Virus record (IMG/VR): IMGVR_UViG_3300030430_002162
Coordinates: 1-29,956 of that record
Source of the DNA: a virus
Direction: 5' to 3' (one strand)
DNA: 29,956 bases
The notes under the pieces were generated by a model. That model searched no databases. It was not told where the DNA came from and saw only the letters and a list, made by a program, of their open reading frames with translations. The position numbers were made by a program, and so were the translations under genes. Positions 1 through 29,956 of this stretch are shown piece by piece; within the stretch, counting starts at the first letter, position 1; every line of letters starts with the position of its first letter.

Positions 1-1121
1 CAATTCAGGATGTAGTTGCAATAGGTCAAAATGCTTTTAAAGGTGCAAGTGGCACAACCACAGGAGCAGATGGAACTGTTGCAATAGGTAGAGATTCTCT
101 TAAAGTATTGACTTCTGGTGCTGGTAATACAGCAATAGGTTTTGAAGCATTAAAAACTATTAGTACTGGGGCAACAAGTACAGCAGTAGGTTATGAAGCA
201 CTAGAACTTGCTACAGGAAGTGGCAATACAGCTATAGGTTATGAAGCTGGAAATGTTATATCAACAGGTGCTGAAAACACAATTTTAGGTGGGTTTTCTA
301 ATCCAAGTGCATTTAACGCTACAAATGAAACTGTTGTAGGAGGTGGAACAACAGGACAAGGTAGTAATACAGTAACACTTGGTAATACTTCTGTAACTGA
401 TGTTTATATGGCACAAGATAGTGGTGCAACAGTTCATGCTGGAAACATTCAAGCATCTGGTAATATATCAAGTACAGCTACAAGTGGAAATAACACGTTC
501 AATTCCAGTATTCTCTTAGCATCTGGTAAAAATCTATTCTTAGATGGTGGAAGTAATACATTTATAAGGGAAGATGGGGCAGATACTATAACATTTACAA
601 CTGCTGGTTCAGAAAGAGTTAGAATAACCCAAGCTGGTGTTTTAGAATTAACATCTGGACAATTAAAATTTCCAGCTAGTCAATCTGCAAGTTCAGATGC
701 AAATACTCTGGATGACTACGAAGAAGGTACATTTACTCCTACATGGGTATCTGGATCAGGTACTTTAGGAAGCATTAATTATTCTAATCGAGTTGGCAAA
801 TATACAAAAATTGGAAATGCTGTAACTATTACAATAAGTTTTTATAATGGGTCATTTGATGCTGGTACTGGATCTGGCAGTTTAAAAATTACAGGACTTC
901 CATTTACATCTGGAGCAAAATCATCTTTAGCTTTAGGTGATACAAGGTTATTTGGTGGAGACAATCCAAGTGAAGCAGAAGTAACCAATAGCTCTACTAA
1001 TGTAACTTTGTATTTTAGAACTGCATCTAATGGTGCAAATTCAGAATTGCAAGTATCAGATGCTGGTACAGGAAGTGGTGCATTAAACTTAGTAACATTA
1101 AGTGGAACATATTTTGTTTAA
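1..1121 (+). CDS. Fibre-like virion protein, 3' part (partial)
   Basis: The reading frame is open from the left edge (codons from base 3) to the TAA at 1119-1121, so the 5' end is missing. The first ~80 residues carry repeats of the type xNTAIGYEAL/xxTAVGYEAL (for example NTAIGFEAL, TAVGYEAL, NTAIGYEA), seen in trimeric beta-rich phage fibre and adhesin-like proteins. The C-terminal part has LDDYEEGTFTPTW, YTKIGNAVTI and ITGLPFTSG, a pattern I recall from tail-fibre or tail-associated structural proteins of environmental phages. An internal ATG at 108 lies inside the repeats and is unlikely to be the start. A matching N-terminal piece, in the same direction, begins at 29637 and runs off the right edge. 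The likely role is host recognition or virion surface; the family is clear in type, the exact function is not. Confidence 0.7.
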   Translation, partial: IQDVVAIGQNAFKGASGTTTGADGTVAIGRDSLKVLTSGAGNTAIGFEALKTISTGATSTAVGYEALELATGSGNTAIGYEAGNVISTGAENTILGGFSNPSAFNATNETVVGGGTTGQGSNTVTLGNTSVTDVYMAQDSGATVHAGNIQASGNISSTATSGNNTFNSSILLASGKNLFLDGGSNTFIREDGADTITFTTAGSERVRITQAGVLELTSGQLKFPASQSASSDANTLDDYEEGTFTPTWVSGSGTLGSINYSNRVGKYTKIGNAVTITISFYNGSFDAGTGSGSLKITGLPFTSGAKSSLALGDTRLFGGDNPSEAEVTNSSTNVTLYFRTASNGANSELQVSDAGTGSGALNLVTLSGTYFV

Positions 1122-1147
1122 TTGGATAATTAAAAAGGAAAAATAAT

Positions 1148-1393
1148 ATGGCTTTATCAAAAGTAGAAAAAGATGATTACGAAGTGAGAGGCGAGTACAA
1201 ACATATAAATGTTCGTACGAAAACATCCATCATGGAAGATGGTTCTGAAATCTCATACAAATATCATAGAAAAGTCTTAACCCCAGATATGGATGTATCT
1301 GGAGAGTCAGCAGAAATACAAGCTTTGGCTGGTGCATTGTGGTCATCAGAAATTAAAAAAGCATGGGCGGATAAGCAATCTGAAGAAGTTTAA
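1148..1393 (+). CDS. Hypothetical protein, 81 aa
   Basis: Small soluble, charged protein starting MALSKVEKDDYEVRG. It starts 26 bases after the fibre gene, behind a purine-rich AAAAAGGAAAA ribosome site. No signal peptide, membrane segment, cysteine motif or known domain is visible. Its direct position after the fibre gene suggests late expression with the virion and lysis genes. I do not recognise the family. Confidence 0.75.
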   Translation: MALSKVEKDDYEVRGEYKHINVRTKTSIMEDGSEISYKYHRKVLTPDMDVSGESAEIQALAGALWSSEIKKAWADKQSEEV

Positions 1394-1409
1394 CAAAACA
1401 GGAGTCAAA

Positions 1410-1694
1410 ATGGCTAAAAAACAAAAAGAAAAGCCAGTCTTGAATCTTGATGGTAAAGAATACATCATTGAGGATATGACTGATTTACAAAAAGAAAAAG
1501 CAGGGGAAGTGGCTTTGTATCAAAATCATGTAAGTGACATACAAAACAAGCTATCTAATAACTCTTTTATAAGACAGCAACTTATTGAATGTGAAAAAGT
1601 CTTTGTAGACAAACACCAAAAAGGTGTAAAAGAGCTAAAGAAGATGCTAGAAAATGATCATTCTCCACATGATCCGGGGGATGAGACAGACTAA
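1410..1694 (+). CDS. Small DUF6447-like protein, 94 aa
   Basis: The start is ATG 1410, preceded by CAGGAG; a longer in-frame reading from 1293 would run through the upstream gene and is rejected. Residues ~9-20 (VLNLDGKEYIIE) followed by a long helical region (QKEKAGEVALYQNHVSDIQ..., then a second helix to ~85) resemble the short DUF6447-type proteins of phages: a beta-hairpin with LDGKEY and then a coiled-coil helix pair. The function of that family is unknown to me. The acidic tail (HDPGDETD) is probably disordered. The stop overlaps the next start in TAATG, so the two are translationally coupled. Confidence 0.65.
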   Translation: MAKKQKEKPVLNLDGKEYIIEDMTDLQKEKAGEVALYQNHVSDIQNKLSNNSFIRQQLIECEKVFVDKHQKGVKELKKMLENDHSPHDPGDETD

Positions 1695-1984
1695 TGATCA
1701 TAAGAAAATCTGCTCATGATCTTGATATAATAATTTTCCTGAATAAAAATAAAGGAATGACAAAAAAGGTTGCGTTGGCTGATGGAACTTTTAAATCAGT
1801 TACATATCCTAATTCAAAAAAGTATTTCCTTTGGAAAGATGGAGAGATTTTAAAAAGATCTGATTCATTTGAAACTATTGAAGAAGAATATGTAAAAGAG
1901 GTAGCTAAAAAAACATCTCTTGGTCATGGGCGGATTGACTTAGTAAAACATAAATTAATAGATAATAAGGTAACACTTAGATGA
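1694..1984 (+). CDS. Hypothetical protein, 96 aa
   Basis: Starts at ATG 1694, sharing the A of the upstream TAA, and ends in TGA overlapping the next ATG. It is a lysine-rich soluble protein with a middle stretch (DGTFKSVTYPNSKKYFLWKDGE) suggesting a small beta sheet, followed by a helix. No catalytic or metal-binding motif is visible. It lies in a tightly coupled run of small genes between the fibre gene and the lysis genes. I do not recognise it. Confidence 0.7.
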   Translation: MIIRKSAHDLDIIIFLNKNKGMTKKVALADGTFKSVTYPNSKKYFLWKDGEILKRSDSFETIEEEYVKEVAKKTSLGHGRIDLVKHKLIDNKVTLR

Positions 1985-2271
1985 AATCACCACTTTCAAA
2001 ATTGGTACAATGGCAGTTAAGAACTGGTCAGCTAGATGGCTGGACTGCTTACCATATTGGCGCAGGAGCTTTCTTTTGTAAAATATTTCAATGGCTAGGT
2101 TGGTCAGACTTTAATTGTGTGTTTGGTGTATTTGTAATTGGCGTACTCTGGGAAATATTTGAATGGTATGTAGAAAACTATAAACCATATATCACAAAAG
2201 AAAAATGGGCATACAATACAATGGCTGATATTGTTGTAGAAACTGGTATTGCTTGGTGGATGGTGCTATGA
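1981..2271 (+). CDS. Small integral membrane protein, 96 aa
   Basis: Three hydrophobic stretches are visible at about residues 22-40, 45-63 and 80-96, with an intervening charged loop. The pattern WEIFEWY ... NTMADIVVETG resembles the helix pair of VanZ/YjdF-like small membrane proteins, where an acidic E-x-x-E and a later D-x-x-x-E face each other in the membrane; this is an analogy, not a firm family call. The ATGA overlap couples it to the gene before, and the next ATG (2268) overlaps its stop. Because it sits among probable lysis genes, a role as holin or antiholin is possible but unproven. Confidence 0.6.
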   Translation: MKSPLSKLVQWQLRTGQLDGWTAYHIGAGAFFCKIFQWLGWSDFNCVFGVFVIGVLWEIFEWYVENYKPYITKEKWAYNTMADIVVETGIAWWMVL

Positions 2272-2453
2272 ATAAAGTAATTGAAAAATTAGATAATGGA
2301 GATTTTAAAATTGTTAATACGAGTTATGATATTCCTGTTAAGTATCATTATAATTCAAAGTTGCGGAAGTCAAGGATGGATCGTAGCAAGCATACCAGTG
2401 ACACCGCAGGACACAGTCACAAACACAGTGTTTATCGAGATAATGGACGCTGA
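2268..2453 (+). CDS. Small ORF overlapping the 2296-2544 frame, 61 aa
   Basis: ATG 2268 overlaps the upstream stop (ATGA), as in neighbouring genes, so this is the expected coupled start. Residues 1-30 (MNKVIEKLDNGDFKIVNTSY...) look like ordinary protein sequence. After about residue 31 the translation becomes a basic, His/Ser-rich string that looks like a shadow frame, while the +1 frame (2296-2544) becomes protein-like at the same place. Either two genes truly overlap, or one gene of about 90 residues is split by a +1 frameshift or sequence error near 2350-2365. Confidence 0.45.
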   Translation: MNKVIEKLDNGDFKIVNTSYDIPVKYHYNSKLRKSRMDRSKHTSDTAGHSHKHSVYRDNGR

Positions 2454-2544
2454 CTCAGTGGTTCATTGGTTTCATGGTCGTATCAGCGACTATGACAATT
2501 GGTGTTATAAGCATCAGAGAATTGAAGAGGTAAGAGTACAGTAA
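2296..2544 (+). CDS. Lipoprotein-like ORF or second half of a shifted gene, 82 aa
   Basis: Read from ATG 2296, the protein opens with a very hydrophobic segment (residues ~4-20) followed by IIQSC-GSQG, which would pass as a lipoprotein signal with Cys23 as lipidation site. Residues 24-82 look like a normal small domain rich in Trp, His and Tyr (VFIEIMDADSVVHWFHGR...). There is no convincing ribosome site at 2296. It could be a small lipoprotein acting with the lysis genes (an outer-membrane spanin would have this topology), or residues 24 onward could be the continuation of the 2268 frame after a frameshift, the hydrophobic leader then being an accident. It ends in TAATG with the next gene. 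Confidence 0.5.
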   Translation: MEILKLLIRVMIFLLSIIIIQSCGSQGWIVASIPVTPQDTVTNTVFIEIMDADSVVHWFHGRISDYDNWCYKHQRIEEVRVQ

Positions 2545-2876
2545 TGGATACAAACACACTAATAGAAGCATATGGAGAATTAGGTGTTATAGGAATATGC
2601 ATGCTACTCTTTGGATTTATGATTACCAATCTAATCAGAGAAAACAAATCTCAAACAACGCATATAGATGAAATACAACAAGACTTATCAAGTATGAAGT
2701 CAGAATTAAGCAATACTATGAATATTTGTGTAAAATTAATTGATTCTGTTAATACCTTCAAAAGCGATGTAAATGATAAGCTAGACAGAAGGCATGAAAA
2801 CTTAATGAAAGAAGTTGATGACCTAAGTGATAAAATTAGCTATTTGTCAGGTCGTATAAATGGCGGTAAACATTAA
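2544..2876 (+). CDS. Membrane-anchored coiled-coil protein, holin/BhlA-like
   Basis: A single membrane segment at about residues 12-30 (ELGVIGICMLLFGFMITNLI) is followed by ~75 residues of heptad-rich coiled coil with regularly spaced Leu, Ile, Met and Val. This topology, N-out short tail, one helix, long cytoplasmic coiled coil, is that of small BhlA/UviB-type holin-like proteins and of some i-spanins. It lies in a run of small coupled genes before the endolysin, so a lysis role is the best inference. Both boundaries are TAATG overlaps. Confidence 0.6.
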   Translation: MDTNTLIEAYGELGVIGICMLLFGFMITNLIRENKSQTTHIDEIQQDLSSMKSELSNTMNICVKLIDSVNTFKSDVNDKLDRRHENLMKEVDDLSDKISYLSGRINGGKH

Positions 2877-3169
2877 TGGCTAAAGACCCAAGGTTAAAAA
2901 AATTTGGTTTAAGTGATTATAATAAACCCAAAAGAACCCCAAGACATAAAACGAAATCTCATGTTGTATTGGCAAGATATAAAAAAGGTGGTAAAACTGT
3001 TACTAAGTTAATAAGATTCGGTCAGCAAGGGGTAAAAACAAATCAAACAGTTGCACAAAGAAGAGCGTTTAAAAGTCGGCATAGAAAAAATATAGCTAAA
3101 GGCAAATCAAGTGCTGCATGGTGGGCAAATAAAGTCAAATGGAGTCCTAGTAAGACCAAAGGTAGATAA
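2876..3169 (+). CDS. Basic phage protein, DUF6321-like, 97 aa
   Basis: The protein is strongly basic. It matches from memory a conserved small virus family with the signature DPRLKKFGLSDYNKPKRTPRHKTKSH, then IRFGQQGVKTNQ, then R-x-F-K-S-R-H-x-K-N-I-A-K-G-K-x-S-A-A-W-W-A-N-K-V-K-W. I believe this is the family catalogued as DUF6321; the number is from memory. Function is not established; the charge suggests nucleic acid binding or packing in the virion. The start overlaps the preceding stop (TAATG), and the stop overlaps the start of a micro-ORF at 3169. Confidence 0.75.
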   Translation: MAKDPRLKKFGLSDYNKPKRTPRHKTKSHVVLARYKKGGKTVTKLIRFGQQGVKTNQTVAQRRAFKSRHRKNIAKGKSSAAWWANKVKWSPSKTKGR

Positions 3170-3306
3170 TGGATACATTAAGAGTTTTTTCAATTAGCAC
3201 AGCAAATTATTTTATAAACATAAGCCAGATAAGTGAATACTTACAAATTACTGTCAGTATTTTATCTATCATAGCATTAATACTAACCATTAAAAAGGAG
3301 AAATAA
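3169..3306 (+). CDS. 45-residue holin-like membrane protein
   Basis: ATG 3169 overlaps the upstream TAA (TAATG) and the frame ends in TAA at 3304-3306, directly before the next ATG at 3307. The peptide has a polar N-terminal half (MDTLRVFSISTANYFINISQ), one membrane helix (about residues 27-41, LQITVSILSIIALILTI) and a short basic end KKEK. This matches the architecture of very small single-span phage holins. The coupling at both ends and the position two genes before the endolysin support it as a real gene; the holin role is inferred. Confidence 0.6.
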   Translation: MDTLRVFSISTANYFINISQISEYLQITVSILSIIALILTIKKEK

Positions 3307-3570
3307 ATGGACATTAAATCTATTGTTGTTGGTGAAATTACTAAACAGGCAGAAGCTTCTGTTCCTCAATTAAAAAAGGCTATTAATGATTATGTGATTG
3401 AAACTATACAATCAAAAGAGTTTGAGGAAGAATGGGCAACCGCAATCAATAAAAAGATAAATATCCCATGGATGAATGAAGAGCAAGAACAAGAGATGTT
3501 TGAAAAACTCATTGATAAAGGGACAGACATTTTTGCTGGGGTTATGATTAAGATACTAGAGAAAAAATAA
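3307..3570 (+). CDS. Hypothetical helical protein, 87 aa
   Basis: Preceded by a good AAAAAGGAG ribosome site which lies inside the 3' end of the micro-ORF at 3169. The sequence is predicted mostly helical, acidic in the middle (SKEFEEEWATAINKKINIPWMNEEQEQEMFEKL), and ends with a hydrophobic helix (FAGVMIKIL). No known motif. The TAATG overlap with the endolysin-like gene places it in the lysis module; it could be an accessory lysis protein, but nothing in the sequence shows that directly. Confidence 0.7.
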   Translation: MDIKSIVVGEITKQAEASVPQLKKAINDYVIETIQSKEFEEEWATAINKKINIPWMNEEQEQEMFEKLIDKGTDIFAGVMIKILEKK

Positions 3571-4055
3571 TGATTGACGCTTTACAAATGATGTATCAAA
3601 TTAAAACCACCTTAGAGAAAATGGGTTTGAAGTTTGCAAGTCATGAGGCTATGATGCTTGTTTATAGAACTGGATTAGTTGAATCAAAATATAAATATTT
3701 AACTCAAAAAGGTTCTGATATAGCTAGGGGTTTTTGGCAGTGTGAACCTTGGGTAGCTGTAAGTTTATGTAATGATTATTTAAAATACAGAAGTCAATTA
3801 ATGAAAAAGGTTGCTGATGTTTGTTACTTAGATTGGAAATACTTTACTAATCCAAGTGAAGAAGATTGGAAGCAAATACTCACAACTAATCTAACTGCTG
3901 GGATAGTAGTTTGTCGACTACACTATTGGAGATGCCCAGAAAAATTACCTGAAACATTAGATGATCAGGCTAGATACTGGAAAAAGTGGTATAATACTGA
4001 AAAAGGAAAAGGCACAGTCGATCATTTTAAAGAAATTGTAATAAAATATGAGTGA
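3570..4055 (+). CDS. Probable endolysin (lysozyme/transglycosylase-like)
   Basis: 161 residues, soluble, no signal peptide. Residues 35-47 (GLVESKYKYLTQK) and 52-60 (ARGFWQCEP) follow the pattern of lysozyme-fold glycosidases: a catalytic glutamate in a G-x-x-E-S/T context (Glu38) and a downstream G-x-W-Q-x-E-P segment lining the substrate cleft. The rest (NLTAGIVVCRLHYWR, then YWKKWYNTEKGKGT) is helical, with Trp/Tyr typical of sugar-binding clefts. It probably cuts the peptidoglycan glycan strand at the end of infection after holin-like proteins permeabilise the inner membrane. The family is recognised from pattern, not by alignment, so glycosidase versus transglycosylase is open. Confidence 0.6.
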   Translation: MIDALQMMYQIKTTLEKMGLKFASHEAMMLVYRTGLVESKYKYLTQKGSDIARGFWQCEPWVAVSLCNDYLKYRSQLMKKVADVCYLDWKYFTNPSEEDWKQILTTNLTAGIVVCRLHYWRCPEKLPETLDDQARYWKKWYNTEKGKGTVDHFKEIVIKYE

Positions 4056-5094
4056 ACCCATAGTTCAGGACATCGATGGAAATATTATAGGTTGTAAGCA
4101 TTGTGGCAGTAGAGATATTAGAAAATTTGGATTTTTATACAGGGCTAAAAGCAAAAAACAGCAATATATGTGTAATAATTGCGGTAAAAGGACAGTTGCA
4201 CCATTGATATTAGAAAAAGCTGAATTTGTAAAAGAAATAACTGATCCTGAATTTATGGCTATTGAAGATCTGATTGATCACAGAAAAAAGAAATATTCAA
4301 TACAAATCAAAGCTAAAGAATCAAGAAAATTAATAAATATAGATATAAAGAAAAGTGGACCGATCGGAATATGTCATTTTGGTGATCCTCATATAGACGA
4401 TGATGGTACAAATATTGCAGAAATTTACTCTTTATGTAACCTAATTAATAAAACAGATGGAATGTTTGCTGGTAATTTAGGTGATGTGCAAAATAACTGG
4501 ATAGGCAGACTGTCATTTTTATATGGTCAACAATCAACAAGTGCAAAAGAATCATGGAGACTTACAGAACATTTTGTAAATAGTGTTAATTGGCTGTATT
4601 TGGTAGCAGGCAATCATGATGTTTGGTCAGGCGATGGAGATCCTCTAGACTTTATAATGAGGGGACATCAAGGGGTGTATGAGAAATGGGGAGCTAGATT
4701 AAATCTTAGATTCCCTAATTCAAGGCAAATAAGAATTAATGCTAGACATACTTTCAAAGGTTACTCTATGTGGAACACAGCACATGGCGTGGCAAAAGCT
4801 GCACAAATGGGTTGGAAAGATCACATTTTAACATGCGGTCATACTCATGTTAGCGGATACCAAGTTTTAAAAGACCCAGCTTCAGGGTTAATTTCACATG
4901 CGTTACAAGTGGCAAGTTTTAAGATTATGGATGGATATGCAGATAAATTAGGGTTAGATGATAAAAATATATTTAACGCACCTGTTACAATTATTGATCC
5001 TAAATATGATGACCATGATAATAGACTTATCACAACAATTTTTAATCCCTATGAAGGGGCAGAATTTTTAAAATGGAAAAGATCACAGAAATAA
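4048..5094 (+). CDS. Zinc-ribbon plus calcineurin-like metallophosphoesterase
   Basis: 348 residues in two parts. Residues 16-45 form a zinc ribbon: C16-x2-C19 and C42-x2-C45, similar to the InsA-type DNA-binding ribbon (CxxCGS...YxCxxCGKR). Residues ~105-300 hold a complete metallophosphoesterase core: D113-x-H115 (GDPHID), GNLGD 142-146, GNHD 188-191, a histidine at ~246 and GHTH 264-267, that is the full set of dimetal ligands. It would hydrolyse phosphoesters, and the ribbon suggests a nucleic acid target, so a nuclease or nucleic acid phosphatase is likely. It overlaps the endolysin-like gene by 8 bases. Similar genes occur in environmental phage contigs, but the role is unknown. Confidence 0.85.
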   Translation: MSEPIVQDIDGNIIGCKHCGSRDIRKFGFLYRAKSKKQQYMCNNCGKRTVAPLILEKAEFVKEITDPEFMAIEDLIDHRKKKYSIQIKAKESRKLINIDIKKSGPIGICHFGDPHIDDDGTNIAEIYSLCNLINKTDGMFAGNLGDVQNNWIGRLSFLYGQQSTSAKESWRLTEHFVNSVNWLYLVAGNHDVWSGDGDPLDFIMRGHQGVYEKWGARLNLRFPNSRQIRINARHTFKGYSMWNTAHGVAKAAQMGWKDHILTCGHTHVSGYQVLKDPASGLISHALQVASFKIMDGYADKLGLDDKNIFNAPVTIIDPKYDDHDNRLITTIFNPYEGAEFLKWKRSQK

Positions 5095-5300
5095 ATACAA
5101 GCAACATGAGTTATAATGCTTTTGATATTATATTAAAATGTAAAGAATATGCTGAAAAAATTGACTTGGCAAATGTAATTTTAGACAACACTTCCATTGA
5201 TGAAAAAGAAATCCTTATAAAACTAATTGAGGGAATGCGCACAATAGAACTTGAAATAATAGAATATGAACCTATTTCACAACCAGAGGCACAGGCATGA
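5073..5300 (+). CDS. Hypothetical acidic protein, 75 aa
   Basis: It begins inside the 3' end of the phosphoesterase gene (22-base overlap) and ends in an ATGA overlap with the connector gene. The sequence is acidic and mostly helical (ILKCKEYAEKIDLANVIL..., then DEKEILIKLIEGMRTIELEIIEYEP). No ribosome site is obvious, so it is probably translated by coupling. No domain is recognised. The next gene starts the head-tail joining block. Confidence 0.6.
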   Translation: MEKITEINTSNMSYNAFDIILKCKEYAEKIDLANVILDNTSIDEKEILIKLIEGMRTIELEIIEYEPISQPEAQA

Positions 5301-6283
5301 GTACATACCAAGATACATACTGCAACACTACTACAGATTTACATTATATTGAGCCATATTTAGGGGAATACGATGGTAAAAAAGTTTTGGCAAGTAATTT
5401 TACCACCACAGATACATCTAACCTTTATCAGCTAAATAATACTGGTTTTATTGATCAGTTATATAAAGATGGAAAAGAAATGACAAGTGTAACAGATACA
5501 CCCAATGCAGATAATGAATATAAATACACAAGTAGCACAGACTCTTTACAGTTTTTTTTATTAGGTTCATCAGTATCTGCACTTAATTCATCAGTATTTG
5601 AGGCATCTAAAGATTGGGCTAGTTTGAAGACTGAGGCTGTGAATCGTGCCAGTGACTTTGTTCGTTCATTCCTCCCCTTTCCGATATACCCAAACAAGGG
5701 AGTTGGCACAATGGATGCCTCAAGTTTTAACTTTCCAGAGATTATAGTAAGGTGTACATCAATAATGGCTGTTGAATCCCTAATAAGACCTTATGATGTT
5801 GAAAAAGCAAATCAAATTAGATCTCAAGCTATGAATGAAGAGGGAACTGGTTTGTTAGATATGTTAAGAAAAGGGGAAATAACTTTATATCAATCAGAAA
5901 ATGAATCTAAGCATAAAGGAATTTTAAGATCTGTTTCAGTAAATACAAATACTACTGGAGGCATAGTCGACATAAAAGGTAAATCTTCATACCCATGGGA
6001 TGTCATTAAAATTTTAATAACAAATGGGGGATCGTTTACTGCTGGAGTAGAAAATACAGATGTAAAATTTAGTACATTTATAGGAAATGAAAATGGTCTT
6101 AAACTTGAAAGAATGGTAAATGAAGAAATAATTGATGGGTATTGGCAGTTAGTAGGTCATAATATGTATATAAGATGGGCAACTGGCACATACAACACAG
6201 GGGATGAATACGAATTAGAAGTAAGTGGGGAGTTAGATCAATCATTTACACCTGTTAAAACTGTTAGAACATCGAGGTATTAA
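5297..6283 (+). CDS. Putative head-tail connector/adaptor protein
   Basis: 328 residues. The middle (about 101-180) is helical and carries ASDFVRSFLPFPIYP and FPEIIVRCTSIMAVESLIRP, which fits the helical-bundle adaptors that dock under the portal (gp6/gp36-like head completion proteins) with an extra beta-rich C-terminal region (about 200-328). It is the first gene of the block adaptor, tail terminator, small protein, tail tube, chaperones, tape measure, the standard siphovirus order, and this position is the main evidence. It is larger than usual adaptors, so the C-terminal part may be an added virion-surface or neck domain. Confidence 0.5.
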   Translation: MSTYQDTYCNTTTDLHYIEPYLGEYDGKKVLASNFTTTDTSNLYQLNNTGFIDQLYKDGKEMTSVTDTPNADNEYKYTSSTDSLQFFLLGSSVSALNSSVFEASKDWASLKTEAVNRASDFVRSFLPFPIYPNKGVGTMDASSFNFPEIIVRCTSIMAVESLIRPYDVEKANQIRSQAMNEEGTGLLDMLRKGEITLYQSENESKHKGILRSVSVNTNTTGGIVDIKGKSSYPWDVIKILITNGGSFTAGVENTDVKFSTFIGNENGLKLERMVNEEIIDGYWQLVGHNMYIRWATGTYNTGDEYELEVSGELDQSFTPVKTVRTSRY

Positions 6284-6705
6284 TGCCCACTACTTTTGTT
6301 AATATTATTTTTGATGAAATTCTAGAAAAATTGGCAACTATAATTAATGGTGAGTTTAATATACCTGTTTACTATGATGAACATAGAGGAAATCAATCTT
6401 TTTTATTAGTGCCTGAATCAGATGAATTGATTACAAATGTAAGTAGTGGGATGCAGAGGCAATACAATGTGATTATTAACTATGAACTTAAATCAGGTGG
6501 TAAATACACTAAGAACACTATTAAGCAAGTTTCAAATGTTATGGAAAGATTAAAAAGATTAGTATATAATGAAAAGATACAAAGCACAGGAGCAGAATGG
6601 TTTGATGCTCAAATATCATCAGTAACTTATGATATAGATGAAGATGATCAAACATTAATAAAAGGTGTAGCTAATTTTAATTGTCAAAACATGGAGATAA
6701 TCTAA
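6283..6705 (+). CDS. Putative tail terminator/tail completion protein
   Basis: 140 residues, small alpha/beta protein: N-terminal helix (FDEILEKLATIINGEF), strands (PVYYDEH, SFLLVPESDEL), long strand-loop-strand with VIINYELKSGG, helix (TKNTIKQVSNVMERLKRLVYN), and final strands. This order and the size match gpU/gp17-type tail terminators that cap the tail tube and join it to the head. Position between the connector and the tail tube gene agrees. TAATG overlaps on both sides show tight coupling. The assignment rests on gene order and fold pattern. Confidence 0.55.
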   Translation: MPTTFVNIIFDEILEKLATIINGEFNIPVYYDEHRGNQSFLLVPESDELITNVSSGMQRQYNVIINYELKSGGKYTKNTIKQVSNVMERLKRLVYNEKIQSTGAEWFDAQISSVTYDIDEDDQTLIKGVANFNCQNMEII

Positions 6706-6899
6706 TGGACATAAAAGGTAGAAAAAATAAATTACATAGAGTGAACCCAAATGGGGTTAAATGTGATAAAGGTGATCTAGATAAACTCAGGGCTGGATTA
6801 ACTATAACAATGTCTGAGGAAGTTGCTCAAGAGCTACTTGATATGGGAGTTGCAGAGCAAGTTAATAAGAAAAAAAGAAGGAGGCTAAATAATGGCTGA
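6705..6899 (+). CDS. Hypothetical basic protein, 64 aa
   Basis: The start is ATG 6705, overlapping the upstream TAA as TAATG; an earlier in-frame ATG at 6681 lies inside the previous gene and is less likely. Starts MDIKGRKNKLHRVNPNG, then a helix (EEVAQELLDMGVAEQV) and a Lys/Arg-rich end. The pattern (a short strand segment, then a helix with LLxxGxA) recalls small head-tail or tail accessory proteins, but I cannot name a family. It overlaps the tail tube gene by 8 bases, and the tail tube ribosome site AGGAGG lies inside it. Confidence 0.65.
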   Translation: MDIKGRKNKLHRVNPNGVKCDKGDLDKLRAGLTITMSEEVAQELLDMGVAEQVNKKKRRRLNNG

Positions 6900-7968
6900 C
6901 ACAAGAGTGCTCCCAGTAAGTTCGGTAAAATATGGTTTAAAAGCTGAAACTAGCTTTGGAGTAGGATTAGATTCAAGTGGTAATGATGGTACTGCATACT
7001 TAACTCAACCAGTAGTGCAGGCACAGAAACCAACATTTAATATTTCTAGGGAGTCGAGATTACTAAGTGGAAGAGGTAGTGTAAAAAACGCTGCAGATAC
7101 GATAGTAAACCTTAGAGGTGGAACGGTAACTGCGCCTTTTGAAATGGTAGCGACACCTAGAACGTTAGCACAACATGCACTTTTAGTTGGGCAAGAAAAC
7201 ACAACATCAGGTTCTACTTTACATTCAATGAAAATAGATGGGTCGAGTAATTTAAACTCTATGGGTGGAACTGTATCGAGTGGTATGCCTCACAGTGTTA
7301 ATCTTGCTTACTATCCAGCTGCAGGCGAAGGTATTAAAGTTACAGGCGTAGTAGTATCAGATATGACAATAACTGGCGATGTAGGTGCAAATAATGGGCT
7401 TCTAAGCATCAGTGGTAATTACTTTAGTGGCTTTAGCAATCCAGTTGCTACAGGAACAGCATTAGAACAGACTTTTGATGGCAGTTTTGTTGATGCCCAG
7501 ACCACATATTTTAATGTCATGGACTTTGACACTAGAACCTTAGATGTAGAAGGAAATGCAACACAAACATTTATTATGAAATCATTTACTTTTAACATTT
7601 CAAATGGTGTTAATAGAGTTGGTTTCAATGCTAATGGTGATGCTGAAGTGTATGTATTTCCTGAATATGTTGTAACTGGTAGCCTTGTTATTAAGTATGA
7701 TGATGAGTTTGACTATGGTGCAGATAATAACGTTATTCAGGACTTTCTTGATGGCGATACAATGACTTTAAATCTAATAAATGGTGCTGGTAATGATGCT
7801 GCAGGGGAAATGGAAATAACAGCTGAAATACAATATACAGGTGATCCGGGTCAGGATTTAAGTGAAAATGGTGTATTTCACACATTAGAGTTTGAATGTG
7901 TAAAAAATGGAAGTGATCCAGCATTTAAGTTAGAAACATTTGAAAATAGTGCAATAACAACTTGGTAA
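6892..7968 (+). CDS. Putative major tail (tube) protein
   Basis: 358 residues, beta-rich, Gly/Thr/Ser/Asn-rich, no membrane segment. Preceded by a strong AAGGAGG site, as expected for an abundant protein. It follows the tail terminator and precedes the frameshifted chaperone pair and the tape measure gene, the position held by tail tube proteins in siphoviruses. Motifs such as NISRESRLLSGRGS and the long strands (MTITGDVGANNGLLSISGNYF; GSLVIKYDDEFD) fit a tube subunit with an inserted domain; it is longer than the commonest tube proteins (150-250 aa), so a surface Ig-like extension is likely. No sheath-like gene is present. Confidence 0.65.
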   Translation: MADTRVLPVSSVKYGLKAETSFGVGLDSSGNDGTAYLTQPVVQAQKPTFNISRESRLLSGRGSVKNAADTIVNLRGGTVTAPFEMVATPRTLAQHALLVGQENTTSGSTLHSMKIDGSSNLNSMGGTVSSGMPHSVNLAYYPAAGEGIKVTGVVVSDMTITGDVGANNGLLSISGNYFSGFSNPVATGTALEQTFDGSFVDAQTTYFNVMDFDTRTLDVEGNATQTFIMKSFTFNISNGVNRVGFNANGDAEVYVFPEYVVTGSLVIKYDDEFDYGADNNVIQDFLDGDTMTLNLINGAGNDAAGEMEITAEIQYTGDPGQDLSENGVFHTLEFECVKNGSDPAFKLETFENSAITTW

Positions 7969-7987
7969 TAAAATAGGGAGGAATATT

Positions 7988-8278
7988 ATGATAGTTGAAA
8001 CAAAGCATGGTGAGTTTGAGGTAAATGACATTACTAGAAAACAAAGACGTGATCATTATAAAAAGGTAAAATTAGTTTTTAGCTTACAAGATGATGATCC
8101 AAAAAAACCTGAACTAATGCATGATCTTGCAGATGAATTTACCTTATTGGCTTTTAAAGACGAAAAAGAAGCAGAAAAAAAGTTAAAAGGATTAGATGCT
8201 ATGCAAGAGGATGAAGTTTTAGCTAAAATAATAGTAGCGTATATGGGTCTTGATACGGGAAACTCTACTGGCGATTGA
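7988..8278 (+). CDS. Tail assembly chaperone, short form (gpG-like)
   Basis: 96 residues read in the zero frame from ATG 7988, behind AGGGAGG. The acidic, helical sequence (DDDPKKPELMHDLADEFTLLAFKDEKEAEKKL) is typical of chaperones that coat the tape measure protein during tail assembly. Near its end lies an in-phase slippery heptamer GGGAAAC (8257-8263), and the zero frame ends 13 bases later at TGA 8276-8278. A -1 slip would extend the protein into the frame ending at 8664. This is the organisation of lambda G and G-T. The normal product is expected to be the abundant short chaperone. Confidence 0.75.
   Translation: MIVETKHGEFEVNDITRKQRRDHYKKVKLVFSLQDDDPKKPELMHDLADEFTLLAFKDEKEAEKKLKGLDAMQEDEVLAKIIVAYMGLDTGNSTGD
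8257..8263 (+). promoter_or_regulatory. Slippery site GGGAAAC for -1 frameshift
   Basis: The zero frame reads ACG GGA AAC here, so the heptamer is G GGA AAC, exactly X XXY YYZ in phase, one base different from lambda's GGGAAAG. After a -1 slip both tRNAs re-pair on GGG AAA and the frame continues CTC TAC TGG CGA TTG into the 8664 frame. The zero-frame stop follows within 15 bases, as in other G/G-T pairs. No strong downstream stem is evident by eye. Confidence 0.8.
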
Positions 8279-8664
8279 GATGTGCAGTCTGGTTTACACA
8301 ATTAGGTTTTCCAGACAATTTTTTAGATTACCCTTACACAGCTCGGTCGCCTGTTACCAACACAAAGATTGTTTTTGAAAATGAAAAAATGGTTGAAGTT
8401 GAAATAAGTAAAGTGTTAAATCAAAAAGGTGTAGAAAAGTTTGGCATAGGTCAGACTTTATATTATGAAATGCCTTTTTTTTGTAATCCAAAACAACATA
8501 TAAAAAAGTGGGTTTGGGATATATTAGAAGATTATAAACTTGCCACAACTTACAATGTGCCTTTAGGTAAAGACTTTGATTCTATTTCTGCTTTTAAACT
8601 TGATTGTTTTGGGGTAATCGAACAAGAAATTTATAACATAAATAAGCATAAATCTGATGGCTAA
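8263..8664 (+). CDS. Tail assembly chaperone T part (made by -1 frameshift)
   Basis: This frame has no credible start of its own: the first initiator-like codon, TTG 8275, has no ribosome site, and ATG 8280 is in another frame. Read as a -1 extension after the slippery site, it gives a fusion of 92 zero-frame residues plus 133 T residues (225 in all). The T part (LYWRLRCAVWFTQLGFPDNFLDYPYT ..., then ALYYEMPFF-like YYEMPFFCNPKQHIKKWVWDI) is a Trp/Tyr/Phe-rich domain of the size expected for the part that recruits the tail tube subunit. It overlaps the tape measure start by 8 bases. The frameshift is inferred from sequence; the ratio of products is unknown. Confidence 0.7.
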   Translation, partial: LYWRLRCAVWFTQLGFPDNFLDYPYTARSPVTNTKIVFENEKMVEVEISKVLNQKGVEKFGIGQTLYYEMPFFCNPKQHIKKWVWDILEDYKLATTYNVPLGKDFDSISAFKLDCFGVIEQEIYNINKHKSDG

Positions 8665-10840
8665 AAATTTAATATTAAAAGTTGGCATAAAAGGTGCTAA
8701 GAAAACTACAGGGGCATTAAAAAATGTTAGTTCTGCTGTTAGTAATATTGGAGTAAAAGCTGGTATTGCGACTGCTGGTTTTGGTGCTTTGTCTACAAAA
8801 TTAGCAGGGGATTTTCAAAAAAGTCTTTTAGAAGTATCGACATTATTAGGAAATACCACTTCAAGAGATTTAGACAGAATGTCTAGAGAATTACGATCTG
8901 TTGCAATTAGCTCTGGTGTAGCTCTAGATTCATTAAGCAAAGCAAAATATGACATTGTTTCTGCTGGTTTTAGTAGCGTGGCAGATAGCGCAGAAGTTTT
9001 AGAGGTTTCTAGCAGATTAGCAGTTGGTGGTGTTACAAGTGTAGCTGAAGCTGCAGACCTTCTTACAACCTCATTAAATGCTTTAGGTCTAAGTGCTGAT
9101 GATACAAATAAAGTAGCAGATCAATTATTTACAACTGTAAGGCTTGGTAAAACTACTATGACGGAACTTAGTGCTAGTTTAGGTCAAGTGTTACCATTTG
9201 CAAGATCGGCAGGGTTAGGGCTAGATGGCGTAGGTGCTGCAATGGCTACTCTTACTGCTTCAGGTATTAATACAGCACAAGCAACAACATCATTAAGGGC
9301 AACATTAGTATCATTACAATCTCCAGCAGAAACTTCTAAAAAAGCAATGGCTGAAGCTGGTATAGAGATTAAAAGATTTGATGATGGCACATTAGATTTA
9401 GTTTCTACTATAAAACAATTCCAAGGCATTGATCCTGACACATTAAAAAAGATTATTCCAAGAGTTGAAGCTATTTTAGGTATTCAGACTATGGCTCAAA
9501 ACTTTACAACATTAACATCTAATGTCGAAGAGTTTGCAAGTAAATCAGAAGGAGCGACAGAACAAGCTTTTGAAAAAATGTCTAGTGGTTTTAATCAGCA
9601 AATGTCAATGCTTAAAAATTCAATTCAAGCTATAATGATTGAAATTGGTAATGTTATTATTGAGATAATACAGCCAAAAATTGAAGAGGTAAATAAAGAA
9701 TTTGCAAAGCTTGGTGAAATAGGTTTTAATAATTTAGGCAGTGCAGTAAAAAATAGTTTACCTGCTATAATGGATGCTTTTGAGGAAACTATAAAAATTG
9801 CATTTAGATCTATAGAGGGCAGGGCTGAACTATTTGGTTTAACTATTAAAGAACATATTGCTGATGCAATGCCATTTATTTCAGGCGATTTTGATAAGAT
9901 AGCAAAAAAACAAGCAGAGTTATCTACTCAGGCAGATAAAGATGCAAAAAAGATAGCTAGTCTTTTTAAAAATATGTATGCTCAAATTTTAACTGATGCT
10001 CAAAAGAGAGCAAAAGATGAAAATGATATTTCAGAAGAAGCTAATAAAAATTTTCAAAAAAGCGTAAACACAAGAAATGAGTTAAGTGAAGGTGAATTAA
10101 ACTTTAGAAAAGAATTAAATGAACAATTCAAATTATTGCCAGTTGAATTAAAAGAAGCAGAAGCATTAACTGAAGCTGAAAGATTAAGTGCTTTTGAAGA
10201 ATTTGTTAATTTAAGAAATGAATTATCTTTAAATGATGCGGATAAACAAAGGTTAATTTTAGTTGATCAGTTAGAAAGGTTTAAACAAGCAGGAATAGAA
10301 AGGGCAGATATAGAAAAGTTAGCAAGTGATAGCATTAAAAAAATAAGGGCTGATGAAATAAGCTTTAGAGCAAATGCAACTTCACAGTTAATAGGTGGCT
10401 TACAACAATTAAACACAGCCTCAAAAGGAAGTGCTTTAGTTTCTAAAAGGCTTGCTCAAGTACAAGCACTTATCGATACATTTGCTGGAGCAAATAAAGC
10501 GTTAGCATCTGCACCTCCACCTTTTAATTTTGCCTTAGCTGCAGCTGTTACTGCAACAGGTTTAGCTAATGTCACTAAGATTGAATCACAAAGTTTTGCA
10601 CAAGGTGGAATTGTTCAGGGCGTAAATAGGGGTCAGGGTGATACAGTTCCTGCCATGCTTACTCCGGGAGAGGTAATTTTAAATCAAGCTCAACAGGAAA
10701 ATCTTGCTGGTGGTATGGGTGGTGTTACAGTAAACATTCAAGGTGATTTTTTAGGTAGTGAAGAACAAGCAGACAAATTAGCAAATATAATTGAAGATAG
10801 AGCAAGGTTGGGATTTAATAGGATTTCTACCAATGCTTAG
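8657..10840 (+). CDS. Tail tape measure protein
   Basis: 727 residues. Residues ~1-60 are Ala/Gly-rich and amphipathic; ~60-330 carry the PhageMin_Tail/TP901-type core (FQKSLLEVSTLLGN, ISSGVALDSLSKAKYDIVSAGF, ADLLTTSLNALGL, TELSASLGQVLPFA, LRATLVSLQSP). A long helical, charged middle (about 410-580) follows, then a hydrophobic stretch (APPPFNFALAAAVTATGLANVTKI) and the usual C-terminal QSFAQGGIVQG ... PAMLTPGEVILN. This sets tail length and is ejected ahead of the DNA; by the usual ~0.15 nm per residue the tail would be near 110 nm. Position after the chaperones is standard. The family call is firm. Confidence 0.93.
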   Translation: MAKNLILKVGIKGAKKTTGALKNVSSAVSNIGVKAGIATAGFGALSTKLAGDFQKSLLEVSTLLGNTTSRDLDRMSRELRSVAISSGVALDSLSKAKYDIVSAGFSSVADSAEVLEVSSRLAVGGVTSVAEAADLLTTSLNALGLSADDTNKVADQLFTTVRLGKTTMTELSASLGQVLPFARSAGLGLDGVGAAMATLTASGINTAQATTSLRATLVSLQSPAETSKKAMAEAGIEIKRFDDGTLDLVSTIKQFQGIDPDTLKKIIPRVEAILGIQTMAQNFTTLTSNVEEFASKSEGATEQAFEKMSSGFNQQMSMLKNSIQAIMIEIGNVIIEIIQPKIEEVNKEFAKLGEIGFNNLGSAVKNSLPAIMDAFEETIKIAFRSIEGRAELFGLTIKEHIADAMPFISGDFDKIAKKQAELSTQADKDAKKIASLFKNMYAQILTDAQKRAKDENDISEEANKNFQKSVNTRNELSEGELNFRKELNEQFKLLPVELKEAEALTEAERLSAFEEFVNLRNELSLNDADKQRLILVDQLERFKQAGIERADIEKLASDSIKKIRADEISFRANATSQLIGGLQQLNTASKGSALVSKRLAQVQALIDTFAGANKALASAPPPFNFALAAAVTATGLANVTKIESQSFAQGGIVQGVNRGQGDTVPAMLTPGEVILNQAQQENLAGGMGGVTVNIQGDFLGSEEQADKLANIIEDRARLGFNRISTNA

Positions 10841-12989
10841 CTTTCCAACTTCCCTAACTAATGAAATAGCTAGGGACTCAAGTGATTTAAAATATTTAGT
10901 AAAATTAGAAAGAAGATTAATAGTTTCACCATATACCACTTCATTTATTTATTTTAGTAATGATGACTGTACTGTTTATGATGATGATGAAGGTGAAGAT
11001 GTCACTGTATTTGGTTCACTACAATCTGATATAAAAATATCTGAAAGAATTGATATTAAAACTCATGTTTCATCTGTTGGTGGTTTTTCAATTAAATTAA
11101 TTGATTTGGGTCATGCAAATGTTTCAGACATATTTGCAACCCATGATATTTTTAATAGACCAGTTGAAATATTTTTACTAGATAAAACAAACGATACAAG
11201 CAATGGCAGTTTATTATATAAAGGTATTTGTGGAGTGCCTACCTATACACAAAATGCAATTACTTTACCAATAGAAAATAGCACATCTAATGTTAATTTA
11301 GAATTAGGACAGGACAAAATTTCTGAAGCTGATAAGGTAGTTGCTGACCCTCCAAGTGAATCTTTAGGAAAATCAAAGCCTATTATTTATGGCGACCATG
11401 TTACAAACATTAATAATACTACAGTTGCTAATGCAAATTTTAGTAAAAAAACTAACTTAGTCCCTTGTATTGATATGGGTGAGCATAGATCTGGAAATGA
11501 TAGTTTTAGTAACTGGTATATTGCAGGACATGAATGCAAATCTATAGATGAAATGTGGGTAGATGATACAGATGTAGGAGATCTTGCACAAATAAAAACT
11601 TTTACAACAGTAACGAATGACTCAACTAAATGTGTTATTCAGCATAAATCATTAGAAAGTAGATATTTATACATTTATCCTTCTGGAGTTTTTATAAATA
11701 ACCAAGTTAATGGCGCAACAGTTACAAACGCTAATAATGTTTTAGACTTTGATTTAACAACTTTTGCTAGTTTATCTGCTCAAGATGTTGAAACTATTGG
11801 TCAGGTAAAAAAAGCAGAATTAGATATTCAATTTTTCAGAGACCCTTTTAAGTTTCTTGAAGGCAATTTTACTAATTCTAGCATCACTGCAATAAAATTT
11901 TATGTGAGATTAAACTATTCTCACCAAGGGTCAAGTGGTAATGAAGAAGTAAAGATAATGGACATTGATAGTTTTTTTGGCACTAACATAGATATAAGAG
12001 GGTTTACTAATGACACAATTTTTAATGAAGTAACCCCATCCAGTACATCTATTCCTTTTCCTACTGTAAGATTTAGAGTGCAAAGTGCTTATGAAGTAGA
12101 TATTTTTCCTACGAGAATTTTAAAAATTTATGGATGTTATTTAAGAGTTGAATATACTCCTTTAAGTAGGCACAATGCTTTTTTTGGTGGAACTGGTAGA
12201 AAAGACGATGGCTCTGGTACTATTACAGGATCAGCAAATTCTTTAATAGAAAATCCTAGCCATGTTGCAGAAGATATAGCAAGAAATTATATGAGCTTAT
12301 CAACTAACAGTATAGATACATCATCTTTTGATAGTGTAAATACAGAGCTTAGTTCTAATTATAAATTATCTTTTTTTGTAGATAGTCCAATTAATTCAAA
12401 AAAATTATTAGAAAAAATAGGTTTTCAGGGTAAAAGTTTTTTTAGATTTGATAGCCAAAATAAAATAAGTGCTGATACTTTTTTTGCATCTCCTAGTGCA
12501 GATATTGACTCTATTACATTAGATGAAATAATTAATATAAGTTTTTCTAAAATAAGTCTAAAAGATTTAGTAAATAAATTATTTTTAAATTATTTCTTTG
12601 ACTCTAATGAAAATGTAAAACAATTAATTAGGTCTTATGATACAGCAGATACTGGTAGTCAAGCCAGATATAATGTAGTAAATGAAAAAGTAATTGATGC
12701 AGACTTTATTAAAACAGATACAACTGCTGGATTATTAGCAGATCATTGGGTAAAAGATTCATCAGATTCATTTTGGTCATTGCCTAGAAATATTATAGAT
12801 GTTGAATTTATTACAAGTAGAAAAAACTTTTTAGCTTTAGAAGTTTCAGATGTTTTACAGTTTGATCATAATTCATTGGATAGCTACAAAAAAATATATG
12901 GGTCTAGTTTTAATGGCAAAAAATTTAAAATCACAGATATTACAAAAAATTTAAAAAGTGTTAAAGTAAAAGCAATAGAGGTTCCATAA
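10833..12989 (+). CDS. Large tail tip/hub protein
   Basis: The start is ATG 10833, overlapping the tape measure stop by 8 bases; a TTG at 10791 would add residues from inside the upstream gene and is rejected. 718 residues, beta-rich and Asp/Ser/Asn-rich, with no membrane segment. The N-terminal part (SLTNEIARDSSDLKYLVKLERRL...) is followed by strand-rich regions, KPIIYGDHVTNIN near residue ~188, and a C-terminal half with features of hub proteins (KLLEKIGFQGKSFFRFDSQNKISADTFF, DVEFITSRKNFLALEVSDVLQFDH). Position right after the tape measure gene is that of distal tail and baseplate hub proteins. I cannot assign it to a named family. Confidence 0.6.
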   Translation: MLSFPTSLTNEIARDSSDLKYLVKLERRLIVSPYTTSFIYFSNDDCTVYDDDEGEDVTVFGSLQSDIKISERIDIKTHVSSVGGFSIKLIDLGHANVSDIFATHDIFNRPVEIFLLDKTNDTSNGSLLYKGICGVPTYTQNAITLPIENSTSNVNLELGQDKISEADKVVADPPSESLGKSKPIIYGDHVTNINNTTVANANFSKKTNLVPCIDMGEHRSGNDSFSNWYIAGHECKSIDEMWVDDTDVGDLAQIKTFTTVTNDSTKCVIQHKSLESRYLYIYPSGVFINNQVNGATVTNANNVLDFDLTTFASLSAQDVETIGQVKKAELDIQFFRDPFKFLEGNFTNSSITAIKFYVRLNYSHQGSSGNEEVKIMDIDSFFGTNIDIRGFTNDTIFNEVTPSSTSIPFPTVRFRVQSAYEVDIFPTRILKIYGCYLRVEYTPLSRHNAFFGGTGRKDDGSGTITGSANSLIENPSHVAEDIARNYMSLSTNSIDTSSFDSVNTELSSNYKLSFFVDSPINSKKLLEKIGFQGKSFFRFDSQNKISADTFFASPSADIDSITLDEIINISFSKISLKDLVNKLFLNYFFDSNENVKQLIRSYDTADTGSQARYNVVNEKVIDADFIKTDTTAGLLADHWVKDSSDSFWSLPRNIIDVEFITSRKNFLALEVSDVLQFDHNSLDSYKKIYGSSFNGKKFKITDITKNLKSVKVKAIEVP

Positions 12990-13771
12990 TGGCAAAAGCA
13001 TTTTATTATGATTCTGTAGGGTTATTAGAATCAACTACAACTGATGGAAGTGTTGTAGATTCAGACTCAGATAACTTATTTGAATTTTCAGCAAGTTCAA
13101 CCCTTATAAATGAGCATTTTATTATTGATCAAAACATTACAAATGCTGTTACTGGTTGGGCAAAGCATGAAGGTATCTCATTTAATTTAGGTAGCAGTAA
13201 GCCAGTAGATTTTTTAGCTCTTTTTTTTAATGTTGATGAAGGTGACAATTTAGTTTTTGAACATGATACTGCTGCGACAGGAGAATCTACTGCACGAGTT
13301 TTGACAGTTACAGAAACTATTACAGCTAATAATTGGTTAATTAAAGAATTTTCAGAGGTTTCAAAACAATACTGGAGGATTTTTGCTGTATCTACTGGTG
13401 GTCTTGTTGGTTTTACTGAAGTTTTATTTGGAAAAAAATTACAATTTGAAATTAATCCTGATCTGGGTATAAGTGAATCTGAAAAGTTTGGTACAGACCT
13501 TACAGAAAGTTTAGGAGGTGTGCAATTCGCTCTTAAAAGACACCAACCTATAAAAACTATTACCTTAACATTTTCAAGCATTTCTAACACCTTTAAAACA
13601 AGTTTACAATCAATGCAGGATGAAGTGCAAAATTTTAAGAAATTTATATTCAGCGAAGATGGCACAACTGGACCATTGCATTATGTAAGGTTAGGCAAAC
13701 CAATAGACTTTAAAGAGGTGTCAGTAAATAGGTTTTCTTGTACTATAAGTTTGGTTGAGCAACTTTCATGA
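12989..13771 (+). CDS. Putative minor tail/distal tail protein
   Basis: 260 residues, starting in TAATG with the hub gene. The first ~150 residues look like a beta-sandwich (FYYDSVGLLESTTT, LGSSKPVDFLALFFN, WRIFAVSTGG, GFTEVLFGKKL), similar in outline to carbohydrate- or galactose-binding folds. The C-terminal part (HQPIKTITLTFSSISNTF ..., FKEVSVNRFSCTISLVEQL) resembles the split-barrel ends of distal tail proteins. It is the last gene of the tail operon; the region after it holds an inverted-repeat structure that may end transcription. The exact role is inferred from position. Confidence 0.55.
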   Translation: MAKAFYYDSVGLLESTTTDGSVVDSDSDNLFEFSASSTLINEHFIIDQNITNAVTGWAKHEGISFNLGSSKPVDFLALFFNVDEGDNLVFEHDTAATGESTARVLTVTETITANNWLIKEFSEVSKQYWRIFAVSTGGLVGFTEVLFGKKLQFEINPDLGISESEKFGTDLTESLGGVQFALKRHQPIKTITLTFSSISNTFKTSLQSMQDEVQNFKKFIFSEDGTTGPLHYVRLGKPIDFKEVSVNRFSCTISLVEQLS

Positions 13772-13925
13772 TTTTATTTCTAAATAATTTTTTGTAAATT
13801 TGTCCCTTGGCTGGGAAGAAGAGGGTGTTTGCTCCAACGTTCATCCTAATATTCACAACTATATACCTTCCCAGCCTCCCACTTTTTGCAAACCCTTTTT
13901 AAACCCTTAAAAAAAATAAATAAAC

Positions 13926-13961
13926 TCTTTGTTTTTTAGATTATACATTATAATTTTGGTT
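13926..13961 (+). promoter_or_regulatory. Early promoter candidate
   Basis: A perfect TATAAT at 13949-13954 with a poor -35 candidate (TCTTTG, 13926-13931, spacing 17). Start of transcription would be near 13961, at the beginning of the repeated leader element TGAATATTAAAA. The following gene block 13993-21512 has no other obvious promoter, so this would drive the early operon. The -35 weakness may mean dependence on a phage or host activator. Confidence 0.5.
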
Positions 13962-13963
13962 TG

Positions 13964-13992
13964 TGAATATTAAAAATAAATTGGAGAATCAA
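13964..13992 (+). repeat. Repeated 5' leader element, copy 1
   Basis: TGAATATTAAAA at 13964-13975 followed by A/T-rich sequence and TGGAG, ending at ATG 13993. The same 12 bases followed by TGGAG occur upstream of 21599, with an identical 29-base distance from the first T to the ATG. An inverted copy of TAATATTCA lies at 13847-13855. It may be an operator or a 5' leader shared by two separately initiated transcripts. Confidence 0.55.
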
Positions 13993-14271
13993 ATGAATAT
14001 CGTAGAAAATATATTAAGCAGGGTTGAGGCTTATAGAAAAACAAACCAAAACCCTTGTAAAAACTACGCAACTAAATTAAATGCTGAAAAAGCAACTAAG
14101 AAAATGGCTGAAATAATGGGTGATCGTTTTGACACCAAGCCAGCAAGGTATATCATTATATATAATGAGGCTTGGGGGAGATGGATAGGCGCAATAGATA
14201 TGAGCGAGTTGTTGTCTAGAAAAAATATTACTGGTGGTTATCCTTTTGCTACTGGTTTTTATAGTTATTAA
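13993..14271 (+). CDS. Hypothetical protein, first early gene, 92 aa
   Basis: The start is ATG 13993 with GGAG 6 bases upstream; the earlier GTG at 13963 lies in the leader and at the putative transcript start. The N-terminal half is helical and basic (ENILSRVEAYRKT; KNYATKLNAEKATKKMAEIMGD). The second half has RYIIIYNEAWGRWIGAIDMSELL, a strand-turn-strand followed by a helix. No known family. Being the first gene after the early promoter it may act on the host or on early expression. Confidence 0.65.
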   Translation: MNIVENILSRVEAYRKTNQNPCKNYATKLNAEKATKKMAEIMGDRFDTKPARYIIIYNEAWGRWIGAIDMSELLSRKNITGGYPFATGFYSY

Positions 14272-14283
14272 AGGAGGTAAGTA

Positions 14284-14550
14284 ATGACTCAAGATAACTT
14301 AATCAAAGAAGTAAAAAACGCTATCACTTGGCTTTGTGAAGTAGCGGCGAATGACAGAACTGATTTAAAGCATGGGTTGGTAGATAGGGCAAAAAGATTA
14401 TCGGATGCTATAGATGAAGATATAGATGAAAGGTTTAAAGACCTTTTATACAGACCCATTAACAAAGATATGGCTAGAGTAATTAAAGCAAGTGCAAAAG
14501 ATGAAATTTGGAAACGCCCAAATGCTTGGCAAAATATAGGAGGTAAGTAA
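14284..14550 (+). CDS. Hypothetical protein, 88 aa
   Basis: Preceded by an ideal AAAGGAGG site within AGGAGGTAAGTAATG, a 15-base string repeated exactly at the next gene. The protein is helical and charged (NAITWLCEVAANDRTDLKHGLVDRAKRLSDAIDEDID), without cysteine pairs or membrane segments. It ends in TAATG with the following gene. No family recognised. Confidence 0.7.
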   Translation: MTQDNLIKEVKNAITWLCEVAANDRTDLKHGLVDRAKRLSDAIDEDIDERFKDLLYRPINKDMARVIKASAKDEIWKRPNAWQNIGGK

Positions 14551-14873
14551 TGGAAAGCTATTTTACTTGCTTACATTGTGATAACAAGTTCACTAAAGAA
14601 GATATGAATGTATTAGAAAACCTTTGCTATGGATGTTTAAAAGATGAAAGGTTTGTAGTAGAGGTTGAATTTGATCATCCAGAATTAGATTGGAATGTAT
14701 TGGTAGATAATGATTTACAATATCTTGCTAAAAGGGTCAAAAACGCACAAAAAGAAGGATTTGATACATTGATAGGGGCTTGTCCTAATCTTAGGGTTTT
14801 AAAGGTAAAAGACAGGCTAGAAGGGTATAAAATACCAGTTAATGAATTTAATTTAATGTTGGAGGAAATATAA
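14550..14873 (+). CDS. Small protein with N-terminal zinc-binding motif, 107 aa
   Basis: Residues 7-29 have C7-x2-C10 and C26-x2-C29, a treble-clef or ribbon-like zinc site. The remainder (VEVEFDHPELDWNVLVDNDLQYLAKRVKNAQKEGFDTLIG, CPNLRVLKVKDRLEG) is mixed alpha/beta and acidic. The strong ribosome site AGGAGGTAAGTAATG is the second copy of the repeat seen at 14272. The stop overlaps the next start (TAATG). It may bind nucleic acid or a host protein; nothing more can be said. Confidence 0.7.
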   Translation: MESYFTCLHCDNKFTKEDMNVLENLCYGCLKDERFVVEVEFDHPELDWNVLVDNDLQYLAKRVKNAQKEGFDTLIGACPNLRVLKVKDRLEGYKIPVNEFNLMLEEI

Positions 14874-15304
14874 TGCCATATCCATTTTTACAAAAACATT
14901 CTGAAAAGCAGTATTTAGATTTAGAGACAAATTACCTTAATCTATTCAATGCACTCTCTTCATTACTTACCATAACTGAGGGTGAGGATTTAGATTCAGA
15001 CTCACAAAGACTATCCCATTTTAATGCCTTATGTACTAGGATAAATGAGATAGTAGATAGGTTTTCAAAAGTTACTGAGCAGGTTCAGACCTCCAAGTTC
15101 AAAGGGGACTCCGCAACTACATCCTCTAATTCTGACCCTGCTTCAGTAATCCTTTTATGGGTTAACCAACATGAAAGGGCTTTAATAGTTGAAGCTTTAG
15201 AAAACTACTCCCTCATGCTTAATGATTACAAAGTTTCTGATAATTTTACTAAATTAGCCAATGAAATAAAGGAGGTTAAAAATGAGCCAATTAAAAATGA
15301 TTAG
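14873..15304 (+). CDS. Hypothetical helical protein, 143 aa
   Basis: Mostly helical with a low-complexity linker (about residues 76-92: KGDSATTSSNSDPAS). N-terminal helices (QYLDLETNYLNLFNALSSLLTI; LSHFNALCTRINEIVDRFSKVTEQVQ) look like a coiled coil, and the C-terminal helix (HERALIVEALENYSLML) follows the linker. No motif for catalysis or metal binding. The last 23 bases overlap the next gene, whose ribosome site AAAGGAGG lies inside this one. Confidence 0.65.
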   Translation: MPYPFLQKHSEKQYLDLETNYLNLFNALSSLLTITEGEDLDSDSQRLSHFNALCTRINEIVDRFSKVTEQVQTSKFKGDSATTSSNSDPASVILLWVNQHERALIVEALENYSLMLNDYKVSDNFTKLANEIKEVKNEPIKND

Positions 15305-15509
15305 ACATTATTTAGAGTCAGGAGGTAAACTTACCCCATTAGACGCTCTCGATAAGTTTAAATGCATGAGATTAGCTGCAGTAATACATCAACTTAGAAA
15401 TGAAGGTGTTGAGGTTGAGACAAAAACAATTAAAAATGGTAGAAAAAGCTACGCTCAATATTATTTGAAAAACCCTGTAGGAAATAAAAATCAGATGAGT
15501 TTGATATGA
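15282..15509 (+). CDS. Small winged-helix DNA-binding protein, 75 aa
   Basis: Residues ~4-60 show the pattern MIRHYLESGGKLTPLDALDKF-x-C-M-R-L-A-A-V-I-H-Q-L-R-N-E-G, then a basic hairpin with KNGRKSYAQYYL. This is the winged helix-turn-helix seen in short phage proteins (HTH_55-like): helix 2 with TPLDAL, recognition helix with RLAAVIHQLR, wing with NGRKSYA. It probably regulates early genes or helps replication. Strong AAAGGAGG site upstream. It may bind one of the inverted repeats in 13847-13972, which is only a guess. Confidence 0.75.
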   Translation: MSQLKMIRHYLESGGKLTPLDALDKFKCMRLAAVIHQLRNEGVEVETKTIKNGRKSYAQYYLKNPVGNKNQMSLI

Positions 15510-15721
15510 GATACTACTGGGAGGCACTTTTTAGTGTAGAGTATTTTCCTTATTGGGAGTTTACAATGCTTATGATTTTATTATTAAATCTTAGTATGTT
15601 ATTTAGAGTTCATAAAATACAGGAAGACATAAAAGATTTATGGGCTGTGCATTTTTATGATAAAGAACCTAAAAAAACTTTATGGGAAATGATAAAAGAG
15701 ATATATTATGATAATAGTTGA
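15506..15721 (+). CDS. Small membrane protein, 71 aa
   Basis: One membrane segment at about residues 19-35 (EFTMLMILLLNLSMLFRV) after a Trp/Tyr/Phe-rich N-terminus, then an amphipathic, charged tail (HKIQEDIKDLWAVHFYDKEPKKTLWEMIKEIYYDNS). It overlaps the winged-helix gene by 4 bases (ATGA). It begins a cluster of three tiny membrane proteins in the early operon. It may change the host envelope or block superinfection, an inference from position and topology only. Confidence 0.6.
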   Translation: MRYYWEALFSVEYFPYWEFTMLMILLLNLSMLFRVHKIQEDIKDLWAVHFYDKEPKKTLWEMIKEIYYDNS

Positions 15722-15812
15722 TATAAGCGAATATTTGCTTAATGGTTTATTATTATTGGCTGTTATTCATTATATAATGTTTTTAATACATAAATTAGGG
15801 AGGAAAAAATGA
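15708..15812 (+). CDS. Tiny membrane protein, 34 aa
   Basis: ATG 15708 overlaps the previous gene by 14 bases and the frame ends at TGA 15810-15812, in an ATGA overlap with the next one. The peptide is MIIVDISEYLLNGLLLLAV followed by IHYIMFLIHKLGRKK: one membrane helix with a positively charged C-terminus, which should sit in the cytoplasm. The ribosome site for the following gene, GGGAGG, is inside its last codons. Coupling and composition make it a likely gene despite its length. Confidence 0.5.
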   Translation: MIIVDISEYLLNGLLLLAVIHYIMFLIHKLGRKK

Positions 15813-15925
15813 ATTCTTTAATAGAATATATCTTTAATTGGTTAGATACAAAATTACCAATTATCATAATACCATTATCTATTATGATGTTAATAAGAAT
15901 TATTTATCAAATCATAACATATTAG
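15809..15925 (+). CDS. Tiny membrane protein, 38 aa
   Basis: ATG 15809 with TAGGGAGG just upstream and an ATGA overlap with the preceding gene; TAG at 15923-15925. The sequence is a short amphipathic N-terminus (MNSLIEYIFNWLDTK) and one hydrophobic helix (LPIIIIPLSIMMLIRIIY). The strong ribosome site argues that it is translated. Third member of the small membrane protein cluster. Function unknown. Confidence 0.55.
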   Translation: MNSLIEYIFNWLDTKLPIIIIPLSIMMLIRIIYQIITY

Positions 15926-15934
15926 GAGGGTAAA

Positions 15935-16411
15935 ATGGCTGACAGACCACTTTTAGAGATACCAAAAAATAAATCAGTAATAGTTACATTAAAGTTTGAT
16001 GAACCTAAAACCGGAGTAAATCAAAATGGACCCTGGAGATTGTACGGAGTGCTTCATGATGGTGTCGAAAAGGGTTATTTTGCTTCTGACAAAGCACATG
16101 AGATGCTTCAACACTACAATAAAGGCGACACTGTGAAAATTGAACATAAACCAACTGGCGAAGGAAGGTCCATGTATGTCGTAAGTCCAACAACAAAAAA
16201 TGCCCCTAAATCTGACACAGATCAAAATATAAAGTGGGGCATGGCTTTCAATAATACAACTAAGCTGGTTAGTTCATTTCCCTTACATAACGATGAAGGA
16301 ATTGCAGATAGGGTGGGTTTGATAAAAGAATTACTGCCCAAGATGTATGAAATAGCATGTAGTATGCCTGAAAAATATGAAGAAAGGTCTGATGATGAAT
16401 TGTTTACCTAA
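15935..16411 (+). CDS. Putative OB-fold single-stranded DNA-binding protein
   Basis: 158 residues, soluble, behind AGGAGGG. Residues ~12-88 look like five beta strands of an OB fold (KSVIVTLKFDEPKTG, GPWRLYGVLHDGVEKGYFAS, DTVKIEHKPTGEGRSMYVVS) and the C-terminal part ends acidic (EKYEERSDDELFT), as phage ssDNA-binding proteins often do. Between them is a helix (EGIADRVGLIKELLPKMYEIAC). It precedes the HNH and replication genes in the early operon, which supports a replication/recombination role. The family is not certain. Confidence 0.55.
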   Translation: MADRPLLEIPKNKSVIVTLKFDEPKTGVNQNGPWRLYGVLHDGVEKGYFASDKAHEMLQHYNKGDTVKIEHKPTGEGRSMYVVSPTTKNAPKSDTDQNIKWGMAFNNTTKLVSSFPLHNDEGIADRVGLIKELLPKMYEIACSMPEKYEERSDDELFT

Positions 16412-16544
16412 ACATAAAAGATTTGGAAAAAGGGAAGCTGTATCTTTTTACGAAAGGCTTTTAAAAAAAGGAACGATTAAAAAAAATGGGTCTGCTCATA
16501 ATAGGCTTCTAGAATTAAAGATGTTTTATCTAAAAGGTAAATGA
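16392..16544 (+). CDS. Hypothetical basic protein, 50 aa
   Basis: ATG ATG at 16392/16395 within the 3' end of the ssDNA-binding-like gene, TGA at 16542-16544 overlapping the ATG of the HNH gene (ATGA). The peptide (MMNCLPKHKRFGKREAVSFY...) is basic and looks helical, ending LLELKMFYLKGK. Coupled to both neighbours and filling the gap between them exactly, so probably real. No family recognised. Confidence 0.55.
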   Translation: MMNCLPKHKRFGKREAVSFYERLLKKGTIKKNGSAHNRLLELKMFYLKGK

Positions 16545-16912
16545 CTAAAGCGCAGAGAACAAAATTAAATAAATTAGTCAGAGATTATGTTTTGCTGAGG
16601 GATAAAAGATGTTTGAAATGTGGCAAAGATAAAAACCTTCACGCATCTCACATCTACCCTAAAGGAAAATATAGAAAAATGCAGTTCGATGTTGACAATG
16701 TAAAAGCTTTATGTTTGGGGTGTCACTTGTATTGGTGGCATAAAAACCCTATTGAAGCAGAAAATTGGGCAGTTAAAACTTTAGGTAAAAAAAGAATAGC
16801 TAAATTGAAAAAACAGGCTAACTCTATAAATAAAAATAAGTTAGATTATAAACAGATTAAAAGTGAATTAGAAACAAAAATAGGAGAATTGAATGGCAAA
16901 GAGATTTATTGA
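16541..16912 (+). CDS. HNH-type endonuclease
   Basis: 123 residues. The HNH/NinG-like zinc core is complete: C24-x2-C27, the ASH motif with H37, N53 in DVDNVKALC, C58-x2-C61 and H62. The sequence around it (LHASHIYPKGKYRKMQFDVDNVKALCLGCH) is typical. The C-terminal 40 residues form a charged helix. It would cut DNA in a metal-dependent way, perhaps in recombination like lambda NinG, or as a homing-type or packaging-related nuclease; it is not next to the terminase, so the recombination role is preferred. Overlaps the next gene by 20 bases. Confidence 0.8.
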   Translation: MTKAQRTKLNKLVRDYVLLRDKRCLKCGKDKNLHASHIYPKGKYRKMQFDVDNVKALCLGCHLYWWHKNPIEAENWAVKTLGKKRIAKLKKQANSINKNKLDYKQIKSELETKIGELNGKEIY

Positions 16913-17663
16913 CACTAAGATTTGGGACAAAGCTTGGTTTAGAAGGCTCACACCACGGACTAAATTAATATGGATATATTTACTAACAAGATGCGATCAC
17001 GCTGGTATATGGGATGCCGATTGGGAAGCTGCAGAATTTTTCATAGGTGATAAAGTTAGCTACAGAAGGCTACCGCAAGTAATTACTGAAAAGATGAAAG
17101 AGATAAAAAATGGAAAACAATATTTCATACCTTCTTTTGTAGATTTTCAATATGGCGAACTTAAAGAGAATTCCAAACCACATTTGAGTGTAATTAAGAG
17201 ATTAAAAGAAAAGGGTTTGATAACTGTATCCGATACCCTTAAAGATAAATATAAAGAGAGGATTAAAGTAAAAGATAAAACTATCAGAGAACTTGAATTT
17301 CAAAAAGAAACTTGGACTATTAATAACGCAGAACTTAATCCACCTATGGAACTTGAACAGGTAGAAAATTTTATATCATATTGGACAGAATCAAACAAAA
17401 ATGGCAAAAAACTAAAGTTTGAAATGCAAAAAACTTTTGATATAAAAAGACGTTTAATAAAATGGCGTGATAACAATATAGAGTGGAGTCAAACAGGAAA
17501 ATCTAAATTAAAACCTTTTGAATCTAAATTTAAAAAAACGCCTACTGATCTGTATATTGCTTTTTGTAGTAGATGCGGAAAAAAAGAGATGCCAAATAAT
17601 AAATGGCAGTTAAAAGAAGGATCCAGCTGTTGTAGGGTAGAATATGTCGCAGAAAAACTCTGA
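16893..17663 (+). CDS. Replication initiator/organiser-like protein
   Basis: 256 residues. The N-terminal ~110 residues (RFIDTKIWDKAWFRRLTPRTKLIWIYLLTRCDHAGIWD) match the winged-helix front of phage replisome-organiser proteins (lambda O / DnaD-like group), where W-x-K-x-W-F-R-x-L-x-P is recurrent. A lysine-rich linker follows; residues ~155-200 (VENFISYWTESNKNGKKLKFEMQKTFDIKRRLIKWRDNN) are a typical motif of such proteins; the end has two cysteine pairs (CSRC at ~223-226 and SCC near 243), a zinc site. It would bind the phage origin and recruit the host helicase, since no helicase or polymerase is visible here. Confidence 0.65.
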   Translation: MAKRFIDTKIWDKAWFRRLTPRTKLIWIYLLTRCDHAGIWDADWEAAEFFIGDKVSYRRLPQVITEKMKEIKNGKQYFIPSFVDFQYGELKENSKPHLSVIKRLKEKGLITVSDTLKDKYKERIKVKDKTIRELEFQKETWTINNAELNPPMELEQVENFISYWTESNKNGKKLKFEMQKTFDIKRRLIKWRDNNIEWSQTGKSKLKPFESKFKKTPTDLYIAFCSRCGKKEMPNNKWQLKEGSSCCRVEYVAEKL

Positions 17664-17913
17664 GCATATTATAGATTACATTTTAAGAAAAACAGAGAAA
17701 AAACCTCTTAAAGAAAGGTGGAGATATAACAAATATGTCAAAGTAGAATATGCAATTGACAAAACAGTATACTTTTGTGATGATTGCGGTCATGTTTGGT
17801 CTTTTGTACCGCATTACGTGGATTTTAGGAAAATGCTAAAATATCCCAAAGGCAACATACCAACTATAGGAAAAAAAAGGAAAAAGTGCACATGGTGCGT
17901 AAATACAAAATAA
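17644..17913 (+). CDS. Small zinc-binding protein, 89 aa
   Basis: Overlaps the replication gene by 20 bases. Two cysteine pairs, FCDDCGHVW (about residues 44-50) and CTWC (about 83-86), with basic residues around them, make a zinc ribbon likely. The rest is rich in Lys, Tyr and Arg. A nucleic acid binding role is plausible. The acetyltransferase gene starts inside its 3' end. No named family. Confidence 0.6.
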   Translation: MSQKNSEHIIDYILRKTEKKPLKERWRYNKYVKVEYAIDKTVYFCDDCGHVWSFVPHYVDFRKMLKYPKGNIPTIGKKRKKCTWCVNTK

Positions 17914-18341
17914 GAAAAGCGATTAGGGATGATGAAAAATGGATAATAGAAATATTCAAAGAAAACAAAAAAATATTAGGTGGTGCAGGTTATGGTAAAT
18001 TACAATGGAAAAGATTTTGGGATAACGAAAAAAACAATGAGCATTGGATTGTGATAGAAGGCGTTTGTTTTTGTCATTATCTAACTAGAATTAAAGACGG
18101 AGTCAATGTCGTCTATGAAATAGCTACTAAATCTTCGGAAAAAAGAAAAGGGTTTGGTAGAAAAATAATAGATTACATTGGAAAGCCAATTTCGTTAAAA
18201 ACCGATTTTGACAGCAAAGAATCTAATTATTTTTATAAAAAAATAGGTTTTAAAGAAACAGGAATTAGCTACACTAAATCAAATAATAAAAAAATGCAAA
18301 ATTATGAATACACAGATATAAAAGGGCTTTTTGATGAGTGA
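17892..18341 (+). CDS. GNAT-family N-acetyltransferase
   Basis: 149 residues from ATG 17892 (a GTG 6 bases earlier is the alternative). Motif A of the GNAT fold is visible: a strand YEIATK, then the acetyl-CoA loop R-K-G-F-G-R (the R/Q-x-x-G-x-G/A pattern) and helix KIIDYIG; near the end SNYFYKKIGFKETG is the usual motif B tail. It should transfer an acetyl group to an amine. It lies just before the DNA hypermodification block in the same operon, so an amine added to the modified base is a possible substrate; a protein or small-molecule target is equally open. Confidence 0.75.
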   Translation: MVRKYKIRKAIRDDEKWIIEIFKENKKILGGAGYGKLQWKRFWDNEKNNEHWIVIEGVCFCHYLTRIKDGVNVVYEIATKSSEKRKGFGRKIIDYIGKPISLKTDFDSKESNYFYKKIGFKETGISYTKSNNKKMQNYEYTDIKGLFDE

Positions 18342-18552
18342 AGATTTAACTTTATTTGACATGAGCCCAAAGGAAAAATTTGGCGAAATAGATAATACTA
18401 AAATAGAATATATTCAACTTGCATTTGAAATAGGAAATAAAAAAATATTCTATCAAAAATGTGAGGATTTATTAAAAATTTATAAATTAGATAATTATTC
18501 TGATTTAATTTATAAGCTGGTAAGGGAGAGGCATGGAAAAATTAAAACTTAA
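18334..18552 (+). CDS. Hypothetical protein before the dioxygenase, 72 aa
   Basis: ATG 18334 overlaps the GNAT stop (8 bases) and the gene overlaps the dioxygenase by 20 bases. The sequence is acidic and helical: MSEDLTLFDMSPKEKFGEID, then EYIQLAFEIGNKKIFYQKCEDLLKIYKLDNYSDLIYKLVRERHG. No domain recognised. Its coupling between the acetyltransferase and the dioxygenase suggests a role in the same process, for example an adaptor, but the sequence does not show this. Confidence 0.6.
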   Translation: MSEDLTLFDMSPKEKFGEIDNTKIEYIQLAFEIGNKKIFYQKCEDLLKIYKLDNYSDLIYKLVRERHGKIKT

Positions 18553-19441
18553 AACAAAAGTGCATGGCAAAAAATTAAATGACATGCTTGGTGTATTTGC
18601 AGAAGAAAAGCACTACGACAAAATAATTAATTATGACTGCGATTGTTACGATTTAAATAATAAGCCAGTTTTATTTTTAAGAAAAAACTATATCAAAGAT
18701 AAGATTTTGCATGATGCTTTTTTAAATTTAGAAAAGGCTGCACAATCGACAAGCAATAGAGGTTCTTCTAGTGGTGGGGTTAGAAAGCACTCGATTACTA
18801 AAGAAGGCAAAAGAACAAAAACATTACAAGTGTTTGACAAAAAAACTGGAGAGGTCGTTAAAGATAAAAGCGGTATTATTGGTTATTTTGACAGATCTGG
18901 GCATTATGATTATTGCAGAACAACAGCTTTCAATATCAACCAAAAAGAAAAATTTGAAAAATCGATGCCTTTAATTAATACAGTCGACCAAGGTTTCAAA
19001 GATATTGTGCCAGAAAGATATAAAAAGCAAAAAGCAATGGTGTTAGCAACAGACCCTAATTATAGAATAGGAGATACAGCCTTTTCAACAATCACTGTTA
19101 ATAAAGACTATAGAACTGCTTTTCATACTGACCAAGGAGATTACCCAAAGGGATTTGGCAATTTGGTTGCTTACTGTAAAGACATTGAGCCGGTTTATCT
19201 TGTTTTGCCTAAATTTAAAGTTGCAGTAAATCTTGAAACTAACGACCTGTTATTAGTTGATGTGCACCAGATTCACGGAAACACAGAAATTATTAAAAAG
19301 AAAAAAGATGGCGTCAGGTTGAGTTTTGTTATGTATTACAGAAATAATATGTATAAGTGTTTACCTCCTAAAAAAGAATTGAAAAGGATTCAGATGAAAC
19401 AAAGACATATTGGGCAAAGATTTATAGCAGGTGAATTGTAA
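18533..19441 (+). CDS. TET/JBP-family 2OG-Fe(II) dioxygenase (base hydroxylase)
   Basis: 302 residues. The C-terminal double-stranded beta-helix holds the iron triad and 2-oxoglutarate site: H198-x-D200 in RTAFHTDQGD, distal H248 in VDVHQIHGN, and R262 in VRLSFVMYYR. The context TITVNKDYRTAFH, GFGNL, LPKFKVAVNLETNDLLLVDVHQIHGNT is that of the TET/JBP group, phage members included, rather than of AlkB or prolyl hydroxylases. It should hydroxylate the methyl of thymine or 5-methylcytosine in DNA. It is followed at once by a glutamine amidotransferase, a DNA-transferase-like protein and a hydroxymethyluracil-kinase-like protein, so thymine is the favoured substrate. A GGSSSGG-like low-complexity stretch sits at ~72-82. 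Confidence 0.85.
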   Translation: MEKLKLKTKVHGKKLNDMLGVFAEEKHYDKIINYDCDCYDLNNKPVLFLRKNYIKDKILHDAFLNLEKAAQSTSNRGSSSGGVRKHSITKEGKRTKTLQVFDKKTGEVVKDKSGIIGYFDRSGHYDYCRTTAFNINQKEKFEKSMPLINTVDQGFKDIVPERYKKQKAMVLATDPNYRIGDTAFSTITVNKDYRTAFHTDQGDYPKGFGNLVAYCKDIEPVYLVLPKFKVAVNLETNDLLLVDVHQIHGNTEIIKKKKDGVRLSFVMYYRNNMYKCLPPKKELKRIQMKQRHIGQRFIAGEL

Positions 19442-20157
19442 TGTGTGGCGTTGCTACTGTTTTAAAAAATAAACCTCTTAATGAAAAAGAAAAAAATATT
19501 TTTATAGAAATAATAAAGCAATCATCAATACGAGGTTTGCATAGTTTTGGGTTTGCTCATATTGAAAAAAATAAAATAAAAATTAAAAAATTTCATTATA
19601 TAGAAAAAGCAATACAGTATTTTAAAAACAAAATTTCTAATGATTTCATTTATCATAACAGATATTCAACAAGCGGAGATTGGAAAGACCATAAAAATAA
19701 TCAGCCTATAAGCTATAAAAACAATGCTTTGGTTTTTAATGGAGTGATAAGCATGAAACAAAAAGGTGAGATGGAAAAAGAATTTAACATAAAAATGAAT
19801 CAAGATAACGATGGTGAAATTTTTTTACAGAACATAGAAAACCCAATGAAGTTTTTAAAAAATAATAAGGTAAGCTTTGCAGGATTATATTTTAAAAAAG
19901 GCAAAATTGAGGTTGTTAGAAATAATTTAAGACCTTTATGGTACTCAATTCAAAGCGAGGCTGTGTTCATAGCCTCTACCAGAGACATTTTAAAAAGGTC
20001 AGGAATTAAAAATTCACATAGCGTAAAACCAAACATAATTTATAAAATAGGTTGTTTTTTTGAACAGAAAAAAAGATTACATAAAATATCATATAGAAAT
20101 GATGAGCAATGGGGATACAGACCCAGCAAACAGTTGCCTGCTTTACATTGCGAATAG
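19441..20157 (+). CDS. Class II glutamine amidotransferase domain protein
   Basis: 238 residues. The N-terminal nucleophile is Cys2 (MCGVATVL; exposed after Met removal). Other class II signatures follow: SSIRGLHSFGFA (R-G-x-x-x-x-G), YHNRYSTSGDWKDHKNNQPI (the R-Y-S-T-x-G / N-Q-P-I motif), LVFNGVI (the oxyanion N-G), and NDGEIFLQ. The ~190-residue glutaminase domain stands without the synthase domain that follows it in AsnB or GlmS. It would release ammonia from glutamine or act on a glutamyl group, here probably on an amino adduct of DNA. TAATG overlap with the dioxygenase. Stand-alone GATase-II domains near TET/JBP genes have been described in phage modification gene clusters, as I recall. 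Confidence 0.8.
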   Translation: MCGVATVLKNKPLNEKEKNIFIEIIKQSSIRGLHSFGFAHIEKNKIKIKKFHYIEKAIQYFKNKISNDFIYHNRYSTSGDWKDHKNNQPISYKNNALVFNGVISMKQKGEMEKEFNIKMNQDNDGEIFLQNIENPMKFLKNNKVSFAGLYFKKGKIEVVRNNLRPLWYSIQSEAVFIASTRDILKRSGIKNSHSVKPNIIYKIGCFFEQKKRLHKISYRNDEQWGYRPSKQLPALHCE

Positions 20158-20959
20158 ATTTGATATAACCCTTGAACAAAGATACTGGTTGTGTTTTTTA
20201 TATTCAACATGTTATTGTGCACCTACAGCTTACTATATATTTAATGAATTTCCAGATTATGAATTAGTAGACTTTAAAAGATTAGAAAGGTGGTGGTATG
20301 AGAATAAAAGCAATTTAATTTTTACAACAGACAAAGCCTGGATCAGAAGCAGAAACCAGTTTGTAGACGTAATAAAAAGTTATACTAAATTAATAGGCAA
20401 AAGCCAAGTACATGCCTATCAAAAGCTTATAGGATCTTCCAAAACAAAAACTTATATAAATTGTTTTAATTTTTTTAAAAATGTGTATCAAATGGGAAGG
20501 TTTAGTCTGTTTATTTATTTAGACGTAATTCACCATGTGACTGGGTTTGTTATGGAGCCAGATGGGTTAGATCTTCAAAATGCCAAATCTTCAAGAAATG
20601 GGCTTTGTTACGCTTTAGGATTAGATAATTTAATAAGTTACAATAGGAAAAAGCCACTATCTAAAAAGCATTACCAAATTTTAGAAAAGGGTTTTTGGGA
20701 AATTTATCGAGAAATCGAAAACAAAAGACCTCATGACACTAATGTATGGGCAATAGAAACATCTTTATGTGCCTACAAAAAACATAAAAAAAATAAAAAA
20801 AGATATGTTGGTTATTATGTCGAAAGGCAAAGAAAAGAAATTAAAAAAATGCAAACTTGGGTTAAGGAAGGTGTAAATTGGTCTCCCTTATGGGATTATC
20901 GAGATGAATATTTTCCTATAAAAATGTTAAAGGAAAAAAGTAATTATGAACTGTTCTAA
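20102..20959 (+). CDS. Putative amino acid:DNA transferase (aGPT-PPlase2/ADDT-like)
   Basis: 285 residues from ATG 20102; ATG 20099 and TTG 20060 are in frame, and all lie inside the amidotransferase gene. Helical, Trp/Tyr/Arg-rich, with NSCLLYIANRFDITLEQRYWLCFLYS, TAYYIFNEFPDYELVD, then WIRSRNQFVDVIKSY and later a conserved-looking SSRNGLCYALGLDN. This resembles, from memory, the alpha-glutamyl/putrescinyl thymine pyrophosphorylase clade 2 (amino-acid:DNA transferase) proteins of hypermodifying phages. Such an enzyme would replace the phosphate of a phosphorylated hydroxymethyl base with an amino compound. The identification needs a profile search; its place between amidotransferase and kinase is strong support. 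Confidence 0.6.
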   Translation: MSNGDTDPANSCLLYIANRFDITLEQRYWLCFLYSTCYCAPTAYYIFNEFPDYELVDFKRLERWWYENKSNLIFTTDKAWIRSRNQFVDVIKSYTKLIGKSQVHAYQKLIGSSKTKTYINCFNFFKNVYQMGRFSLFIYLDVIHHVTGFVMEPDGLDLQNAKSSRNGLCYALGLDNLISYNRKKPLSKKHYQILEKGFWEIYREIENKRPHDTNVWAIETSLCAYKKHKKNKKRYVGYYVERQRKEIKKMQTWVKEGVNWSPLWDYRDEYFPIKMLKEKSNYELF

Positions 20960-21512
20960 AGTTACTATTATAGGTGGAGAGCCTTGCACTGGAAAAAGTA
21001 CTCTTATGAAACAAATTATTAAAAAAGAAAACATAAAAGAAAGGTTTGAGTATAAAAAGTTGTTAAAAGGGCATCAAAATGAAAACATAGTAATAGTTGG
21101 GTTGTATGAAGATCAGCTTTTCGATGGAACAGATAGGCTCAGCATGGCAGTTCAACCTGTTTTCATAGAGTACCTAGAACAACAAAAACCTAAAAAACAT
21201 ATTATTTTAGAAGGGGATAGGTTATTTAAAAAAACTTTGTTTGACTACATATTAAAAACAGATATATTCTTTAGGTTAATTATACTCGAATGCTCTGAAA
21301 ACATTAAAAAATTTAGGCACATTGCGAGAAAAGACGAGCAAAGCCAAAAATGGTTGGATTCTAAAAAAACTACGATACAAAATATAAAAAATAAATATAG
21401 TCACAATTTATTCAGGAACGAAGACATGTCTGATTGTGACAGGATAATAGAATATATTTTATCTTTAGATAACAAAAAAGCAACTGACCCTAGTCAATTT
21501 AAATTATTTTAA
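20946..21512 (+). CDS. P-loop kinase, 5-hydroxymethyluracil DNA kinase-like
   Basis: 188 residues. Walker A is GGEPCTGKST (residues 10-19; K17, S18), and a Walker B-type strand HIILEGDRLF follows. Between them is LFDGTDRLSMAVQP, which with the EGDR box is what I recall as the hallmark of 5-hmdU DNA kinases of hypermodifying phages. It should transfer phosphate to the hydroxymethyl group made by the dioxygenase, activating it for substitution. It overlaps the transferase-like gene by 14 bases and is the last gene of the operon; a hairpin starts at its stop codon. A nucleoside or nucleotide kinase is the alternative, less likely with these neighbours. Confidence 0.75.
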   Translation: MNCSKVTIIGGEPCTGKSTLMKQIIKKENIKERFEYKKLLKGHQNENIVIVGLYEDQLFDGTDRLSMAVQPVFIEYLEQQKPKKHIILEGDRLFKKTLFDYILKTDIFFRLIILECSENIKKFRHIARKDEQSQKWLDSKKTTIQNIKNKYSHNLFRNEDMSDCDRIIEYILSLDNKKATDPSQFKLF

Positions 21513-21531
21513 AGGGTTCACTTACCCTTTA
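21510..21531 (+). terminator. Hairpin at the end of the early operon
   Basis: TAAAGGGT-TCACTT-ACCCTTTA: an 8-bp perfect stem with a 6-base loop that starts in the stop codon of the kinase gene. It has only a short T stretch on the 3' side (inside the stem) and no long U tail, so it may be a weak terminator or an RNA end stabiliser. It separates the early operon from the next promoter-leader. Confidence 0.5.
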
Positions 21532-21548
21532 CTGTTGCTTATAACTTT

Positions 21549-21598
21549 TATAAATTGTAAGATCAGTCATGAATATTAAAACAAAAATGGAGTTTAAA
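21549..21598 (+). promoter_or_regulatory. Second promoter-leader candidate
   Basis: TATAAA at 21549-21554 could serve as -10, with no good -35. The leader contains TGAATATTAAAA (21570-21581) and TGGAG, with the first T 29 bases before ATG 21599, exactly as at 13964-13993. The conserved leader and its spacing suggest common control or a common 5' end of the two transcripts. Confidence 0.45.
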
Positions 21599-22372
21599 AT
21601 GACATCAAACGAAGTAATCAAATTAAAAGACAAAATGCAAAAGTTGCTTAACCACGCAACAAGCGCAGAAAACATTGGTAATCAAGCTGAGGCAGAAGCT
21701 TTTATGAAAAAGCTCAATAAACTTTGTTTACAGCATAAAATAGCCATGACTGAAATACAGGCTTTTGACCCTGAAAATTCAGATGAAAGCATCACAGACC
21801 AAATGGTTGATAAGTATGAAAATGGTTTACCTATTGTTAGCAGAAGGCAAGCAATCGTAGAAAGATTGGCGAGTTGTATTGCAAGAGCAAATAACTGCAC
21901 TTTTCTTATTAGCAGGGGTTCTAATGATATATGGTTTGCAGGAAGAGATCAGGATAGAAAATTTGCTATCCACATGTTCTCTTACGCTTGGAAATCAATG
22001 CTAGAAGATTGCAATAGAGAGCAGAAAAAAACATATTATCATTTTAAAAAGCTAGGTATGTTGGAACAAGCTAAGGGTTTCAAAGCTTCTTTTAAGAAAG
22101 GTTTTGTCAGTGCAATAGAAGATAGATTACATGAAGCTAGAGAAGAAGTCAAAGAGACTGTTGATGAAAAGACTTTTGCTTTAATTACGACAAACCAATT
22201 AGTTGCTGTAAGAGACTATGTGGCAAACAAATACGGAAAGGGCAAAGCTTCTTATGTAAGGGGTCAAAGTTCCAGCAATGAGCATGGTTATAGGGCAGGT
22301 CAAAATTCAGGTAAAAGCGTAAACTTGCACGTAGGAAACATTAGCAGTTCTAAACCTAGATTATTAAATTAA
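21599..22372 (+). CDS. DUF2786-like protein
   Basis: The start is ATG 21599 with GGAG 6 bases upstream; upstream in-frame ATGs at 21569 and 21587 lie in the leader element shared with 13964. 257 residues. Residues ~8-50 (KLKDKMQKLLNHATSAENIGNQAEAEAFMKKLNKLCLQHKI) fit the DUF2786 N-terminal helical motif (KLLxLA...GNxxEAExAxxKAxxLxxxHxI). The rest is helical with YAWKSMLEDCNREQKK and a C-terminal GYRAGQNSGKSVNLH. Phage members of this group are thought to be early DNA-associated proteins, but the function is unknown. It has its own leader and a strong hairpin after it, so it forms a single-gene transcript. Confidence 0.7.
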   Translation: MTSNEVIKLKDKMQKLLNHATSAENIGNQAEAEAFMKKLNKLCLQHKIAMTEIQAFDPENSDESITDQMVDKYENGLPIVSRRQAIVERLASCIARANNCTFLISRGSNDIWFAGRDQDRKFAIHMFSYAWKSMLEDCNREQKKTYYHFKKLGMLEQAKGFKASFKKGFVSAIEDRLHEAREEVKETVDEKTFALITTNQLVAVRDYVANKYGKGKASYVRGQSSSNEHGYRAGQNSGKSVNLHVGNISSSKPRLLN

Positions 22373-22390
22373 TCTCCTTAAGTACGACAA

Positions 22391-22421
22391 GCAGAGCCTC
22401 CATGAGAATTGGGGGCTTTGT
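22391..22421 (+). terminator. Strong hairpin after the DUF2786-like gene
   Basis: GCAGAGCCTCC (22391-22401) pairs with GGGGGCTTTGT (22411-22421) over 11 positions, including three G-U pairs, with a 9-base loop. It is followed by GCATTTTATATT, a weak U tail. It sits 19 bases after the stop codon at 22372 and before the head/packaging genes, as expected of a rho-independent terminator. Confidence 0.65.
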
Positions 22422-22480
22422 GCATTTTATATTACATCATTTTGTTTATAAATTAATAATAAATAAATAAGGAGTATATT

Positions 22481-22570
22481 ATGCCTTACCATCATGGCGG
22501 ATCTAAGAAAAAGAAAAAATCTAAGGGAATGAAAAAGAAAAAAGCGAAGAAGCTTGGAAAAAGAAGATAG
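22481..22570 (+). CDS. Tiny Lys/Arg-rich protein, 29 aa
   Basis: ATG 22481 with AAGGAG 7 bases upstream, TAG at 22568-22570. The peptide begins MPYHHGGSKKKKKSKG and goes on with KKKKAKKLGKRR. The strong ribosome site and the resemblance to MPYH-x-G-x-x-KKKKK micro-proteins that I recall from other aquatic phages support it. It may bind DNA or neutralise charge in the head, but this is a guess. First of a series of basic small proteins before the large terminase. Confidence 0.6.
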   Translation: MPYHHGGSKKKKKSKGMKKKKAKKLGKRR

Positions 22571-22733
22571 GGGAATTACGCTAACAACCGAGTTAGTTGG
22601 TATAAAAAACTTAAAAACAACAGGCAATTACAGGCTTGAATTTGATGTATTTGAGATTGACACTCATAAGGTCAAAGATTTGATAGATAAATTAAATAAA
22701 GCTTTTGTAATGGCATTAGTTGATTATGACTGA
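22554..22733 (+). CDS. Hypothetical protein with TTG start, 59 aa
   Basis: Frame from TTG 22554 (no ATG between it and the upstream in-frame stop at 22530) to TGA 22731-22733. The sequence, EKEDRGITLTTELVGIKNL then TTGNYRLEFDVFEIDTHKVKDLIDKLNKAFVMALVDYD, looks like a real beta-helix fold with alternating hydrophobic residues. It overlaps the tiny basic gene by 17 bases and the next gene by 8 bases. No family recognised. Confidence 0.6.
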   Translation: MEKEDRGITLTTELVGIKNLKTTGNYRLEFDVFEIDTHKVKDLIDKLNKAFVMALVDYD

Positions 22734-23067
22734 TAAACAAACACAGAGCAAACATAAACAACATAATGATACTGGAGGTTTTGCAAAAGGCAACACTTTG
22801 GGAAACAGGTGGAAAAAAGGTGAGTCTGGAAACCCAAATGGCAGAAAGAATGCTTATACCGATTTAATAAAAGATTTTAGTTTTGCTAAAAAAGGCGACA
22901 AAGAAAGAAGAGAGGTTGTTGTGTCAAAGTTATTTCAATTAGCAGAACGTGGAGATCTCAGAGCTATACAGTTTATTGTGGAAAGATTAGAAGGTAAAGC
23001 ACTGGACAGGCAAGAAACAGTAACAAAATCAGAACCAATACAAGTAATGGTAATAGACGATGGCTAA
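22726..23067 (+). CDS. Small terminase-like protein (DUF5681-type)
   Basis: 113 residues from ATG 22726 (a TTG two codons earlier is also in frame). It carries GGFAKGNTLGNRWKKGESGNPNGRKN, the F-x-x-G-x-S-G-N-P-x-G-R motif of DUF5681, then a helical part (VVSKLFQLAERGDLRAIQFIVERLEGKALDRQETVT) ending in EPIQVMVIDDG, which is common in small terminase-like proteins just before the large subunit. It would recognise phage DNA for packaging. It overlaps the next gene by 8 bases. Two small genes lie between it and the large terminase. Confidence 0.65.
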   Translation: MTDKQTQSKHKQHNDTGGFAKGNTLGNRWKKGESGNPNGRKNAYTDLIKDFSFAKKGDKERREVVVSKLFQLAERGDLRAIQFIVERLEGKALDRQETVTKSEPIQVMVIDDG

Positions 23068-23320
23068 AAAAAGAAAAACAATTTCTACCAGACTAGGTGC
23101 TTTGGCAAAAAAGCATAAAATATCTAAATCATCTTTGATGAAAGTATACAAAAGAGGTTTGGGTGCTGCAGTGAGCAGTGGAACCAGAAAAGGAATGACG
23201 CCTAGTAGCTGGGGGATAGCAAGAGTAAACTCCTTTATTAAAATAGTAAAAGGTCAAAAAAGAATTAAGCACGACCCAATATTAGTAAGGAAAGAAAGAA
23301 AAAGAAGAAGGAAAAAATGA
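23060..23320 (+). CDS. DUF5824-like basic protein, 86 aa
   Basis: Strongly basic protein with ISTRLGALAKKHKISKSSLMKVYKRGLGAAVSSGTRKGMTPSSWGIARVNSFI, which matches from memory the DUF5824 pattern (KKxxxSxxxLKxVYKRGLxAW...GxxPGxTxxQWxxARVNSFxxxxG). The function is not known; genes of this type occur in phages near structural genes. It overlaps both neighbours, in the packaging block. The C-terminus is a long run of Arg and Lys. Confidence 0.7.
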   Translation: MAKKRKTISTRLGALAKKHKISKSSLMKVYKRGLGAAVSSGTRKGMTPSSWGIARVNSFIKIVKGQKRIKHDPILVRKERKRRRKK

Positions 23321-23490
23321 AGGTCAAAGGCGTTAGTGTAGATGGCTTAAGCAAAAGGCAAGTAACTGCGATGAGAAGGCACGCAAGACACCACACAAGA
23401 AAACATTTAAGAGCCATGGTAACAGCAATGAGGAAAGGCAGAACATTTGTTCAGTCCCATAGAATAGCACAAAAAAAGGTGGGCAAATGA
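23317..23490 (+). CDS. Small basic His/Arg-rich protein, 57 aa
   Basis: ATG 23317 overlaps the preceding stop (ATGA) and TGA 23488-23490 overlaps the next ATG. The sequence MKVKGVSVDGLSKRQVTAMRRHARHHTRKHLRAM then VTAMRKGRTFVQSHRIAQKKVGK resembles a family of tiny phage proteins (KxxxxLTKRQxxxMxxHxxHHTxKHLxxMxxxMxxGxTFxxAHxxAxKxVGK) found near DUF5824-like genes. Function unknown; the histidine- and arginine-rich helices suggest DNA binding. Confidence 0.7.
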   Translation: MKVKGVSVDGLSKRQVTAMRRHARHHTRKHLRAMVTAMRKGRTFVQSHRIAQKKVGK

Positions 23491-23684
23491 GGAGAAAGAA
23501 AAAAAGAAAGATGAACAGAAAAGTGGCTAAAGATAAAACTTATAAAACTGTGCCAAAAAAATACCTTACAGGAACCAAAGGGGCAAAAAGAAAGCAAAGG
23601 GCAAGAGATATTGCAAGAATGCAAAGAATATATAAGCAGGGTAAAAAAATTCCTAAATCTTTATATAACAGGGTGTTTGGTTGA
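23487..23684 (+). CDS. Small basic protein, 65 aa
   Basis: ATG 23487 in an ATGA overlap; the stop TGA 23682-23684 overlaps the TTG start of the large terminase. Lys/Arg-rich N-terminus, then TVPKKYLTGTKGAKRKQRARDIARMQRIYKQGKKIPKSLYNRVFG. The VPKKYLxGxKGxKR...RxxxxxxMxxxYKxGKxIPKS pattern is common in aquatic phage genomes near packaging genes. No function known. Confidence 0.7.
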   Translation: MRRKKKRKMNRKVAKDKTYKTVPKKYLTGTKGAKRKQRARDIARMQRIYKQGKKIPKSLYNRVFG

Positions 23685-24883
23685 TTAATTGGAGTTTAAA
23701 CAAAACTAGAAAAGATATATTAAATCACCCTGCAAGATTTAAAGTAATAGTTGCTGGTCGCAGATGGGGCAAAACAATATTAAGTTTAATGTATCTTTTA
23801 AAAGAGCCTTTTCAATTAGCTGAAAGAAGATGGTTTATAACCCCAACTTACAGACAAGGTAAAATGATTGTATTTCCTGTTTTAAGGCAAATGTTTGGAG
23901 CATTTAAAAACGCCAAGTTAAATGAATCTGAAATGAGCGTTATCTTCGAGAATGGTGCAGAATTAGCAGTCAAAGGTGCAGACAATGAACATAATTTAAG
24001 GGGTGTAGAGCTTACAAAAGTCGTAATGGATGAAATGGCATATATTAAACCACATGTGTGGGAAGAAATCGTTATGCCTATGCTTTCTACAACCAAGGGA
24101 GAATGTCTATTTATAGGGACACCTAGTGGTTATGATATGATGTATGAGCTTTATAGCAAAGGGCAATCAGAACAGAATTGGAAGTCATGGCAGTTTACTA
24201 CACTGCAGGGAGGTTTTGTAAGCAAAGAAGAAGTTGAACTTGCTAAAAGGACTATGGATGAAACTGTATTTAAACAAGAATTTGAGGGTTCATTTGAAAC
24301 AACTGGCAACAGGGCTGCATGGAACTTTGATAGAAACGTACATTGTGTTAAGGCAAAAGATATGTCTAATAAGTTATGGTGGGGCTGTGACTTCAATGTT
24401 GATTTTAATACAGCAGTTTTATGTACAGAATATACAGATGGCACTATACATTTTTATGAAGAAATAAGATTAAAAAATAGCAATACTGAAGAACTTGCTA
24501 TGGCTATGAAAAGAATAGCACCAAATATTGAATGTTATCCTGACCCTGCTGGAAAGGCACGATCTACCACCAGCAGAAGAAGTGATCACCAAATATTAAG
24601 AGATCATGGGTTTATTATTCGCACTAAGAACAGGCATCCAAGCCATATAGACAGGCTAAATAGTTTAAATAGAAAGCTAAAAGATGCCGAGGGTAAAATA
24701 GGTATGACTGTAGACCCTAAATGCAAATTCTTAGTAAAAGATTTAGAGCAATGCCAAAGGGACAAAAAAGGCGGTCTTGCAAAAGACAATATGGAACTAA
24801 CACATGCACTTGATGCTTGTAGTTATGGAATAGAATACAAGTTTCCAATCAGGCGTATGGTAGGAACAACACGTAAATGGTAA
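23681..24883 (+). CDS. terL: Terminase large subunit
   Basis: 400 residues. The start is TTG 23681, overlapping the previous stop (TTGA); the first internal ATG falls after the ATPase Walker A, so it cannot be the start. ATPase: Walker A AGRRWGKT (25-32), Walker B KVVMDE (D117-E118), coupling motif FIGTPSG (144-150). Nuclease (RNase H-like): D237 in GCDFNVDF, D288 in YPDPAG, D378 in HALDACSYG. This motor cuts concatemeric DNA and pumps it through the portal encoded next. At 400 residues it is compact but carries all motifs. Confidence 0.95.
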   Translation: MINWSLNKTRKDILNHPARFKVIVAGRRWGKTILSLMYLLKEPFQLAERRWFITPTYRQGKMIVFPVLRQMFGAFKNAKLNESEMSVIFENGAELAVKGADNEHNLRGVELTKVVMDEMAYIKPHVWEEIVMPMLSTTKGECLFIGTPSGYDMMYELYSKGQSEQNWKSWQFTTLQGGFVSKEEVELAKRTMDETVFKQEFEGSFETTGNRAAWNFDRNVHCVKAKDMSNKLWWGCDFNVDFNTAVLCTEYTDGTIHFYEEIRLKNSNTEELAMAMKRIAPNIECYPDPAGKARSTTSRRSDHQILRDHGFIIRTKNRHPSHIDRLNSLNRKLKDAEGKIGMTVDPKCKFLVKDLEQCQRDKKGGLAKDNMELTHALDACSYGIEYKFPIRRMVGTTRKW

Positions 24884-24892
24884 GAGGTCAAC

Positions 24893-26263
24893 ATGTTCAA
24901 TTTTGGTAAAAGTGTAAATAGAATTTTAATCCCTGATCTTTCAGAGCAGGCTGTATTAAGTAGCGTAGTAGATGCAGGGCAAAATTACTTAGCTCAAAAA
25001 AATTACGATATGATGGAATCATTAGATTTTTATTATAATCAAAATTTAGATAAGCATATAGAACAGTGGTTTGCTAGTGAATCATTAAGCCAAGTTCCAC
25101 CCTTTATTGGCTCTTGTGTACCTAGATTTGCAAAAGCAAGAATGATGATATATAAAGAGAATGCTAAAAGGTTAATTGCTGGAGAGGTCAATGATGACTA
25201 CAATCAACTAACTTATAGAATAAACACAAAAACACGTGAATTTAGCGAGTTAGCGTGGTTATTAGGGTGTTGCTACATGAAGTCAATGTACAATGAAAGA
25301 AAGAATAGGCTTGAATATGAGATATTACCTAACGTTCAAGAGTACTATGTAAGAGGAGAAACAGAGCCATTTGCTTATAGCTATGAAATAGAAAACGTAG
25401 ACCCCACTAAAAAAAGATTTGTGTTTTGGTCAGAAGAAAGAGATGGCGTACAAGGAATGCATTTTGAATATGATGAAAAAGGATACAGGTTTGCTGTAAA
25501 AGAAAACTCAGAAATGATAAATCCTTATGGTATCGTGCCAATATCTAAAGTAGCTTTTAGTAAGGCATCTTATGATGTCACAAGAGCAGGTCTACATATA
25601 GCAATAGCTATGACTGAGATAGCTTTATCAGTTAGATTTAGGTTAGGTCAGCCTGTATTTACAGGATTGGAAGAAGGTCAAAGCAAACTTTCTGCAGGGA
25701 TAGATAATGCATATATTTTACCAGAGGGCGCAACTTTTAATTATGTAGCTCCCGGAGGTAGTTTAATTGAGCTTATAGAGGCAACAAAGTCTATGGCTAA
25801 TCAAGTCGCAGAAAACAATCAATTGCGAATCAGGTGGGGTGAGTCAGGAGGCAATGCCCCTAGTGGCGAGGCTCTTAGAATAATGGAGATTGAAAATTTA
25901 GAGGCAAGGAAAAGTGATGAAGCTATATTCAGAGAGTTTGAGCATGATAGGTATGAAATAGATAGGCGTATTTTAGAGGTGCATAATATTTTGACTTTAT
26001 CTGAAGAATATGCCGTAGACTTTGGCGAAGTAACTTTTCCAATGTCGCCTAAAGAAGAGCGTGAAATGTTATCATGGAAATTAGATAATAATATAATTAG
26101 CCAAAAAGATTTACTATTATATTATAATCCTGATATGAGCGAAGAAGAATTAGAAATGAAAATGTCAGGTATCATGCAAGAGAATCAAACAGTAGCGAAC
26201 TCTCAGCAACCACAATCATCTTTCCAAAGAATATTAAATGGCGCAAGTCCAACCAGCAGTTAA
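24893..26263 (+). CDS. Portal protein
   Basis: 456 residues, directly after the terminase and before a Mu F-like protein, the normal order. The N-terminal ~100 residues (FYYNQNLDKHIEQWFA, PPFIGSCVPRFAKARMMIYKENAKR), the wing (ELAWLLGCCYMKSMY, RLEYEILPNVQEYYV) and the stem helix (GGSLIELIEATKSMANQVAENNQLR, then SGEALRIMEIENLEARKSDEAIFREFEHDRYEIDRR) fit SPP1 gp6/HK97-type portals. It forms the dodecameric channel for DNA. The C-terminus is Gln/Ser-rich and probably disordered. It overlaps the next gene by 26 bases. Confidence 0.85.
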   Translation: MFNFGKSVNRILIPDLSEQAVLSSVVDAGQNYLAQKNYDMMESLDFYYNQNLDKHIEQWFASESLSQVPPFIGSCVPRFAKARMMIYKENAKRLIAGEVNDDYNQLTYRINTKTREFSELAWLLGCCYMKSMYNERKNRLEYEILPNVQEYYVRGETEPFAYSYEIENVDPTKKRFVFWSEERDGVQGMHFEYDEKGYRFAVKENSEMINPYGIVPISKVAFSKASYDVTRAGLHIAIAMTEIALSVRFRLGQPVFTGLEEGQSKLSAGIDNAYILPEGATFNYVAPGGSLIELIEATKSMANQVAENNQLRIRWGESGGNAPSGEALRIMEIENLEARKSDEAIFREFEHDRYEIDRRILEVHNILTLSEEYAVDFGEVTFPMSPKEEREMLSWKLDNNIISQKDLLLYYNPDMSEEELEMKMSGIMQENQTVANSQQPQSSFQRILNGASPTSS

Positions 26264-26936
26264 TTCATTTGTTAAAAATATAGAAAAGCTAGAAAGAAAA
26301 TTTCAAGGAAGGCTAAGAACTGTTGTAAGGGGACTAAGTGCAATGTCTGATTCCCAACTCATTACAGCAGTAGGTCAGCTTAATCTTTTTAATGAAATAA
26401 TCGAACAGGGATATGGTGATGCCCTAAACAATTTGGATGCTGAATATGAAAAGATACTTTCACAAGCTGTCGCAGAAGCTACCAAAAGAGGGCTTACCCC
26501 ATTAGGTGGGGCTGGGTTGCAAGGCTTGGAAACATTAAGGGACTTGAATACGGCAGAACTTTTAGGCAGTGCAAGGGCTTATTCAAATAGATTAACTACA
26601 TCAATATTTCAAAACCTTTATGCTGGAGTATCTATAAATGACACTATATCAGCACTTGAAGGAATACCCTTAGCAGATTATCAATTAAATACAGCTACCT
26701 ATACAAGTATTAAAACATTTGATGACACAGCTAGATATAAAGTATTTGAAGGGCTTGATGTAAAGTGGACATACTTTGGTCCACTTGATTCAAAGACAAG
26801 GGAAAGCTGTAGAAATACAAAAGATTTTGAAAAAAGATTTCCAAAAGGACTATCTGAGCAACAAGTATTAGACTCAGAAACACCATTTGGGTTCAGGGGT
26901 GGTTTTAACTGCCGTCATAGTTGGGAAGTAAAGTAA
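26238..26936 (+). CDS. Head morphogenesis protein (Mu F/SPP1 gp7-like)
   Basis: 232 residues. The helical N-terminal two thirds are followed by the family's C-terminal signature: WTYFGPLDSKTRESCRNT (about 184-201), then TPFGFRGGFNCRHSWEV (about 215-231), which matches the x-G-x-x-D-x-x-T-R-x-x-C ... N-C-R-H pattern of minor head proteins. A few copies sit near the portal inside the head. It overlaps the portal gene by 26 bases and the next gene in TAATG. Confidence 0.8.
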   Translation: MAQVQPAVNSFVKNIEKLERKFQGRLRTVVRGLSAMSDSQLITAVGQLNLFNEIIEQGYGDALNNLDAEYEKILSQAVAEATKRGLTPLGGAGLQGLETLRDLNTAELLGSARAYSNRLTTSIFQNLYAGVSINDTISALEGIPLADYQLNTATYTSIKTFDDTARYKVFEGLDVKWTYFGPLDSKTRESCRNTKDFEKRFPKGLSEQQVLDSETPFGFRGGFNCRHSWEVK

Positions 26937-27463
26937 TGAAAGCAGATGATATAGCAAAACAAAAAGCAAAAGACTGGTTAATACTAGGTGGTAAGTTAGT
27001 TACTAGAATACTTGAAGATACTGATAAGGGTATAAGTCAAGATGGTGACGGATTTACAAAAGACTTTCCTCCATATTCCAAAAAAGGTGCAAACATAGGT
27101 TTTAGAAGAATTGGAAAAGGTGATAAAAGAAGAACTGTGTTTATAGATAGTTATTTAAATAAGAAAAAAGAAGGAAGGGCTACACCAAAAGGTGTACAAG
27201 CTAACAAACAGGTGTCCCCTCCTAATCTAAGGCTTACAGGGGTAATGCTTAATTCATTAAAGGCACAAAGAGCAACCTCTAATAGTGTAGAATTAAATTA
27301 TAGGGATGGATTAAAGTTTGAGGGTAATGCCAAAAATGGTAGAAATGTTTATGGTCTAAATGATAAAAACGAGGCTTTTGTAAAAGAATATTTTGAAAAT
27401 ATTATTGATAACAGAATAGTTAAATTCAGCAAAAAAGATATAATAATTGATTTAAATGTATAA
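26936..27463 (+). CDS. Putative virion morphogenesis/neck protein
   Basis: The start is ATG 26936, overlapping the upstream TAA (TAATG); an earlier TTG at 26921 is inside the previous gene. 175 residues, basic. It carries SPPNLRLTGVMLNSLKA and later YGLNDKNEAFVKEYFENII, similar to the LxxTGxLxxSI ... GTxxxxAxxHxxG arrangement of Mu gpG/HK97 gp10-type morphogenesis proteins. Its place between the head morphogenesis protein and the scaffold supports a head or neck assembly role. No protease motif is visible. Confidence 0.6.
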   Translation: MKADDIAKQKAKDWLILGGKLVTRILEDTDKGISQDGDGFTKDFPPYSKKGANIGFRRIGKGDKRRTVFIDSYLNKKKEGRATPKGVQANKQVSPPNLRLTGVMLNSLKAQRATSNSVELNYRDGLKFEGNAKNGRNVYGLNDKNEAFVKEYFENIIDNRIVKFSKKDIIIDLNV

Positions 27464-27522
27464 GAAAGTTTTAGAAAAAACTAACATAATTGTAAATTTA
27501 ATTAACAAAAGAGGAAGGCAGA

Positions 27523-28059
27523 ATGTCTGAAACTACAACAGAACAAGCACAAGAACCTGTGCAAGAGGTGGCTCCTGAAAGCCAAGTAGAAACAACAACT
27601 AACCCTGAAGTTGGTAGTTTAATTGCAGAAAGCAAAAAGTATAGAAATAGGGCGCAGGAAATCGAATCTAAATATGCTGAATTGAAGGCTCAAGTTGAAA
27701 AAGATAAAGAAGCTAAGATGATAAAGCAGAATGAATGGAAAGAACTATCTACAAAATATAAATCTCAAATAGATAGTATTATGCCTGAATATGAAAGATT
27801 AAAAGCTATGGAAAATTCAAAAAGAGAATCTTTACTAGATACATTAGATGACGATTTAAGAGATAAATTAAAAGATGCAGATATTTCAGTAATTGAAACT
27901 GTATCTAATAAATTAAAAACAGAAAAGCAAGATGTCCCTAGTACAAGCAACACCCCTTCCGCACCAAATAACCCTTCTAGTAAAAGCTGGGTAGATTTGT
28001 CCAACGAAGAAAGAAGAGCAAACTGGGGAAAGATTTTGCAGAGTTATGTTAAAAGGTAA
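27523..28059 (+). CDS. Putative capsid scaffolding protein
   Basis: 178 residues with the usual features of a scaffold: a Gln/Glu/Thr-rich, disordered N-terminus (about 1-30), a long charged coiled coil (about 38-95, SKKYRNRAQEIESKYAELKAQVEKDKEAK), then a helical and Pro/Ser/Asn linker (SNTPSAPNNPSSKS) and a short C-terminal helix (VDLSNEERRANWGKILQSYVKR) that would bind the coat protein. It directly precedes the major capsid gene and has an AGAGGAAGG ribosome site. It would shape the procapsid and then leave. No separate protease gene was found. Confidence 0.75.
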   Translation: MSETTTEQAQEPVQEVAPESQVETTTNPEVGSLIAESKKYRNRAQEIESKYAELKAQVEKDKEAKMIKQNEWKELSTKYKSQIDSIMPEYERLKAMENSKRESLLDTLDDDLRDKLKDADISVIETVSNKLKTEKQDVPSTSNTPSAPNNPSSKSWVDLSNEERRANWGKILQSYVKR

Positions 28060-28066
28060 ATAGAAA

Positions 28067-28963
28067 ATGGCAAAGATGTATCAAGGAAATGCCACTACTA
28101 AATCTACCGATCAGCATTTTATTCCTGAAATCTGGGGAGAAGGCATATATAAATACTTCGACCGCAGTACAGTTTTTAGAGGATTAATTGATGATTATTC
28201 AGCAGTATTTTCTGGTGCTGGATTTGGTGATGTATTGCATATTCCTGAAATTAGTTTAATTAGTGCTTCAGATAAAGATGCTGGCAGTGATGTAGAATAT
28301 GATGCAACCGCAACAACTGAAACACAGCTAACAGTAAACAAGCACAAGTATGTCGCTAAATTATTTGAAGATGTGTTAGAAATTCAAAGCAATGCAGATA
28401 TGGTTGAGCGTTACTCTAGAATGATGGGTGAAGCTCTTGCAAGACAAGTAGATTCAGACATTTATGCAGAATTATCAAATTTAGAATTAAGTTTAAACTT
28501 ATCTGATGATGATACTTTGACTGCAGCTAAGTTTGAAGAAGCTTTAGCAACTTTAGGTGATGCTGGTATTCCTTACATGGATGGTGAAGTAGCTATGGTT
28601 GTTAATCCTAAGTTGTTTGCTGATATTTTAAACCCAAGTGCTGGAATAGCTCAATTCTTTATTAGAAATGATGCAGTTGGTGAAGGTAATAGAGGTTTGA
28701 GATCAGGAATGGTTGGATCACTTTATGGAATGGATGTATATATGTCCAATACAGTATCAAGTGGTGGTAATGCAAATACTATTTCTGGAGTTATCTTTCA
28801 TAAAACTGCTTGTGCGTTTGCTGCACAACAGGAAGTTAGAGTTCAGTCAGAATATTCTATTGATGCTTTAGGTACTAAAGTGGTCGCAGACTTGCTTTAT
28901 GGTGTCAAAAGAATTGATGATACTGATAACAAGAAAGGTATTAAAATCCGTAATAAGGATTAA
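28067..28963 (+). CDS. Major capsid protein (HK97-fold)
   Basis: 298 residues, soluble, starting 7 bases after the scaffold gene. The pattern of FIPEIWGEGIYKYFDRSTVFRGLIDD, a beta-hinge (GFGDVLHIPEISLISASD), a long spine-helix region (ADMVERYSRMMGEALARQVDSDIYAEL) and an A-domain (EVAMVVNPKLFADILN..., GMVGSLYGMDVYMSNTVSSGG, HKTACAFAAQQEVRVQSEYSIDALGTKVVADLLYGVKRID) is that of HK97-fold coat proteins lacking an N-terminal prohead domain. Position after the scaffold agrees. A hairpin follows its stop. Confidence 0.9.
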   Translation: MAKMYQGNATTKSTDQHFIPEIWGEGIYKYFDRSTVFRGLIDDYSAVFSGAGFGDVLHIPEISLISASDKDAGSDVEYDATATTETQLTVNKHKYVAKLFEDVLEIQSNADMVERYSRMMGEALARQVDSDIYAELSNLELSLNLSDDDTLTAAKFEEALATLGDAGIPYMDGEVAMVVNPKLFADILNPSAGIAQFFIRNDAVGEGNRGLRSGMVGSLYGMDVYMSNTVSSGGNANTISGVIFHKTACAFAAQQEVRVQSEYSIDALGTKVVADLLYGVKRIDDTDNKKGIKIRNKD

Positions 28964-28977
28964 TAATACATAAATAG

Positions 28978-29004
28978 ATAGGGGTGAGGTTTTCTTGCCC
29001 CTAT
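28978..29004 (+). terminator. Hairpin after the major capsid gene
   Basis: ATAGGGGTGAG (28978-28988) pairs with CTTGCCCCTAT (28994-29004) over 11 positions with two G-U pairs and a 5-base loop. It starts 15 bases after the capsid stop. It has no run of T after it (TCTAAAAGG follows, which is the next ribosome site), so it is more likely to protect the capsid mRNA 3' end or attenuate downstream transcription than to stop it fully. Confidence 0.6.
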
Positions 29005-29019
29005 TCTAAAAGGTTTAAT

Positions 29020-29238
29020 ATGGAATATTGGCATAGAAAATTAGATAATAAACTTGAAAGACTTGAAAAAGAACAATTACAAAAACACCCTGAATTATTA
29101 GGTTTTTTAGAAAGTAAAGGTTATGTAAGGGTAAACAGTGAAACTGACCTTACAGCCTATAAAAAACCGGTTAAAAGGGCATCAGTAAAAAAAGCAGTAA
29201 AGAAAGTAGCTAAGAAAGTTACAAAAAAGAAAAAATAA
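29020..29238 (+). CDS. Small protein with histone-like Lys/Ala-rich tail, 72 aa
   Basis: The start is ATG 29020 behind AAAAGG; a GTG at 28984 lies inside the capsid hairpin and is rejected. Residues 1-50 are helical and charged (EYWHRKLDNKLERLEKEQLQKHPELLGFLESKGY). The tail is KRASVKKAVKKVAKKV followed by TKKKK, a repeat rich in Lys, Ala and Val like histone H1-type or HU-like C-termini. It may bind DNA in the head. It follows the capsid gene, so it might be a virion component. Family not recognised. Confidence 0.65.
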   Translation: MEYWHRKLDNKLERLEKEQLQKHPELLGFLESKGYVRVNSETDLTAYKKPVKRASVKKAVKKVAKKVTKKKK

Positions 29239-29291
29239 ATAGATAAAGCACGATCCATTCACGCTTTGTCATGGCTTAGGAAGGAAGTAAA

Positions 29292-29636
29292 ATGGCAGAC
29301 TTACACACTTATTCTGTACAAGAATCATTAAATACAACTGTTGGAGGTACTTGGACTGTAGCCACAGTAGGGACAGCAGGAAGTTCAGCAGATGTTAACA
29401 ATACAACTCACAAATTATTAGCAAGTAACTCAGGAACCATTGGAGTTCATTCAGCAGTAGAAATACATTTTAATTTCACAACTTCTGAAACAAATGTAAA
29501 TGCCAGTAATGATATGATATTGCCAAAAAACACATTAACATTTTTAACTGTTCCAAGAGGGTTAGGCAATACAATTTATTTCAATTATAATTCAACCAGT
29601 ACTACTACTGGTGCTGTTAGAATAGTAGAGGTTTAA
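29292..29636 (+). CDS. Putative capsid decoration or beta-sandwich virion protein, 114 aa
   Basis: Preceded by GGAAGG, starts MADLHTYSVQESLNTTVGGTW. The protein is Thr/Ser/Asn-rich and beta-rich with strands such as VEIHFNFTTSE and NTLTFLTVPRGLGNTIYFNYN. No cysteines or membrane segments. The place just after the major capsid gene is typical of head decoration proteins, but a fibre-associated protein is also possible, since its stop is directly followed by the ATG of the fibre-like gene. Confidence 0.5.
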   Translation: MADLHTYSVQESLNTTVGGTWTVATVGTAGSSADVNNTTHKLLASNSGTIGVHSAVEIHFNFTTSETNVNASNDMILPKNTLTFLTVPRGLGNTIYFNYNSTSTTTGAVRIVEV

Positions 29637-29956
29637 ATGCAAAGCACAATGATAAAAGCCATAGTTGAGGACTTTGGTAATGGTGGTACAATAGATGGTG
29701 ATTTAGTAGTATCTGGAGACTTACAAGTATCTGGTGGTGGTTCACTTAGCTTTGATGAGATAGTACAAGGCACGCAAGTAATAGATGTAACCAATACAGA
29801 AGCATTGCTGGTTAGAAAAGATGGTGACTCTGGTGATGTATTTATAGTAGATACACAAAATTCTAGGGTTGGTATTGGGGTAACACCTACTTCAGTTTTA
29901 CATCTCAAACAAGCTAATGATGGAGCTACTACAGAAATAGCAATAGATAACAGTGC
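29637..29956 (+). CDS. Fibre-like virion protein, 5' part (partial)
   Basis: ATG 29637 follows the previous stop at once (TAAATG) and the frame is open to the right edge: 106 codons and 2 bases. Translation starts MQSTMIKAIVEDFGNGGTI then DGDLVVSGDLQVSGGGSLSFDEIVQ..., and ends with VGIGVTPTSVLHLKQANDGAT. The IDGDLVVSGDLQV and RVGIGxTPxSVLHL motifs are usual in N-terminal and middle parts of phage fibre proteins with beta-helical repeats. The left edge of the window encodes a C-terminal part of the same kind of protein. Confidence 0.7.
   Translation, partial: MQSTMIKAIVEDFGNGGTIDGDLVVSGDLQVSGGGSLSFDEIVQGTQVIDVTNTEALLVRKDGDSGDVFIVDTQNSRVGIGVTPTSVLHLKQANDGATTEIAIDNS

Follow-up and report, generated by a model that had tools for sequence, protein, structure and literature searches.

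A phage operon predicted to hypermodify thymine through a TET/JBP dioxygenase, a P-loop kinase and a paired glutamine amidotransferase and DNA transferase

Introduction

What would a small environmental phage do to its DNA with an overlapping gene set in which a stand-alone glutaminase domain lies between a TET/JBP-type dioxygenase and a kinase? The question is raised by the stretch of viral DNA analysed here (29,956 nucleotides, IMG/VR record IMGVR_UViG_3300030430_002162; hereafter the window). An earlier note had proposed a four-gene cluster in which thymine is hydroxylated, phosphorylated, conjugated with an amine and then trimmed by the amidotransferase. Identities, linkage and co-divergence were computed here, and all reactions we infer.

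Results

The four open reading frames of the earlier proposal are all present, but the cluster had been understated. Two more genes, encoding an acetyltransferase (GNAT) and a small adaptor, are tied to the others through overlapping reading frames, giving a six-gene operon at 17886-21512:

17886..18341, plus strand: GNAT-family acetyltransferase, start GTG 17886 or ATG 17892 (Acetyltransf_7, E 1e-5)
18334..18552, plus strand: 72-aa adaptor (hhalign match to a ParB-like C terminus)
18533..19441, plus strand: TET/JBP Fe(II)/2OG dioxygenase, predicted DNA thymine 5-hydroxylase (PF12851, E 1.3e-21)
19441..20157, plus strand: stand-alone class II (Ntn) glutamine amidotransferase (GAT), predicted ammonia source for the ADDT
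20060..20959, plus strand: ADDT-superfamily DNA transferase, TTG start (PF18724, E 3e-15; Foldseek; VIA)
20946..21512, plus strand: P-loop kinase (Ploopntkinase3), predicted 5-hydroxymethyl-dU DNA kinase (PF18751, E 4e-7)
21510..21531, plus strand: terminator-like hairpin at the operon end (consensus match only)

Dozens of divergent phages carry the same gene set, far beyond chance, and it is close to certain that the cluster is a DNA hypermodification operon. Most of the contigs compared are fragments.

The dioxygenase scores 76.9 bits against the Pfam model PF12851 (cut-off 34.9), and seven diverse homologues all retain the previously noted H198, D200 and H248, which form the HxD...H iron triad, and R262, the 2OG-binding Arg. 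A C5-methyltransferase is absent from the window and present in three of 53 distinct GAT-cassette records, and was rejected as a regular component of the system; a thymidylate-synthase-type dUMP hydroxymethylase, considered as an origin of 5hmU, was likewise rejected, being absent from the 19 records searched. GAT-ADDT loci without a TET gene also exist, five of which encode a candidate radical SAM protein; the first step may thus differ between cassettes.

The transferase matches PF18724 at 57 bits (cut-off 26.2), and its AF2 model (pLDDT 95.7) has a single significant match in the PDB, PaMx11 gp46/PUGT (8z2m/8z2n; Foldseek E 9.7e-4, prob 1.00), with which it aligns over 247 residues at 12% identity (VIA Z 19.5). 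The match emerged from the fold search alone, a sequence profile of the ADDT giving nothing meaningful against the PDB; both proteins contain an E-T-x-L-C-x-[WY]-K segment. The family match and the gp46 fold support placing this helical, Trp/Tyr-rich protein, formerly put at 20102-20959, in the amino acid:DNA transferase family. The start near 20102 needs revision: because homologues align upstream of the ATG there, and the homologue from locus L015 has an ATG at the position of the TTG, the start is very probably TTG 20060, which makes the GAT/ADDT overlap 98 bp. In the main group, ADDTs from cassettes without a GAT measure 360-400 aa and carry a C-terminal extension, and in the ADDT tree the GAT and non-GAT labels cluster. 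The C terminus of the window ADDT, NYELF, resembles a clamp motif.

The GAT begins Met1-Cys2 and has Ntn catalytic residues: across the family Cys2, R74, N100-G101 and D124 are retained, and they line up with the glutaminase domain of PurF. With no synthase domain in the protein, it is the Cys2 class II amidotransferase domain that had been described. The GATase_6 model gives 26.2 bits (curated cut-off 27); with a profile built from the family alignment, PurF is hit at 8e-10. Its last ~35 residues, missing in most homologues, overlap the ADDT start. Among the GAT loci fetched (best 80 of about 590 GAT matches kept, with a possible closeness bias in this and in the clamp/ParB associations below), 100 of 106 contain an ADDT-family gene, the six exceptions comprising two contig-end truncations, two LUZ24-type loci, a distant GAT (L079) and a 3.6-kb fragment (L161). 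No GAT-ADDT fusion occurs among 160 loci; the longer LUZ24/tf GAT, a candidate fusion, was rejected, its C-terminal part not being an ADDT. The GAT is a regular, co-inherited partner of the ADDT, as fits an ammonia supplier, a role we consider fairly likely; the suggested trimming of an attached amino acid by the glutaminase is probably wrong.

The kinase carries the motifs GTDRLSMAVQP and EGDRL, the latter already recognised. A match of 20946-21512 to an unrelated family had been named as a finding that would count against the cluster; the protein matches PF18751, a phage-hypermodification kinase family (30.2 bits, cut-off 27), and does not match PF18747, but its AF2 model (pLDDT 89.9) has a generic P-loop NMP-kinase-like fold, by which DNA-base and nucleotide kinases are inseparable. 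Searches with the kinase gave no specific solved relative.

The overlooked acetyltransferase falls just short of the Acetyltransf_7 threshold (26.3 bits, cut-off 27), as do its homologues. It is homologous to a GNAT placed between GAT and ADDT in more than 40 loci. In this survey, built on the 80 top-ranking GAT matches out of about 590, no locus has the GNAT without a GAT, and several GAT+ADDT cassettes lack the GNAT. We predict that it acylates the amine made by GAT and ADDT.

Mantel analyses over 39 cassettes reveal two co-diverging units, GAT-ADDT (r 0.94, partial 0.88) and TET-kinase (partial 0.69), whereas partial correlations are close to zero for ADDT-kinase (-0.02), although these genes overlap, and for TET-GAT (-0.13), although these are adjacent. 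With the GNAT included, the partial values are 0.65 for GNAT-ADDT and 0.58 for GAT-ADDT. A sister phage (L014), whose TET, kinase and terL are 78%, 61% and 82% identical to those of the window, is missing GAT, ADDT and GNAT; in their place, its TET and kinase flank homologues of gp46 (5e-14) and of the flavin lyase 8z2o (2e-9); PaMx11 gp46 and its flavin lyase are enzymes linked to 5-aminomethyl-dU. GAT+ADDT(+GNAT) is best explained as a swappable middle module between a constant TET and kinase. The gp46 fold of the ADDT, together with the gp46/flavin-lyase genes in the same slot of the sister phage, supports a thymine-type hypermodification operon.

Features absent from the earlier account concern the sliding clamp, for which the bacterial binding consensus is QL(S/D)LF (PMC9690074). 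The kinase ends in QFKLF (SQFKLF), a clamp-binding-like C-terminal Q-x-x-L-F, and a terminal motif of this kind is present in 10 of 57 kinases and 14 of 23 TAGT proteins versus 0.08% expected; QxxLF peptides are seen on kinases, on glycosyltransferases of other cassettes and on some methyltransferases. The adaptor has a clamp-motif-like EDLTLF at its N terminus (QSTLF or QETLF in relatives) and aligns with a ParB-like C terminus (hhalign prob 94.9, E 4.6e-8; unrelated control, prob 0.1), and in other cassettes the genes for these ParB-like proteins lie upstream of TET. The window has no recognised DNA polymerase. The QxxLF ends of the kinases and the ParB-like match of the adaptor suggest replication-coupled modification; judging from these motifs, it is reasonably likely that TET and kinase are held at the host beta clamp through the adaptor and the C-terminal QxxLF, in which case nascent DNA would be modified.

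Discussion

The route that we propose is post-replicative. TET would hydroxylate thymine in DNA to 5-hydroxymethyl-U, which the kinase would phosphorylate to 5-phosphomethyl-U; the GAT would hydrolyse glutamine and pass ammonia to the ADDT, which would displace the phosphate to give 5-aminomethyl-U, and the GNAT would acetylate the amine to 5-acetylaminomethyl-U, with the adaptor and the kinase C terminus docking TET and kinase on the host beta clamp as nascent DNA is modified. For GAT and ADDT this would be a single step, where PaMx11-type phages use a glycinyltransferase and a flavin-dependent lyase. The route as a whole is somewhat favoured by the evidence; a phosphomethyl base as the ADDT substrate is very likely, and acetylaminomethyl-U as the end product is a tentative assignment. 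The hydroxylation, phosphorylation and conjugation of thymine proposed earlier are thus largely supported by the predicted dioxygenase, DNA-base kinase and ADDT, the modelled gp46 fold and the sister-phage genes. The suggestion that the final base may be new needs qualification: the product may be a known molecule (5-aminomethyl-dU or its acetyl derivative), and it is the route that looks new. No paper in the literature searched connects a glutamine amidotransferase with thymidine hypermodification, a weak indication of novelty.

Amino acids are the known substrates of ADDT-family enzymes, and we know of no precedent for ammonia as the nucleophile. In another reading, following the pattern of ViI and PaMx11, the ADDT would attach an intact amino acid to 5-phosphomethyl-U, with the GAT trimming later, e.g. 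by deamidating an attached glutamine, and the GNAT acetylating the adduct; the characterised relative PaMx11 gp46 uses glycine (PDB title). We regard this as unlikely, since the GAT retains its free-glutamine-binding residues, glutamine bound via its alpha-amine should fit it poorly, making glutamate by deamidation would be costly, and GAT-ADDT co-divergence is far above that expected of an optional tailoring enzyme; the optional enzyme is the GNAT, missing from several GAT+ADDT cassettes. Less likely again is a cytosine chemistry, in which TET oxidises methyltransferase-made 5mC, with kinase and GAT-ADDT then elaborating it into a hypermodified cytosine. Phage TETs are generally tied to 5mC oxidation (PMC11404850), an annotated HhaI-type methylase adjoins TET and a homologous kinase in the Melnitz record, and one locus (L021) combines TET, TAGT and a C5-methyltransferase; such a methyltransferase is, however, lacking in the window and rare in GAT cassettes, the ADDT fold matches a 5-PmdU enzyme and sister phages use homologues of uracil-base enzymes. 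Gene context thus strongly favours thymine, not 5mC, as the modified base. The generic fold of the kinase would also suit nucleotide-level metabolism, with the kinase acting in salvage, GAT and GNAT serving an unrelated small molecule, and TET alone modifying DNA. That seems highly improbable given that the kinase co-diverges with TET and is found in TET cassettes with several different middle modules, that the ADDT has a DNA-transferase fold and that in the loci surveyed the GNAT is never seen apart from the GAT.

A close parallel to the proposed thymine pathway is that of PaMx11, in which gp46 and gp47 reportedly lead to Nalpha-GlyT and 5-NmdU (Wen et al. 2024, as cited by PMC11946847; PDB 8z2m/8z2n, 8z2o/8z79). 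The substrate inferred for the ADDT matches that of gp46, 5-phosphomethyl-dU in DNA, and in the sister phage gp46- and flavin-lyase-type genes occupy the same slot; here, however, GAT+ADDT(+GNAT) replace transferase and lyase, sequence identity to gp46 is low, and the hydroxymethyl group would come from TET acting on DNA. Ackermannviridae of the Salmonella ViI type, which make 5-NeOmdU, share an ADDT homologue and a 5hmdU DNA kinase step (PMC6449724), but the ADDTs examined are longer (~400 aa), no GAT is labelled beside them and the neighbouring kinase, HMUD2 (PF18747), is of another family. Rhodococcus phage Tonitrus (PMC11955845) and Caulobacter phage Cr30 combine, like the window, TET, an ADDT- or aGPT-type transferase and a kinase; for Tonitrus a ParB-like gene, but not GAT or GNAT, is reported (PMC11955845), and in the Cr30 stretch examined GAT and GNAT are absent and the genes are spread over several kb. 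A glutamine amidotransferase domain also serves DNA modification in 7-deazaguanine phages, although there it forms part of a fusion with QueC and the pathway yields dG+ (PMC6884629), whereas the window GAT is stand-alone and linked to an ADDT. LUZ24/tf phages have a related GATase_6 domain in a longer protein that adjoins amidoligase and RimK-like genes, without an ADDT. A phage DNA-modifying enzyme on a sliding clamp has a parallel in T4 alpha-glucosyltransferase bound to gp45 (PMC13216743), although T4 relies on a clamp of its own and its enzyme is a cytosine glucosyltransferase, whereas the short C-terminal QxxLF peptides here fit the bacterial consensus.

The broader reading, which we hold tentatively, is that GAT+ADDT is a glutamine-dependent DNA amidotransferase that puts nitrogen on the thymine methyl in intact DNA. 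TET and kinase would be recruited to nascent DNA through a common docking domain fitted with exchangeable adaptors, in some cases a clamp-binding peptide and in others a ParB-like domain. If true, many uncultured phages would have the genes to move nitrogen directly from glutamine onto a base in duplex DNA, giving an aminated base, and the GAT+ADDT pair could serve as a tool for introducing a reactive amine wherever DNA carries 5hmU. The split between clamp and ParB adaptors suggests how small phages, apparently reliant on the host replisome, may modify DNA as it is made, and the scheme could extend to TET cassettes in general, including those with glycosyltransferases.

Operon architecture

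The virus record (29,956 bases, 32.7% GC) carries terminase and major head genes; the window genes examined include no recognisable DNA polymerase. The four genes that the earlier note assigned to DNA hypermodification were correctly called, and are part of a larger operon coupled via gene overlaps:

17886-21512: six genes, in the order GNAT acetyltransferase, 72-aa adaptor (its start overlapped by the GNAT stop), TET/JBP dioxygenase, stand-alone class II glutamine amidotransferase (GAT), amino acid:DNA transferase family protein (ADDT) and P-loop kinase; then a terminator-like hairpin

Pfam matches were obtained for the TET/JBP (Tet_JBP, 1.3e-21), ADDT (ADDT, 3e-15) and kinase (Ploopntkinase3, 4e-7) proteins, with those for the GAT (GATase_6, 8.6e-6) and GNAT (1e-5) lying slightly below the cut-off. 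The ADDT gene probably starts at TTG 20060, because homologues align 5' of the ATG near 20102 and in one related locus (L015) an ATG takes the place of the TTG. The last 35 or so residues of the GAT, missing from most GAT homologues, overlap the ADDT start in another frame (20060-20157). Immediately 3' of the terminator, 21569-22372 encodes a DUF2786/DUF7168 protein, the gene for which is retained in the compared loci L002, L003 and L014 and did not turn up in the stretches of L015, L016 and L018.

Cassettes of TET, transferase and kinase have already been described (Tonitrus, PMC11955845); for the GAT(+GNAT) module and the clamp/ParB split considered below, no description was found in the literature searched, the central papers being outside that search.

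The kinase assignment is tentative: the Pfam score behind it is modest, gene context supplies the rest, and the protein has a generic fold. In locus L141 a same-family kinase is fused to an N-terminal domain resembling low-molecular-weight phosphatase (3211-4257), adjoining an Amidoligase_2 gene and GAT-ADDT. In L109 and its relatives (L111, L124, L129-L134, L139) the genes run kinase2-GAT-ADDT-TET, and the usual kinase is replaced by a P-loop protein of 152 aa. The labels 'terminase small subunit' for kinase homologues and 'SNF2 DNA repair protein' for TET homologues (phage Cr30, NC_025422.1, gp114; phrog_800) look like misannotations.

Clamp-like motifs, the adaptor and possible delivery to DNA

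A C-terminal Q-x-x-[LM]-F motif, expected at 0.08%, ends 10 of the 57 non-redundant kinases as well as 14 of 23 TAGT glycosyltransferases of other cassettes; bacterial clamp-binding motifs follow the consensus QL(S/D)LF and are mostly C-terminal (PMC9690074; PMC3716654). A motif-bearing enzyme occurs in 37/43 loci where a 72-75-aa ORF precedes TET (including three small ORFs that the profile had labelled ParB) and in 0/94 where a ParB-like gene does so; thinning by TET similarity, after which shared ancestry partly remains, gives 14/17 versus 0/28 (Fisher 4e-9). The small ORF shows homology with the C-terminal domain of the ParB-like proteins (hhalign prob 94.9, E 4.6e-8; control 0.1), and in kinase cassettes often begins with QxTLF; thus there appears to be an adaptor domain that is joined to either a ParB-like domain or a putative clamp-binding peptide. 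The window's own clamp-like motifs are EDLTLF (adaptor), SQFKLF (kinase) and NYELF (ADDT). There is a precedent in T4 alpha-glucosyltransferase, which binds gp45, clamp binding not being the main cause of its dominance (PMC13216743). Clamp-like ends also occur in a TET-linked glycosyltransferase (L021:4179-4919, TQIGLF), a C5-methyltransferase (L021:5767-6435, KQIELF) and the N6/N4-methylase of Nonlabens phage P12024L (SQQTLF).

Two inherited units

GAT loci were gathered by two protein-profile scans of viral contigs and one of genomes, plus a few named phages. An ADDT-family gene is present in 100 of 106, a proportion skewed to close relatives because the set contains several loci from one and the same contig and because, of some 590 confirmed matches, the scans contributed only the best 80. 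The six exceptions are contig ends (L035, L148), LUZ24-type phages of a different cluster (L008, L009), a distant GAT (L079) and a 3.6-kb fragment (L161).

Distance matrices for 39 non-redundant complete cassettes gave a GAT-ADDT correlation of 0.938 (permutation maximum 0.365), and a partial correlation of 0.88 with TET and kinase removed; that for TET-kinase was 0.69. Adjacency is not the source of this co-divergence, since the neighbouring pairs ADDT-kinase (-0.02) and TET-GAT (-0.13) are near zero; a modest GAT-kinase correlation (0.28) remains. With GNAT added, values were 0.65 for GNAT-ADDT and 0.58 for GAT-ADDT. The cassettes therefore comprise two units of inheritance, one of TET+kinase and one of GAT+ADDT(+GNAT). 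In the ADDT tree, where some long branches are unsurely placed, GAT-linked rows group together (3 label changes versus a shuffled mean of 15.1); main-group non-GAT ADDTs reach 360-400 aa and bear a C-terminal extension, which most GAT-linked ADDTs lack or have in altered form.

ADDT substrate and sister phages

The AlphaFold2 model of ADDT (pLDDT 95.7, built from 46 homologues) has a single significant PDB match, Pseudomonas phage PaMx11 gp46, a '5-phosphomethyl-2'-deoxyuridine (5-PmdU) glycinyltransferase' (Foldseek E 9.7e-4, prob 1.00, TM 0.63; VIA Z 19.5, rmsd 3.1, 247 residues, next match 10.7); 8-oxoguanine DNA glycosylases are lower matches (Z 8-9). Given this fold match and an E-T-x-L-C-x-[WY]-K segment common to both proteins, there is good support for the predicted substrate of ADDT, a phosphomethylated pyrimidine in DNA.

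Sister phage L014 (identity to the window: terminase 82%, TET 78%, kinase 61%) lacks GAT, ADDT and GNAT together, though the window GNAT sits across TET from the other two. The same slot holds homologues of gp46 (PDB 8z2m, 5e-14; 25qc, 3.5e-19) and of its flavin-dependent lyase (8z2o, 2e-9), enzymes linked by a paper's title to Nalpha-GlyT and 5-NmdU (Wen et al. 2024). This TET-glycinyltransferase-lyase-kinase arrangement is present in seven loci. A further relative, L018, with a terminase fragment 89% identical, has a different ADDT and neither GAT nor GNAT.

Thymine or 5-methylcytosine

Thymine is favoured over 5-methylcytosine as the target by the gp46 match, by the sister-phage genes and by how rarely C5-methyltransferases occur, with one in 3 of 53 distinct GAT-cassette records. 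TET is likely the source of the hydroxymethyl group, since thymidylate-synthase-type enzymes were found in 0 of 19 records searched. Modification of 5-methylcytosine would fit L021, where a C5-methyltransferase occurs together with TET, and phage Melnitz, where an annotated HhaI-type methylase adjoins TET and kinase; the target may therefore vary among TET relatives, with thymine favoured here.

Five TET-less GAT-ADDT(-kinase) loci (L118, L145, L147, L155, L162) carry a gene grouped with L155:6235-7521, radical SAM-like by cysteine motif and with no Pfam match, which perhaps supplies a substitute first step. L162, a 237-kb Prevotella MAG contig (CALUGQ010000002.1) and possibly a prophage or large phage, combines GAT-ADDT-kinase with the radical-SAM-like gene and a pair of ParB-like genes.

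A proposed glutamine-dependent route to an aminomethyl base

The GAT retains Cys2, R74, N100-G101 and D124, residues of the type that bind and hydrolyse free glutamine in class II enzymes (PurF, GlmS), and has no synthase domain; ADDT is the sole candidate in the operon for C-N bond formation. From these features we infer that the GAT would free ammonia from glutamine, which ADDT would take for the C-N bond. PaMx11 gp46 and gp47 reportedly turn 5-PmdU into glycinyl-T and then 5-aminomethyl-dU; with their homologues occupying the slot of GAT+ADDT in L014, the simplest reading is that GAT+ADDT would be an alternative path to the same aminomethyl base, using glutamine, not glycine, as nitrogen source. 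Among the loci compared, several cassettes have GAT+ADDT without GNAT and none has GNAT without GAT, a pattern as expected if GNAT caps the GAT+ADDT product.
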